In this document: positions 1 to 59,207 of the stretch, one piece after another
How the letters are laid out: every line of letters starts with the position of its first letter
How positions within the stretch are numbered: the stretch's first letter is position 1
NCBI GenBank assembly: GCA_011525035.1
Contig: WTIZ01000018.1
Location: 1 to 59,207 of the forward strand
Source: Cryomorphaceae bacterium
Lineage (GTDB): Bacteria > Bacteroidota > Bacteroidia > Flavobacteriales > Schleiferiaceae
DNA: 59,207 nt
Direction of reading: 5' to 3'
Notes under the pieces: generated by a model
Told to the model about the DNA's origin: nothing
Databases searched by the model: none
The model's input: the letters and a program-made list of their open reading frames with translations, nothing else
Made by a program: the position numbers and the translations under genes

Positions 1-1
1 C

Positions 2-616
2 GCACAAGGAAAAGCATTTATCCCGGAACCGGGTGAGGGGGTGAGCTTCAACACCTCGTCGTTACTGGTTGTAGGTGCTGGGGGTTCTTTTGCACCCGCC
101 TGGCAGGCAAATTCACAAGAGGTGCAGCTTCTGCGTGAAACCACATTTGGTCTGACCCATTTCGGCTTGGCTTATGGAGTGGGATACAGCGGTCACTTCT
201 ACCACGGAAACTTACACATTGATGTTTCAGCAGACGGCAGTCAGACTCTTCAGAATTTGGACGGTGAAGCCTACCTCTCAAATCGATTGGCCGCTGAATA
301 TGTGGACGGTGTGTTAGAATTTAGGTACCGTTCGGCAGCCAACAATAAAGGACGGTACAACCGCTTTTATGTCGGTGCAATCGCTGGATATCGAGTAGAT
401 TCTTACGCCTACTTGCAAGCCGAAGACTACCGTGTGAAGTTTTACAATATTGGCGGGTTCAGTACCCTTCGATACGGTGCCTATTTGAAGGCAGGCCGTG
501 GACCGTTCAACTTGTATTACTACTACGGCCTAAATCCAATTGTTGAATCTGGTGTATTGGTGCCAGAATTAGGGGCTGCGACGAGCCAGAACATCGGGCT
601 GTCGATAACGCTCTAG
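2..616 (+). CDS. Outer-membrane beta-barrel protein, 5' end outside window
   Basis: The frame is open to the left edge of the window and ends at a TAG at 614-616, so the beginning is missing. The first visible residues (AQGKAF) resemble the end of a signal peptide. The remaining 200 or so residues show alternating hydrophobic and polar residues, many Tyr/Gly/Phe (YYYYG, RYGAYLKAG) and a C-terminus ending in a hydrophobic strand (NIGLSITL). These are features of Bacteroidota outer-membrane beta-barrel (porin-like, PF13568-like) proteins. An internal GTG at 41 could be called as a start, but the coding frame continues upstream of it. I cannot name a function. The gene converges on DUF2480, with the two stop codons adjacent. 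Confidence 0.6.
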   Translation, partial: AQGKAFIPEPGEGVSFNTSSLLVVGAGGSFAPAWQANSQEVQLLRETTFGLTHFGLAYGVGYSGHFYHGNLHIDVSADGSQTLQNLDGEAYLSNRLAAEYVDGVLEFRYRSAANNKGRYNRFYVGAIAGYRVDSYAYLQAEDYRVKFYNIGGFSTLRYGAYLKAGRGPFNLYYYYGLNPIVESGVLVPELGAATSQNIGLSITL

Positions 617-1117
617 TTATTTCAGGGGTACTGCGGAGCAGGCTTCCCCGTAGCTAATTTTCTTCGCGATCCCTTTGAGCGCATCTGCCGTTTGGATATA
701 AGCGTCTTGCGGAATGCGAGCATCGCCACATCCCTTGATGATGATCGGTTTTCCTTCGAAAGAGGACCAATGTACTTGGGCCAACTTCCACCGATAGTAC
801 TGCGCAAAAAAGGCTTCCTCTGTAGGTGCCCAGAAGCTTCGGATATCCCTGTCACTAAGCTTTGAAGCGACCAGAATAGAAGCCCATGCGGGGAGTATGG
901 CATCCGTAGAACAATGGATACGAACTGCGGCACCAACGAATGGTGAATAATCGAAATCGTTAAGAGCAGCTCGGAACTCTTTTTCACGCAAGAGATAGCC
1001 TCCATCAAGGAACTGAGCAATATCTAATTGCTCCACCTTTGCAGGAAGGTAGTCTTCAAGATTGAAGGTAATTAGTGGGCTCTGCGCGACTTTGTTTACG
1101 ATTTCCCCCTCGGCCAT
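617..1117 (-). CDS. DUF2480 family protein
   Basis: This 166-residue soluble protein matches my memory of the DUF2480 family, which is found in Bacteroidota near suf genes. Conserved-looking blocks are the N-terminal LITFNLEDYLP, the central FDYSPFVGAAVRIHCSTDAILPAW (residues about 54-77) and a C-terminal IIIKGCGDARIPQDAY segment with cysteines that could matter for function. It is the last gene of the leftward suf/mvaS group, nine bases after mvaS. A role linked to iron-sulfur assembly is inferred from position only; no reaction can be assigned. Confidence 0.75.
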   Translation of the reverse strand: MAEGEIVNKVAQSPLITFNLEDYLPAKVEQLDIAQFLDGGYLLREKEFRAALNDFDYSPFVGAAVRIHCSTDAILPAWASILVASKLSDRDIRSFWAPTEEAFFAQYYRWKLAQVHWSSFEGKPIIIKGCGDARIPQDAYIQTADALKGIAKKISYGEACSAVPLK

Positions 1118-1126
1118 AACAACGGA

Positions 1127-2566
1127 TTACTGTTTCTTGTAATCTCGGAAAAATTCTTGGTTTTCTGCTGTTCTGAGACCGTCAAAAACGAAGCCGGATT
1201 TCGAAGGAAGAATTGGACCCTCTAAACGCTCATTGTGCCAGTTCTCATACGTAGTGAAATCCACGGCCGTACGGTTCTCTAGACTGCCAAACAGATCTAA
1301 CCCTGCAACTTTCGACCACCCCGGTTGCACGTGACCTTGGAAGACCTTCGCCTTGCTTCCTGAACCGTAGCCCATGAAACCGATACAAGCGCCTTCGATG
1401 TTCTCGCCTTTATCGGCAGCATCACACAGCGTACTGAGTAATCCCATGAAGATGGAAGCGGTGTACATATTACCAATGAGGCTCGACGCACGTTCGGCAG
1501 GGGCCAAGGCTTTAGCTACATAAGCGCGGTAATAATCGCTCTTACTAAATGCTTTTACCCAAGCTTTCGCCTCGTCTTTATCTGCTGGTTTGTCGCCGCC
1601 CATAGCAGCTACTACCTCTTCCCATTTTCCGTTAGCGTTCATCCAATTCAGGTAGAAATTCACCAACATACGGCGCCCTTGGAAGGCATAAGGCAAGTGC
1701 ATCACTACGCGGTCCCAATCCAATGCAGGATTCAGATCTACCTTGCTTTCAAAGTGAGCGAGTGCCTCTTGGATGCGACCAACATAAGCGCCGTTACTGT
1801 ATTGACCGTCAAAAACCGGCTCTTCAACATAACTGCGGATCATGCTGTTTCCGCCCCAGAAACCTTCAGCCTCAAGAAGCTTAGCCGCTGCCTCCTCTTC
1901 ACTTAATTCAACCCCTAATAAAGACGCTGCTTGAACGAGGACAGAAGCCTTTGTGTGAGTTCTGCGCGGTTTGAAGAAATCGCGCTCACCTTTGGTGGCT
2001 ACGCCGATCTCTGCATCCAAAGCTACAATCGCTGGATCTACACTCACGAGCAACGCTACAGCACCGGCACCTTGGGTGTATTCTCCTGTTGAGCCTAGGT
2101 CATATTTGGCCAAATCGGCCGCGATGATAATGGCTTTCTTATCTGGGTTTTGCTGCACATATAGGCATGCATTCTCTAACGCATCTACTGCGCCGATACA
2201 TGCGAAGGTCATATCTACAGCATCAACGTTTTTCAAGCAACGCTCACCATACTCGGCAGCTAATTCTTTCTCTACTAAATCTAGAATGTACGTCGCAGTA
2301 GGTTTCGCACTATCCAAAGCACTTTCTGTACCGAGGTACATTCTGCCTACGGTGGCCGGATCTAGAGATTCTCTTTGGAACATGTCGAGAACGGCATTGG
2401 CGCCCATAGAGGCAGCATCTTCGTCGACATCCGGAAAGGACATAGAGGTCAGACCCAAGCCCTTGTTCAGCTTGGCGTATTCAATGTTTCTTGCATTCGC
2501 AAGTGCTTCGATGGGGAGGTAGTGGCTAGGTACGTAGTATGAAATGGCGTCTATTCCAATTTTCAT
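1127..2566 (-). CDS. mvaS: Hydroxymethylglutaryl-CoA synthase family protein
   Basis: Condenses acetyl-CoA with acetoacetyl-CoA to HMG-CoA, the first committed step of the mevalonate route to isoprenoids. The thiolase-fold catalytic triad can be read: Glu81 (YLGTES), Cys123 (TFACIGA) and His290 (VMHLPYAFQG), which match the Glu/Cys/His set of the family. At 479 residues it is longer than Firmicutes MvaS (about 390); extra sequence lies between the Cys and His blocks. It follows sufT after a 131-base gap and precedes DUF2480, all on the same strand, so it may be read through from the suf operon or from its own promoter in the gap. Beta-branching HMG-CoA synthase homologs of polyketide clusters are an alternative, but no such cluster is present. 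Confidence 0.88.
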   Translation of the reverse strand: MKIGIDAISYYVPSHYLPIEALANARNIEYAKLNKGLGLTSMSFPDVDEDAASMGANAVLDMFQRESLDPATVGRMYLGTESALDSAKPTATYILDLVEKELAAEYGERCLKNVDAVDMTFACIGAVDALENACLYVQQNPDKKAIIIAADLAKYDLGSTGEYTQGAGAVALLVSVDPAIVALDAEIGVATKGERDFFKPRRTHTKASVLVQAASLLGVELSEEEAAAKLLEAEGFWGGNSMIRSYVEEPVFDGQYSNGAYVGRIQEALAHFESKVDLNPALDWDRVVMHLPYAFQGRRMLVNFYLNWMNANGKWEEVVAAMGGDKPADKDEAKAWVKAFSKSDYYRAYVAKALAPAERASSLIGNMYTASIFMGLLSTLCDAADKGENIEGACIGFMGYGSGSKAKVFQGHVQPGWSKVAGLDLFGSLENRTAVDFTTYENWHNERLEGPILPSKSGFVFDGLRTAENQEFFRDYKKQ

Positions 2567-2698
2567 TTGGCGGATATTTTTCTAATTCACAAAAAATCGC
2601 TCGATTCTTTGAATAACGAGCAACAAAGTAACGTCATCCTTAACGGATTAAACGTTAGAAGGTTCTCGTTTTGGGAAAATTTTAGAGAATTAGGACAA

Positions 2699-3031
2699 TT
2701 AAAGCATACCGAGCTCGAGTTTTGCCTCTTCGCTCATCATACTCTTGTCCCACGGCGGGTCGAAAGTGATTTCTACTTCAACGTCGTTCACACTGTCCAA
2801 AGCTCTAGACTTCTCCTTTACTTCTTGCGGTAAGCTTTCTGCTACGGGACAATTCGGCGAGGTCAACGTCATCAAAATATGCACATCACGCTCTGTACTG
2901 ACCTTCACATCGTAAATCAACCCTAACTGGTATATGTCTACAGGAATTTCAGGATCAAAGATGGTACAAAGAACTCCTACGACCTCTTCTCCAATCTTTT
3001 GCATTTCGCTGTGCGTCAACTCTTCACTCAT
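2699..3031 (-). CDS. sufT: SufT-like MIP18/DUF59 iron-sulfur assembly factor
   Basis: A 110-residue MIP18 (DUF59) domain protein. Visible family signatures are the N-terminal TIFDPEIPVDIYQLGLIYDV block, the central MTLTSPNCP motif with the conserved cysteine, and a C-terminal FDPPWDKSMMSEEA block. Such proteins (SufT, PaaD-like, CIA2-like) help deliver or mature Fe-S clusters on target proteins. It lies 12 bases after sufE in the suf operon, which supports the SufT assignment over PaaD. About 130 non-coding bases separate it from mvaS. Confidence 0.87.
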   Translation of the reverse strand: MSEELTHSEMQKIGEEVVGVLCTIFDPEIPVDIYQLGLIYDVKVSTERDVHILMTLTSPNCPVAESLPQEVKEKSRALDSVNDVEVEITFDPPWDKSMMSEEAKLELGML

Positions 3032-3043
3032 GGCACTTGTGTA

Positions 3044-3460
3044 TTACCCGGCAAAAGCCAAGGCGTAAAATTTCATTTGTTTGATCATGCTCATCAGACC
3101 GTTTGCTCTTGTCGGGCTGAGATGGTCTTTCAATCCAATCTCTTCCAAGAACCCAAGGTCAGCAGCAGCCACTTCTTTTGCAGGTTGATTATCAAAAACA
3201 TCAATCAACATCGCTACAATACCCTTGGCAATGATGGCGTCTGCATCCGCTTGAAACCTCACATTTTCACCGTTCTTCTCAGCGTGAAGCCAAACCTTGC
3301 TTTGGCAGCCTTGCACTAAAAGATCATCGTTCTTCTTTTCTTCCGGTAAGGCGTCCAGACTCTTCCCCATCTCAATGATGTGGTTGTATTTGTCCATCCA
3401 TTCGTCGAAGAATTCAAATTCCTCGACCAATACGTCTTGTCTTTCTTTAATCGTTGCCAT
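3044..3460 (-). CDS. sufE: SufE cysteine desulfuration protein
   Basis: SufE accepts persulfide sulfur from SufS and passes it to the SufBCD scaffold. The acceptor cysteine is Cys52 in the VQGCQSKVWL motif, diagnostic of the SufE fold. The length of 138 residues is normal. Its ATG at 3460 shares one base with the end of sufS, which indicates tight co-translation of the two partners. Lower-case context: it is the sixth gene of the operon and is followed by sufT. Confidence 0.95.
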   Translation of the reverse strand: MATIKERQDVLVEEFEFFDEWMDKYNHIIEMGKSLDALPEEKKNDDLLVQGCQSKVWLHAEKNGENVRFQADADAIIAKGIVAMLIDVFDNQPAKEVAAADLGFLEEIGLKDHLSPTRANGLMSMIKQMKFYALAFAG

Positions 3461-4677
3461 TAGCGCAGCATCGTTACGGCCTTCTCAAGGGCAGCCTTGA
3501 ACAGGTCAATTTCTTCTTTGGTATTGTACATCGCAAAACTAGCTCTTGCCGTTCCGTCAATACAAAAGGCGTCCATGATAGGTTGCGTACAGTGCTGTCC
3601 TGTACGCACCGCTACCCCTTGTTGATCGAGCAACACACCCAAATCATAGGGATGCGTCCCATCGACGACAAAGCTCAGTACACTGGCTTTATTCTTGGCA
3701 TCACCAATTACCCGGAACCCTTCAATCTCTGAACACTCCTGCGTCGCATATTCTAACAGCTCTTTCTCGTGGGCTGCGATTGCTTCAATCCCAACTTCAT
3801 TGATAAACTTCAGCGCAGCCCCAAAGCCTATAATTCCTTCGATATGGGGTGTGCCTGCTTCAAATTTATGCGGGAGTCCAGCATAGGTGCTTTCTTCTAA
3901 AGTCACTGTGGCAATCATTTCACCACCGCCTTGATAAGGGGGAAGGGCTTCTAATCTTTCACGTTTGCCGTAAAGTACGCCAAGGCCAGTAGGACCGTAC
4001 ATTTTATGACTGCTGAGTGTAAAGAAGTCAACGTCCCAAGCACGCACATCTACTTTGGCGTGGGGTCCACTCTGAGCACCGTCAACTAAGGTCCAAGCGC
4101 CTACTTTCTGGGCGCGCTTCAAAATGGCCTCTACGGGATTAATAGTCCCAAGTGCATTGGAGATGTGATTGAAGGCAACCATTGCGGTATGCTCGTCAAT
4201 GATCTCTTCAATACCGTCCAAAACAACCTCACCGTGCTCGTTCATCGGCAAGTGACGAAGCTCTGCACCCGTGCGTTGACAAAGCATTTGCCAAGGCACA
4301 ATATTGCTGTGGTGCTCAACGGCAGTGATCACGATATTTTGTCCCTTCTTCACAAGGGCTCCCATCCCAAAGGCGATGGTGTTGATGCTGTCGGTAATGC
4401 CTCGTGTAAAGATGATTTCAGCTGTTTCCGCTGCATTAATGTGCGCACGTACATCTTCACGAACGGCCTCCATGGCATCGGTAGCGCGCTGACTCAATGT
4501 ATGTACACCGCGGTGTACATTGGCATTGTAGTTCAGGTAATAATCTGAAATAGCATCAATGACGGCGATGGGCTTCTGCGCAGTAGCAGCATTGTCCAGA
4601 TACACCAACGGCCTTCCGTGAATCTCTTGATTCAGGATGGGAAACTGCTGGCGTATGGCTTGGACATCGTAGCTCAT
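3460..4677 (-). CDS. sufS: SufS cysteine desulfurase
   Basis: A PLP-dependent group II cysteine desulfurase that mobilises sulfur from L-cysteine as a persulfide for Fe-S assembly. The PLP lysine is Lys225 in SSHKMYGPTG, and the persulfide-forming Cys363 lies in RTGQHCTQP, the short-loop arrangement of SufS-type rather than IscS-type enzymes. The N-terminal YLDNAATAQKP block and the EHHSNIVPW block also match. The length of 405 residues is typical. It overlaps sufD and sufE by one base each. No sign of damage. Confidence 0.96.
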   Translation of the reverse strand: MSYDVQAIRQQFPILNQEIHGRPLVYLDNAATAQKPIAVIDAISDYYLNYNANVHRGVHTLSQRATDAMEAVREDVRAHINAAETAEIIFTRGITDSINTIAFGMGALVKKGQNIVITAVEHHSNIVPWQMLCQRTGAELRHLPMNEHGEVVLDGIEEIIDEHTAMVAFNHISNALGTINPVEAILKRAQKVGAWTLVDGAQSGPHAKVDVRAWDVDFFTLSSHKMYGPTGLGVLYGKRERLEALPPYQGGGEMIATVTLEESTYAGLPHKFEAGTPHIEGIIGFGAALKFINEVGIEAIAAHEKELLEYATQECSEIEGFRVIGDAKNKASVLSFVVDGTHPYDLGVLLDQQGVAVRTGQHCTQPIMDAFCIDGTARASFAMYNTKEEIDLFKAALEKAVTMLR

Positions 4678-5996
4678 TATAGTGCAAACTCTAGGTTGAT
4701 ACCGAGTTTTTCAGCGATTACGCCGTTCAGACGCTTCTCTAACTGAGGGATTTTCACATACTCTAGCGCATCAGAAGCAAAAGCATAAGTCATCAGACCT
4801 TCGGCTTCACGTTTTGGAATACCACGAGAACGCAGGTAGAACAAGGCATTTTTGTCCAATTGTCCCACAGTACATCCGTGCGAACAACGCACATCATCTG
4901 CAAAAATTTCCAATTGAGGTTTTGTGTCCACCTTCGCTTTATCGCTCAATAGAATATTGTCGTTCTGTTGGAAGGCATTGGTCTTTTGTGCCTTTTGGCG
5001 CACCAATACCTTACCGTTGAACACACCGTGGCTTTTGCCAAGGTAGATGCCCTTGTACAACTCGCGGCTGTAGCAATTAGGCTCCTGGTGGTCTACTAAG
5101 GTGTGGTGGTCTACAGTTTGGCCGTCACCGATAATAGTGATGCCGTCCATATGGCTCTCAGTGTGCTCACCACCTGCATAGAAGTGAAGGTTATTGCGGA
5201 CCAATTTTCCACCGAAACTATAGGTGCCTACATGCACGTTTGAACCGGTGGCTTGCTTCACGTGGGTGTTGTCCACCAAGGATGCCTTGTCACTGTCGTT
5301 TTGAACTTTGTAGTAGCTCACGCGAGCATCACGAGCAGCAAATACTTCACTCACAAAATTTGTAAAGCTTTCAGTATCGCCAAGGTTTTGGTGACGCTCT
5401 AAAATCTGTACCTCCGCGTTTTGCTCCACAATAATAAGGTTGCGGTTCTGCGAGAATGAAGTGCCGTTCTCATCCGTGGTGATGTAGAGAATCTCGATCG
5501 GCTTATCTACCGTTTGATTCGCTTTTACACGGATATACGCGCCGTCATCGGCAAATGCCGTGTTGAGGTCTACGAACGTTTCTCCAGCCGGAGCAGCTTT
5601 GCCCAAGTATTCGGCAAGAATATCTGGGTATTTGTTCAAAGCAGCAGCAAAGGTGCAAATGTCATAGCTCTGGTGGGTCGATTCGCTCAACCATGAGCTG
5701 TACTTACCGTTGATGAATACCAGTTTGTAGGTATCTAGATCGCTGAGTAGGTACTGTTTGATATCTCCAAACGATACAGCGCTCTCGCTCTTCAGCATGA
5801 TCTTATAGTCGTGCTTCAGAACGGGCTTGAGGTTGGTGTATTTCCACTCTTCGTCACGCGTGGTTGGGAATCCGGAAGCTTCAAAACGGTCCAACGCTTC
5901 TTTGCGCATGTTGACCACGCCCAAATTCTTGGCCCCGTTCAAGCCGGCTTCGGCAACGACGAATGAAGAGAGTAAATCCTGTGCTAAATCTGTCAT
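4677..5996 (-). CDS. sufD: SufD, Fe-S scaffold subunit
   Basis: SufD pairs with SufB in the SufBC2D scaffold on which Fe-S clusters are built. The C-terminal half carries the beta-helix core with DVRCSHGCTVGQLD, which holds the conserved histidine of SufD, followed by FYLRSRGIPKREAE. The N-terminal part has the family motif RDEEWKYTNL, seen in SufD but not SufB. The length is 439 residues. Its start overlaps the end of sufC by four bases and its stop overlaps sufS, so the genes form one translation-coupled operon. Confidence 0.95.
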   Translation of the reverse strand: MTDLAQDLLSSFVVAEAGLNGAKNLGVVNMRKEALDRFEASGFPTTRDEEWKYTNLKPVLKHDYKIMLKSESAVSFGDIKQYLLSDLDTYKLVFINGKYSSWLSESTHQSYDICTFAAALNKYPDILAEYLGKAAPAGETFVDLNTAFADDGAYIRVKANQTVDKPIEILYITTDENGTSFSQNRNLIIVEQNAEVQILERHQNLGDTESFTNFVSEVFAARDARVSYYKVQNDSDKASLVDNTHVKQATGSNVHVGTYSFGGKLVRNNLHFYAGGEHTESHMDGITIIGDGQTVDHHTLVDHQEPNCYSRELYKGIYLGKSHGVFNGKVLVRQKAQKTNAFQQNDNILLSDKAKVDTKPQLEIFADDVRCSHGCTVGQLDKNALFYLRSRGIPKREAEGLMTYAFASDALEYVKIPQLEKRLNGVIAEKLGINLEFAL

Positions 5997-6742
5997 GCGT
6001 TTTCTGCCTTGATCCAGTCGTATCCTTTTGCTTCTAGTTCGAGGGCCAAATTCTTATCGCCGCTCTTCACAATCTTACCGTTGTACAACACGTGCACAAA
6101 ATCTGGTTCGATGTAATCCAACAGACGCTGGTAGTGGGTAATAACGACTACTGCATTGTCTTCACTACGCAGTTTGTTGACACCGTTCGCAACAATGCGA
6201 AGGGCATCAATATCCAAACCAGAATCGGTCTCATCAAGGATGGCCAATTTTGGCTCCAACATCGCCATTTGGAAAATCTCATTGCGCTTTTTCTCACCAC
6301 CGGAGAATCCTTCGTTCAAGCTGCGGCTGAGGTAGCTCTTGTCCATCTCTAGAAGTGCAGTCTTCTCGCGCATCTTAGCCAGCATTTCTCTGGCCTCCAT
6401 CGGCTCTTCACCGCGGCCTTTACGGCTCTCGTTGATGGCTGTTTTGATGAAGTTGCTCACTGTGACACCTGGAATTTCAACAGGGTACTGGAAGCTTAGG
6501 AAGATTCCTTTGTGTGCGCGCTCTTCCGGGTCGAGGTCCAACAGGTCTTCGCCTTCAAAGTCGATAGCACCACCGGTTACTTCATAATCCTCACGACCAG
6601 CGATGACGCTACTCAAGGTACTTTTACCCGAACCGTTTGGTCCCATGATGGCGTGAACTTCACCCGGGTTGATTTCTAAATTAATGCCGCGGAGAATTTC
6701 CTTTTCCTCAACGCGTGCTTGTAAATCTTTGATTTTAATCAT
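5993..6742 (-). CDS. sufC: SufC, Fe-S assembly ATPase
   Basis: ABC-type ATPase that drives conformational change of the SufBCD scaffold in the cytoplasm. Walker A is GPNGSGKST at residues 34-42. The Q-loop region (LSFQYPVEIPGV) and the ABC signature FSGGEKKRNEI are typical of SufC, and ILDETDSGLDIDAL is Walker B plus D-loop. At 249 residues it has no membrane segments. It starts three bases after the end of sufB and overlaps sufD by four. Confidence 0.96.
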   Translation of the reverse strand: MIKIKDLQARVEEKEILRGINLEINPGEVHAIMGPNGSGKSTLSSVIAGREDYEVTGGAIDFEGEDLLDLDPEERAHKGIFLSFQYPVEIPGVTVSNFIKTAINESRKGRGEEPMEAREMLAKMREKTALLEMDKSYLSRSLNEGFSGGEKKRNEIFQMAMLEPKLAILDETDSGLDIDALRIVANGVNKLRSEDNAVVVITHYQRLLDYIEPDFVHVLYNGKIVKSGDKNLALELEAKGYDWIKAENA

Positions 6743-6745
6743 GGC

Positions 6746-8182
6746 TTATCCTACTGAGCCTTCTAGAGAGACTTCCAATAGTTTTTGTGCTTCCACGGCA
6801 AACTCCATGGGAAGCTGGTTCAATACTTCTTTACAGTACCCATTTACGATTAGGGCAATAGCTTCTTCTGTACCAATTCCTCTCTGGTTACAGTAGAAAA
6901 TTTGGTCCTCACCAATCTTCGAAGTGGTCGCCTCGTGCTCAATCTGTGCACTTGGGTGTTGCGCCTCGATATATGGGAAGGTATGCGCACCACATTGGTC
7001 GCCCATCAGCAGCGAATCACACTGGCTGAAGTTTCGAGCATTTTCTGCACGAGCGCCTACGCGAACAAGACCTCGGTAGCTGTTGTGGCTCTTACCGGCA
7101 CTGATACCTTTAGAGATGATGGTACTCTTGGTGTTTTTACCCAAGTGAATCATCTTGGTTCCGGTATCTGCTTGCTGGAACTTGTTCGTTACTGCAACGC
7201 TGTAGAACTCACCTACGCTATTGTCTCCTTTGAGGATACACGAAGGATATTTCCAAGTCACTGCAGAACCAGTTTCGACTTGCGTCCAGCTGATCTTAGC
7301 ATTGCGCTCACAGATACCGCGCTTGGTCACAAAGTTGAAGACACCACCTTTTCCTTCGGCATCGCCAGGGAACCAGTTTTGTACGGTGCTGTATTTAATC
7401 TCCGCATCTTCCATGGCAACGAGCTCAACCACTGCAGCGTGCAACTGGTTTTCGTCGCGGGAAGGTGCAGTACATCCTTCGAGGTAACTTACGTAAGAAC
7501 CTTCGTCGGCCACGAGAAGCGTGCGCTCAAACTGCCCGGTACCCGCTTCATTAATGCGGAAATAGGTACTCAATTCCATAGGACAGTGAACGCCTTTAGG
7601 AATGTAACAGAACGATCCGTCGGTGAAGACGGCGCTGTTGAGAGCTGCATAGAAATTATCGCGCTTAGGTACTACAGTTCCTAAATGCTTACGTACAAGT
7701 TCAGGGTGCTCCTGAATGGCTTCACTCATCGAACAGAAGATGATGCCTTTCTCTGCCAAGGTTTCCTTGAAGGTGGTTGCTACCGAAACAGAATCGACCA
7801 CAACATCCATTGCCACTCCAGTCAAGCGCTTTTGCTCGTCTAGGCTAATGCCCAGTTTCTCGAAGGTCTTCAAGAGTTCAGGATCGACCTCGTCCAAACT
7901 GTCCAAGGTTTTCTTTTGCTTCGGGGCACTGTAGTAAGAAATGGCCTGGAAATCTGGTTTCTCGTAGGTCACATTAGGCCACTCCGGCTCGATCATTTCT
8001 GACCAAGTACGAAAGGCATCTAAACGCCACTCAAGCATCCATTCTGGCTCGTTCTTTTTCGCGCTAATCAATCGAATCACATCTTCGTTTAAGCCCGGAG
8101 GCACCTTATCGCTCTCGATGTCGGTGGTAAATCCGTACTTATACTCCGATGCGGTGATTTCGTCTAAGATTTCGTCGCTCAT
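6746..8182 (-). CDS. sufB: SufB, Fe-S scaffold subunit
   Basis: Core scaffold protein of the SUF system. The C-terminal [20 protein letters not shown] region holds the cysteine that nucleates the cluster in characterised SufB, and [21 protein letters not shown] is a SufB hallmark near the C-terminus. Length of 478 residues is normal. It is the second gene of the operon, six bases after sufA. Confidence 0.96.
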
Positions 8183-8188
8183 GGGGTA

Positions 8189-8518
8189 TTATACTGCGAA
8201 GCTTTCGCCACACCCACAGGTGCGCGTAGCGTTCGGGTTATTAAAATTGAAGCCTTTACCGTTCAAACCGCCGCTGTATTCAAGCGTTGTCCCGATGAGG
8301 TAAAGCAGGCTCTTTTTTTCAACTACCACCTTAACTCCATTATCTTCATAGAGTTCAGCGTTTTCGGGCATATCGGGGGTAAATTCCATCTTGTACGACA
8401 AGCCGGAACAACCTCCACTTTCCACACCAACACTGATGTAGGTAGTCTCAAGACTCTTGCCTTCCTCGGCCATCAAGGAAGTAAGTTTGTCTTTTGCTGA
8501 AGTTGATACTTTGACCAT
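8189..8518 (-). CDS. sufA: SufA/IscA-type A-type Fe-S carrier
   Basis: A HesB/IscA-type carrier of 109 residues that transfers assembled Fe-S clusters to target enzymes. The three ligand cysteines of the family are visible: one in SGGCSGLSYKM and two in the C-terminal RTCGCGESF. It is the promoter-proximal gene of the leftward suf operon. A Bacteroidota promoter box lies just upstream, with a predicted leader of about 25 bases. It is divergent from thiL across 95 bases. Confidence 0.93.
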   Translation of the reverse strand: MVKVSTSAKDKLTSLMAEEGKSLETTYISVGVESGGCSGLSYKMEFTPDMPENAELYEDNGVKVVVEKKSLLYLIGTTLEYSGGLNGKGFNFNNPNATRTCGCGESFAV

Positions 8519-8549
8519 ATGTATTTAGACTAATTCTAAAAAAGCACTG

Positions 8550-8583
8550 CAAAGTTAATGAATATGGGCCTTTTATCTTGCAA
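8550..8583 (-). promoter_or_regulatory. Promoter of suf operon
   Basis: On the minus strand TTG (8583-8581) is followed after 23 bases by TAACTTTG (8557-8550), an exact match to the Bacteroidota -7 consensus TAnnTTTG. The sufA ATG begins 31 bases downstream of the box. Confidence 0.65.
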
Positions 8584-8609
8584 TCGAGTCGTATAAGGTG
8601 ATAACTTTG
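8578..8609 (+). promoter_or_regulatory. Promoter of thiL, probably giving a leaderless mRNA
   Basis: TTG at 8578-8580, a gap of 21 bases, then TAACTTTG at 8602-8609. The thiL ATG begins at 8614, only four bases after the box, so transcription should start at or next to the A of the start codon. The promoter elements interleave with those of sufA on the other strand. Confidence 0.6.
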
Positions 8610-8613
8610 CTCT

Positions 8614-9654
8614 ATGTTTGATTCGAAGAACCCACAGCGTACCCCAATCTCTGATTTAGGCGAATTTGGCCTAATCGATCACCTGGTAAAAAATGCAAAA
8701 ACGAAGCTTTCAAATACCGCGCTTGCGGTAGGCGACGATGCTGCATTGATTGACCAAGGCGATCATTACACGGCCATCTCCACCGACCTGTTGGTAGAGG
8801 GCGTTCATTTTGATCTGAGCTATGTGCCTCTAAAGCACTTGGGCTACAAAAGTGTCGTGGTGAACTTAAGCGACATCTATGCGATGAACGGCGTTGCCGA
8901 ACACATCACAGTGGGTATTGCCGTGTCAAACAGATTTCCAGTAGAGGCGCTCGAAGAAATTTACGAGGGCATCCATCTCGCTTGTGAACGCTACAACGTA
9001 GATCTTGTAGGAGGCGACACCACGGCTTCACAATCGGGTCTAATGATTAGCATCACCGCTACCGGTCGAGTAGAAAAAGGTGCGGAAGCCAAGCGTTCGG
9101 GTGCAGGCGATAATGATTTGATTGTTGTAAGTGGCGATGTTGGCGGTGCCTACATGGGGCTTCAAATTTTGGAGCGCGAGAAGCAGGTCTTCCTCGAGAA
9201 TCCTGAAATGCAACCGGAATTAGGTGGTCACGAATACATTTTGGAGCGCCAACTAAAGCCTGAAGCTCGCAAAGACATCGTTGAATTATTGAAGGGCTTG
9301 GACGTTCAACCTACCTCAATGATTGATATCAGCGACGGGTTGAGCTCGGAAATCCTACACTTGAGCAAGGCCTCTGGTACGCAGTTCAATATTTACGAGA
9401 ATAAGATTCCAATCGATCCGAGCATCTACACCTTGTGTGAGGAGTTCAACATGAACACCACCACAGTGGCATTGAACGGGGGAGAGGACTACGAGTTGTT
9501 GTTCACCATTAAAATTGGCGACCACGACAAGATCAAGGCGAATCCAAACCTTACGGTCATTGGTTACGTCAAGGGTGGTTCAGGTGCAAATCTGATTACG
9601 CGCGATGAAAAAGTAATCGAACTCAAGGCGCAAGGTTTTAACCATCACGGCTAA
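8614..9654 (+). CDS. thiL: Thiamine-monophosphate kinase
   Basis: Phosphorylates thiamine monophosphate to the cofactor thiamine diphosphate using ATP, in the cytoplasm. It shows the AIR-synthase/ThiL fold signatures: GDDAA at residues 40-44, STDLLVEGVHF near 56-66, NLSDIYAMNG near 84-93 for metal and substrate binding, VGGDTT near 133 and the C-terminal DISDGLSSE block near 240. The 346-residue length is normal. It is divergent from sufA and, given the promoter position, is likely translated from a leaderless message. No thiamine riboswitch fits in front of it. Confidence 0.95.
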   Translation: MFDSKNPQRTPISDLGEFGLIDHLVKNAKTKLSNTALAVGDDAALIDQGDHYTAISTDLLVEGVHFDLSYVPLKHLGYKSVVVNLSDIYAMNGVAEHITVGIAVSNRFPVEALEEIYEGIHLACERYNVDLVGGDTTASQSGLMISITATGRVEKGAEAKRSGAGDNDLIVVSGDVGGAYMGLQILEREKQVFLENPEMQPELGGHEYILERQLKPEARKDIVELLKGLDVQPTSMIDISDGLSSEILHLSKASGTQFNIYENKIPIDPSIYTLCEEFNMNTTTVALNGGEDYELLFTIKIGDHDKIKANPNLTVIGYVKGGSGANLITRDEKVIELKAQGFNHHG

Positions 9655-9809
9655 ACTGCCCGTTATTTACCTTAGAAAATCTATTTTTTCACATTTCTTA
9701 GTCAAGAGCTAAGGGTGTTGTCCCATTTGGTACTATTTGTGCGTGGCATAGTGTAGAACCCGAAAGGTGTTCCTAATTTTAAAGGACCAACCAAACAAAC
9801 CTAGAACTC

Positions 9810-10139
9810 ATGGAAGACAAGATTGTCAATAATCTTATCTATGGCTACCCTTTCTTTTTCCCAATCTGGAAAGCGCCCATAGATCAGCAAAAAACATTAC
9901 AAGCCTCGTTTGAAGACGGGACGATGTCCTCACTACCCGGTTTTCATAGATTGAATGAAGATCAAATGGAGCAGGCGGTTAGGAATGCGAAGTACCTCTT
10001 CGCAGTTTACACGGCAGGCGACAAATCGCATCCTAAATGGAACGAAGCGAAAAACGTTGTGCGTGCCTTCCCAAACAGCTACAAGGAAGCTACAGGTATC
10101 AAGACCTCGGTGAAATCGTGGCTGCCTAAACTGGTTTAA
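9810..10139 (+). CDS. Unrecognised small protein
   Basis: A 109-residue protein I do not recognise. It starts at ATG 9810, has an aromatic N-terminus (YGYPFFFPIW), no convincing signal peptide or long membrane segment, and a basic C-terminal half (SYKEATGIKTSVKSWLPKLV). Codon choice resembles that of neighbouring genes, which supports real coding. It stands alone between thiL and the converging batE; its TAA stop overlaps the batE TAA stop in a shared TTAA. The 155-base gap before it has no full promoter match, only a near-match TAATTTTA at 9773. Confidence 0.55.
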   Translation: MEDKIVNNLIYGYPFFFPIWKAPIDQQKTLQASFEDGTMSSLPGFHRLNEDQMEQAVRNAKYLFAVYTAGDKSHPKWNEAKNVVRAFPNSYKEATGIKTSVKSWLPKLV

Positions 10140-10834
10140 TCTGTCACAGGGAGCAATGCCTCCCATTCTTCCCCATTGAACCAAGCCAAACGCCCATCGC
10201 CTAATTCAACGTAAACCCAAGAATTATTTGTTCCTAGAATAGTTCCGGCGCTGCCCTCACTCAATAGTACTAGTCTCTTGCTATTGGATGAGGGCTCGCT
10301 ATATCCGTACGAGTTTCTTTCAACGACTACCGCAGTTTTGATTTTTGGAATACTGAGGTAACTCATTCCCAGTAGGATAAATGCCATCACTGTAGTAGTC
10401 AGCGGCCACCTCCAGTTTAAAGACCGGCTCTTCGTGCGCCGTAGCACCAACAATACCAAGGTTACCACCAAAAATACCCACGCAGCATAAGTCCACCCTT
10501 CAGTACTCATGATGGATCGCTCCCATTGTCCAATCCATTGAAGAAGCTCTTCCTTGGGGGCAACTAGAGCATCTGTCAGGCGTAGGTTGATCCAATCTAA
10601 ATTGTGCTGAGCATCTGTGTTGTTTGGAGCGTACATCAGTGCGCGCTCGAAGTAAACTTTCGCCTCTCCTAATTCACCCATGCGCGCATAACAGTTACCC
10701 ATATTGTAACACAACACATCGTTCTCTGCCTGCGAGGCATAGATACTTTGGTATTTTTCAAGCGCTTCGCTGTACCTGCCGAGGTCGTACAGTGTCTTTG
10801 CGCTGTCTGCAACTGCAGTTAGATCTGTTCCCAT
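10136..10834 (-). CDS. batE: BatE-like TPR and SH3-domain protein
   Basis: Last gene of the Bat (Bacteroides aerotolerance) operon. The N-terminal 85 residues form TPR repeats (LYDLGRYSEALEKYQSIY, NMGNCYARMGELGEAKVYFERAL). Two membrane segments follow at about 113-131 and 145-163, and then a C-terminal bacterial SH3-like domain (GYSEPSSNSKRLVLLSEGSAG). It starts at ATG 10834 inside the end of batD, a 16-base overlap, and lacks an obvious N-terminal signal peptide. Its exact role in the Bat complex is unknown. Confidence 0.8.
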   Translation of the reverse strand: MGTDLTAVADSAKTLYDLGRYSEALEKYQSIYASQAENDVLCYNMGNCYARMGELGEAKVYFERALMYAPNNTDAQHNLDWINLRLTDALVAPKEELLQWIGQWERSIMSTEGWTYAAWVFLVVTLVLLVLRRTKSRSLNWRWPLTTTVMAFILLGMSYLSIPKIKTAVVVERNSYGYSEPSSNSKRLVLLSEGSAGTILGTNNSWVYVELGDGRLAWFNGEEWEALLPVTD

Positions 10835-12495
10835 ACCTCTTCAAATTCTGTTAGATGATGCACATTTTCGCTTGCTGCAATCGGTGCATACTGAGCCATA
10901 TTACAGTGCTCAATCAATCTTAAAATGCGATTCGCTGTCGGCGTATCGTAAACGTTCTCCAGCGCCTCAAGTCGGACTTGTTCGAGATGAATTCCTTTTT
11001 TGACCAGGGCGAACTCAAGGGCATTCAGCATCGTGCCATAGCGCTGCTCTTCTTGTGCGCCGAATGCTTTTTGTACGATTTTCAGTTGTGATTTTTTCCA
11101 ATTCACCTTTTGTCCTTGCCTGCGCTCAGGAGCGAATTGCCAAAGCCATAGTACTCCGGCGAGCACTAACAATGCCAAGGTCCAAGGATACAGATTTGAA
11201 GTACCCTCCGCCTCGAATGAATGGTCTTGCAGGTAGCGAATATCATCGTCTATGGTCTTGACTTCGCGCTTTACGGCGCCTTCTAAATCTGAGTTTTCTT
11301 GAACACCACTAAGCGCCGGGTTCTCGACGTTGAGCGTATCGGCGGCAATAGAAATCGTCTCGTAGCGTTCCGTTCGGGTATTAAAGTAACTCCACTGCAT
11401 TTCCGGAACGATAAAACTGCCCCGGTACTGAGGAACCAACAGGTATTCATATTCTTTGTACCCACGAATACCCCGCTCGCTGTAGCGAATGTTCTCGTTG
11501 TATTTAGGGTCATAAACGTCAAACCCTTCCGGTTGAATAAGCTCAGGCACCTCAAGCGTATTGAAATTTCCGGCACCTTCTACACGCAGTTTAATGGTAA
11601 CACTTTCGCTTCCACTGACCTCTTTTCTACTGATTTCACGGACCAATTTTAATTCGCCCACGCCGCCCTGAAAATCCTCAGGGGCGCCCTCAGGTAAAGG
11701 TTTGATCTTCACCGCCGGGATGTTGGCAGTAGCCACTTGTGGGACAAATTTCGTCAACGGCATATTGAAGAAATCTCTTCGGCCTGTTGGGACCTGAACT
11801 TGTCCACTGATCTTGAGTTCTTGTCCGCCGAGTGTGCCCGGTTTATTAGGTAGGATAAGACGTTTGTCAAAGTCCAATACGGTCGCCATTTTGTTCCCTA
11901 CTACTTCACGTGTACTTTCTTGTTTAAACTCCAACTGCTGCTGAAGGACGTTCTCAAAATTGGGCGCTTGAATGATGCTGAGGTCTCGCACAGGGTCAAA
12001 GAGCGTTGCCCGGAATTTTAGTACGATAGGCTCCCCAACATAGACCGATTTTTTTGAGGCGAGGATACGAACGTTGAAACTTTCTTTGGCGTTTCTCTCC
12101 GCCCTGCTGTTCCGCTTAGCACCTGCCTTTACAGTTATTTTCAATCGATTACTTTCCAATTCCTGCCCGCTTACCTTCATCCTTGCAGGCGGTAGGGTAA
12201 ATACACCTTCTTCTTGAGCTACAATTTCATAAGCGATAGAACGCTGAGAGGACATCCTGCCATTGATGATCTGTGTCTGGCTTGATTGATACGGTCCACT
12301 TACAACAATGAATTTCTCAAAGTTGGGCGGTGTAATCGTCCCTTTACGCGTATTGGTAGTAAAAGTGATTCTAAAGGGCTCGTTTAACCCCACGGTAGTC
12401 TTGGAACAACTCGCTGTAAGGGTAGCGTTTTGTCCAAAGGCAACACCGTGAAGCAGTACTGCACATACAAGAAGTAGTTTACCAATCTTTTTCAC
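10819..12495 (-). CDS. batD: BatD protein
   Basis: A 558-residue membrane-anchored envelope protein of the Bat operon. It begins with GTG at 12495. A signal peptide (KKIGKLLLVCAVLLHGVAFG) is followed by repeated beta-rich domains with typical BatD phrases (VGLNEPFRITFTTNTRKG, VYVGEPIVLKF, SVTIKLRVEGAGNF). A single membrane segment lies near residue 440 (LYPWTLALLVLAGVLWLW), and then a cytoplasmic helical tail of about 110 residues. It overlaps the batB-batC fusion by 17 bases and batE by 16, consistent with coupled expression. BatD is thought to act with the VWA proteins BatA and BatB; the molecular activity is not known. Confidence 0.9.
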   Translation of the reverse strand: MKKIGKLLLVCAVLLHGVAFGQNATLTASCSKTTVGLNEPFRITFTTNTRKGTITPPNFEKFIVVSGPYQSSQTQIINGRMSSQRSIAYEIVAQEEGVFTLPPARMKVSGQELESNRLKITVKAGAKRNSRAERNAKESFNVRILASKKSVYVGEPIVLKFRATLFDPVRDLSIIQAPNFENVLQQQLEFKQESTREVVGNKMATVLDFDKRLILPNKPGTLGGQELKISGQVQVPTGRRDFFNMPLTKFVPQVATANIPAVKIKPLPEGAPEDFQGGVGELKLVREISRKEVSGSESVTIKLRVEGAGNFNTLEVPELIQPEGFDVYDPKYNENIRYSERGIRGYKEYEYLLVPQYRGSFIVPEMQWSYFNTRTERYETISIAADTLNVENPALSGVQENSDLEGAVKREVKTIDDDIRYLQDHSFEAEGTSNLYPWTLALLVLAGVLWLWQFAPERRQGQKVNWKKSQLKIVQKAFGAQEEQRYGTMLNALEFALVKKGIHLEQVRLEALENVYDTPTANRILRLIEHCNMAQYAPIAASENVHHLTEFEEVWEQI

Positions 12496-14332
12496 CGCTC
12501 TTCTTCTTTCCTTTGGCCTTCTTAGCCGTTACTTTTTCTGCTGTTTTCTCCTCAGCACGTTGAATAGCCTCGAGCAATCCCTTGATTTCCTCCGGCGTCA
12601 TTTTAGCTGTGCTTTCTCCGCCTTGCTGCGGTTCATTTTTTTCGCTGTTCTGATCATCCTTAGGATCACCTTGCTCGTTTTCTTGTTCGTCGCGATTTTC
12701 ATCACCGCCTTCACCGCTCTGATCCTGCTGATCTTGCTTTTCCTTGGAATTCTCGTCTTCAGGATTTTTCTCTTGAGGATCGTCTTTGTCCGATTTTGGC
12801 GGCTCCTTTTCTTCGTTATTTTCCTGCTCTTGCTGGTTTTCGTCCTCCTGGTTTTCCTGATTCTGCTGCTGCTGTTGCAGCTTCTCATAGGCGCGGTTAA
12901 AGTTGTATTGCGCGTCCGTTCTCTGTGGATTTTTAACAAGACTTTCCTTGTAGTAGTTTAAAGCCTCTTCGTACCGCTGGGCATCGTATGCTGCATCACC
13001 AAGATTGTACAAGGCATCGCTGATCTGTTCATCACTTTCTGCGTTGCTTAAACTTTCCTTCAGAGCACTTTCACCTTCCTCGGCCATTCCCGCCTCAAGC
13101 AATGTTGAACCTAAATTATACCAACCTTCATAACCCTCTGGATTCATTTGAACGGCCGAGAGCAGCGACTCAGCGGCACCCTGAAGATTGCCTTCTTCCT
13201 GCAGCTTTTTACCTTGGTTAACGGCTTGATCGTATTCCCACGCAGTTCCCGCTGTCCTCAGTGGCGAAAGGGTGGAATCTGCGCTTTGTCCCCACGCCAC
13301 TTGGGTGCACAATAGCAGCACAAGCGGGCCATAGGTAAAAGGAGATCCTATTTTAGTTGGTAACATCAGGTACAGTAAGAGAAAGAACAGAGCAGGAAGT
13401 AAGAACCACTGAAACTGCGGCTCATAGTCGATGGCGATTTCTTCACTAATATCTGCTTTCTGCCCACTTTCGATAAATTCCTGAATGCCGTTTAGGGCTT
13501 GTTCGGTACGGTTGCCATCGAGGTATGTCGCACCGAGGTCGTCTATGAGTCCTGCCAGTACCTTTTCGTCCCTTTTGGTAATGACTACCTCCCCGTTTCT
13601 ATCCTTTTTATACGTTGTTCCTCGCGTACTTTTCTTCAAAGGAATAGGTCCCCCGCTTTGCGTACCGAGTCCAACCATCAGAATGTTGATTGGGAAATCA
13701 GGCAGTTCCAAGCCACTGAGGGCCTCGTGGTCTTCACCGTCGGTAAAGACAATGATAAACCTACCTGCCGGTGAAGCAGGGTTGAAGTAGCTTGAACCGT
13801 ACTCCAATGCAGCGGCGAGGTTCGTCCCTTGGGAAGGTACTGCATCCGGGTCGGCTGCATTAAGGGCCATTTTAGCAGCGACATAATCTGTGGTTATGGG
13901 CAGTGCAGGGTAGGCACTTCCGGCATAGGCGACAATACCTACACGATCACCGCTTAACATTTCAAGCGAACGGGATATCAGCAGCTTGGCTTTGTCTAAT
14001 CTTGACGGGGCGATATCCTCTGCAAGCATCGAGCGGCTAACATCGAGCGCAAAGATGACATCTGTTCCTTTTCGATTGACTTTTTGCTTTTGACCGCCCA
14101 TCTGCAGGTTGGCCAAGCTCAGCCCTAAGAATAGCAAGGCTAAGGCGAGAAATACGTGACGGGTGAAGAATCGAATACTACCGAAACGCTTTTTTTCTTC
14201 CTTGAAATCCAAACCGAGCTTGCTCCAGGCATTTTTGCGCCACCTGTGGAACACGACTGCCGCGAGGAGCACCGCAAAAAACAAGACGGGTCCTAGCCAG
14301 AGAAGTTCGGGATGTTGCCATTTAAAAACCAT
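12479..14332 (-). CDS. BatB-BatC fusion: VWA domain plus TPR domain
   Basis: The first 325 residues are BatB: two membrane segments near 10-28 and 59-74, a VWA domain with the MIDAS motif DVSRS at 97-101 plus GTNLAAAL and FTDGED, and a membrane segment near 308-324. The remainder is BatC: at about 327-349 there is a hydrophobic stretch ending VAWGQS, like a signal-peptide cleavage site. TPR repeats follow at about 370-480, then a very acidic, Gln/Glu/Asn-rich tail and a lysine-rich C-terminus. In many Bacteroidota batB and batC are separate genes. No stop or frameshift lies at the junction. The low-complexity tail explains a long hydrophobic open frame on the opposite strand, which is not a gene. 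Confidence 0.9.
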   Translation of the reverse strand: MVFKWQHPELLWLGPVLFFAVLLAAVVFHRWRKNAWSKLGLDFKEEKKRFGSIRFFTRHVFLALALLFLGLSLANLQMGGQKQKVNRKGTDVIFALDVSRSMLAEDIAPSRLDKAKLLISRSLEMLSGDRVGIVAYAGSAYPALPITTDYVAAKMALNAADPDAVPSQGTNLAAALEYGSSYFNPASPAGRFIIVFTDGEDHEALSGLELPDFPINILMVGLGTQSGGPIPLKKSTRGTTYKKDRNGEVVITKRDEKVLAGLIDDLGATYLDGNRTEQALNGIQEFIESGQKADISEEIAIDYEPQFQWFLLPALFFLLLYLMLPTKIGSPFTYGPLVLLLCTQVAWGQSADSTLSPLRTAGTAWEYDQAVNQGKKLQEEGNLQGAAESLLSAVQMNPEGYEGWYNLGSTLLEAGMAEEGESALKESLSNAESDEQISDALYNLGDAAYDAQRYEEALNYYKESLVKNPQRTDAQYNFNRAYEKLQQQQQNQENQEDENQQEQENNEEKEPPKSDKDDPQEKNPEDENSKEKQDQQDQSGEGGDENRDEQENEQGDPKDDQNSEKNEPQQGGESTAKMTPEEIKGLLEAIQRAEEKTAEKVTAKKAKGKKKSGEKDW

Positions 14333-15334
14333 TTAGAAAGCGGATTTTAGAAGTACAAAATTCAACAACAACTCTAGACCAATTAATATCAGCGCGAGCC
14401 AAACGAATCTGCTGTAATGCTCGGTGTATCGGTAAAATTGGAATCCTTCGATCTCGCTTTTTTCCAAGCTGTCGATCAAATCGTAAATGTTTTCTAGGCT
14501 TTCGCGGTCGGTGGCGCGGAAATATTGCCCACCTGTAATGGAAGCAATCCGCTCTAAAAGTTCTTCGTCAATGGTTACTTGTTGCGGGCGGTAGATGATT
14601 TCTTTGGTCAGGGGATCGATAGCTACGGGCATTGAAGCGACGCCGTTGGTGCCCAGTCCAATGGTATACACCTTGATTCCGAGACTGGCACAGAGCTCTC
14701 CGGCCTGAATAGGATCCACCAAACCTGCATTGTTTTCCCCATCAGTGAGAAGGATGATTACCTTGCTTTTTGCGGTGCTTTCGGCCAATCTATTGGCAGC
14801 AGTACTTAATCCCATACCGATGGCGGTACCGCCGTCGAGCATATCGTATTTCAAGGCTCTGATCTGTTCATTGAGCAAGCTATGATCGGTGGTTAGCGGC
14901 ACAGGACTGTAGGCTTCGCCTGCATAAATGACCAGTCCAATGCGGTCGACGTTACGCCTGCTGACAAAATCGGTGGCGACATCCTTCAAGGCTTCTAGAC
15001 GATTAGGCTTCAGGTCTTTTGCAAGCATAGATGCACTAATGTCTAACGAGAGCATCATATCCACCCCAAGGTTTTGCGAAGGCTGTTGAATGATTTCCGA
15101 GCTCTGAGGGCGTGCCATAGCTATACATAGTGCGCCGAGGGCCATCCAAGAGAGCAAGGCAGTAAAATTCTTTAAAGGTCCCGCCAGAGGCTGTTGAAGA
15201 CCGTCGAGCAACGAGAAGGTGAAGTGCCCAAAACGTTTTGCACGCAGTAGGCCCATTCCCAAAGCTGCCAATGGAATGAGGGCAAGACCCGCGAGCCAAA
15301 GCGGCTCGTTGAATTCCCAATTACTCCAATCCAT
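14333..15334 (-). CDS. batA: BatA, VWA-domain membrane protein
   Basis: A 333-residue protein with two N-terminal membrane segments (near 14-30 and 58-74), a VWA domain and a C-terminal membrane segment (FVWLALILIGLELLLNFVLL). The metal-binding MIDAS motif is DISAS at 98-102, supported by GGTAIGMGL and LLTDGENN. BatA and BatB are paralogs; the pairing with MoxR resembles other MoxR-VWA systems that act on cell-envelope or metalloprotein targets. It directly abuts the batB-batC fusion and overlaps the upstream gene by 14 bases. Confidence 0.92.
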   Translation of the reverse strand: MDWSNWEFNEPLWLAGLALIPLAALGMGLLRAKRFGHFTFSLLDGLQQPLAGPLKNFTALLSWMALGALCIAMARPQSSEIIQQPSQNLGVDMMLSLDISASMLAKDLKPNRLEALKDVATDFVSRRNVDRIGLVIYAGEAYSPVPLTTDHSLLNEQIRALKYDMLDGGTAIGMGLSTAANRLAESTAKSKVIILLTDGENNAGLVDPIQAGELCASLGIKVYTIGLGTNGVASMPVAIDPLTKEIIYRPQQVTIDEELLERIASITGGQYFRATDRESLENIYDLIDSLEKSEIEGFQFYRYTEHYSRFVWLALILIGLELLLNFVLLKSAF

Positions 15335-16232
15335 CGTTCTCCTCTATAGGTTTAAAATCCAGTACCAGTTGCTCGGCCCGTTGCAAGCAATCGAGATGTT
15401 CTCCAACAGTGGTTTGACCCTTGGCGAACTTCACAAAGTCTGCGCGCGTCATGATAAATTCGAACCGCTCTACATCTTCACTCGTCCATCGCGTTCGAAG
15501 TGTAGCGAGGCTTTCGGAGGTGGTCTGCTCGCTAAGCGGCAAGCCGGTTTGAACACTGAGGTAGCGTCGTAGGATGTCCGCGATACTCGTGTAATAACCT
15601 TTAGCGTCAATTTCCCACGGCTGTTCTTCTCGCAGTTTAGCTAGAGCCGCCATGGTATCTGCAAACCAGTCTATTTCTACAAGGTCCTCTTCCTCGTTTT
15701 TCGTCTCGGTATTGCGTGACACGAACCTGTAAATGAGGTAGGCTAGGGCGAGTGCAAGCAGCAGTCCCAAGAGGTGAAGCTTGTAATGGCTGACCCAATG
15801 ACCAAAGTTGAAATCAATGGTTTTAAGTGCTCGGTTCTCCGCACGTTCTACTCCCTCTTGAGCAGGGATGATGGTGGCTAATACTGATGTAGAATCTGTG
15901 GTGTAGGTATCGCCCGTGTACTCCAGAGTGGCTCGTGGCATAGCCAGTGTTCCTGAATCGACCACTAAGAATGAAATGGTGTGTTTTAGGTAATTGTCTG
16001 CTGTATCCAAATCTTGCTGGAGCAGTAAAAGACCTTGCACAGTATCTAGAGAAAAGGACGTGGCGGAAAGTGGGTATTCCAGGGTGTATTCCACGATGCC
16101 TCCAACCAAATATTGGGAAGAATCTGTCTGGGCACTTAGAACTGAAGGGTCTACAGTGCCTTGGTTTTTTTGGCCTGAAGCGCTCAGCCCAAAGAGCAGG
16201 GTAACAATGAAAAATACATACTTGCGCATCAT
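15321..16232 (-). CDS. Bat-operon membrane protein with N-terminal signal peptide
   Basis: A 303-residue protein between DUF58 and batA. It has a signal peptide (YVFFIVTLLFGLSASGQ), a beta-rich domain to about residue 145, one membrane segment (LHLLGLLLALALAYLIYRFV, near 153-172) and a cytoplasmic helical domain (TSIADILRRYLSVQTGLPLSEQT). This layout is shared with BatD-like and DUF4381-like proteins of moxR-VWA operons, and I regard it as a short BatD relative. Two ATG codons are adjacent at the start. The exact family is uncertain; the operon position is clear. Confidence 0.72.
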   Translation of the reverse strand: MMRKYVFFIVTLLFGLSASGQKNQGTVDPSVLSAQTDSSQYLVGGIVEYTLEYPLSATSFSLDTVQGLLLLQQDLDTADNYLKHTISFLVVDSGTLAMPRATLEYTGDTYTTDSTSVLATIIPAQEGVERAENRALKTIDFNFGHWVSHYKLHLLGLLLALALAYLIYRFVSRNTETKNEEEDLVEIDWFADTMAALAKLREEQPWEIDAKGYYTSIADILRRYLSVQTGLPLSEQTTSESLATLRTRWTSEDVERFEFIMTRADFVKFAKGQTTVGEHLDCLQRAEQLVLDFKPIEENDGLE

Positions 16233-17098
16233 CTTGCCTTCGTCTTTAAATAATGCAAAAGCGGCGGAACGAAATCTTCATTCATTTCCACCGAAACAAG
16301 TCCTGCTCCTGAGCGCTTAGTGAGCGCATTCAGGGCCTCTTTCTTTTGTTGGTAGCGTTGTTTCAGGCCGGCTGAAAATGCTTTACTGTTTGAATTGGTC
16401 CAACGCACCGTGCCAGTTTCTGCATCGCGCATAGGTACGAGTCCCACTTTTGGAAATTCGACCTCTTTGTGCTCATAACTGTGGACAGCACAGAGGTCAA
16501 AGCGCTTGGCAGCGATTTTAAAGTTGCGAGCTGGTTCGGGACCCAGGAAATCACTCATCAAGAATACATTGCTGTGGCGCTTCTGTATTTTCAACAGGTG
16601 CGCTATGGCGCCGTCCACATCTGTCCCTTCACTCTGAGTTTCCCATTCGAGCAGGGTTTGTATGATGCGCATGACGTGCTTCTTTCCTTTTTTCGGCGGA
16701 ATGACCTTCTCCACAGATCCGGCGAAGAGGATCAGGCCAATTTTATCGTTGTTGCCCAGGGCACTGAACGCCAAGGTAGCTGCAATCTCTGTTTGCAAGT
16801 CTCTTTTGCTCCGGTTTGAAGCGCCGAAGGAGGTACTACGGCTGATGTCCACCACTAGGTAAAGGGTGAGCTCGCGTTCTTCTTCGAAGACTTTGATGTA
16901 TGGTGCACGTTTTCGTGCGGTGACGTTCCAATCGATGCTTCGCACATCGTCGCCACTTTGGTAGGGACGTACTTCGGCAAAACTCATACCTCGCCCTTTG
17001 AACGAACTTTGGTACTCTCCTGAAAAGAGTTGATCGCTCAGTCTACGCGTCTTGATTTCGATGCGTCGAACTTTCTGAAGTAGTGTTATTGCGTCCAA
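16229..17098 (-). CDS. DUF58 domain protein of the MoxR-Bat operon
   Basis: A 289-residue cytoplasmic protein of the DUF58 (VWA-like) family. Signature blocks: FSGEYQSSFKGRGMSF, VRPYQSGDDVRSIDWNVTARKRAPYIK (residues about 44-70) and VVDISRSTSFG, a VWA-like metal site. The only start in frame close to moxR is TTG at 17098; no ATG fits without losing conserved N-terminal sequence. It is 13 bases from the end of moxR. DUF58 proteins are the usual partners of MoxR ATPases and may present substrates or co-chaperone partners; the function here is inferred from that pairing. Confidence 0.88.
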   Translation of the reverse strand: MDAITLLQKVRRIEIKTRRLSDQLFSGEYQSSFKGRGMSFAEVRPYQSGDDVRSIDWNVTARKRAPYIKVFEEERELTLYLVVDISRSTSFGASNRSKRDLQTEIAATLAFSALGNNDKIGLILFAGSVEKVIPPKKGKKHVMRIIQTLLEWETQSEGTDVDGAIAHLLKIQKRHSNVFLMSDFLGPEPARNFKIAAKRFDLCAVHSYEHKEVEFPKVGLVPMRDAETGTVRWTNSNSKAFSAGLKQRYQQKKEALNALTKRSGAGLVSVEMNEDFVPPLLHYLKTKAR

Positions 17099-17111
17099 TT
17101 CTTAGGTCTAT

Positions 17112-18107
17112 TTATGGGACCATAAGTGTGTTTAAGATCTCTGTGACGATGGCGTCCTGAGTGAGCTCCTCGGCCTCTGCTTCGTAGCTAAGGCCAATGC
17201 GGTGACGCAGTACGGATGGAGCTACGGCGCGAACATCTTCAGGGATCACGAAACCACGATGTCTAAGGAATGCATGACATTTCGCGGCCTTTGCCAAGGC
17301 GATAGAACCGCGAGGTGAGGCGCCAAAACTTATCTTGTTGTCTAGGCCTGTGATGTTGAATTTATCTGGGAAACGAGTAGCGAATACAATATCGAGGATG
17401 TAGGATTCGATCTTCTCGTCCATGTAGATACTATCGACTGCCTTGCGAGCATTCAAGATTTGATCTGTACTTACCACTGCGTTCAGGGTGGCTAACCCAC
17501 CTTGAAGTTGGTTGCGCATGATGGTACGCTCGTCTTCACGCTCTGGGTAGGTGAGGGTGACTTTGAGTAGAAAACGGTCCATCTGTGCTTCCGGAAGCGG
17601 GTAGGTACCTTCTTGTTCAACAGGGTTCTGCGTGGCCATTACTAAGAACGGCTTTGGTAACGGATAGCTGTTTTCGCCAAGGGTTACTTGTCGTTCTTGC
17701 ATGGCTTCAAGCAGCGCACTCTGAACCTTGGCCGGGGCGCGGTTGATTTCGTCTGCCAAGACAAAGTTGCTAAAGATGGGCCCTTGCTTGGTTTCAAATT
17801 TGTGCTCCTTCATGTTGTAGATCTGAGTACCGACAACATCCGAAGGGAGCAGGTCAGGTGTGAATTGGACCCGAGAGAAGGAAGCTCCAATGGTTTTGCT
17901 GAGGCTGTTGATGGCTAGTGTTTTTGCCAATCCAGGAACACCTTCTAGCAAAATATGACCGTCGGCAAGCAGTCCGATAAGCAAGCCTTCGACCATGCCT
18001 TTTTGTCCAACGATGACCTTACTTAATTCGCTTTGCAGTAGATCGATAAAGGCGCTTTCGTTTTTTATCGATTCATTCAATGCAACAATATCTGGCGCAG
18101 TTTCCAT
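17112..18107 (-). CDS. moxR: MoxR-family AAA+ ATPase
   Basis: A 331-residue AAA+ ATPase of the MoxR family, first gene of the Bat operon. Walker A is GVPGLAKT at 56-63, Walker B VLADEINRAP near 119-128, followed by the sensor 1 segment VMATQNPVEQEGTYPLPEAQ and the arginine-finger region QMDRF. MoxR proteins act as chaperone-like ATPases with VWA partners, here DUF58, BatA and BatB. It starts at ATG 18107, 75 bases after pdeM, in a gap that contains no exact promoter consensus. Confidence 0.94.
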   Translation of the reverse strand: METAPDIVALNESIKNESAFIDLLQSELSKVIVGQKGMVEGLLIGLLADGHILLEGVPGLAKTLAINSLSKTIGASFSRVQFTPDLLPSDVVGTQIYNMKEHKFETKQGPIFSNFVLADEINRAPAKVQSALLEAMQERQVTLGENSYPLPKPFLVMATQNPVEQEGTYPLPEAQMDRFLLKVTLTYPEREDERTIMRNQLQGGLATLNAVVSTDQILNARKAVDSIYMDEKIESYILDIVFATRFPDKFNITGLDNKISFGASPRGSIALAKAAKCHAFLRHRGFVIPEDVRAVAPSVLRHRIGLSYEAEAEELTQDAIVTEILNTLMVP

Positions 18108-18182
18108 ACGTATTGATTTTTCGTGGGTTCAAAAGAACGGAATCTGTCCTTTTTTAATGGTTAAAGGAGGGTTAAAATAGGT

Positions 18183-18887
18183 CTATTTATCCCAATCCCC
18201 GAGCGGAACGACATAGTTTTCGGCGATGCCGAAGTATGTGCCGTTTTCGGCCAGTGAATAATGGCCGGTTAGTGCTCCGAATGCAGGTAAGATTCCAATC
18301 CAATGGTTGAAGAAAAACGCTTTCATTTTGACGCGGAATCGCCCTTTGCCTTTTAGGGTGGCTCCAGGGTGCAAATGACCACAGATGAGCACTTTGTCTT
18401 CGTTTAATTCAGGATGGACGCGGCGTGCTCGGGCTTCGTCAAAAGAGCAGTTCTTGGAGAAATCCGACCCGGGCGGTTCGTGCAGGCAAAGGAAATTGCC
18501 TATGCTGTACTGGTCGTACACGAGTAATTCCGACCAACTAGGCAGGTCGAAATCGTGGTTGCCTTTGACCAGAATAAAGGTTCGTTCGCTTCGGTCTTTG
18601 ATGAAATCTAGGAGTTCGGAAGTTTCTTTGTTTTGGGCACCTTCGAACAGGTCGCCAAGGAATATGACGGTAGAGGTTGGGTGACGGTCTATGGCTGCTG
18701 AGAGACGTTTCATTCCAAAGCGGTGCACGGCAATAGGAGTGGGGATGCCTTCTTTGCGGAATTGGCCCCCTTTACCCAAATGGATGTCGGAGAGAAATAA
18801 AGTGTTGAGGTCTTCAACGTAGAGTGAACCGTCAAAGTACAAGCGACAAGAGTGGCCGCCGAACGTGTAGTCCAGCCACTGCTCCAT
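18183..18887 (-). CDS. pdeM: PdeM-type metallophosphoesterase
   Basis: A calcineurin-like phosphoesterase of 234 residues. The metal-binding motifs are complete: SDIHLGK at 33-39, GDLFEG at 78-83, GNHD at 109-112, His136 in LHEP, and GHLH at 170-173. This pattern matches the ligase-associated DNA damage response endonuclease PdeM, which in many genomes sits with a DNA ligase and an Lhr-like helicase. Neither partner is here; it overlaps the stop of lspA by one base instead. The substrate is therefore less certain than the fold. Confidence 0.85.
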   Translation of the reverse strand: MEQWLDYTFGGHSCRLYFDGSLYVEDLNTLFLSDIHLGKGGQFRKEGIPTPIAVHRFGMKRLSAAIDRHPTSTVIFLGDLFEGAQNKETSELLDFIKDRSERTFILVKGNHDFDLPSWSELLVYDQYSIGNFLCLHEPPGSDFSKNCSFDEARARRVHPELNEDKVLICGHLHPGATLKGKGRFRVKMKAFFFNHWIGILPAFGALTGHYSLAENGTYFGIAENYVVPLGDWDK

Positions 18888-19474
18888 TACTTAAAGACGC
18901 TGCGTTGAAAGAGGAACAACAGACCAACACCTACTGAGATGGCAGTGTCAGCGATGTTGAAAATAGGACGGAAGAAGGTGAAGAATTGACCGCCCCAAAC
19001 AGGCACCCACTCTGGCAAGTTTCCGGCGTATAGTGGGAAGTAGAGCATATCTACCACCTTGCCTTGTAGTACGGGCGCGTAACCTCCTGCCTCAGGCATG
19101 AACTCTGCCACTCGGCCCAGAGAATCTGAAAAAATTAAGCCGTAGTACAGGCTGTCTAAGACATTGCCAATAGCACCTGCGAGGATGAGACTGATCCCCC
19201 AGATTGCGACGTTGGTTGTGCCGGATTTGATGGTCGAACGGAGCCAATAAATGATACCAGCAATAGCTCCAATACGGAAAATAGTTAGGGCTAATTTACC
19301 TGCGACACCGCCCAGTTCGAGGCCAAATGCCATTCCAGGATTTTCGGTGAAGTGAATGTAAAACCAAGGCGTGATTTCATAGCTCTGGCCCAAATACATA
19401 GTACTCTTAACCCAAAGCTTCACGAGTTGGTCTACGAGGAGAACCGCTAAAACGATGAAGGTCGCTTTTCTCAA
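18887..19474 (-). CDS. lspA: Lipoprotein signal peptidase
   Basis: Signal peptidase II cleaves the signal peptide of diacylglyceryl-modified prolipoproteins at the inner membrane. The two catalytic aspartates are Asp107 (AGAIGNVLDS) and Asp176 (FNIADTAIS). Membrane segments are seen near 4-20, 58-77, 88-106 and 172-190. The 195-residue protein is slightly longer than enterobacterial LspA because of a periplasmic loop around 115-165. It begins with TTG at 19474, inside the TGA stop of the dksA-like gene (TTGA overlap). Several lipoproteins in this window would be its substrates. Confidence 0.95.
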   Translation of the reverse strand: MRKATFIVLAVLLVDQLVKLWVKSTMYLGQSYEITPWFYIHFTENPGMAFGLELGGVAGKLALTIFRIGAIAGIIYWLRSTIKSGTTNVAIWGISLILAGAIGNVLDSLYYGLIFSDSLGRVAEFMPEAGGYAPVLQGKVVDMLYFPLYAGNLPEWVPVWGGQFFTFFRPIFNIADTAISVGVGLLFLFQRSVFK

Positions 19475-19854
19475 CGCTGCTTGAGTTTCGCTTCCATGCT
19501 CAATGTCGCGTGCGGTACCAATTTTAGACGGTCTGCCTCAATCAGCTTTCCGGTAACGCGACAAATACCGTAGGTTTTGTTCTCGATACGGATAATGGCG
19601 TTTTTGAGGTCACGGATGAATTTTTCTTGGCGCGAGGCAAGTTGTGAATTGCGCTCTTTACTCATGGTGATTGAACCCTCTTCAAAAGATTTGAACTGCG
19701 GCGACGTATCGTCTGTACCGTTGTTCATGTCGTTTGCGAACTGCTCGCGCAACAAGGCTAGATCTTCTTCCGCTTTTGCGATTTTTTTCTCAATGATTGC
19801 TCTGAACTCCTGAAGCTCAGCATCATTGTATCTGGTTTTTTCTTGATCTGACAT
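19471..19854 (-). CDS. TraR/DksA family protein lacking zinc-finger cysteines
   Basis: A 127-residue RNA-polymerase secondary-channel-type regulator. It has a long N-terminal coiled coil (residues about 10-90), with an acidic tip near NDMNNGTDDTSP, and a C-terminal globular part starting YGICRVTGKLIEADRL, ending PHATLSMEAK. Canonical DksA has four zinc cysteines; here only Cys98 remains. From memory this degenerate form is normal for Bacteroidota. It sits between ileS and lspA, as is common in Flavobacteriia. Action at rRNA or amino-acid promoters is inferred from the family. Confidence 0.88.
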   Translation of the reverse strand: MSDQEKTRYNDAELQEFRAIIEKKIAKAEEDLALLREQFANDMNNGTDDTSPQFKSFEEGSITMSKERNSQLASRQEKFIRDLKNAIIRIENKTYGICRVTGKLIEADRLKLVPHATLSMEAKLKQR

Positions 19855-19897
19855 GTCTCAAAGTTTTGTGTGCTAGGTCGGAGAGGCACGAATTTAA

Positions 19898-22800
19898 TTA
19901 ATTCTTGGAAATAGAAATACAAATCTCATGCCCTTCTACTTCCGTACTGTTTTCAGTAGTAGTTCCCCAGTGGATAGCGTCGGCAAGGACCTCGTCTTTT
20001 ACATATTCTTCAAATGAAGCAAGGCTGCTTGCAAAGGCATCTTCAGCTTGAATCGTCACATCTATTCGATCTACTACATCCAAGCCAGAAGACTTACGAA
20101 GGTTCTGCAAGCGGTTAACAAGCTCTCTGGCCAATCCTTCGTTTTTCAACGCTTCGGTCAGTTCGGCATCGAGTGCGACCGTTAATCCATCGCCTGTTGC
20201 GACCAACATTCCTGGAATGTCTTCGGTAACCACCTCACAATCTTCAATGCTGATGGTAACGGTTTGACCTTGGTCCTCAAAGCTTACTTCACCAGAAGCT
20301 TCAAAGGCATCAATGGCCGTACTTTCCATCCCTTCGATGAAGGCTTTCACTGCTTTCATGTGACGCCCAACTTTCGGACCTAGGGCCTTGAAGTTTGGCT
20401 TTACCTTTTTAACAAAGACACCCGCATCTGGAGCGATGATCTCTAGAGCTTTAACGTTGACCTCTGCCAACAGGATGTTTTGAATGCTCTCCAATACTTC
20501 TGCATCTTGCTGGTTCAGCGCAGGTACTAGAACGCGCGCTAGAGGCTGACGTACTTTCAAATTCTCTTTCTTACGGATGCTCAGCACAAGCGAAGTCAGC
20601 TTGCGTGCCGTATTGATTTTGTGCTCAAGGGCAGTGTTTACCAAGGCAGCATCCGACACTGGGAATTGAGTCAAATGCACGCTGTTCTCACCTTCTAGGG
20701 CAACGCCGCTGTAGAGGTCTTGATAGAGTTTGTCTGCATAGAACGGTGCGAGCGGTGCCATTAATCGGCTCAAGGTCTCCAGACACGTCCAAAGGGTTTG
20801 GTACGCACTGATCTTATCGGCAGCGTACTCGCCTTTCCAGAAGCGACGACGACCGAGACGCACGTACCAGTTCGAGAGTTTTTCCGTGGTAAATTCTTGG
20901 ATAGGACGGAAGGCACGAGTAGGCTCGAAAGCTTCCATTCCATCGACCACCTGAGCAATCAACGTATTGAGTTCGGAAAGAATCCACTGATCCATTTCTG
21001 GGCGGTCGGCAACCGGAATTGGCGCTTCCTCAAATTTGAAGCCATCCACATTCGCATACAGCGCGAAGAAAGCATAGGTATTGTGAAGGGTGCCAAAAAA
21101 TTTGCGGCGAACCTCGTCCAGCCCGTCCATGTCAAAGCGCAGGTTGTCCCAAGGGGACGCATTGGTCAACATGTACCAGCGCAGGGCATCCGCGCCGTAT
21201 TTATCCATGGTAGTAAATGGATCCACTGCATTGCCTAGACGCTTCGACATCTTCATGCCGTTCTTGTCCAGTACCAAACCGTTCGAGATCACATTCTTGT
21301 AGGCGACTTTATCGAACACCATCGATGAAATGGCGTGTAGGGTAAAGAACCAACCACGCGTTTGATCCACACCTTCTGCAATGAAGTTTGCAGGGTAGGC
21401 ACCGCCGTTATCCACCTTGTCTTTGTTTTCGAACGGGTAATGCCATTGTGCGTACGGCATAGAACCACTGTCGAACCAAACATCGATCAGATCGCTTTCT
21501 CTGCGCATCGCTTTTCCGGAGGCACTAGTCAGCACCACGGTATCCATAATGTGGCGGTGCAGGTCAATCTTGTCGTAGTTCTCACGGCTCATATCGCCAG
21601 CCACGAAACCTTCCAAAGGATTGTGGTCCATATTGCCTGCTGCAATAGATTTTTCAATCTCCTGTTGCAACTGCTCAACACTACCGATACAGATGTTTTC
21701 ATCGCCTTCTTCGGTACTCCAAATAGGCAATGGAATGCCCCAGAATCTTGAGCGGCTCAAGTTCCAATCGTTGAGGTTTTCAAGCCAATTCCCGAAGCGC
21801 CCCGTTCCCGTAGATGCCGGTTTCCAATTGATCGTCTTGTTCAAGGCAATCATTTGGTCCTTGTTTGCGGTTGATTTAATGAACCAGCTGTCCAGCGGGT
21901 AGTACAAAACAGGTTTGTCGGTACGCCAACAGTGCGGGTAGCTGTGTTCGTATTTCTCAATCTTGAACGCCTTGTTCTCCAGCTTTAGCTTAAGGGCAAT
22001 ACGCTCATCCACGCTCAAATAGGCTTTCAGCTCTGGAATGATTGGTTTTAATTTTTCTCTCTGCTCTTGGAAGGAAGCTTCCTTCTCCTCATCGGTGAGG
22101 TATTCCGCTTTGATGTACTCTTCGCCCAAACCGAACATTGGATCGGCCAATTCAGCTCTGAACTTCCCTCTCAGATCCACCAACGGAACCAAATTATCGC
22201 TCTCGTCCATCACAAGTAGTGGAGGTACGCCAGCATCTGCGGCTACTTTAGCATCATCAGCACCGAAGGTTGGCGCCGTGTGCACAATACCCGTACCGTC
22301 TTCAGTAGTTACGAAGTCTCCTGGGATAACGCGGAAGGCATCTTCTGGTCGCTCGTGCGGCTGTGCATAGTCGAGAAGCTGCTCGTATTTGATACCTACT
22401 AGGTCTGCACCTGAGACAGTTTTCAGAATCTCGTAAGGAATCTTCTTCGCGCCTTTCTCGTAAGCAGCGGTATCGCCTTCGACAAACTTTTTGCCGAACA
22501 GTTTGCCCAACAGGCCTGAAGCAGCAATGATGTTTACCGGCTCGAAAGTATATTGATTGAAGGTCTTAACCAGTGCATATTCAATCTTCGGTCCAACGGT
22601 CAACGCCGTGTTTGAAGGTAGTGTCCAAGGCGTGGTCGTCCATGCCAAGAAGTGGGCATCTTCCGTACCTAGAAGTGCGGTGCTTTGCGCCGAAGGAACC
22701 ATCTTGAACTGCGCCACCACGGTGTTGTCTTTAACGTCGCGGTAACAGCCCGGTTGGTTCAACTCGTGCGAACTCAATCCAGTTCCTGCTTTTGGCGAAT

Positions 22801-23344
22801 ACGGTTGAATGGTGTACCCCTTGTAGATGAGCCCCTTGTTGTAGAGTTCGGAGAGCAACCACCAAACACTTTCCATGTATTTGGAATCGTAGGTAACATA
22901 AGGGTCGTCAAGGTCTACCCAGTAACCCATTTGATCGGTCAGGTCTTTCCAGATCCCGGTGTAGCGCATCACTGCTTCGCGACATGCGTCGTTGTACTCT
23001 TCAATAGAGATTTTGCTCCCAATATCTTCCTTGGTAATGCCCAATTCTTTTTCGACACCAAGCTCTACAGGAAGACCGTGGGTATCCCAACCTGCCTTGC
23101 GGTCAACGAGGTACCCCTGCTGGGTTTTATAACGACAAAAGACGTCCTTCAAGGAACGTCCCATTACGTGGTGAATACCCGGCAAACCGTTGGCACTAGG
23201 AGGGCCTTCGAAGAAGATCCAAGGCTCTGCATCTTTGCGTTTTTCGAGGGTTTGCTCAAAGACGTTTTCTGCCTTCCAACGCTCCAATACGGCTTTGTGG
23301 ATGGCAGCTAAATCTAGGTGTGAATATTCAGGGAATGTACTCAT
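19898..23344 (-). CDS. ileS: Isoleucyl-tRNA synthetase, IleRS2-like
   Basis: Charges tRNA-Ile with isoleucine. At 1148 residues it is about 200 longer than E. coli IleRS and belongs to the eukaryote-like IleRS2 type. The class I signature normally read as HIGH is here GIHH at residues 56-59 (in LPGIHHVMGR), and the KMSKR motif is intact near residue 698 (GMKMSKRLGNA). The CP1 editing domain (WTTTPWTLPSNTAL, GTGIVHTAPTFGADD) is present, followed by an anticodon-binding domain and a long C-terminal extension. It is the only ileS in the window and lies in an operon with ridA, nine bases upstream. Confidence 0.97.
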   Translation of the reverse strand: MSTFPEYSHLDLAAIHKAVLERWKAENVFEQTLEKRKDAEPWIFFEGPPSANGLPGIHHVMGRSLKDVFCRYKTQQGYLVDRKAGWDTHGLPVELGVEKELGITKEDIGSKISIEEYNDACREAVMRYTGIWKDLTDQMGYWVDLDDPYVTYDSKYMESVWWLLSELYNKGLIYKGYTIQPYSPKAGTGLSSHELNQPGCYRDVKDNTVVAQFKMVPSAQSTALLGTEDAHFLAWTTTPWTLPSNTALTVGPKIEYALVKTFNQYTFEPVNIIAASGLLGKLFGKKFVEGDTAAYEKGAKKIPYEILKTVSGADLVGIKYEQLLDYAQPHERPEDAFRVIPGDFVTTEDGTGIVHTAPTFGADDAKVAADAGVPPLLVMDESDNLVPLVDLRGKFRAELADPMFGLGEEYIKAEYLTDEEKEASFQEQREKLKPIIPELKAYLSVDERIALKLKLENKAFKIEKYEHSYPHCWRTDKPVLYYPLDSWFIKSTANKDQMIALNKTINWKPASTGTGRFGNWLENLNDWNLSRSRFWGIPLPIWSTEEGDENICIGSVEQLQQEIEKSIAAGNMDHNPLEGFVAGDMSRENYDKIDLHRHIMDTVVLTSASGKAMRRESDLIDVWFDSGSMPYAQWHYPFENKDKVDNGGAYPANFIAEGVDQTRGWFFTLHAISSMVFDKVAYKNVISNGLVLDKNGMKMSKRLGNAVDPFTTMDKYGADALRWYMLTNASPWDNLRFDMDGLDEVRRKFFGTLHNTYAFFALYANVDGFKFEEAPIPVADRPEMDQWILSELNTLIAQVVDGMEAFEPTRAFRPIQEFTTEKLSNWYVRLGRRRFWKGEYAADKISAYQTLWTCLETLSRLMAPLAPFYADKLYQDLYSGVALEGENSVHLTQFPVSDAALVNTALEHKINTARKLTSLVLSIRKKENLKVRQPLARVLVPALNQQDAEVLESIQNILLAEVNVKALEIIAPDAGVFVKKVKPNFKALGPKVGRHMKAVKAFIEGMESTAIDAFEASGEVSFEDQGQTVTISIEDCEVVTEDIPGMLVATGDGLTVALDAELTEALKNEGLARELVNRLQNLRKSSGLDVVDRIDVTIQAEDAFASSLASFEEYVKDEVLADAIHWGTTTENSTEVEGHEICISISKN

Positions 23345-23353
23345 GAGGCCTTT

Positions 23354-23785
23354 TTATACTGTGGCTACACATTTAAGTTCGATTGCGATCGGGGTCGGTA
23401 GACTGTTGATCTCAACCGTAGTTCTACAAGGTTGGTTGTCTTTGAAGTACTCGGCGTAAATGCGGTTGAATGTGTGGAAATCACGCTTCATATCTACCAA
23501 AAATACCGTCACGTCCACGAGCTTGTCCCAGGAAGACCCGCTGGCTTCTAAGATGGCTTTTACATTGGCAAAAACGCTGTGTACTTGTGCTTCAAAGTCA
23601 AAAGCTTTAAAGTTTCCATTATGGTCCAATTCCAATCCGGGAACCCCGCTGTCGTTCGCATCGCTGCCAGCGGTACGAGGACCTACGCCTGATAGAAACA
23701 GTAATTCACCCACCTTACGGGCATGTGGATACAAGCCGACAGGTTTTGGTGCGGTCGAGGTCGAAATTTTATTAGAATCGGACAT
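23354..23785 (-). CDS. RidA family deaminase
   Basis: A 143-residue RidA/YjgF/UK114 family protein. Such enzymes hydrolyse reactive enamine/imine intermediates made by PLP enzymes; some members are 2-aminomuconate deaminases. The diagnostic arginine is in PCRTTVEI near the C-terminus, with GELLFLSGVGPR at the subunit interface. The frame is open for another 53 codons upstream, but I place the start at ATG 23785 (MSDSNKIS): the upstream sequence has no family similarity and contains a promoter-like box. It precedes ileS by nine bases. Protection of isoleucine biosynthesis would fit the neighbour but is inference. Confidence 0.88.
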   Translation of the reverse strand: MSDSNKISTSTAPKPVGLYPHARKVGELLFLSGVGPRTAGSDANDSGVPGLELDHNGNFKAFDFEAQVHSVFANVKAILEASGSSWDKLVDVTVFLVDMKRDFHTFNRIYAEYFKDNQPCRTTVEINSLPTPIAIELKCVATV

Positions 23786-23805
23786 AATAGGTCTGTTTAA
23801 GGGTG

Positions 23806-23813
23806 CAAAAATA
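23806..23813 (-). promoter_or_regulatory. Promoter -7 box upstream of ridA-ileS operon
   Basis: The minus strand reads TATTTTTG, an exact TAnnTTTG match, 20 bases before the ridA ATG. No TTG is seen at the usual upstream distance. A short hairpin with a 5-base loop (23820-23837) lies where the -33 element should be. Confidence 0.45.
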
Positions 23814-23874
23814 AAGAATGCGTCCCGGAAGGACCGCATAAAATGCTGAAGGTTAGAAAATAAACTTAGTGTTA

Positions 23875-23907
23875 TTTGGACACTTACTCGGAAACTATAT
23901 ATATTTG
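23875..23907 (+). promoter_or_regulatory. Rightward promoter, distal secA promoter or ncRNA promoter
   Basis: TTTG at 23875-23878, a gap of 21 bases, then TATATTTG at 23900-23907, an exact match in both boxes and spacing. The next accepted gene in this direction is secA, about 305 bases downstream of the expected start site. Confidence 0.55.
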
Positions 23908-24160
23908 CACCTGTATGTAAAGATTGGTGGTTCTTTCTTTTCATGCTTCTGTGATAGGTTCTAGGGGCTATTTGGCAGGATTTTCAGGGTATTTTGAGCC
24001 GATTTCAAATGCCGGAGAGTACTTCCAAATTCCCCTTTTTTCTTTTTAGAACTTTCCCTTTCGACTACCATTTTTGGCTTAACTTCCGCTGCTGCACTGC
24101 CATTGTGTCCAATTTTTGCTGAAGTCGCGCTATTTGGCGTTTTTTTAGCTAGTAAAGACC

Positions 24161-24190
24161 TTGTGCAACCCCGCACACCTATTATTTTTG
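24161..24190 (+). promoter_or_regulatory. Proximal promoter of secA operon
   Basis: TTG at 24161-24163, a gap of 19 bases, then TATTTTTG at 24183-24190. The secA ATG is at 24220, giving a leader of about 23 bases. Confidence 0.6.
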
Positions 24191-24219
24191 TGGACTATTT
24201 ATAAGATACACCCAGCCTC

Positions 24220-27200
24220 ATGCTGAAATTCATATCCAAACTGGTCGGTTCAAAAAGTGATCGTGACCTCAAATTACTTCAACCGTTTGTTGATGCCATT
24301 AATTCGCATACCGATGCGGTTGCGGCACTCTCCAATGACGGTCTTCGCGAAAAAACAGCCGGCTTTAAAAAGGCCATCGAATCGGCTACTGCAGCGCTAG
24401 AGTCAGAAAAAGCTGCCCTGTACGAGCAAATCGCCGCAACCGAAAACTACGATGCGCGCGAGCCATTGTACGAGCAGATAGAAGCCATTGACAAGGACGT
24501 CTTGCAAGAGATTGAGCGCGTACTTCTCGAAGTACACCCTGAAGCTTTTGCAGTTGTACGTGAAACCGCGAAAAGATTTACGGCGGGTGAAGTTCGTGCT
24601 ACGGCGACGGAATTAGACCGTGAATTGGCTCAGAAATTTCATCACATTACCATCGAGGGCGATGAAGTGGTCTACGCGAATTCTTGGAAGGCTGCCGGTG
24701 GGGACATCACCTGGAACATGGTGCACTACGATGTTCAGCTCATCGGTGGTACTGTGCTCCATGAAGGTAAAATTGCCGAGATGCAGACGGGTGAGGGTAA
24801 GACCCTTGTGGCAACCTTGCCGGTGTATTTGAACGCACTAGCCGGACGTGGGGTGCACGTTGTAACGGTGAACGACTACCTCGCAAAGCGTGATAGTGAG
24901 TGGATGGCACCCATCTTCAACTTCCACGGTTTGACCATTGACTGTATCGATAAGCACCAACCAAATTCGGAAGACCGTCGTGCAGCGTACTACAGCGACA
25001 TCACTTACGGAACCAACAACGAGTTTGGTTTTGATTACTTGCGCGACAACATGGCGCGCCGCGATGAAGATCGCGTTCAGACGCGCGGCCACCACTTTGC
25101 CATCGTGGATGAGGTGGATAGCGTATTGATTGACGATGCACGTACGCCATTGATTATTTCTGGTCCTACGCCAAAGGGCGACCAGCACCAGTTCGATGAG
25201 CTCAAAGGATTTGTAGAGTCGTTGATGACGGCACAGAAGAACTTTGTGCAAAAGGAATTGACCGATGCAAAGAGTCTCATTGCAGAAGGAAATACAGACG
25301 AAGGTGGCGTGAAACTTCTACGCGCTTACCGCGGGTTGCCAAAATCCAAGCCGCTGATCAAGTTCCTTTCGCAAGACGGAATGAAGACCTTGCTTCAGAA
25401 GACCGAGGGTGCGTACCTCCAAGAGCAAGGCAAGCGCATGAAGCTCATCGATGAAGATTTGTTCTTCACCATTGAAGAGAAAAGCAACCAAGTAGATCTT
25501 ACCGGCAAGGGAATCGATTTGATTTCAAAGAGCACGGCAAAGGACTTCTTTGTAATGCCGGATATCACCGCTGAGCTTAGCGCGTTGGAAGACCTCGAAG
25601 GTTCTGCCGAAGAAAGAGCAGCAAAGAAGGACGAAATCATGCGCGACTACGGTGTGAAAAGCGAACGCATACACACGGTGAATCAGTTGCTCAAGGCCTA
25701 TGCATTGTTCGAGAAAGACACGGAGTACGTAATCATGGACAACAAGGTGAAGATTGTCGACGAGCAGACGGGCCGTATCATGGAAGGCCGTCGCTACTCG
25801 GACGGTTTGCACCAAGCCATCGAGGCGAAAGAGAACGTAAAGATCGAGGCTGCCACGCAGACCTATGCGACCATTACCCTACAGAATTACTTCCGCATGT
25901 ACCACAAATTGGGTGGTATGACGGGTACGGCTGAAACGGAAGCCGGAGAATTCTGGGAGATTTATGAATTAGAAGTGGTGGTTATTCCAACCAACCGTCC
26001 TATTGCTCGTGACGACCGCGAAGACTTTGTGTACAAGACGAATCGTGAGAAGTACAACGCGGTGATCGAGGAGATTACCAAACTTCGAGATGCGGGCCGA
26101 CCTATTCTTGTGGGTACAACCTCTGTTGAGATCTCAGAATTGTTGAGCCGTGCACTGAAGATTAGAAAGATTCCACACCAAGTCCTCAATGCGAAGATGC
26201 ACCAGAAGGAAGCCGAGGTTGTTGCCGAAGCAGGTAAGCCAGGTATGGTGACCATCGCTACGAACATGGCGGGTCGTGGTACGGATATTAAGTTGAGCGA
26301 TGAAGCGAAGGCCGCCGGCGGTCTAGCCATCATCGGTACCGAGCGTCACGACAGCCGTCGTGTTGACCGCCAGTTGCGTGGTCGTGCAGGTCGTCAAGGA
26401 GATGTGGGTTCTTCTCAGTTCTTTGTGTCGCTTGAAGACAAACTCATGCGTCTCTTTAACTCTGAGCGCATTGCAGGGTTGATGGACCGTCTCGGTCTAG
26501 AAGAAGGCGAGGTGATCCAGCACAGCATGGTGACCAAGAGTATTGAGCGCGCACAGAAAAAAGTAGAAGAGAACAACTTCGGAACGCGTAAGCGATTGCT
26601 CGAGTACGACGATGTAATGAACAGTCAACGTACGGTGATTTACAAGCGTCGCGGTAATGCGCTAAAGGGACAGCGTATCAAAGTGGACATCGCGAACATG
26701 ATTTACGATACGCTCGCGGATCTTGTGGAGATGTACCAGCCGTCGAAGGACTTCGAAAACTTTAAATTGGACTTCTTACGCACCTTTGCGTTCGAGCCGG
26801 ATATGATAGCCGACGAGTTCACAGGTGGAGATTTTGAAGCAGTGTGTAACAACCTGTTCGACCAAGCGACGAAATTCTACAACGAGAAAGGCGGTCGTAT
26901 CGCTGCAGCCGCAATGCCAGTATTCCAACAGGTGTACGACGATCCTAAGAACAGCTTTGATAAAATCTTAGTACCTATTACCGACGGTCGTAAGGCCATG
27001 CAGGTAACCAGTGTACTTCACGATGTGATCGAGAGCCAAGGCCAAAGTTTGATTTCAGACATCGAGAAAGGAATTTCCATCGCCATTATTGACGACGAAT
27101 GGAAGAACCACTTGCGTTCTATGGATGACCTAAGAACCAGTGTTCAAGGGGCAGTGTACGAACAAAAAGATCCATTGTTGATTTACAAATTTGAATCGTT

Positions 27201-27555
27201 TGAATTGTTCAAAGGATTGGTGAGTCGAATCAACCAAGAGATTGTGAGCTTCTTGTTCCGCGGAAACCTTCCTGAAAACAATCCTTCTCAGGTAAGACGT
27301 GCACCGGCCAACGCGCCGAAGCAAAAACTACAGGAGGGGAGAACGGAAGGAGGTGCACCTCAGCAGCGCCAAGCTCCAGGTCAACCAGCGCCAGCAGGTC
27401 CTCCTAGAAAGGCAACACCGGTAGTAAAAACTGGAAAGTCTTACGGTCGTAACGATGCCGTTAGCATTCGGAATTCGGCAACAGGTGAGGTGAAAAATGT
27501 GAAATACAAGAAAGCCGAGCCACTTTTAGCAAAAGGTTGGGTAATCGAAGACTAG
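24220..27555 (+). CDS. secA: Preprotein translocase ATPase SecA
   Basis: Motor ATPase that pushes preproteins through SecYEG. Walker A is MQTGEGKT near residue 187, and the DEAD-like Walker [14 protein letters not shown] lies near 297. NBD2 carries [12 protein letters not shown] and [12 protein letters not shown]; the helical scaffold [14 protein letters not shown] is intact. At 1111 residues it is longer than E. coli SecA (901) because of insertions, common in Bacteroidota. The C-terminus is a proline/glutamine-rich linker followed by a basic tail ([15 protein letters not shown]) in place of the zinc-binding SecB-contact domain. It is first in a rightward group with the exporter gene starting six bases later. 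Confidence 0.97.
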
Positions 27556-27561
27556 CCATTT

Positions 27562-29934
27562 ATGTTCTGGAATACCGTCACTAAAATTATCCTAAGAAAC
27601 AGGTTCGCTTGGCTTGTTTTGATTGGTCTATCTGCCCTGTTTATGGGGTACATGGGCAGGACGGTAGAAACTAGTTACGAGTTTGCCAAGCTCATGCCGG
27701 AGACGGATTCAGTGAGCATTGAATACAACATGCTTGTTGAGGAATTTGGGCAAGCTTCTAATACCGTGGTCATTGCCATGGAAGATCCCGACTTCTTCAC
27801 CAAAGAGCACCTTGTGGAGTGGTTGGCATTGGTAGATAGTCTTCAATCTGTGGACGGTATTACCGACGTACAAAGCCTCACAGAGGCCTACGGTTTAGAG
27901 GTGGATAGTGCCACCGAAAAGCTTACGCCCTTCGTGCTCTTTGATAAGTTGCCAGAAAACGGGGAAGAAGAATTGGCCCTTGAAGCGAAGGTCAAATCAT
28001 GGCCGTTCTACAAAGGGGGCTTGTACCAAGGAGATACCTACATGATGATTCTCCGCTTGGACGAGGAGCGCCTTTACAACAAAGAGGTGGTGCCAATTGT
28101 CGAAAACGCGAAGAAGCATTTGCTCGCATGGGAGGCATCCACAGGTAGAAATTTACACATGAGCGGCTTGCCATGGTTGCGCATTGCCAACGCGAAGAAT
28201 TTGGAGCGCGAGATTTACAGAACCATTGCGCTCACACTTCTAGTGACGGTCATCATCTTCTTTTTGTTCTTAAAGAGCTTGCGCGCAACAGCCATCTCTT
28301 CGTTGGTTGTGCTTTTAGGCGTTGTGTACTCCCTTGGCATCATGGGCATGCTAGGGTACGGCATCACCATGCTTAGCTCTCTGATCCCACCACTGATTAT
28401 CGTTATTGGGGTACCGAATTGTATTTATCTGATCAACAAATACCACCAAGAGTACAAGAAGCACGGCAATAAGATCTTGGCCATTCAACGCGTCATTAAG
28501 AAGGTCGGTTACATTGCCTTGATCACCAATACGACGACGGCCCTTGGTTTCGCCGCTTTTATCTTAACAGACAGTCAAAACCTCGTTGAATTTGGCTTGG
28601 TAAGCTCCTTGAGCATCATGGTGGTCTTCTTGATCTCAATTTTGCTCATTCCGATTATCTATTCCTATGTCAGCCCACCTAAAGAGCGCCACCTCAGTCA
28701 CTTTGACGTCAGTTGGTTGGTAGGCTTCTTGGATTTCCTCGACGATACCGTCGAAAATAGACGCAACATTGTTTACAGCATTACCATTGCTATTGTTGGT
28801 TTGAGTATTTACGGGATGACCAAGATTGAAACGGCCGGTAACATTACTGCCGATTTCAACAAGGGCAAGGAAATGTACAAGGACGTCAAGTACTTTGAGA
28901 GTAAGTTCGGAGGTGTAATTCCCGTCGACATCATCATTGATACCAAGCGCGAGGGCGGCGTTGAAAAACTCAGTACGCTTCGACGTATCGAACAACTTCA
29001 AGATTCATTGGCTACCCTGCCTGAACTAAGTAGAGCCGTCTCTTTGGTGGATGCTGTGAAGTTCGCGAAACAAGGGGTAATGTTTGGAAACCCGGACCTT
29101 TACGAGTTGCCTACACGTAGTGAGCAGCAGTGGCTATTGACCTACATGCCGCGTGATGCTAAGGACGAAACGGGCTTGGCAAGTTCCATGGTAACGCCAA
29201 ACGGGCAAAAGGCTAGAATTACGGTGCAGATGGCCGATCTCGGTACGCCGGAGATGCGTGCACTGACCGCGAAGATCAATGATATGGTAGAGCGTGTGTT
29301 CCCAGGTGCACGCTATGATGTAGTGGTCACTGGAGCGTCCATCAAGTTCATTCGTTCTACGACCTACCTGATTAATAACCTTATCCTCTCTCTGAGTCTT
29401 GCTGTAGTGGCGATTTCAATTATCATGGCCTTGCTGTTTATGAGTTGGAGAATGGTGCTGGTCAGCTTGATCCCGAACCTCATTCCAATGTTGTTCACTG
29501 CTGGAATTATGGGACACTTCGGCATTCCGCTGAAGCCGTCTACCATTTTAGTATTCAGCATTGCGTTCGGTATTTCAGTGGATGACAGTTTGCACTTTCT
29601 GGCCAAATACAAACAGGAATTAAAAGCCAATAATTGGAACATAAAATGGGCTGTGAAGAGCTCAATTGTGGAGACCGGTCTGAGTATGTTCTACACGTCC
29701 ATTGTATTGTTCTGTGGCTTCTCAGTATTTATGACCTCGGGATTTGGTGGAACACAGGCACTAGGTCTCTTAACCTCGATTACCCTGCTCGTCGCTATGA
29801 TGAGCAACCTCATTCTATTGCCTTCTTTCCTACTTACCATGGACAAATGGTTGGGAAAAAATGACCTTAGCGATAATATCCTCGATATTTACGATTCAGA
29901 AGTAGACGAAGAAACCGACACAGAAAAAGAATAA
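27562..29934 (+). CDS. RND/MMPL superfamily exporter
   Basis: A 790-residue inner-membrane protein of the HAE3/MMPL-type RND family. There are two repeats of one plus five membrane helices: helix 1 near 15-31, a periplasmic loop to about 220, five helices near 222-370, then the second set starting near 400 and 605-770. The second repeat carries [11 protein letters not shown], with acidic residues expected for proton relay; the equivalent place in the first repeat reads GVPNCIYLI, with Asn instead of Asp. The acidic C-terminus ([13 protein letters not shown]) is cytoplasmic. Substrates could be lipids or hydrophobic molecules; unknown. It is six bases after secA and two before rmlA. Confidence 0.88.
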
Positions 29935-29936
29935 CC

Positions 29937-30797
29937 ATGAAAGGCATTATCCTCGCTGGAGGCTCCGGCACTAGATTACACCCATTGACGCTTGCGGTAA
30001 GTAAGCAGTTGATGCCGGTGTACGACAAGCCTATGATTTACTACCCGCTGAGCACATTGATGCAGGCAGGTATTCGTGAGATCTTGATCATCACCACGCC
30101 ACACGATGCACCCTTATTCCAAAAACTATTGGGCGACGGTTCAAGGTTGGGTTGTGAGTTTACCTACACCATCCAAGAAAACCCTGAAGGTTTAGCACAA
30201 GCATTCATCTTGGGTGAGGAGTTCATTGGTGATGATAGCGTTGCCCTGATTTTAGGAGACAACATCTTCTACGGTTCATCGATGGCAAAGGTGCTTCAAG
30301 AGAGCAAGGATCCAAGCGGTGGTGTTGTATTTGCCTACCGCGTGAGCGATCCAGAGCGTTACGGTGTGGTTGAATTTGACGGCAACATGAAGGCACTTTC
30401 TATTGAAGAGAAGCCTGCAGCGCCGAAGAGCGATTACGCAGTACCTGGATTGTACTTCTACGACAATAGAGTGGTGGAGATCGCGAAGAATCTCAAGCCA
30501 TCGCCACGCGGTGAGCTGGAGATCACAGACGTCAACAAGCAATATTTAGAATGGGGCGAACTAGAAGTAGGGGTGTTGGACCGCGGAACGGCGTGGTTAG
30601 ATACCGGAACTTTTGCCAGCCTTCAGCAGGCCGGTCAGTTCGTTGAGGTTATCGAGGAGCGCCAGGGCTTGAAAGTGGGGTGTATCGAAGAGATTGCCTA
30701 CGAGCAAGGCTTCATTGATGCGGATCAGCTTAAACAAATTGCTGAGCCACTCGTTAAGAGCGGGTACGGTAAGTACCTATTGAAATTGCTCAAATAA
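29937..30797 (+). CDS. rmlA: Glucose-1-phosphate thymidylyltransferase
   Basis: Makes dTDP-glucose from glucose-1-phosphate and dTTP, the entry to dTDP-rhamnose and related sugars for surface polysaccharides. The nucleotide-binding motif [11 protein letters not shown] (residues 8-18) with the following [17 protein letters not shown] is diagnostic for RmlA/RfbA. The segments LGDNIFYG near 103-110 and VEFDG...IEEKP also match. The 286-residue length is normal. The rest of the pathway (rmlB, rmlC, rmlD) is not in this window. It follows the exporter gene by two bases and precedes the prenyl synthase by one. Confidence 0.95.
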
Positions 30798-30798
30798 C

Positions 30799-31761
30799 AT
30801 GAAGAACCTCGCCGCCTTACAATCACTTTTCCAGAAAGAGATCGACACCTTAAACTTGGGGGAAGCTCCTGCCAAGCTCTATGATCCGATGCATTATATC
30901 ATGCAGTTGGGCGGTAAGCGTTTACGACCGATTCTATCACTCATGGGCGCCCAGATTTACGGCGATCCATCTAAGGCGATGCCACAAGCAATGGCCATTG
31001 AGTTGTTTCACAATTTCTCGTTGATCCACGACGACATCATGGATGCTGCACCATTGCGCCGCGGCAAGACCACGGTACATATTAAATGGGACGAAAACGT
31101 AGGCATCTTAAGTGGTGACGGTATGCTCGTGAAAGCCTACCAATACATTGCGCAGTGCGATCCAGCCATCCTTCCTGAGGTACTGGGTACTTTTTCTCAG
31201 ACAGCGCTCGAAGTTTGTGAGGGTCAGCAGATGGACATGGACTTTGAAACCATGGACGAGGTAGAAGCTGATACTTACATCAAAATGATTCAGTTCAAGA
31301 CTTCAGTCTTGCTGGGTTGCGCAATGAAAGTTGGTGCCCTCGTTGGTGGCGGGTCGAAAGAAGATGCAGATGCGTTGTATCAGTTTGCGCTATTGCTCGG
31401 CACCTCGTTCCAGATCAAAGACGATTATTTGGATGTGTACGGCGATCCGGAAAAGTTCGGGAAGCAAGTAGGTGGTGATATCCTGAGCAATAAGAAAACT
31501 TTGTTGTGGATTGAAGCGCAGCGTCGTGCTGCTATACAAGGCATAGACTTTTCTTCGTACAGCAGTATGGAGCCAAATGAAAATAAGGTGCACAGCTTCC
31601 AAGAGTTGTATAAAATATTGGCAGTGGATACCTACGCCAAAGAGCAGATCGACCACTACTATGCCTTAAGTCTTGAAGCCTTAGACAAGGTGAGTGTGGA
31701 CACGGAACGATTGGCGCCATTGCGCGAGTTTGCAGCTTGGTTGTACGCACGCGAGTCTTAA
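30799..31761 (+). CDS. Trans-polyprenyl diphosphate synthase
   Basis: Condenses isopentenyl diphosphate onto allylic diphosphates. The first aspartate-rich motif is HDDIMD in NFSLIHDDIMDAAPLRRG (about residues 72-89), and the second is DDYLD in QIKDDYLDVYGDPEKFGKQ (near 212). The N-terminal GGKRLRP block binds IPP. At 320 residues it could be a farnesyl, geranylgeranyl or longer-chain synthase; no bulky aromatic residue clearly limits chain length. Carotenoid or menaquinone side-chain supply are both plausible. It starts one base after rmlA. Confidence 0.93.
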   Translation: MKNLAALQSLFQKEIDTLNLGEAPAKLYDPMHYIMQLGGKRLRPILSLMGAQIYGDPSKAMPQAMAIELFHNFSLIHDDIMDAAPLRRGKTTVHIKWDENVGILSGDGMLVKAYQYIAQCDPAILPEVLGTFSQTALEVCEGQQMDMDFETMDEVEADTYIKMIQFKTSVLLGCAMKVGALVGGGSKEDADALYQFALLLGTSFQIKDDYLDVYGDPEKFGKQVGGDILSNKKTLLWIEAQRRAAIQGIDFSSYSSMEPNENKVHSFQELYKILAVDTYAKEQIDHYYALSLEALDKVSVDTERLAPLREFAAWLYARES

Positions 31762-31796
31762 TTGAATTGGACCTTTATTAACCCACTATTTCGGGT

Positions 31797-31804
31797 TATT
31801 TTTG
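31797..31804 (+). promoter_or_regulatory. Promoter -7 box of purD
   Basis: TATTTTTG, an exact TAnnTTTG match 18 bases before the purD ATG. The upstream element is weak: TTTA at 31774-31777 in place of TTG. Confidence 0.4.
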
Positions 31805-31822
31805 CGGCTTAATCACTTTATC

Positions 31823-33094
31823 ATGAATGTATTGGTATTGGGCTCAGGCGGCCGCGAACATGCTTTATCACATAAGATTTCTCAAAGCGCGAAATGCGAC
31901 AAATTATTCATTGCTCCCGGTAATGGAGGCACTGGCGCATTAGGCGAGAATGTTAGCTTGAACATCGAAGATGCTGCAGAAGTAGGCGCTTTTGTGAAGG
32001 CCAATTCCATTGATATCGTAGTCGTAGGGCCTGAAGCACCGCTAGTGGCTGGTGTGCACGACGGTCTAAAAGCGGATCCGGCCTTGGCTGATCTCGTTGT
32101 GGTTGGTCCGCGTCAAGCGGCGGCAGAACTGGAAGGGTCGAAGGACTTTGCCAAAGAATTTATGATGCGTCACAACATCCCAACGGCGGCTTACCAGACG
32201 TTCACTAAAGACACCTTAGAGGAAGGTCAGGCCTTCTTGGAGACGCTAGATGCGCCTTATGTCCTGAAGGCAGACGGTCTTGCAGCAGGTAAGGGTGTTT
32301 TGATTATTGAAGACCTCGACGAGGCAAAGGAAGAGCTCAAAAACATGTTGGTGGACGCCAAATTTGGTGATGCTTCATCGCGCGTGGTTATCGAGGAGTT
32401 CCTTGCAGGAATTGAATTCAGCATCTTCGCATTGACGGACGGCAAAGGCGGTTATGCCTTGTTGCCAGAAGCGAAAGATTATAAGAGAATAGGTGAAGGC
32501 GATACAGGTCTAAATACCGGAGGGATGGGTGCTGTGAGCCCAGTGCCGTTCTTCGACGAGGCGTTGCGCGAGCGTACTGTTCGTGAAATCATTGAGCCTA
32601 CTATCCAAGGGTTGGTAAAAGACAACTTGCCGTACCAAGGCTTTGTTTTCTTCGGCCTAATCAACACTTCGAAAGGCCCGAAAGTAATTGAGTACAACGT
32701 GCGTATGGGCGACCCAGAGACTGAGGTGGTCATCCCACGTTTGGAAACGGACATCGTAGATCTTTTTGTGGCTATGCACAACGGTACTTTGGACCAGATT
32801 GATGTGCAGGTGACACCACGTACTGCGGCAACAGTGATGGCCGTGAGCGGTGGCTACCCGGGATCTTACGAAAAGGGTAAAGTTATTGAGGGTCTCCGCG
32901 ATTTCGAAGGTACCACGGTGTACCATGCAGGTACGAAGCCTGGTGAGCAAATTACCACTTCAGGCGGCCGTGTGATGGCCTTTACCAGCTTTGGTGCCGA
33001 TAAGGACGAGGCTCTTGCGAAGAGCTATGCTGCACTTAAAGAGGTGAGTTTCGACGGCATGAATTACCGTACTGATATCGGTTTCGATCTTTAA
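31823..33094 (+). CDS. purD: Phosphoribosylamine-glycine ligase
   Basis: Second step of de novo purine synthesis: ATP-dependent joining of glycine to phosphoribosylamine. The N-terminus MNVLVLGSGGREHAL is diagnostic, so I use ATG 31823 and not the upstream TTG at 31802. The ATP-grasp domain spans about residues 105-300, with KADGLAAGKGV and NTGGMGAVSP. The family signature VRMGDPETEVV is at about 293-303. It is 424 residues, complete. It has its own -7 box after a 61-base gap, and two hairpins lie after its stop. Confidence 0.97.
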   Translation: MNVLVLGSGGREHALSHKISQSAKCDKLFIAPGNGGTGALGENVSLNIEDAAEVGAFVKANSIDIVVVGPEAPLVAGVHDGLKADPALADLVVVGPRQAAAELEGSKDFAKEFMMRHNIPTAAYQTFTKDTLEEGQAFLETLDAPYVLKADGLAAGKGVLIIEDLDEAKEELKNMLVDAKFGDASSRVVIEEFLAGIEFSIFALTDGKGGYALLPEAKDYKRIGEGDTGLNTGGMGAVSPVPFFDEALRERTVREIIEPTIQGLVKDNLPYQGFVFFGLINTSKGPKVIEYNVRMGDPETEVVIPRLETDIVDLFVAMHNGTLDQIDVQVTPRTAATVMAVSGGYPGSYEKGKVIEGLRDFEGTTVYHAGTKPGEQITTSGGRVMAFTSFGADKDEALAKSYAALKEVSFDGMNYRTDIGFDL

Positions 33095-33104
33095 ATCATA
33101 TGCT

Positions 33105-33129
33105 CCCCAGCGCGCGAAGCGCGATGGGG
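33105..33129 (+). terminator. GC-rich hairpin after purD
   Basis: CCCC-A/G-CGCG arms pair with CGCG-A/T-GGGG around a short loop, with one mismatch. There is no T-run directly after it. It is followed 11 bases later by a canonical terminator. Confidence 0.5.
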
Positions 33130-33140
33130 CAGCCCAAACA

Positions 33141-33170
33141 AAAAAGCCCCGGCGTGAGCCGGGGCTTTTT
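33141..33170. terminator. Bidirectional rho-independent terminator
   Basis: A perfect 13-base stem with loop GTGA (33154-33157), flanked by A5 on the left and T5 on the right. It can stop purD (+) and the converging DUF6341-like gene (-). Confidence 0.92.
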
Positions 33171-33188
33171 GTAAAAGTTGATTTGAGA

Positions 33189-33356
33189 TTAAGCTTCGCC
33201 GTTGGCTTTGTGCTTTCTCATCTGAAGTACCCAGTACACTAATCCACCGCCGATTACTAGCATGAATAATGTGTTCACAGAATCCCCTGCGATTGGAAGT
33301 ATTTTAAAAGTTGCTTGGAACAAATCTCCTAAGCCTTCGAAGAAATTTCTTAACAT
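33189..33356 (-). CDS. DUF6341-like small membrane protein
   Basis: A 55-residue protein: an amphipathic N-terminus MLRNFFEGLGDLFQATFKIL, a membrane helix (TLFMLVIGGGLVYWVLQM, residues 29-46) and a short charged tail. From memory, Flavobacteriia have a DUF6341 protein of this size and layout (MKNFFEG... then a membrane helix) next to purD and DUF6427. Start is ATG at 33356 and stop TAA at 33191-33189. It is divergent from DUF6427 and ends just before the shared terminator. Function unknown. Confidence 0.75.
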   Translation of the reverse strand: MLRNFFEGLGDLFQATFKILPIAGDSVNTLFMLVIGGGLVYWVLQMRKHKANGEA

Positions 33357-33398
33357 AGCGTGAGCGTTTTACGGCGCTAAAATAACACACAAAAAGCA

Positions 33399-34280
33399 AT
33401 GCTCCTTCGCCAATTTCGAAAGATTGATACTTATTCGTGGATAAAGCTCCTGCTGCTAGCACTGTGTACAGGTATTCTAGTGGGATTAGGCACGGATCAG
33501 GGTATCGTTGAAGTGGCGTTGACCACAATCTTATTGGCGGTTACAGGGAGTTTATCAGGACTTATTTTCAGGGAGCGCTGGGCATTTAAAAGCACCAACT
33601 TTCGCTATGTCATTTTTGCCGCGTTTGCTGTATTGTGGTCGGTAGATTACGCGGTCTACGAATTGCTTGTATGGACGTTTCTCATAGAATTACAGTGGCA
33701 ATTTGCGGAGACCTTTAGGTTGCGAAAGAATTCGTTTTGGCTGTTGAACAATGCCACGTTGGCTGCATTGGTACCGATCTTTATGGGAGGCAATGGATTT
33801 TTATTCAGTGTGATTTCATTTTTGTTGGTGTTGCGCACTGCGAACATTCGCCCGGTACATGCGCTTCGTTGGATGTTTGGGTTCGGGTTTCCATTAGTGC
33901 TCATGTTGCCCCTACAGCACATGGGGTGGGTGACGTTTAATACTTCCTTGAACCTCGAATACGGTTGGAATTTATACGTTTGGATTCCTCTCGGGTGCTT
34001 CTTCCTAATGACAGCCAATCAGATTTTCAATTCCTATCGCCGCGCGAATCAGACCAATAAGATGCGTACGGTGGTTGCCTTTTATATGGTGCTTTTAGGA
34101 GCGCTAGGTGCCTGGCAGGGCATGGGGCCATTAGCATTCGCCACGGTGTTGGTGGGCTTGAGTTACCAAGGCGCCAATGCGCTGTACTATCTCAAACCGC
34201 GTTGGTACCACGAAATTTTGGCAATCCTCTTCTTAGCCTATAGCATATTGCTCATTTTCGGCGTTACATTACCGATATGA
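33399..34280 (+). CDS. DUF6427 multi-span membrane protein
   Basis: A 293-residue integral membrane protein with about eight or nine hydrophobic helices (for example SWIKLLLLALCTGILVGLG near 13-31 and EILAILFLAYSILLIFGVTL at the C-terminus) and few charged residues. It fits the DUF6427 family known beside purD and DUF6341 in Flavobacteriia. No enzymatic motif is visible. The stop overlaps the start of the GT9 gene (ATGA), so the two are translationally coupled. A role in glycan or lipid handling is only a guess from the neighbour. Confidence 0.75.
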   Translation: MLLRQFRKIDTYSWIKLLLLALCTGILVGLGTDQGIVEVALTTILLAVTGSLSGLIFRERWAFKSTNFRYVIFAAFAVLWSVDYAVYELLVWTFLIELQWQFAETFRLRKNSFWLLNNATLAALVPIFMGGNGFLFSVISFLLVLRTANIRPVHALRWMFGFGFPLVLMLPLQHMGWVTFNTSLNLEYGWNLYVWIPLGCFFLMTANQIFNSYRRANQTNKMRTVVAFYMVLLGALGAWQGMGPLAFATVLVGLSYQGANALYYLKPRWYHEILAILFLAYSILLIFGVTLPI

Positions 34281-35215
34281 TGCATAAAGTTCTTCTTATC
34301 AGGTTCTCTGCCATTGGAGATTTGCTCCTGACAGCTCCCGTTATCCGAGAGTTGAAGAAGGAGGGTGCGCACATTACACTTATGGTTAAGGACCAATTCC
34401 GCACTACCGCAACCCTACTCGAAGGGGTGGATACGTTGCTTAGTTGGGAGAAGGATTCTAAAGCACTTCTCAAGACGGCTGCTTCGGAGTATCATCGCAT
34501 CATAGACTTGCAAGGGACAGCACAATCCAAGCGATATGTTCGGAAGATTAAATTGCCGACGAGCTCTTTTAAAAAGCCGTACTTACGTAGGATGTTTTTG
34601 TTGTTGACCAGAAGCAAGACCTTCGCTTTGACGCCTGTTGTGGAGCGCTATGCTGAGGCGGCCGGCGTGATGCTTTCTAAAGATAAGGTGGCTTTTAATT
34701 TGCCCGATCTGGCCGATTTTGAAGGAAAAATTGTTGCGGTCATTGGTGGTAGTCATGAAGGAAAGCGTCTATCGGCCAAGCAATGGTTGGAGATTCTCAA
34801 GTCGCAGTCCCAAGAGGAGCTTGTTCTTTTGGGTGGTCCTGGGGATAAAGAATTGGCTCAAGAAATCAGGCAGGAGCTGCCTGGGTGTACGGATGCTACG
34901 CATACTACCATAGAAGAAGGTATGGCGATTGTTTCTGAAGCAAAACTGGTCATCAGTGGTGATACCGGTTTCATGCACGCTGCAGCGCTGATGCATGTAC
35001 CGCTTATTAGCTTATGGGGTGCCACACACCCGATGTTGGGCTTTGGACCATGGCCGCCACAAAAGAATCAGCGCGAGGTGATCACAAAAGGAAAGACACC
35101 ATTGAGTAAGCACGGAAAGGTGCCGCAATACGCATCGAATCCGATGCGAGAATTGGACACGGAAGAAGTGAAATCCGCTATTGCTGAGATTCTTCAGGGT
35201 AGAACAGCGCCTTGA
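34277..35215 (+). CDS. Glycosyltransferase family 9 (heptosyltransferase-like)
   Basis: A 312-residue GT-B enzyme of family GT9, which usually transfers heptose or a related sugar to the LPS core. The N-terminus VLLIRFSAIGDLLLTAPVI is typical, and the C-terminal domain carries the donor-site stretch LVISGDTGFMHAAALMHVPLISLWGATHP (about residues 225-253). It starts within the DUF6427 stop codon. Its 3' end overlaps the converging thioesterase gene by 38 bases. Acceptor and sugar cannot be told from the sequence. Confidence 0.9.
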   Translation: MMHKVLLIRFSAIGDLLLTAPVIRELKKEGAHITLMVKDQFRTTATLLEGVDTLLSWEKDSKALLKTAASEYHRIIDLQGTAQSKRYVRKIKLPTSSFKKPYLRRMFLLLTRSKTFALTPVVERYAEAAGVMLSKDKVAFNLPDLADFEGKIVAVIGGSHEGKRLSAKQWLEILKSQSQEELVLLGGPGDKELAQEIRQELPGCTDATHTTIEEGMAIVSEAKLVISGDTGFMHAAALMHVPLISLWGATHPMLGFGPWPPQKNQREVITKGKTPLSKHGKVPQYASNPMRELDTEEVKSAIAEILQGRTAP

Positions 35216-35711
35216 GTTCAGTCGCCTGCTCCGGCTCCATCTTGCCCGCAATAATCAAGGCCAATTGACGGCGTCTCAAAGCCGCAGCAAAACGCTCTTT
35301 TTCGAGCTCAGTCTCCGGCTCAATCTTCGGTACATTGATAGGATTCCCCAATTGATCCACAGCTACAAAAGTGAAGATGCCCTCGTTCGCCTTGATGCGC
35401 GCACCATTTGGACGCTGCTCCTCTAAAAACACATCGGCAATGACCTCCATAGATGAGGTAAACGCGCGACTTACTTTCGCTTCAATGGTCACAATCGCTC
35501 CGTGCGGAATGGGATTTTTAAAGGCAACATTATTGATGGTAGAAGTCACCACTTGACGCTTGCAGTGGCGGTGTGCGGAAATGGCACAACAGCGGTCCAT
35601 CCAGCTCAACAACTGACCTCCAAAGAGGTTGTTCATCTGATTGGTGTCGTTCGGCATGACGATCTGCGTCATTACCGTAAGGCTGTCCTTAGGATTCTTA
35701 ATCGTACTCAT
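35178..35711 (-). CDS. Hotdog-fold acyl-CoA thioesterase
   Basis: A 177-residue BACH/YciA-like acyl-CoA thioesterase. The hotdog active-site segment is NQMNNLFGGQLLSWMDRCCAI (residues about 22-42), with the family VTIEAKVSRAFTSSMEV strand later. It hydrolyses acyl-CoA in the cytoplasm; chain-length preference is unknown. The last 12 codons lie opposite the end of the GT9 gene, so both C-termini are constrained. It is 41 bases downstream of the HU/SPOR gene on the same strand. Confidence 0.92.
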   Translation of the reverse strand: MSTIKNPKDSLTVMTQIVMPNDTNQMNNLFGGQLLSWMDRCCAISAHRHCKRQVVTSTINNVAFKNPIPHGAIVTIEAKVSRAFTSSMEVIADVFLEEQRPNGARIKANEGIFTFVAVDQLGNPINVPKIEPETELEKERFAAALRRRQLALIIAGKMEPEQATELKALFYPEESQQ

Positions 35712-35752
35712 AAGATGTTGCTAGTTGTGGACAAAGGTAGTCCAACTTCCGC

Positions 35753-36691
35753 TTAGTAGGCGTAGATCCAGGCGCCGGAATTCACTGTTGCCTTAAGCTC
35801 TGACACAGCTTTCACCGCCTCAGCTCTATTTTGATAGTGGCCAATACCGACTTTTCTCAGCGACCCTGGAATCAAATTCACCTCCAATCCTTGCGCGGCC
35901 AATTCCGCTGCATAGTTATCGGCGTTGCTCTTTTCGCGGAATGAACCAACAATAACGCTGTACCCTTTGCTGTGTACTTGCGAAACCACCTCTACAGCTT
36001 TAGGTGCTGGGGTCTCTTCAACTTCTTCAACAACGGGTTGTGTTGGAGTAATTGTAGGCAATTCTGCAGCTGGTTCAACCGTTGGAAGGGCCTCAATCTC
36101 TAGGGTATCTTCCGCAGTAAACCATCCTGCCACCTGGGTTGCAACAGAGCTTTGCATGACACCTAAACCGAAGAGGGCAGCAACAGCTGCAGCGGCTCCA
36201 GCGCGTTGCCATGCTTTCAATGTGCTCTGCTTGTTTTCAGAGGCAATTTTAAGCGAAGCCACGACTTTAGACTGAAGGGCGCTTGGTTCTTCTAGTTTGT
36301 GAATCATCACGGGAACAAAACCAAAGCTCTGTGCATCAAAAGTTCCAGGTTCTGGTTGGAACCTGTTTTGAGAAGGGAACGACCCCAATCCAGGTAACAT
36401 AAGAACATTTCCTTCATCCAACTCGTTTTGCCATCCCTTGATCTTGCGAACGATCCATTGCTCAGCAACTTCCATAGAAGCGCCAAGCGACTTCATGACT
36501 TCAGGCAGAAGGGTGTCTCTTTCTGTAGACGGATTAGGACTAAACTGGAGGTATTTTCCAGCAGGGAATGCTGTGTTGGTGATGTGATTCCATCGAACGC
36601 TTTGCTCCTTTAAATAAAAGGTGCCCCAACCCGACAAATGTACTTTGCCAGTCTTGCGTAAGCGGTTAATTATGATGGTTTCAATTCTCAT
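35753..36691 (-). CDS. HU-CCDC81 and SPOR domain protein
   Basis: A 312-residue protein. The N-terminal 70 residues (IETIIINRLRKTGKVHLSGWGTFYLK) and the next 60 (LPEVMKSLGASMEVAEQWIVRKIKGWQNELDEG...LPGLGSF) match the paired HU-CCDC81 bacterial domains. A hydrophobic helix lies near 165-185, then an acidic/proline linker, then a C-terminal SPOR domain (GYSVIVGSFREKSNADNYAAEL), which binds denuded peptidoglycan at the septum. A link between cell division and the envelope is inferred. It is divergent from dprA. Confidence 0.88.
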   Translation of the reverse strand: MRIETIIINRLRKTGKVHLSGWGTFYLKEQSVRWNHITNTAFPAGKYLQFSPNPSTERDTLLPEVMKSLGASMEVAEQWIVRKIKGWQNELDEGNVLMLPGLGSFPSQNRFQPEPGTFDAQSFGFVPVMIHKLEEPSALQSKVVASLKIASENKQSTLKAWQRAGAAAAVAALFGLGVMQSSVATQVAGWFTAEDTLEIEALPTVEPAAELPTITPTQPVVEEVEETPAPKAVEVVSQVHSKGYSVIVGSFREKSNADNYAAELAAQGLEVNLIPGSLRKVGIGHYQNRAEAVKAVSELKATVNSGAWIYAY

Positions 36692-36782
36692 GTATTACAA
36701 AAATGCAGAATCTGTTAGTAAGTATATTTTATCACTTGGGGCCTTCGGACTAATTTTTATGGACAACTGTTAATAACTCCAT

Positions 36783-37853
36783 ATGAACGACCTCCTAACC
36801 CTTCATTTTTTCAAGGGAATGACCAATGTCCAGAAGCGCCTGTTGGCGCAAGAAAGCATTCGTTCCAACAGCCCTCTTAAAGCCATAATTTTCAATGCCT
36901 TGAAGGAGGTAAAAGACTTGGAAAAACAATGGTCAAATGCCTGTGAACTTGCCGCCCAGGAAGCAGCCATTTGCCAACGGGAAGGCGTGTCTATTTTGAC
37001 CGTCGATGATGTTGATAACTTCCCGTCGTTTTTGCTTGAAATACCGGACCCTCCGGTTGCGCTCTTTGGCAGAGGCACGTGGAGCAACCAAAAGGTTCCG
37101 CTAGCTGTAATTGGGGCGCGAAAAAGCACCCACTACGGCAATCATCAATGCAAACGCTTTGTGGAAGATTTGAGCCGTTTTCCCATCAACATTATTTCAG
37201 GCTTGGCATTGGGTATAGACGGTACAGCCCATCGTACTGCTTTAGACTGCGGGGCATCCACCCAGGCGTTCCTTGCGGGCGGTTTAGCACACTTGAGTCC
37301 ACCCCGCCATGCGCGCTTGGCACAGCAAATACTAGATGCGGGTGGCGGTTACTTTACAGAACAGCCTTTTCATACTGCGAGCCTGCCGCAGTATTATCCC
37401 GTAAGAAACCGTTTGATCGCAGGCTCGTCTTTAGCCACGTTAGTTGTTGAGGCGGCCCGTAAGAGCGGAGCGATGATTACGGCCAATCAAGCTTTTCAAT
37501 ACGGGAGGGAGGTTTATGCGCTCCCCGGGGCAGTGTACCAACCTATGAGTGCGGGGCCAAACAGGCTTATTGCAGAGGACATAGCGCGCTTGGTGGTGGA
37601 CGCGGAACACCTTGTTTCTAGCTTCTATCCCATTTGGGCCAAAAAAGAGTCTCAGATTGACCTCTCACAGGCGCTAGAAGGGCTACTTATTCAACATTTT
37701 CCGCACGGAAGAAAGGTGCATTCTGCGTATTTGAAATCAAAGTTAAATGTTTCTAACTCTCAGTTATTCAAGTCATTACAAGTGCTTTTGGATTTGGGGG
37801 TGATTGCTAAAATTGGCCCCCACACCTATGTAAGGAAAACTGCGGGCCAATGA
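36783..37853 (+). CDS. dprA: DNA-processing protein DprA
   Basis: Loads RecA on incoming single-stranded DNA during natural transformation. The Rossmann-fold DprA core spans about residues 100-310: IGARKSTHYG, SGLALGIDGTAHRTAL, FTEQPF, YYPVRNRLIAGSS and EAARKSGAMITANQA. A C-terminal winged-helix-like domain follows (about 295-350). The 356-residue length is typical. It is divergent from the SPOR gene, and the gdhA promoter follows its stop after two bases. Competence cannot be judged from this gene alone. Confidence 0.95.
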   Translation: MNDLLTLHFFKGMTNVQKRLLAQESIRSNSPLKAIIFNALKEVKDLEKQWSNACELAAQEAAICQREGVSILTVDDVDNFPSFLLEIPDPPVALFGRGTWSNQKVPLAVIGARKSTHYGNHQCKRFVEDLSRFPINIISGLALGIDGTAHRTALDCGASTQAFLAGGLAHLSPPRHARLAQQILDAGGGYFTEQPFHTASLPQYYPVRNRLIAGSSLATLVVEAARKSGAMITANQAFQYGREVYALPGAVYQPMSAGPNRLIAEDIARLVVDAEHLVSSFYPIWAKKESQIDLSQALEGLLIQHFPHGRKVHSAYLKSKLNVSNSQLFKSLQVLLDLGVIAKIGPHTYVRKTAGQ

Positions 37854-39269
<1,416 letters not shown>

Positions 39270-39290
39270 CTATTTCGCAATGACATTGAA

Positions 39291-39314
39291 GGCGCCCCAC
39301 GGGGCGCCTTTTTT
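39291..39314. terminator. Rho-independent terminator after gdhA
   Basis: A 7-base GC stem (GGCGCCC / GGGCGCC) with loop CACG, followed by T6. It lies between gdhA and the converging alpha/beta hydrolase gene. Confidence 0.88.
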
Positions 39315-39321
39315 ATTGCTT

Positions 39322-40134
39322 TTATTCCGAAAAAGTGGCCCACCATTCGGCCACGGCTGCTGCACAATTCTCTGTATCTGAAAGATGGCCCATGTGCCCG
39401 TGGCTTGAAATAAATTGGTACCCAACTCCCGGCGCATCTATCCATTCACGAACGGATGCTATTGGAATTACAGTGTCCGATTCCCCAGCAAATACTCCAA
39501 TCTTCTGTGGTTGTAAGGACTTTGGCGGATCAATGAGCAACCTCGTTCGGTCCACTCTGGATTTCATACCACGAATGGCCGCAACGACTCCTTCCACACT
39601 CATTTCTAGACTTTGGTCAATCTGCTTAGAAATTACTTCACGCAATCTGGGCCTAAGTTCTGCACTAAACAGCTGCGGAATGGCTGCTCGGATAAAGGCG
39701 TTTCTGTTCTGAAGTACGAGGGCCTCGGCCTTATCTCGCATCATTTTTCTCGCCTGACTATCTGCATACGGAGTGGAGAAAAACAGTCCCAAGCCGCCGA
39801 TATTTTCATACAATTCCGCGTAGGCCAATGCCACATAGCCGCCCATACTGTGGCCCAATACAACAGGTTTATTTAATCCAAGAACGCTGATGACCTCGTG
39901 CACGACGTCTGCCATATCCTCCATGGAATGCACTTCGCTGAAGTTTCCGCTCTGACCGTGGCCGGGCAAATCGATGCGAACTACACTTCCAAGTTTTTCA
40001 AAGTCTTCGATAAGTCCGTCCCACATCCTGCTGTCCTCCAAAAATCCATGGAGCAGCACAAGTGTGGGTAAAGAAGAAGGCGCCCCTGTAATTTGATAAG
40101 ATACAGGGGCGCCTTGAAATTGAATACTATCCAT
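39322..40134 (-). CDS. Alpha/beta hydrolase
   Basis: A 270-residue alpha/beta-hydrolase fold enzyme. The nucleophile is Ser96 in GHSMGGY; the oxyanion HGFLED is near 29-34; the acid is in FAGESDTVIP and the catalytic His in SSHGHMGHLSD near the C-terminus. No signal peptide, so cytoplasmic. The substrate is unknown; relatives include esterases and MenH-like enzymes. The start ATG overlaps the stop of the M24 aminopeptidase gene by one base, so they are co-transcribed. Confidence 0.88.
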   Translation of the reverse strand: MDSIQFQGAPVSYQITGAPSSLPTLVLLHGFLEDSRMWDGLIEDFEKLGSVVRIDLPGHGQSGNFSEVHSMEDMADVVHEVISVLGLNKPVVLGHSMGGYVALAYAELYENIGGLGLFFSTPYADSQARKMMRDKAEALVLQNRNAFIRAAIPQLFSAELRPRLREVISKQIDQSLEMSVEGVVAAIRGMKSRVDRTRLLIDPPKSLQPQKIGVFAGESDTVIPIASVREWIDAPGVGYQFISSHGHMGHLSDTENCAAAVAEWWATFSE

Positions 40135-41423
40135 TAGCTGGCCATAAATGCCTCGATCTCTTCCACCGTCTTTGGAATTTCACGAGTCAAGTTTTCATGG
40201 CCCTCTTTGGTGATGACGATATCGTCTTCGATTCTAATACCTAAGCCTTCCTCAGGAATGTAGATGCCTGGCTCAACGGTAAAGACCATGCCTTCTTCCA
40301 CAGGGATCGTCCACAGGCCATAATCGTGTACGTCCAAACCTAAGTAGTGGCTCGTGCCGTGCATGAAGTACTTCTTATAAGCTGGCCATGCAGGATCTTC
40401 GTTAGCTACATCTTCTGCAGTAATCAATCCGAGTTTCAAGAGTTCTTCGGTCATCAGTTCGCCCACTTTCTTGTGGTAATCGTCTAACATGATGCCAGGA
40501 CGTAGCAAAGCGATAGCGCCTTCGTGTACGCTTAAAACGGCATTATAGACTTCCGCTTGACGCGCCGTGAATTTCCCATTGACCGGGAAGCAGCGTGTGA
40601 CATCACAAGTGTAATTTCCATACTCCGCGCCTACATCGAACAATACGAGATCGCCGTCGTGACACTCGTCATTATTTTCAATGTAGTGAAGCACATTAGC
40701 ATTATTGCCTGCTGCAATGATCGGCGTGTATGCAAATCCACGGCTTCTATTCATCAAGAATTCGTGCATGAATTCCGCTTCCAATTCGTGCTCCCAAACA
40801 CCAGGTTTCATGTATTTCAAAACACGCTTGTATCCCTTGGTGGTGATCTCTGCGGCTTTGCGCATGACCTCAAGTTCGAGTTCCGATTTTGTCCCTCTCA
40901 CTCTATGAAGAAGCGGTTGGCTGCGCTCAAATTCATGTGCGTGGTAGTGTTCTTTAATCCACTTGTTCATTCTGTCGTGACGTAACTCAGTCTCAACATG
41001 TGCTCTCAGATGTTCGTTGCCATTGAGATAAATTCGGTCGGCATTAACCGCCATCTCATTGAATACTCTTTCAAATTCGGACAGCCAGAAAACGGTCTTA
41101 ATGCCACTGATGTCGAACGCCTGATCCTTAGTGTATTTGGCGCCTTCCCACACTGCGATAAGATCATTGGTCTCCTTCAGAAACAGCACTTCGCGAAGGC
41201 TATCTTTATGAGCATCAGGGAATAAAACGAGAATACTTTCTTCTTGATCGGCACCACTGAGGTATAAAATATCGCTGTGTTGCTTGAACGGAAGATGTCC
41301 GTCTGCACTGGTTGGGTATATATCATTCGAGGTGAAAATGGCCAATGAATTTGGCTTCATCATCCCCGTAAATTTCTTGCGATTCTCAATAAAAATCTGG
41401 CTGTTCAGCTGGTGATATCTCAT
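40134..41423 (-). CDS. pepP: Xaa-Pro aminopeptidase, M24B family
   Basis: A two-metal aminopeptidase that removes N-terminal residues preceding proline. The 429-residue protein has the N-terminal AMP_N domain (residues about 1-150) and a pita-bread catalytic domain. Metal ligands are visible in LFDVGAEYGNYTCDVTR, HGTSHYLGLDVHDYG and EPGIYIPEEGLGIRIEDD. It is the first gene of a two-gene leftward unit, and is divergent from sdhC across 127 bases. Confidence 0.93.
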   Translation of the reverse strand: MRYHQLNSQIFIENRKKFTGMMKPNSLAIFTSNDIYPTSADGHLPFKQHSDILYLSGADQEESILVLFPDAHKDSLREVLFLKETNDLIAVWEGAKYTKDQAFDISGIKTVFWLSEFERVFNEMAVNADRIYLNGNEHLRAHVETELRHDRMNKWIKEHYHAHEFERSQPLLHRVRGTKSELELEVMRKAAEITTKGYKRVLKYMKPGVWEHELEAEFMHEFLMNRSRGFAYTPIIAAGNNANVLHYIENNDECHDGDLVLFDVGAEYGNYTCDVTRCFPVNGKFTARQAEVYNAVLSVHEGAIALLRPGIMLDDYHKKVGELMTEELLKLGLITAEDVANEDPAWPAYKKYFMHGTSHYLGLDVHDYGLWTIPVEEGMVFTVEPGIYIPEEGLGIRIEDDIVITKEGHENLTREIPKTVEEIEAFMAS

Positions 41424-41461
41424 GATAGGTCTCGACTATATTAATTTAGATACGTTCTATG

Positions 41462-41475
41462 GTGATTTTCATCAC
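41462..41475. promoter_or_regulatory. FNR/CRP-like palindrome upstream of sdhCAB
   Basis: GTGAT-TTTC-ATCAC, two perfect 5-base inverted arms with a 4-base spacer, the geometry of FNR-type sites (TTGAT-N4-ATCAA). It ends two bases before the -33-like TTTG of the sdh promoter. Confidence 0.4.
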
Positions 41476-41476
41476 G

Positions 41477-41512
41477 TTTGCAATGTAGACAAAAGTCTGT
41501 GTCGTAAATTTG
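41477..41512 (+). promoter_or_regulatory. Promoter of sdhCAB
   Basis: TTTG at 41477-41480, a gap of 24 bases (slightly long), then TAAATTTG at 41505-41512. The sdhC ATG is at 41551. Confidence 0.5.
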
Positions 41513-41550
41513 ACAAGCTAAAATTAGGCTATTAAACTTTAAAATCGCTT

Positions 41551-42246
41551 ATGGCATCAACATCAAAAGGGCTTTTCGGCTCTTCACTAGCTCGCAAGTA
41601 CTGGATGGCGGCTACTGGATTGTTTTTGTGTACGTTTTTGGTAGGACACTTATTGGGTAACCTTCAGCTGTTTGTTACAGGTGAAGAAGGTCAGCTTGCA
41701 TTCAACGAATACGGCAAGTTCATGACCACCTTCCCAGTGGTAAAAATTCTTTCTTACCTCACTTATGCTTCTGTACTTCTTCATACTGTAGACGGTATCA
41801 TGCTTGCCCGCCAAAATAGAGCAGCACGACCTGTAGGGTATGTAAAAGAGAATCAAGCGGCCAACGCTTCTTGGGCTTCGCGCAAGATGGCACTTCTTGG
41901 TTTACTCACGCTTTTCTTCATTGTGGTTCACATGAAGAGCTTCTGGTACGAAATGCACTTCGGTACGCTAGGTACGGATGCCAATGGAAATAAAGATCTT
42001 TGGACGCTAACGGTAACCGCTTTTGAACAGTGGTGGTACACTGCATTCTACGTGGTAGCTCTTGCAGGTTTGGCCCTTCACTTGAGCCACGGTGCTTCAA
42101 GCGCGTTCCAATCTTTGGGTGTGAACCACCCGAAATACACACCGCTGATTAATAAAACGATGACTGCTTTCGCTTGGTTGATTCCGGCGGGCTTCATTGC
42201 CGTAGCGGTTTTCTTATTTGTTGTTCAACCAGGTCAAGCACTATAA
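41551..42246 (+). CDS. sdhC: Succinate dehydrogenase cytochrome b subunit
   Basis: Membrane anchor of a B-type (single subunit, about five helices) succinate:menaquinone oxidoreductase. The 231-residue protein shows membrane segments near 17-35, 62-82, 110-128, 152-175 and 200-225. Likely heme-ligating histidines are in [29 protein letters not shown] and [17 protein letters not shown]. Operon order C-A-B and one anchor subunit are typical for Bacteroidota, which use menaquinone. Confidence 0.93.
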
Positions 42247-42256
42247 TTCTCTTACT

Positions 42257-44257
42257 ATGGCATTAGATTCTAAGATTCCAGCAGGCCCATTAGGCGAGAA
42301 GTGGACAAAGCATAAAGGTGAGATCCCATTGGTATCGCCTGCAAACAAAAGATTAATTGATGTAATCGTAGTAGGTACCGGTCTAGCCGGTTCATCTGCA
42401 GCAGCTTCTTTGGCTGAGATGGGTTACAACGTGAAAGCATTCTGTTTCCAGGATTCTCCGCGTCGTGCACACTCCATCGCAGCACAAGGGGGTATCAACG
42501 CAGCGAAAAACTACCAGAACGATGGGGATTCAGTATACCGTCTGTTCTACGATACGATCAAAGGTGGTGATTACCGCTCAAGAGAGGCCAACGTTCACCG
42601 TTTGGCTGAGGTAAGCCGCAATATTATTGACCAGTGTGTCGCTCAAGGTGTTCCTTTTGCACGTGATTACGGTGGTTTGCTAGACAACCGTTCTTTCGGT
42701 GGTGTACAGGTAAGCCGTACGTTCTATGCAAAAGGTCAAACAGGCCAGCAGTTGTTGCTCGGTGCGTACTCTGCATTGAACCGTCAGATTGCAAAGGGTC
42801 GTGTGAAAATGTACGCGCGTCACGAAATGCAAGAGCTTGTTGTCGTAGACGGCAAGGCGCGCGGTATCATCGCGAAGAATTTGGTAACAGGAGAGTTCGA
42901 GCGCCACAGTGCTCACGCAGTACTTCTGTGTACAGGTGGGTACGGTAACGTTTTCTTCCTTTCTACAAACGCGATGGGATCGAACGTTACTGCTGCATGG
43001 AAAGCGCACCGCAAAGGAGCGTACATGGCAAACCCATGTTTCACGCAGATTCACCCAACTTGTATTCCAGTAAGTGGTGAGAACCAAAGTAAACTGACGT
43101 TGATGTCAGAATCGTTGCGTAACGATGGACGTATTTGGGTTCCTGCGAAAAAGGAAGATGCAGAAGCCATCCGCGCAGGTAAACTTCACCCGAACGATAT
43201 CGCAGAGGAAAATAGAGATTACTACCTAGAGCGTCGTTACCCGGCATTCGGTAACCTCGTACCTCGTGATGTTGCCTCGCGTGCAGCGAAGGAGCGTTGT
43301 GATGCAGGCTACGGTGTCAACAAAACAGGTGAGGCAGTTTATCTAGATTTCGCAGCGGCAATTGTTCGTTACGGAAAAGAAGAAGCACTCGTAAAAGGGG
43401 TGAACAACCCGTCTGATGCCGATATCAAAGCATTGGGTGAGAAGGTAGTAGAAGCCAAATACGGTAACCTCTTCCAGATGTACGAGAAGATTACGGCATC
43501 TAACCCGTACAAGGAGCCTATGATGATTTACCCAGCAGTACACTACACGATGGGTGGTCTTTGGGTAGATTACAATTTGATGACCTCAATCCCAGGTTGT
43601 TTTGCTTTAGGTGAGGCCAATTTCTCAGACCACGGTGCCAACCGCCTAGGTGCATCTGCATTGATGCAGGGTCTTGCGGACGGTTACTTTGTAGCGCCTT
43701 ACACTGTAGGTGAGTTCCTAAGTAAGGACATCCGTACAGGAGCCATCTCAACAGATTCTCCAGAATTTGAAGAAGCTGAAAAAGTGGTTCGTGAGCGCAC
43801 GGACAAGTTCATCAATAATAACGGTACTAAATCTGTTGACTTCTTCCACAAGCGTCTCGGTAAGATTATGTGGAACGAAGTAGGTATGGCTCGTAATGAG
43901 AAAGGCTTGAAGCAAGCCATTGCTGATATCCAAGCATTGCGCGAAGAGTTCTACGCAGACGTTCGAGTGCTTGGTAGCGCGAACGGCATGAACCCAGAAC
44001 TAGACAAGGCGGGCCGTGTGGCTGACCTTATCGAGCTTGGTGAGTTGATGGCGAAGGATGCACTAGAGCGCAACGAGAGCTGTGGTGGTCACTTCCGCGA
44101 AGAGTACCAAAGTGAGGAAGGTGAAGCATTACGTGATGATGCAAACTTTGCCTTTGTAAGTGCATGGGAGTTCACAGGTGTTCCTGCAGAAGCCAAATTG
44201 CACAAAGAAGAATTGACTTTCGAGAATGTTGAATTGAAGACTCGTTCTTACAAATAA
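42257..44257 (+). CDS. sdhA: Succinate dehydrogenase flavoprotein subunit
   Basis: Oxidises succinate to fumarate with covalently bound FAD. The FAD fold is [22 protein letters not shown], and the histidine for FAD attachment lies in [18 protein letters not shown]. The substrate-site blocks HPTCIP and [17 protein letters not shown] are present. I start at ATG 42257 ([10 protein letters not shown]); 13 in-frame codons upstream overlap sdhC and look spurious. The 666-residue length is typical for the B-type (non-classical) enzyme. It is 10 bases after sdhC. Confidence 0.96.
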
Positions 44258-44265
44258 TTCAGACT

Positions 44266-45018
44266 ATGGATTTAACATTAAAGATCTGGAGACAAGCAGG
44301 CCCTGAAGCAAAGGGTGAAATGAAAACGTACCCAATCTCGGGTGTAGAGGAGGACATGAGCTTCCTTGAAATGCTCGATTACTTGAACGAGCAGTTGATC
44401 GACCAAGGCATTGAGCCGGTAGTGTTCGATCACGACTGTCGTGAAGGTATCTGTGGTATGTGTTCGCTATTTATCAATGGTGAAGCACACGGTCCAGGCC
44501 GTAAAATCACGACGTGTCAGTTGCACATGCGTGAATTTAAGAGTGGCGATACCATCTACATCGAGCCGTTCCGTGCGAAGGCATTCCCTATCATCAAAGA
44601 TTTGATGGTAGACCGTTCTGCTTTTGACCGCATTCAGCGTGCAGGTGGGTTTATCTCTGTAAATACCTCTGGTAACACGATTGATGCCAACGCTATTCCT
44701 GTACCAAAGGAAAATGCAGACAAGGCATTTGATGCGGCAACTTGTATCGGTTGTGGTGCTTGTGTTGCAACGTGTAAAAACTCTTCAGCGATGTTGTTTG
44801 CATCAGCGAAGATCAGCCAGTTCTCATTGCTTCCACAAGGTCAGCCTGAGGCGAAGGAGCGTGTATTGAATATGGTAAACCAAATGGACCTAGAAGGCTT
44901 TGGTAACTGTACCAATACCGGTGCTTGTGAGGTAGAATGTCCAAAGGGCATTTCCCTAGAGAACATCGCGCGTATGAACCGCGATTACTTGTTCGCTTCT
45001 TTAAGCAACAACAAATAA
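44266..45018 (+). CDS. sdhB: Succinate dehydrogenase iron-sulfur subunit
   Basis: Electron-transfer subunit with three clusters. The [2Fe-2S] ligands are in [12 protein letters not shown] (Cys58, 63, 66) and the following TTCQLHM; the [4Fe-4S] ligands in [11 protein letters not shown]; and the [3Fe-4S] ligands in [16 protein letters not shown]. The 250-residue length is usual. It is eight bases after sdhA and followed by a terminator. Its clusters would be supplied by the SUF system encoded at the left of the window. Confidence 0.97.
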
Positions 45019-45050
45019 GATCCTAAACGCAGCCGCAAGGCTAACACATC

Positions 45051-45080
45051 AAAAACCCCGGCCGCGAGGCCGGGGTTTTT
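45051..45080. terminator. Bidirectional rho-independent terminator
   Basis: A perfect 13-base stem, loop GCGA (45064-45067), A5 on one side and T5 or more on the other. It separates sdhB (+) from the GyrI-like gene (-), whose TAA stop begins in the T-run. Confidence 0.93.
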
Positions 45081-45554
45081 TTATGCTCTTGGTCGAATGG
45101 GGATGTAAATATCCTCTTCTGAATTTGGGTCTTCGTTCTTGTATTTCGCTCCCAGGCGTTCGAAGTGCGGTCGATCGTCCAACTCCCACGGGCTATTTGG
45201 AAGCCATTGGCTGTAGATATAGCGCCACACAGTAGAGTCGCTACTCAGCCCTTTGTAGTGAAACACAGCATAGGTGCCCGCGGGGATTTCAAGGTGCTCG
45301 AGACCTTCGTTAGGACCGTTAACTTCAGCACCGCCCCAGTAGGTGAAACTTGGATCTGCCGTTGGACCGAAAACAGGCACGCCGTCAAAAGAACGTAACG
45401 AAATTAGGTCTGCATTGCAGCGGTTGCTCACACGAGCGAGCTGTGGCATCACTTTGGGCCAAAGGGTCCAAGGGGTGAAAGATCTAAGGGACATGGAAGC
45501 TGACGCGCCACATAGAAGCGCGCCTTCGAATTCGACGATTGTAGGTGTAATCAT
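45081..45554 (-). CDS. GyrI-like effector-binding domain protein
   Basis: A 157-residue protein resembling the GyrI-like/AraC effector-binding (small-molecule-binding) fold: FGPTADPSFTYWGGAEV and the strand-turn IPAGTYAVFHYKG, followed by WRYIYSQWLPNSPWELDDRPHFERL near the C-terminus. It has no DNA-binding domain, so it is a stand-alone ligand binder. It is 16 bases after lepA and probably co-transcribed with it. The ligand is unknown. Confidence 0.8.
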   Translation of the reverse strand: MITPTIVEFEGALLCGASASMSLRSFTPWTLWPKVMPQLARVSNRCNADLISLRSFDGVPVFGPTADPSFTYWGGAEVNGPNEGLEHLEIPAGTYAVFHYKGLSSDSTVWRYIYSQWLPNSPWELDDRPHFERLGAKYKNEDPNSEEDIYIPIRPRA

Positions 45555-45570
45555 ACCTACAATATAGGTC

Positions 45571-47367
45571 TTAATCGTTCAGCTTTAGAACCGCTAAAAA
45601 GGCGCTTTGAGGAATCTCTACATTACCAAGCTGACGCATACGCTTCTTACCTGCTTTTTGCTTTTCAAGAAGCTTGCGCTTACGTGAAATATCACCACCG
45701 TAACACTTCGCAGTAACATCCTTACGCAGTGCACTCAGGGTTTCACGTGCAATAATCTTATTTCCGATGCCTGCCTGAATGGCAATCATGAACTGTTGAC
45801 GCGGGATCAATTCTTTCAACTTCACACACATCTTCTTACCGATGTCGTACGCGTTGTCTTTGTGGATCAAAGCACTCAAGGCATCTACAGGATCGCCGTT
45901 CAACATCACATCTACCTTAACAAGGACACTTTCACGGTAACCAATAGGGTGGTAGTCGAAGGAAGCATACCCTTTGGAAATGGTTTTTAGTCGGTCGTAG
46001 AAATCAAATACAATTTCAGCGAGCGGCATATCAAAACTCAATTCCACACGGTCGCTGGTGAGGTAGGTTTGATTGGTTAATTGGCCACGTTTACCAATAC
46101 AAAGGTTCATTACTGCGCCAACGAATTCTGCGCTGGTAATGATTTGCGCTTTGATGAACGGCTCCTCCATGTAATCCATCTTGGTTGGATCTGGGAAGTC
46201 GGTTGGGTTTTGAACCCAGATAGCCTTTTCAGGCTCGCTCTTCATGTAGGCCTTGTAGCTTACGTTAGGAACGGTAGTAATCACAGTCATGTTGAACTCA
46301 CGCTCTAATCGTTCCTGGATGATTTCCATGTGTAGCATCCCAAGGAACCCACAACGGAAGCCGAAGCCAAGTGCAGCTGAGGTCTCTGCTTCAAATGTTA
46401 GCGAGGCGTCGTTCAGCTGCAGCTTCTCTAATGAAGTACGAAGCTCCTCGAACTCTTCAGTATCCACAGGGTAAATACCTGCAAATACCATCGGTTTTAC
46501 TTCTTCAAATCCTTCGATGGCACTATCTGCAGGGCTTTCAACAGCTGTAATCGTATCACCAACTTTAACCTCTTTGGCATCCTTAATTCCAGAAATGATG
46601 TAACCAACATCCCCAGTTTTAATTTCCTTCGTCGGGTTCTGCTTAATCAAATTCACACCAATCTCATCAGCATCGTACTGCTTTCCGGTAGACATGAATT
46701 TTACACGCTGGCCTTTCTTGATAGAGCCATTAACGACTTTATAAATGGCCTCAATACCTCGGAACGGGTTGAAGTGGCTGTCAAAAATCAATGCTTGAAG
46801 TGGGCCGTCTGGATCTCCTTCCGGGGCTGGAATACGTTCAATAATTGCATCGAGAATTTCCGGCACACCTTGTCCAGTCTTTGCCGAACAGTGCAATATT
46901 TCTTCGCGGTCACAACCGATCAAATCAATAATCTGGTCGCCGATCTCCTCTGGATTGGCAGAAGGCAGGTCGATCTTGTTGAGAATAGGGATAATCTCTA
47001 GATCGTGCTCGAGGGCCAAATACAGGTTTGAGATGGTCTGTGCCTGGATACCTTGCGCCGCATCTACAATCAATAGGGCTCCTTCACAAGCAGCAATAGA
47101 ACGTGAAACTTCGTAGGAGAAGTCCACGTGTCCTGGAGTATCGATCAGATTGATCGTGTATTTTTCTCCGTTTTTCTCATGGTACATCTGAACCGCATGC
47201 GATTTGATGGTAATACCACGCTCGCGCTCGAGGTCCATATCGTCCAAAAGCTGGTCTTGCTTTTCACGGTCACTTACGGCGGAAGTCACGTCTAACAAGC
47301 GGTCAGCCAAGGTAGACTTCCCGTGATCGATGTGGGCGATTATACAGAAATTACGGATGTTTTTCAT
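45571..47367 (-). CDS. lepA: Elongation factor 4 (LepA)
   Basis: Ribosome-associated GTPase that can back-translocate stalled ribosomes and supports 30S biogenesis. G1 is AHIDHGKST at the N-terminus, G2 GITIKS, G3 DTPGHVDF and G4 NKIDLP. The LepA-specific C-terminal domain ([16 protein letters not shown]) replaces domain IV of EF-G. Length of 598 residues is standard. It lies 16 bases after mmcQ on the same strand. Confidence 0.97.
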
Positions 47368-47383
47368 AGTCTGCTAAAATACA

Positions 47384-47734
47384 CTATACACCGCCTTCTC
47401 GCACTTTCTTTGGCAGCTTTTGCCAAACAAGTTTGTAGCTGGTTTCAATCATCTCCTTGATGAGTTCCCAGGAGGCGTATTCTTCGACAATAACCGTGTT
47501 CCAATGGCGCTTGTTCGAATGGTAGCCGGGGATAATCCAATCGTGCTCTTCGCGCAGCTCAATATTGCGCTCAGGATCGTTTTTTAGATTGATTCTTGCG
47601 GGTTGATCGTCGAGGCTTAAAATCGCATACATCTTACCGTGAACCTTGAACACGAGTGAGGTATCATCGAAGGGGAAACTTTCGTCGGCAAAGGGAAAAC
47701 TTAGGGCGTAGTCGCGTATTACTTCGTGATTCAT
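47384..47734 (-). CDS. MmcQ/YjbR family protein
   Basis: A 116-residue YjbR/MmcQ-type (DUF419) protein with the family pattern FPFADESFPFDDTSLVFKV near the N-terminus, INLKNDPE in the middle, and IIPGYHSNKRHWNTV near 68-82. Members are double-wing DNA-binding-like proteins of unknown role. First gene of the leftward lepA unit and divergent from the CAT-like gene. Confidence 0.87.
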   Translation of the reverse strand: MNHEVIRDYALSFPFADESFPFDDTSLVFKVHGKMYAILSLDDQPARINLKNDPERNIELREEHDWIIPGYHSNKRHWNTVIVEEYASWELIKEMIETSYKLVWQKLPKKVREGGV

Positions 47735-47770
47735 GGGCTAAAGATACGTTCAATCGGTATCTTCGTCAGT

Positions 47771-48406
47771 ATGGAAACTAAGGTGGATATAGAGAATTGG
47801 GACCGGAAGGAAAGCTATCTTTTCTTCAAGGATTTCAAGGACCCGTTTGTCGGCATTACCGTTGAGCTTGATGCAACGATCATTTGGGAATTCTGTAGGA
47901 CTCATTCCTTAAGCATTCATCACGCGCTTTTATACTGCACGCTGTCAGCCGCCAATAAATACCGCCCAATGCGCCTGCGTCGCAAAGACGATGGGGTCGT
48001 GGAGCACAGTAGTATTGACATGGGTTGTTCAGTGTTAAAAAACGATTCGGATGCCTTCACCTTCGCTTATTATCCATGGAACTCACAAGAGTCTATGTTG
48101 GATTTTATCCACCGCTCCAGCGAAATCACTAAAAAGGCAGCAGCAGGCCTCCCGTTAGACCCAAGGCCAGATCGCACGAATCTGATGTATGGAACCACCA
48201 TTCCTTGGATTTCATTCACCTCCTTTACCCACCCTAAAAAAGGCGAAGGGCATAGTATTCCTCGAACGGTTTTTGGAAAGATTTTTCAGCGTGAAGGAAA
48301 GTATTATCTCCCGTTCCAGCTTGAGGTGGATCACGCATTGATGGATGGCTTGCACATTGCCCGATATTTCGAACAGTTGCAACGAGAATTAAACAATCCG
48401 TCGTGA
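47771..48406 (+). CDS. Chloramphenicol acetyltransferase-like protein
   Basis: A 211-residue CAT-fold acyltransferase. The catalytic HHxxxDG motif appears as DHALMDG near residues 187-193: the general-base His and structural Asp are kept and the first His is Asp. N-terminal KESYLFFKDFKDPFVGITVELD and NPMRLR-like substrate strands match the family. I start at ATG 47771; a GTG at 47726 in frame would overlap the divergent mmcQ gene. Real drug acetylation cannot be inferred; a different acyl acceptor is possible. Confidence 0.85.
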   Translation: METKVDIENWDRKESYLFFKDFKDPFVGITVELDATIIWEFCRTHSLSIHHALLYCTLSAANKYRPMRLRRKDDGVVEHSSIDMGCSVLKNDSDAFTFAYYPWNSQESMLDFIHRSSEITKKAAAGLPLDPRPDRTNLMYGTTIPWISFTSFTHPKKGEGHSIPRTVFGKIFQREGKYYLPFQLEVDHALMDGLHIARYFEQLQRELNNPS

Positions 48407-48699
48407 AGGAAGAATTAGCTGTACTTGCGGAGTCCCTCGAAGGGGTTGAACCGGGTCAATTGTTTGGGAAACCTTCGTTGAAGGTGGGAAAGGCTCATTT
48501 TGTCTGCGGTTTTCAGCAGTGCTTGGTGGTGAAAGTAGGGAAGGAGGCTATTGAAGAAATGTTACCGAAATTTGAAGGTTCGGTGCTCTTTGACCCCTCT
48601 GGAAAGGGTCGCCCGATGAAAGATTGGTTACAAATTCCTGAAGCCTACAAGGATCAATGGCCTTCACTAGCTCTACAAGCCTTGGACTTTGTTAAATAA
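48403..48699 (+). CDS. TfoX N-terminal-domain-like protein
   Basis: A 98-residue protein starting with GTG inside the CAT-like stop codon (GTGA). The central segment EPGQLFGKPSLKVGKAHFVCGFQQCLVVKVG resembles TfoX N-terminal/YjbR-like domains. It lacks the C-terminal helix-hairpin region of true competence regulators. Its 3' end overlaps the converging alkyltransferase-like gene by eight bases. Function unknown. Confidence 0.65.
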   Translation: MKEELAVLAESLEGVEPGQLFGKPSLKVGKAHFVCGFQQCLVVKVGKEAIEEMLPKFEGSVLFDPSGKGRPMKDWLQIPEAYKDQWPSLALQALDFVK

Positions 48700-49045
48700 G
48701 ATCTTCTAAAAACTCCTCTTGGTTCAGGTGCTCCATTGGATCCCAGAGGTGCTTCTGGAATTCTTGAATTTGGTCTTCCACAACAGTTACTCCTTCGCTC
48801 TCGAGTAGATCCTGCATGAGTGTTGATCCGCCGAAGAAATGCTTGCCTGTAAGTACGCCTATCCTGTTGACTACACGGTGCGCTGGAATGCTTTGATCGT
48901 TATGGGATGCATTCATGGCATACCCCACAACCCGAGCACTTCTTCCTGCTCCTAGGAAACGGGCAATGTGTCCATAGGTTGTCACTTTACCCTCAGGAAT
49001 GAGACGTACAACAGTATAGACCCTATCGAAGAATTCGCTCGCCAT
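48692..49045 (-). CDS. Alkyltransferase-like (ATL) DNA repair protein
   Basis: A 117-residue MGMT-family DNA-binding domain. The active-site motif PCHR of O6-alkylguanine transferases reads PAHR at residues 54-57, so the acceptor cysteine is missing. This defines alkyltransferase-like proteins, which bind O6-alkylguanine and hand it to nucleotide-excision repair. The helix-turn-helix (GKVTTYGHIARFLG) and the RVVGYAM arginine finger are present. I start at ATG 49045; the 28 upstream codons lie inside trmB. It overlaps the trmB stop by one base. Confidence 0.9.
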   Translation of the reverse strand: MASEFFDRVYTVVRLIPEGKVTTYGHIARFLGAGRSARVVGYAMNASHNDQSIPAHRVVNRIGVLTGKHFFGGSTLMQDLLESEGVTVVEDQIQEFQKHLWDPMEHLNQEEFLEDLI

Positions 49046-49749
49046 TATTTGCTCAATTTCGCCATGGCCTCTTCGATGCCGTCTAGTTTGAAGCGGAGGT
49101 AGGTGATGGCCTTGCCCTGGTTGAGCCACATGGTTTCATAATGCGTGATGACATCGAAAAGAATCCCTTCGTTGGGCTTGATTTGCTTGTAGATGTCGTG
49201 GTATGCTTCTTCAATTTCGAGGCCTAGCATATGAACGATACCGTGGGTGTATCCGTGCAGGTACTCGCTATCACATTTGAGGTTCACTGTGCCCCCGGGC
49301 TTTAGGAATTTCGCATACTTCAAAAGGTATTGCGGATGTGTCAGTCTGTGTTTAGCGCGGTTGTGCTTAATCTGAGGGTCTGGGAAAGTAATCCAGATTT
49401 CGTCCACTTCATTTTCTTCAAAACAGTGCTCGATGAAGTCAATTCTCGTGCGTAAAAAGGCCACATTTTCGAGCCCTTCTTCGGTAGCTGTTTTAGCACC
49501 TCTCCATAAGCGGGCACCTTTGATATCGACGCCAATATGGTTTTTGTCTGGGGTTCTTCGGGCCAATTCCACGGTGTATTCCCCTTTGCCACAACCGAGC
49601 TCTAATACCAATCCGTTACTATTGGAAAATTGGTCCTTTGCCCAAGTTCCCTTCAAAGGAAGGCCACTGCGTACTTCTTCTGTAGTCGGTTGCACGACAT
49701 TGTGCATCTCTTCGTTCTCGCGAAACTTGCGGAGTTTGTCTTTTCCCAT
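49045..49749 (-). CDS. trmB: tRNA (guanine-N7)-methyltransferase TrmB
   Basis: Methylates G46 of tRNAs using SAM. The SAM motif VLELGCGKGEYTVELAR (about residues 49-65), and the catalytic and tRNA-binding blocks ITFPDPQIKHNRAKHRLT and KFLKPGGTVNLKCDSE match the TrmB family. The 234-residue length is normal. The gene is 18 bases downstream of the DUF1801 gene and is followed, with one base of overlap, by the ATL gene. Confidence 0.95.
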   Translation of the reverse strand: MGKDKLRKFRENEEMHNVVQPTTEEVRSGLPLKGTWAKDQFSNSNGLVLELGCGKGEYTVELARRTPDKNHIGVDIKGARLWRGAKTATEEGLENVAFLRTRIDFIEHCFEENEVDEIWITFPDPQIKHNRAKHRLTHPQYLLKYAKFLKPGGTVNLKCDSEYLHGYTHGIVHMLGLEIEEAYHDIYKQIKPNEGILFDVITHYETMWLNQGKAITYLRFKLDGIEEAMAKLSK

Positions 49750-49767
49750 GGCGTAAAACTACGTCGT

Positions 49768-50394
49768 TTAATATTCATTGAATCCCTTCCCGGCGTAGAT
49801 TTTAGGGAGTGATTTTTGCAGTCTATTGTGCTGTGTTTTTTCTTGCTTGGCACCGCCAATGTGGAGAATGTAAGAGCGCTGCCGACCCGGTGTTAGGGCC
49901 TCCCACGCTGATGCAAAATCTGCATCGATAAGTAGGCGCTCTTCCAGAACGCTTGGCAATACATATTCTCGGACTACTTCAGGAAGTGGGGTGCCTTCTT
50001 GCTCTACCTTAATTGCATTCTTGATGAAGCCTTCCATGAAAGGGCGCATGGTTTCTACCTCTTTCGTACTTGTGATTTTAAGCAATCTTGGTGCGTGCGT
50101 ATTCGGTCCTGCCTGACTCAACTTATTAGAAGCATCTTCAAGTAAAATCCCTTTAAAGAAACTAATGCCGCAGTGTGCTTTCATGGCATAAAGCATGGCA
50201 ACATTCTTTCCGTTAAGTGTGTAGGTCGGCTGTCCCCATTTTACTTCCTCCTCTAATCCCGATGCCAATAATGCTTCGCGCAGCAGTGCTAAGGGTGCAG
50301 ACCATATTCGAGCTTTGCAAGCATCTGTTGCGTGCAAATCACAACGGCCGCAGCCGTCAATGAAGTAATCGGCTACATTAGAAATCATCGCCAT
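49768..50394 (-). CDS. DUF1801 / YdeI-type protein
   Basis: A 208-residue protein with an N-terminal DUF1801 domain (LREALLASGLEEEVKWGQPTYTLNGKNVAMLYAMKAHCGISFFKG, residues about 38-82) and a C-terminal YdeI-like helical tail (PSVLEERLLIDADFASAWEALTPGRQRSYILHI). The N-terminus contains three Cys and a His (GCGRCDLHATDAC), which could bind a metal. It overlaps the CYTH gene by ten bases. Function unknown. Confidence 0.82.
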   Translation of the reverse strand: MAMISNVADYFIDGCGRCDLHATDACKARIWSAPLALLREALLASGLEEEVKWGQPTYTLNGKNVAMLYAMKAHCGISFFKGILLEDASNKLSQAGPNTHAPRLLKITSTKEVETMRPFMEGFIKNAIKVEQEGTPLPEVVREYVLPSVLEERLLIDADFASAWEALTPGRQRSYILHIGGAKQEKTQHNRLQKSLPKIYAGKGFNEY

Positions 50395-50852
50395 TCGTTG
50401 AAGGGATTTTGACTCAGGTAAGAATTAAAGTACCTCGGGTCATCACTAACCTCAATTCCAATCCAAGAGGGTAGGTCGATCTGCTCGTCTTCCGACTGCA
50501 GCTCTACTTCGGCAAGCACGAGCCCATGATTGGCGCCTTCAAAGACATCAATCTCCCAAACATGACCATCTGTCTTTACGATGTGCCGGGTTTTTTCGAT
50601 GGGTGCATTGGCACTCAACTTTAGCAGCTCCAAGGCTTCTTCCATGGGAACTTCGTATTCAAACTCCACCCTTGAGATGCCCGTTGTCTTTCCTTTAATT
50701 GTGAGAAAAGCACTCTGGTCGCTGGTTCTAATACGAACAGTCGGCCCCGGTGAAGAGGCCAGATACCCTTGCTTCAAGACATGGGACCGTACGACCTGGG
50801 ATTTCCAAGAATCGTCTTTTAAGAGGAATTTTCTTTCTATTTCTAGGGCCAT
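50385..50852 (-). CDS. CYTH domain protein
   Basis: A 155-residue triphosphate-tunnel (CYTH) protein. The N-terminal ExExK motif is EIERKFLL; the tunnel continues with TVRIRTSDQSAFLTIKGKT and EFEYEVPMEEALELL. Members hydrolyse inorganic triphosphate or thiamine triphosphate, or make cAMP. The short length fits a triphosphatase more than a cyclase. It overlaps the RluA gene (ATGA) and the DUF1801 gene. Confidence 0.9.
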   Translation of the reverse strand: MALEIERKFLLKDDSWKSQVVRSHVLKQGYLASSPGPTVRIRTSDQSAFLTIKGKTTGISRVEFEYEVPMEEALELLKLSANAPIEKTRHIVKTDGHVWEIDVFEGANHGLVLAEVELQSEDEQIDLPSWIGIEVSDDPRYFNSYLSQNPFNEWR

Positions 50853-52522
50853 CAGAACGGTATTGGTGCTGTAATAGTAATTAATTCCTTGGTAGTTGGA
50901 TGCTGGAATTCCAATTTGTGTGCATGTAAATGCAGTCGCTCCCCAATTACTCCGTACAATTCGTCACCTACCATGGGCAGCCCTAATCCTTCGGGATGAG
51001 CACAGTGTACACGCAGTTGGTGCGTACGTCCCGTGACTGGCTTCATTGCGAGCCTAGTAGTGCCTTTATTGCGCGCCACAACGGACCATTTCGTCTCTGA
51101 AGGCTTTCCTGTTTTATGGCAGACCATCTGCCTTGGCAAATCATAATAATCCGGGGCTAATGGAAGTGAGATGGTCCCCTCTTCAGCTTCAAGGGTGCCT
51201 ACTACATCAGCTATGTAGGTCTTATTGACCTGACGTTTTATGAATTGGCGTTGCATGCGTTTATTCGCCTTTGGATTCAAGGTGAACATGAGCAGCCCTG
51301 ATGTACTCATATCGAGTCGGTGCAATAAGATAGCTCCGGTAGCTTCCGGATACATATGCTTTACTCTCACGAGTGCGGAATCTTCAATATCTACCCCTGG
51401 AACACTTAGTAATCCAGCGGGCTTGTTCACTACGACTAGGTCATCGTCTTCATAGACCACTGGCATCGGCTTATCCTTGCCAAAGGTTAATAATGGGTTT
51501 TCTTCAACGTTTAATCCTTGGAGCATGTGACCGAGGATGGGGCGACAACGCGAAGCACAAGAGGGGTAGAAGTACTTGTGTTTTCGTACTTCTTTCACTG
51601 GTGCTGAACCCCACCAAAACTCTCCCATACAAACTGGGGATAGGCCTTTTTGATAGGCATATTGCAACAGCTTTGGTGCCGCACAATCACCAGAACCACT
51701 TGGCGGGTGGCGGAGGTCGAAATCCGGGAAGCATTGACTCAACACCTTCTCCTCACCCGAAGCATTTAGAAACACGTAGTGGTCAAAAATCTCGCGCTGA
51801 AGTTGGTTGGATTTCGCTTTGCGAACTTCCTTCATCGCCTCTATTTCACGGGCATATTCTTCAAGGGCAGCTTCGAGTTTTTCCTGTTCCTCAATCCATG
51901 CTTTGCTGCGGTGTTTAAAAGCCACTTGGCCTTGAATACTTTCCTGCGCCAGGCGGTCTTTAACTTTTTCAAAGTCCGATTCACTCATCACCTTGGCTAC
52001 AGTTTCCCGGTATTTTTGGCGGGCCTTTTTAGCCTCTTTTAGATCTGCTCGCCCCTTTCTAAGGTGCTCTTTGATTTCTGCCAATCGCTCGGTGACCTTG
52101 GCGATGGATTTTAGCCGTTCAGGGTTATTTTCCTTTGCTTGGATCTCCGCGCTCATAGCATTTAGCTCATTCTCTCCTTTTTTGTAGAAGGACTGAGCAG
52201 CATGTATGTCGCAGATGGGAGGGACAAAATAGCCTTCAACCTCTTCATGAAGTTTCCCTGAATAGGCAGCCAGCCAGCCAAGATGGCCGTCTTGGTTTCG
52301 TACTACGAGCACTCCAAACATCTTACCTTGTTCCACCAGATCTTCATGATTACCAAGTCCGAAATTGTGACGCAGGTCGTTTGCTTCGAGGTGGTTCTGA
52401 AGTTCTTTGGAAGCGAGCTCCACAAGGGCATGTGGCGTATAGAAAAATGGATACGTGAATGCTTCAGGCACAGAGATGCCTTCAAGAGAGCTTTCGAAAG
52501 GATGAAAAAGTGGGTCCGTCAT
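50852..52522 (-). CDS. RluA-family pseudouridine synthase with long N-terminal extension
   Basis: The C-terminal 210 residues form the RluA catalytic domain: VVNKPAGLLSVPG, the catalytic HRLDMSTSGL (Asp near residue 402), and RTHQLRVHCAHPEGLGLPMVGD. The N-terminal 340 residues are an extension with a coiled coil (about 125-245, KKARQKYRETVAKV...) and a cysteine-containing block GDCAAPKLLQYAY...YPSCASRCRP (about 277-330). The extension is known in Bacteroidota and some gammaproteobacteria. It modifies uridine in rRNA or tRNA; the site is not known. Confidence 0.9.
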   Translation of the reverse strand: MTDPLFHPFESSLEGISVPEAFTYPFFYTPHALVELASKELQNHLEANDLRHNFGLGNHEDLVEQGKMFGVLVVRNQDGHLGWLAAYSGKLHEEVEGYFVPPICDIHAAQSFYKKGENELNAMSAEIQAKENNPERLKSIAKVTERLAEIKEHLRKGRADLKEAKKARQKYRETVAKVMSESDFEKVKDRLAQESIQGQVAFKHRSKAWIEEQEKLEAALEEYAREIEAMKEVRKAKSNQLQREIFDHYVFLNASGEEKVLSQCFPDFDLRHPPSGSGDCAAPKLLQYAYQKGLSPVCMGEFWWGSAPVKEVRKHKYFYPSCASRCRPILGHMLQGLNVEENPLLTFGKDKPMPVVYEDDDLVVVNKPAGLLSVPGVDIEDSALVRVKHMYPEATGAILLHRLDMSTSGLLMFTLNPKANKRMQRQFIKRQVNKTYIADVVGTLEAEEGTISLPLAPDYYDLPRQMVCHKTGKPSETKWSVVARNKGTTRLAMKPVTGRTHQLRVHCAHPEGLGLPMVGDELYGVIGERLHLHAHKLEFQHPTTKELITITAPIPF

Positions 52523-52543
52523 ATGCGACGGTAAAGATAGTGC

Positions 52544-53122
52544 TTAAGAGCCGGGAAGCTTTTCACCTTGTGCCGATAATCGCGTGAGCTCGAGCAGTCT
52601 TTTTTGACGCGTTTTTTCTGTCTTGGCTAATTTCAGCCATCGTAAGGAATTCCGTTTGGAAGAGTCATTGATTCGGTCGAAGAATTCAAAGGCACCTTCC
52701 GTAGATTTCAAGGATGTTTCTAAATCGGCAGGTACAATGAGGTTGTCAACATCGTCCATAAAGTGCCATAATCCATTGGTTTTCCCCTCTTCTACACTTT
52801 TCAATCCACTAGAGTGCATGCGTCCCTCTTTCGTCAGTTGTGCGGCACGATCTTTATAGCTTTTCGCCCAATGTTGCACTTTGCGCTTTGAAATGAGTTG
52901 CATGGTACGCTGCTCGTCCAGCTTCTTTCGGACACCATCAATCCAACCAAAGCAAATGAGTTCATCCAGCACATCCCAGCGGTCAACATACTTGTCGGTA
53001 ACGGCTTTTTTATAGGTAACCAACCACCAGCTTTCATCGCTTGTATGATTATCTAAGAGCCAATCGTGAAGTTCCTGAATAGATCTAACCTCAATTCTGT
53101 CGTAGTTCGCTAATCCTGCCAT
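52544..53122 (-). CDS. YdeI/OmpD-associated family protein
   Basis: A 192-residue protein of the YdeI family: the N-terminal SIQELHDWLLDNHTSDESWWLVTYKKAV, the central DVLDELICFGWIDGVRKKLDE and the SKRKVQHWAKSYKDRAAQL blocks, with a C-terminal helical tail (RINDSSKRNSLRWLKLAKTEKTRQKRLLEL). No catalytic role known. It lies between the esterase and the RluA gene, with 21 bases to the latter. Confidence 0.88.
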   Translation of the reverse strand: MAGLANYDRIEVRSIQELHDWLLDNHTSDESWWLVTYKKAVTDKYVDRWDVLDELICFGWIDGVRKKLDEQRTMQLISKRKVQHWAKSYKDRAAQLTKEGRMHSSGLKSVEEGKTNGLWHFMDDVDNLIVPADLETSLKSTEGAFEFFDRINDSSKRNSLRWLKLAKTEKTRQKRLLELTRLSAQGEKLPGS

Positions 53123-53154
53123 GTCAACCCAACAATCCGTAAAAGAGAAAGTTG

Positions 53155-54048
53155 TTAGCGCTTGCCGTAGATATCGAATTGGTCAAAGAATTCCCACATG
53201 ATCCAGTTGGTATTCTTTTGATCTATGGAGAAGTTTAGCCAATAATGGTCGCCTCCAATCACTTTGTATAGTTCTGCAACGACACTGCTGTCTCCACCCG
53301 AATAGCTGTAATGTTCCAAAGGATAGGAGGAAGACTGAATAGAAGTAATCTGCGGTGTTTCATTGCAATTATTCACTTGTGCCCAGTACTGCAGTGTGAT
53401 TTGCTGACTTAAGATGTCGTCTCCGCCTTCGTAAGGCAGTACACCATCATTGGTGCCGTGTATACTCAAGGTGGCCAAAGGATGTGAGGGTTGACAGGTG
53501 CTTGAGGTGTCTGAAAAACAGCCTGACATGGATGCCACTGCGGCTATTTCATTGCTGAGATAACAGGCCAAAGCATAGGACATCATCCCGCCGTTCGAAT
53601 ACCCACAGGCATACACTCGTTCTCTATCGATCAAAAAGGCGGTATCAAGGTGCGCTAAAAGTGCACTGACAAAACCAAGGTCATCGGCATCACTCTTATT
53701 ATCCGGTGAGGGTAGGGCGTTGTTCCAATGTGGAGAATCGCCGTCCAACAAGCTGCCTTGAGGGAACACCAGTAAGAATTGCGCAGAATCTGCCACATTA
53801 TCCATGGCCACTGTCGTTTTATGGTCTTGTGCTAGTCCGCCAAACCCGTGAAAATTTAAGACTACGGGCAGAGCAAAAGACGAATCGTACCCTTTTGGAG
53901 TATAAATCAATGCGCTTCGTTGCAGCCCATCGTGCTCAAATATCACTGTAGTGGTATTGTCGGGCAAAGGGGGATTTCCACCGCCGCCATTACCGCCACA
54001 GGCTACTAGAACAAAGCAAAACAATAGCCGTAAGAATCTCATAAACAT
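53155..54048 (-). CDS. Lipoprotein feruloyl-esterase/PHB-depolymerase-like hydrolase
   Basis: A 297-residue alpha/beta-hydrolase with a lipoprotein signal (lipobox LVAC, Cys17), followed by a glycine-rich spacer (GGNGGGG). Domains match the LpqC/feruloyl esterase/polyhydroxybutyrate depolymerase family: LNFHGFGG oxyanion, the nucleophile serine in GYSNGGM and the acid in HGTNDGVLP, with a C-terminal HYWLN histidine. Outer-membrane or surface lipidation is likely. Two Met codons are close at the start. It is 11 bases downstream of the SGNH gene. Confidence 0.88.
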   Translation of the reverse strand: MFMRFLRLLFCFVLVACGGNGGGGNPPLPDNTTTVIFEHDGLQRSALIYTPKGYDSSFALPVVLNFHGFGGLAQDHKTTVAMDNVADSAQFLLVFPQGSLLDGDSPHWNNALPSPDNKSDADDLGFVSALLAHLDTAFLIDRERVYACGYSNGGMMSYALACYLSNEIAAVASMSGCFSDTSSTCQPSHPLATLSIHGTNDGVLPYEGGDDILSQQITLQYWAQVNNCNETPQITSIQSSSYPLEHYSYSGGDSSVVAELYKVIGGDHYWLNFSIDQKNTNWIMWEFFDQFDIYGKR

Positions 54049-54059
54049 TAAGTTACGAC

Positions 54060-54773
54060 TTATTCTTCAAGCAGTGGAGTTAGTGCGTCGTAATATTTGT
54101 TTGCTATAAAAGTGGCTCCGTCTTGATTATAGTGAATGGGGTCTGCCAGCATATCGTCTGTAAACCCTGTTGCCATATCGATGGTCAAAACTTGTGAGGT
54201 AGAGGTGCTTAATGCAGACGCAATACTGTCCAATTCATTCAAAAGTCGAGCGTGAAATACAGCTAAATTCCCCATCATGACGGCGCTATGACCGGGCGCC
54301 ATTTTCTCAATAATGATGGTGACTTCGGGATTGAATTCTTGAAGACCTTCAACAATATCCACCACATTCACCATGATACTTTCATAGGAAAATCCATCCA
54401 GTGCATCATTACCTCCGGGCGAGCTGAACAGCACAATATCAGGGGTGTCAAGCACTGCTGTCCAATCTGACAGTTCATCCAACAGTTCCCCAGAAGTCCA
54501 TCCGCTATGTCCTTCGTGGTGCGGATCGAACTCTTCGTCATTCACCATAGGATACAACTCTGTATCAATCTGGGTGCCGATAAAATCTATGTTCCAATCG
54601 TTGTTGCGCAGTTTCTTCCACAATTTATACCTGTAGCTGTGGTATCCCGGTGGGCTACCTTGAACGCGCGAAGCACCAAGCGGCATAATGGTATTCATTG
54701 CCGGCTCTTCAGATTGCGTTTCGCAGCTAAAGAGTACTAGCGTGAGTCCTAATAGTATGAGCCAATTTTTCAT
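54060..54773 (-). CDS. SGNH/GDSL-type lipoprotein hydrolase
   Basis: A 237-residue lipoprotein: lipobox LFSC with Cys17, then an SGNH-hydrolase domain. Block I reads PLGASRVQG, with the nucleophile Ser35 kept but the usual Asp of GDS changed to Ala. Block III is GGND, and the catalytic Asp-His pair is in DPIHYN near the C-terminus. It likely deacetylates or de-esterifies glycans or lipids in the envelope. It lies three bases after the nitroreductase and is probably co-transcribed with the esterase. Confidence 0.87.
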   Translation of the reverse strand: MKNWLILLGLTLVLFSCETQSEEPAMNTIMPLGASRVQGSPPGYHSYRYKLWKKLRNNDWNIDFIGTQIDTELYPMVNDEEFDPHHEGHSGWTSGELLDELSDWTAVLDTPDIVLFSSPGGNDALDGFSYESIMVNVVDIVEGLQEFNPEVTIIIEKMAPGHSAVMMGNLAVFHARLLNELDSIASALSTSTSQVLTIDMATGFTDDMLADPIHYNQDGATFIANKYYDALTPLLEE

Positions 54774-54776
54774 CGA

Positions 54777-55472
54777 TTACAATTCTATAGATTTTGACCA
54801 TGAAGAAAGTTCTTTCCCTTCAGTTCTTAATTTTCCTAGTTTGACGTCCGCTCCTCTTTCCAGGGCATCCTCGGGGAATACGAAAAGGCACCCCAAGAAG
54901 ATTTCGTCCATAGGTATACCAAGTATGGTTCGTGCTTCCTTTTGACGTAGGGTACCACCCGATGACCAATAAGAAGGATGGCCTGCTGCTGTTGCCCCGA
55001 GAAGTATGTTCTGAATGGCTGCACTAGCCGCTGCAATATGCTCCATATTGCGCAAGTTTCCGGTGAATGGTACCGGTTCCATCTCTCGAACTTCTGGTTG
55101 TTCGCCGAAAACATCAGGCAACCAACTCATCACAATCATAGCTTCTGCCGCCCAGAGCATGTTCATGATTTTACCGGCTGGTGGTTGTACCTCATCCAGT
55201 CGGTCCGCGAGTATCCTACAATTATTAGCATTTAGAGTATATGCGCGGAAAGGAAGGGTGCTAGTTAAATCCCCTCGTTTATAGCGTTCAGCACTTTTAT
55301 AATGGTAGGGTGCGCTAGACGCTAATTCCAATAAGCTATTGATTAGGGATTGCTGTGCTTCAGGAGTAAGTGTGGGCGACCAAGGAGCCTCGGCGAGGAC
55401 CTTTGTAGTTTTTCGCTGAGAAATAACTTCTTTAATCGCCTTATCTGCGTTCGAGGGTATCTTTTCCATCAT
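54777..55472 (-). CDS. Nitroreductase family protein
   Basis: A 231-residue flavin-dependent nitroreductase-fold protein. The N-terminal ISQRKTTKVLAEAP block and the AAASAAIQNILLGATAAGHPSYWSSG block (FMN binding and dimer contact) match, with GIPMDEIFLGCLFVFP near the C-terminus. The substrate is unknown; it could reduce quinones or other electron acceptors. Its start overlaps the end of the Nudix regulator by 32 bases. A second Met at residue 2 is adjacent. Confidence 0.87.
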   Translation of the reverse strand: MMEKIPSNADKAIKEVISQRKTTKVLAEAPWSPTLTPEAQQSLINSLLELASSAPYHYKSAERYKRGDLTSTLPFRAYTLNANNCRILADRLDEVQPPAGKIMNMLWAAEAMIVMSWLPDVFGEQPEVREMEPVPFTGNLRNMEHIAAASAAIQNILLGATAAGHPSYWSSGGTLRQKEARTILGIPMDEIFLGCLFVFPEDALERGADVKLGKLRTEGKELSSWSKSIEL

Positions 55473-56172
55473 AGGAATAAAGATACGGATTCCGTCCCCT
55501 TACCGAGGTAGTGATTTCATCGTGGCGTTTGTAGATGTCCAAAGCAAGCATTTTCTTCTGGAAGCGACTGCGGTCTAGATCCCTGCCGGTAATCGTTTGA
55601 TTCAGTTTGTGCAGCTGAGGCATGGTAAAGTATTCCGGCAGCAGGTGATGACCTACTGGAGAGAATTCATTGAGTCCTATAAGATACTCTTGGGCGTTAC
55701 GAATGATTTGTTCGTGGTCGCCGACCATAGCAGGCAGATCATTCACAGGATGCCAAGCGATATCATCATCAAAGCTTCCGACTTTAGGCGTTACGGAGTC
55801 CATTTCGACCAAGGCGATGTAGCCAAGGGTCACATACCTGTCGAGCATGGGGTGATTCTGATCAATCTCAAGGCCTTTTGCTTGAAAAATTCGTTTGAAA
55901 TCCTCCGAAAATGAGCGTTCGCCGTTGCCAAAGACATTGAAAAAGTGCAAGAATTTGCGCTGTAATGTAGTTCGAGCTTCGACAATACGCTCCGCAGCGT
56001 TGCCGACATCTTCATTTTTCTCGATATGTCCTCCAGGAAGAAACCAGCGGTCTCCAAATTGCAATAAAAGACAGTGTAAGGCGTCGTTTTTATAACCAAA
56101 AATGACAATATCCGCGCTGAGGTGCGGGAGGTACTTATCGCTGTATTGGTTTACAATTTGGCTCAGATTCAT
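55441..56172 (-). CDS. Nudix-domain transcriptional regulator, NrtR/AraR-like
   Basis: A 243-residue protein with an N-terminal Nudix domain and a C-terminal winged-helix domain (MPQLHKLNQTITGRDLDRSRFQKKML near 180-206), the architecture of NrtR/AraR regulators. The Nudix box (residues 48-70) keeps G48, E54 and R62, but the catalytic glutamates of REUxEE are I63, A66 and R67, so hydrolysis is unlikely and ligand sensing is expected. I start at ATG 56172; the TTG at 56178 is part of the promoter box. The ligand and targets are not known. Confidence 0.85.
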   Translation of the reverse strand: MNLSQIVNQYSDKYLPHLSADIVIFGYKNDALHCLLLQFGDRWFLPGGHIEKNEDVGNAAERIVEARTTLQRKFLHFFNVFGNGERSFSEDFKRIFQAKGLEIDQNHPMLDRYVTLGYIALVEMDSVTPKVGSFDDDIAWHPVNDLPAMVGDHEQIIRNAQEYLIGLNEFSPVGHHLLPEYFTMPQLHKLNQTITGRDLDRSRFQKKMLALDIYKRHDEITTSVRGRNPYLYSYDGKDTLERR

Positions 56173-56175
56173 ATT

Positions 56176-56183
56176 CAAATATA
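56176..56183 (-). promoter_or_regulatory. Promoter -7 box of Nudix regulator, leaderless start
   Basis: The minus strand reads TATATTTG, followed by three bases and then the ATG at 56172. No TTG at the expected -33 distance; the inverted repeat at 56201-56227 occupies that place. Confidence 0.5.
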
Positions 56184-56200
56184 CGTTTGTGGCGGTTAGT

Positions 56201-56227
56201 CACTAATTAATTCAGCGTTAATTAGTG
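56201..56227. promoter_or_regulatory. Perfect inverted repeat, candidate operator
   Basis: Arms CACTAATTAA and TTAATTAGTG (10 bases each, perfect) with a 7-base spacer. It lies 17 bases upstream of the -7 box of the Nudix regulator, where an activator or autorepressor would bind. Confidence 0.6.
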
Positions 56228-56250
56228 GGATAAGATTTTAGTAACAATTG

Positions 56251-56277
56251 TACCCCTTCCTTAAAACGGAAGGGGTA
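56251..56277. terminator. Hairpin between GH3 gene and Nudix regulator
   Basis: A perfect 10-base stem TACCCCTTCC / GGAAGGGGTA around a 7-base loop, downstream of the GH3 stop codon (minus strand). No long T-run, so an imperfect terminator. Confidence 0.6.
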
Positions 56278-56287
56278 AATCAACCAA

Positions 56288-58219
56288 TCAATCATTTGAG
56301 CTTTTTTCTGGATAGCTCAGTCCATAACCGAATTCAAATAGCGGATTTTCGCTGTCGTAAGGTAGATCAGCTTTTTGCTCTTCCACAGCTTGCATAGACG
56401 ATGGGAGCTCAAACGGAAGTTTTCCTTCCGGTGCAGTATTTCCAAACAGAACTTCGCACACACTTTGGTCGCTTGCTCCGAAATTTGCAATGAGCGCTGC
56501 CGCGTGTTCACTGATTTCAGGAACCACCGCTGGGCGATCTAAATACAGATCAACGACAGTTGGCACCTTTTCAAGTAGGGCCAAGATTTCTTCTTTCTCT
56601 TCTCCTTTGAAGTCGAGATCACCATGATGGAAGCTTGCGGCAAAGAAGTTTTTGGTGTCTACAGGTATCCATGGCGTATTTAAGCGAATGATCGCTACAT
56701 CTGCTTCTTCAGGAGTGCTTACTACTGTTGCATATTGAGCCACAGTAGCACTGTCCATATTTTTAGCGTATACCTTCAAGCTATTTTGTGCAAGCGGGAG
56801 TGTGGCTTCATTTTTTAATAGGGTCATAGAGCGTTGTTGAGTAGCTAAACCAAAATCCTTCGCGGCCCCCACAATGTCATTAACAACTGTTTCGTCGATG
56901 AATGGATTCTCGAAAAGTCCCAAAGCAAACTTTTGACGTAGTATCCGGCGAACACTCTGATCTATTCGCGCCTCTGATATTCTTCCTTCTTCTACAAGTT
57001 CAACTAGGAGTTCAGTGCGGTTTTCACCGCCGAATTGGTCACAGCCAACGGTAACAATGCGCTCCACTCGTTCTAACTCGCTAAGGTGTTCCACACCCCA
57101 AGCACGAGCAGGCCAAACAACTGGACCAAAGTTTACGTCAGTAATCAGCCCCCAATCGGTACATACGACCCCGTCATAGGCATACTTTCCTCGAAGTAGT
57201 TCTGTAATAATGGCCTTGTTAAACGCCATAGCGACGTTCTCCTCGGTTTGATCTGTTGGAATTCCGTAGTAGGGCATGATGGCAGAGGTGTTTGCTTCGA
57301 ATGCAGCCTCGAACGGAATGAGGTGGTAATCAAAATTATCTCCAGGATAGATCTGGCCTTCTTGGAAGGCAAAGTGCGGGTCTAGGCCCCTCTTTTGCGG
57401 ACCACCGCCAGGGAAGTGTTTCGTCATACAGGCAACACCATTAGTCATGTCGCTTTGAAGACCTTCGATGTAAGGCTTTACCAATCTTGCTGTTAATTCA
57501 GCATCTTCAGAAAAATTCCCACTAATTCTCGCCCAGCGTGGCTCGGTTGCCAAATCTATCTGTGGGTGCAGCGATTGGCGAATCCCTACGGCCAAATATT
57601 CTTCACGAACCACCTCTGCAAACTCATGGACCAAATTTTCATCTCCAATAGCTGCGAATCCGGGCATTTCGCAGAACTGGGTAAAATGAGTTGCTGCTAC
57701 AGAGAAAATGTTCTCACTGAAGTGATGCCTTGGGTCAGAAGCAATAGTGACTGGGATACCTAATCTGCTTTCTTCGGCCAACAATTGTACGTTGTTGTAC
57801 CAGTTGGCAACTAGCGTTAAATCTGTAGGCAACGACCAAACGTTGAAATGGCGTATTTCTTTACCCGTCATTGTCGCTCCGATGCTTGGCATACGTGCCG
57901 CGGGACCTTCCACTTCTTTCGTGCTCATTGGGTCGCCGGTGCCACTAACTCCGGTCCCTGGGATCCACATCATTCCAACTTTTTCAGCGATGGACATTTG
58001 CCCGATAAGGTCGGTGATACGCTCTTCAGTTTCTACCCGAGAATCTTCGTAAGGATCTAAGGCACCATTACCATTCAGGTCGCGGAATTTCATTCCGTCC
58101 ATTTCAATAATGGCTTTTGACTTTTGTTCAGCCAATGGGGCCAATTCAAGCTGAGTATCAGTGTTACAGCCTATTGTAAGAATTGACAATAAGAGTATCT
58201 GGGAAACGGATTTTATCAT
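56288..58219 (-). CDS. Glycoside hydrolase family 3 lipoprotein
   Basis: A 643-residue secreted beta-glycosidase. Signal MIKSVSQILLLSILTIGC with a lipobox cysteine; then an EF-hand-like DLNGNGALDPYED segment of the GH3 N-terminal domain. GH3 motifs: KHFPGGGPQKRGLDPHF and the nucleophile Asp in VVCTDWGL (near residue 355). The C-terminal domain (about 440-600) carries the ligand-binding sandwich and FGYGLSYP. I prefer ATG 58219 over TTG 58231. It is 56 bases after a perfect hairpin. The sugar specificity is not clear; beta-glucoside or beta-xyloside. Confidence 0.92.
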   Translation of the reverse strand: MIKSVSQILLLSILTIGCNTDTQLELAPLAEQKSKAIIEMDGMKFRDLNGNGALDPYEDSRVETEERITDLIGQMSIAEKVGMMWIPGTGVSGTGDPMSTKEVEGPAARMPSIGATMTGKEIRHFNVWSLPTDLTLVANWYNNVQLLAEESRLGIPVTIASDPRHHFSENIFSVAATHFTQFCEMPGFAAIGDENLVHEFAEVVREEYLAVGIRQSLHPQIDLATEPRWARISGNFSEDAELTARLVKPYIEGLQSDMTNGVACMTKHFPGGGPQKRGLDPHFAFQEGQIYPGDNFDYHLIPFEAAFEANTSAIMPYYGIPTDQTEENVAMAFNKAIITELLRGKYAYDGVVCTDWGLITDVNFGPVVWPARAWGVEHLSELERVERIVTVGCDQFGGENRTELLVELVEEGRISEARIDQSVRRILRQKFALGLFENPFIDETVVNDIVGAAKDFGLATQQRSMTLLKNEATLPLAQNSLKVYAKNMDSATVAQYATVVSTPEEADVAIIRLNTPWIPVDTKNFFAASFHHGDLDFKGEEKEEILALLEKVPTVVDLYLDRPAVVPEISEHAAALIANFGASDQSVCEVLFGNTAPEGKLPFELPSSMQAVEEQKADLPYDSENPLFEFGYGLSYPEKSSND

Positions 58220-58302
58220 GAATCGGTTCAAAATCTTAGGTTAGTATACGGAGCACTAAGCAGGGGTTAGGTGCTTGGTTTGCCTAAGATAAGAATTATT
58301 TA

Positions 58303-58327
58303 TTAATGTGTCTAGTCGACACATTAA
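58303..58327. promoter_or_regulatory. Perfect inverted repeat overlapping menB stop codon
   Basis: TTAATGTGTC and GACACATTAA (10-base perfect arms, 5-base spacer). The menB TAA lies inside the right arm. It could be the menB terminator stem (followed by TAAATAATTCTTA on the minus strand) or an operator for the GH3 gene. Confidence 0.55.
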
Positions 58328-59166
58328 GGAAACTTCGGGAATTTAGAGAAGTCTCGAGGTCGTTTTTCCAAGAAAGCATTGCGGCCTTCAACAGCTTCAT
58401 CTGTACCGTAAGCCAATCGAGTAGCTTCTCCAGCGTACACTTGTTGACCAACCAATCCGTCGTCGATGAGGTTGAATCCAAACTTTAACATCTTGATGGC
58501 CGTAGGGCTTTTAGTCATGATCTCCTGCGCCCAGTCGTAAGCGGTCTGTTCCAGTTCTTCATGCGGCACTACTTTGTTTACCATGCCCATCTCGTAGGCT
58601 TCTTGAGCAGAATACTCAGCACCAAGGAAGAAGATTTCACGCGCTCTTTTCTGACCTACTTGGCGAGCGAGGTAGGCAGAGCCAAACCCTCCGTCGAAAC
58701 TTGCAACATCCGCATCGGTTTGCTTAAAGATGGCGTGCTCTTTAGAAGCAATGGTCATATCACACACTACATGAAGACTGTGGCCACCACCTACTGCCCA
58801 ACCAGGCACTACGGCGATCACGACCTTATTCATGAATCGGATCTGACGCTGTACATCCAGGATATTGAACCTATTGATGCCGTTCTCTCCTTTATATCCG
58901 GTGGTTGAACGAACGCGTTGGTCACCGCCAGAGCAGAATGCCCAGCCGCCGTCTTTCGGTGACGGTCCCTCACCGGTAATGAGCACCACGCCAATTTCTT
59001 GGCTTTCGTGGCACAAGATGAGTGCCTCCCAAAGCTCGTCTACGGTCTTTGGAGTAAATGCGTTGCGCACCTCAGGACGGTTGAACGCAATGCGTGCGAC
59101 GCCGTTAAGCTGCTTAAATGTGATTTCCTCGTATTCCTTGACGGTTTGCCATTCTAGTTGGGCCAT
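58324..59166 (-). CDS. menB: 1,4-dihydroxy-2-naphthoyl-CoA synthase
   Basis: Ring-closure step of menaquinone synthesis: o-succinylbenzoyl-CoA to DHNA-CoA. The 280-residue crotonase-fold protein carries CSGGDQRV (residues about 88-95), PGWAVGGGHSLHVV as oxyanion region and the TDADVASFDGG block with an aspartate at the position used by type II MenB enzymes instead of bicarbonate. The C-terminus GRNAFLEKRPRDFSKFPKFP is diagnostic. Complete. Start ATG at 59166, with a -7 box at the window edge. Confidence 0.95.
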   Translation of the reverse strand: MAQLEWQTVKEYEEITFKQLNGVARIAFNRPEVRNAFTPKTVDELWEALILCHESQEIGVVLITGEGPSPKDGGWAFCSGGDQRVRSTTGYKGENGINRFNILDVQRQIRFMNKVVIAVVPGWAVGGGHSLHVVCDMTIASKEHAIFKQTDADVASFDGGFGSAYLARQVGQKRAREIFFLGAEYSAQEAYEMGMVNKVVPHEELEQTAYDWAQEIMTKSPTAIKMLKFGFNLIDDGLVGQQVYAGEATRLAYGTDEAVEGRNAFLEKRPRDFSKFPKFP

Positions 59167-59199
59167 GGTCCAATTCTTTTAGGTGTGTATGAACATTAA

Positions 59200-59207
59200 C
59201 AAAGGTA
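59200..59207 (-). promoter_or_regulatory. Promoter -7 box of menB
   Basis: The minus strand reads TACCTTTG, an exact TAnnTTTG match at the right edge of the window, 33 bases before the menB ATG. The -33 element lies outside. Confidence 0.45.

Follow-up and report, generated by a model that had tools for sequence, protein, structure and literature searches.

The Nudix-family transcription factor studied here is probably a repressor of the NrtR/AraR type that works through sites of the form GTGTC-N5-GACAC, as conservation and family assignment suggest. The conspicuous palindrome in its promoter would then be lineage-specific upstream promoter DNA or a chance symmetry. The window is the whole stretch of DNA that was analysed (59,207 nucleotides). 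The features of the locus are as follows.

54777-55472, minus strand: nitroreductase-like gene (PF00881 below cut-off), overlapping the 3' end of the regulator gene
55441-56172, minus strand: NrtR/AraR-type Nudix transcription factor, 243 amino acids, helix DRSRFQKK (PF21906, PF00293 and PF19368 above cut-off)
56176-56183, minus strand: exact -7 box TATATTTG, separated from the ATG by 3 bases, the same box in 5/5 orthologs
56189-56203, minus strand: proximal operator candidate GTGACTAACCGCCAC, 8/10 match to GTGTC-N5-GACAC
56201-56227, no strand assigned: palindrome CACTAATTAA-N7-TTAATTAGTG, at -29 to -55 relative to the first base of the regulator start codon (ATG at 56172, minus strand)
56251-56277, minus strand: terminator-like hairpin TACCCCTTCC-N7-GGAAGGGGTA, after the GH3 gene
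56288-58219, minus strand: GH3 glycoside hydrolase gene (family match), between the distal operator candidate and the regulator
58284-58291, minus strand: possible -7 box TATCTTAG, which differs from TAnnTTTG at one position, predicted downstream of the distal candidate
58303-58327, no strand assigned: distal operator candidate TTAATGTGTC-N5-GACACATTAA, with the 15-mer core 58308-58322 an exact GTGTC-N5-GACAC
58324-59166, minus strand: menB, 1,4-dihydroxy-2-naphthoyl-CoA synthase (TIGR01929 and NF006186 above cut-off)

The palindrome spans 27 bases with perfect 10-base arms, exactly at 56201-56227, and the first-pass annotation was accurate in its position, sequence and arms. It was equally right about the exact -7 box just downstream (56183-56176, minus strand) and about the lack of a recognisable -33 element: no TTG or TTTG was read in the -33 area of this promoter, and the palindrome covers that place in the control region of an NrtR/AraR-like factor. 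The missing element is no anomaly. The -33 motif is described as 'much less evident' in F. johnsoniae in an excerpt of PMC6847099, so its absence here is not odd, and lacking it is usual in flavobacteria. Between the -7 box and the ATG are 3 bases (4 in G009 and G007), a spacing that the first-pass annotation leaves unmentioned, and the regulator mRNA is thus predicted to be nearly leaderless; in F. psychrophilum, leaderless transcripts made up 5.5% of the mRNAs examined, according to a part of PMC9723704.

When the window was scanned with three mismatches allowed, the palindrome was found once, and in 0/100 shuffles. The claim that no second copy lies nearby can be widened to the entire genome (1.99 Mb), where the same tolerance gave a single place and no further copies. 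The exact pattern was found 0 times in viral contigs. Counting only perfect inverted repeats with arms of at least 10 and a spacer of at most 10 bases, the window holds seven, whereas 20 dinucleotide shuffles gave 0.45 on average; four of the seven are G+C-rich and terminator-like by inspection. By chance, a single AT-rich repeat of this kind would not be rare across 59 kb, but in this particular 60-base promoter it would be. Chance as the sole origin of the palindrome is possible, and not favoured. Elsewhere in the window, a perfect spacer-less 20-base palindrome (ATGTACACCGCGGTGTACAT) lies at 4501-4520.

The protein has a Nudix-like N-terminal domain (PF00293, 35.6 bits, cut-off 21.1) and the C-terminal winged helix of NrtR/AraR regulators (PF21906, 55.2 bits, cut-off 27; PF19368, 31.1 bits, cut-off 23.8). 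The most similar solved structure is AraR of Bacteroides thetaiotaomicron (BtAraR; 5bs6, E=5.7e-25). The match to 3gz5, the S. oneidensis NrtR, has E=3.1e-10. The Nudix box, read by eye as G-HIEKN-E-DVGNAAE-RIVEARTTL, is impaired compared with GX5EX7REUXEEXGU, the form in which an excerpt of PMC4666351 gives the signature while describing a degenerate box in regulators of this family. As read by eye from the alignment with 5bs6, two of the six DNA-contact residues of BtAraR are kept (K184, R205) and four are changed (K179R, R180S, N181R, K204G; BtAraR numbering), a pattern that does not identify the protein as an AraR ortholog. Consequently, recognition of GTGT by a DRSRF-helix regulator is not guaranteed. 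The changed contacts may explain GTGTC instead of GTGTA, yet they also weaken the analogy with AraR. Our literature searches found no paper on a DRSRF-helix subgroup of Nudix regulators.

We compared the locus across 25 genomes of the same genus; G000 denotes the genome of the window, and labels from G005 to G021 denote others of the set. The regulator is present in five (G000, G018, G020, G009, G007), and no further ortholog was found among 88 genomes of the family at E<=1e-40, several of the genomes being incomplete. A contig search returned 12 loci, of which only two were close, corresponding to G018 and G020. Protein identity to G000 is 98% in G018, 94% in G020, 71% in G009 and 70% in G007. 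All five orthologs share the helix DRSRFQKK without change, and the wing is nearly identical. The palindrome is exact in G000 and G018, has 2/20 arm bases changed in G020 and is absent in G009 and G007. With up to three mismatches, it occurs among the 25 genomes only in G000, G018 and G020, plus one three-mismatch place in G021, which lies away from any regulator match. The two changes in G020 are uncompensated and fall in the outer left arm, and all three genomes have the same 7-base spacer. A kept spacer with a varying arm is the reverse of the pattern expected for a dyad under selection, though only two bases differ.

These comparisons bear directly on the idea that the Nudix protein regulates its own gene by binding the palindrome, with an altered recognition helix reading TTAATTAGTG half-sites. 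Its length of 27 bp would suit a dimer such as BtAraR, which spans 25 of the 27 bp of a duplex (PMC4666351, in part), it is placed at -29 to -55, the recognition helix differs from that of BtAraR, and G018 keeps the site exactly and G020 keeps 18/20 arm bases. Against this, the site is missing from G009 and G007 despite the identical helix, the G020 arm changes are uncompensated beside a constant spacer, and the genome holds no other copy. If the specificity of the regulator is common to all five orthologs, its operator would be expected in all five. Because the helix is constant while the palindrome is intact in two genomes, changed in one and absent in two, we regard it as unlikely to be the operator, and this proposal is distinctly doubtful. 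The first-pass annotation held that absence upstream of orthologs would count against its reading, and this was borne out by half: among the four orthologs besides G000, two lack the palindrome, one has it changed and G018 has it exactly. Of its suggestion of an autoregulatory operator or activator site, the location in a control region stands; the autoregulatory operator probably does not, since the ortholog pattern, the family and the position of the sites point to GTGTC-N5-GACAC.

The activator half of that suggestion fares slightly better, although it too is unlikely. The sites of class II activators lie at a position like that of the palindrome, whose centre is near -42, so it could be a lineage-specific site of another factor, for example an activator of the regulator promoter. 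An unbroken run of 29 columns, from the inner left arm to the proximal site, is identical in G000, G018 and G020, and this agrees with such a site. However, no second copy exists in the genome within three mismatches, the outer left arm varies in G020, and there is no candidate factor.

The preferred reading, a repressor acting at GTGTC sites, rests on different DNA. No 15-mer within the palindrome matches GTGTC-N5-GACAC at more than 3/10 positions or the AraR-type operator GTGT-N7-ACAC at more than 3/8. Its only overlap with the proximal candidate is GTG, the last three bases of one arm. Among the 25 genus genomes, exact GTGTC-N5-GACAC occurs at nine sites (37 for the backwards control), and four of the nine are at the regulator locus, in four of the five genomes that have the regulator. 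In G000 this is 58308-58322, before the GH3 gene; in G018, G020 and G009 (3/4 of the other orthologs) the exact copies lie 70-182 bases upstream of the regulator. The remaining five are divided among G012 (two), G013 (two), both lacking the regulator, and G009 (one more); none of the exact sites listed is at the GH3 copy of G009. G007 has no exact site, but an 8/10 match at -56 from its -7 box. In G018, G020 and G009, the best score within 300 nt upstream is 10, which 0/2000 shuffles reached in each genome. The best score of G000 over this distance is 8, reached by 8% of shuffles, and that of G007 is reached by 7%.

The proximal copy stands at a fixed offset, -20 from the -7 box, in 5/5 orthologs, with scores of 8, 8, 8, 8 and 7 of 10. 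The sum is 39, against 26 at the next offset. For G000 and G009 together, the best sum is the 16 found at this same offset, and 0/20000 shuffles of the last 60 bases reached it. In G009, the 11-mer CTTAACGACAC is common to the weak and strong sites. The distal repeat at 58303-58327 has perfect 10-base arms, overlaps the menB stop codon, lies upstream of the GH3 gene and matches GTGT-N7-ACAC exactly in its core; the whole TTAATGTGTC-N5-GACACATTAA has one exact copy in the genome. Its arms are identical at 20/20 positions and its spacer variable at 5/5 in G000, G018 and G020, which are related and hence not independent comparisons, and the test of arm conservation against the spacer and the next 65 bases gives only p=0.03. 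A search for a wider regulon of AATGTGTC-N5-GACACATT showed no enrichment (one exact and five three-mismatch places, compared with eight for the control).

Conserved arms around a variable loop, at a menB stop codon, are also what RNA hairpins would produce, and the inverted repeats could be terminators or 3' end stabilisers in place of operators. We consider this improbable. The repeats are low in G+C and have no T-run, in contrast to the terminator-like hairpins at 56251 and after menB of G009, and in the repeat at 56201 it is the spacer that is kept and the arm that varies. The end of menB could be read in 16 of 20 menB loci: three (G000, G018, G020) carry the distal palindrome, and G009 has a G+C-rich hairpin. 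In the other 12, all from genomes that lack the regulator, the 130 nt after menB contain no inverted repeat (arms of at least 8) and no GTGT-N7-ACAC; in most of these, menB runs on into the following gene and a hairpin may be unnecessary.

The frames next to menB are informative about the history of the locus. In the 12 genomes without the regulator, the following frame begins nitroreductase-like in six and GDSL-like, as in the window, in five (by eye). In G005, there is no 60-residue frame after menB, but its first bases resemble by eye those of the six nitroreductase-like genes. In the ortholog loci, a 231-residue frame occupies the nitroreductase-like position in 5/5. From the menB-adjacent frames of the regulator-lacking genomes we infer an insertion, in which the regulator and its operator seem to have entered between menB and the nitroreductase-like gene. 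Only G000 has GH3 between operator candidate and regulator, which places the strong site 2.1 kb from its regulator. No GH3 match at E<=1e-40 was found in G018, G020 (77% complete) or G007 (74% complete). G009 has a GH3 that is 93% identical to that of the window, on the same contig as its regulator but elsewhere, and the regulator there is 71% identical, which hints at mobility or exchange. With GH3 in between, followed by the terminator-like hairpin, the strong operator would face GH3 and the weak one would stay with the regulator.

The presence or absence of GH3 raises one further explanation, that the palindrome is the edge of a deletion or insertion, as the homology of G000, G018 and G020 ends no more than a few bases from its left arm. 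The upstream sequences do diverge just left of the arm, and G020 retains a stretch resembling the first GH3 codons. Yet the comparison comprises just three genomes, promoter selection would yield the same pattern, and the G020 junction is ambiguous. We judge it very improbable indeed.

Under the repressor model, and by analogy with AraR, the regulator would act as a dimer that represses through GTGTC-N5-GACAC, which has the GTGT-N7-ACAC geometry. A possible promoter precedes GH3, and the strong site (58303-58327) would overlap its -33 area. The weak copy (56189-56203) would occupy -17 to -31 in the promoter of the regulator itself and could mediate autoregulation. Release may be brought about by a small molecule, perhaps a sugar or a nucleotide. 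The palindrome is then probably not an operator dyad, but AT-rich upstream promoter DNA or a chance symmetry with three bases in common with the weak site. We also propose, tentatively and short of an even chance, that a change of helix from DKRNF to DRSRF in a small AraR/NrtR clade pairs with a change of half-site, GTGTA being replaced by GTGTC. This would give a local operator at two promoters, with a glycosidase gene at the strong one in one genome, separating it from the regulator. What began as a palindrome noticed by eye is now a choice between two DNA sites that can be tested, and an operator is predicted for an uncharacterised subgroup of Nudix regulators. The pairing of helix and half-site, if true, would help in reading specificity across the NrtR/AraR family. 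For the most part, the find is an unremarkable variation on an established control system.

The DKRNF-helix relatives provide a comparison for the operator. Exact GTGT-N7-ACAC lies upstream (up to 350 nt) in 21/22 of their loci, many of the 21 sites being homologous and from one genus. The control TGTG-N7-CACA gave 0/25 in the same set of relatives, in which the other three have different helices and no exact GTGT-N7-ACAC. Order-wide relatives with other helices (FRRNNFQRK, LDRRNFLRK) showed neither full GTGTC-N5-GACAC nor GTGT-N7-ACAC within 290 nt upstream in 26 loci, the best matches of a longer list (L097-L122); not all members of the family therefore have the GTGT site. A part of PMC4666351 calls the DNA motifs of this family highly variable. 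G000 itself has two DKRNF paralogs. One, which is divergent from a pfkA-like and a gapA-like gene (names given by eye), has a GTGT-N7-ACAC site in L055, and the other (L056) has none within the 3.8 kb read. AGTGTA-N5-TACACT stands between the DKRNF paralog and the divergent pfkA-like/gapA-like pair at L055 2319-2333 and L059 2873-2887, and this paralog is a candidate regulator of glycolysis whose operator is conserved.

The regulator resembles these DKRNF-helix Nudix regulators of its order in family and in having GTGT-N7-ACAC upstream, and differs in its DRSRF helix and in the half-site, GTGTC against mostly GTGTA. With NrtR of Shewanella oneidensis (PDB 3gz5/3gz6), it shares the two-domain family and the NrtR_WHD domain; unlike NrtR, it has no NAD genes among the neighbours examined, and it scores below the cut-off of NCBIfam NF050029 (54.7, cut-off 400). 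With AraR of B. thetaiotaomicron (BT0354, PDB 5bs6/5dd4/5ddg/5deq), it has in common the Nudix-like domain, the C-terminal winged helix and the impaired Nudix box. The contacts of that protein define GTGT, and its crystal 27-mer is GTGT-N7-ACAC, as given in an excerpt of PMC4666351; the GTGTC-N5-GACAC site of the window has this geometry, and the palindrome at 56201-56227 does not match it. Among its neighbours with family matches at this locus (menB, GH3, nitroreductase-like, GDSL-like and others), none is an arabinose enzyme, GH3 being assigned by family alone. It differs from BtAraR in the helix, in which KRN has become RSR, and in its GTGTC half-site.
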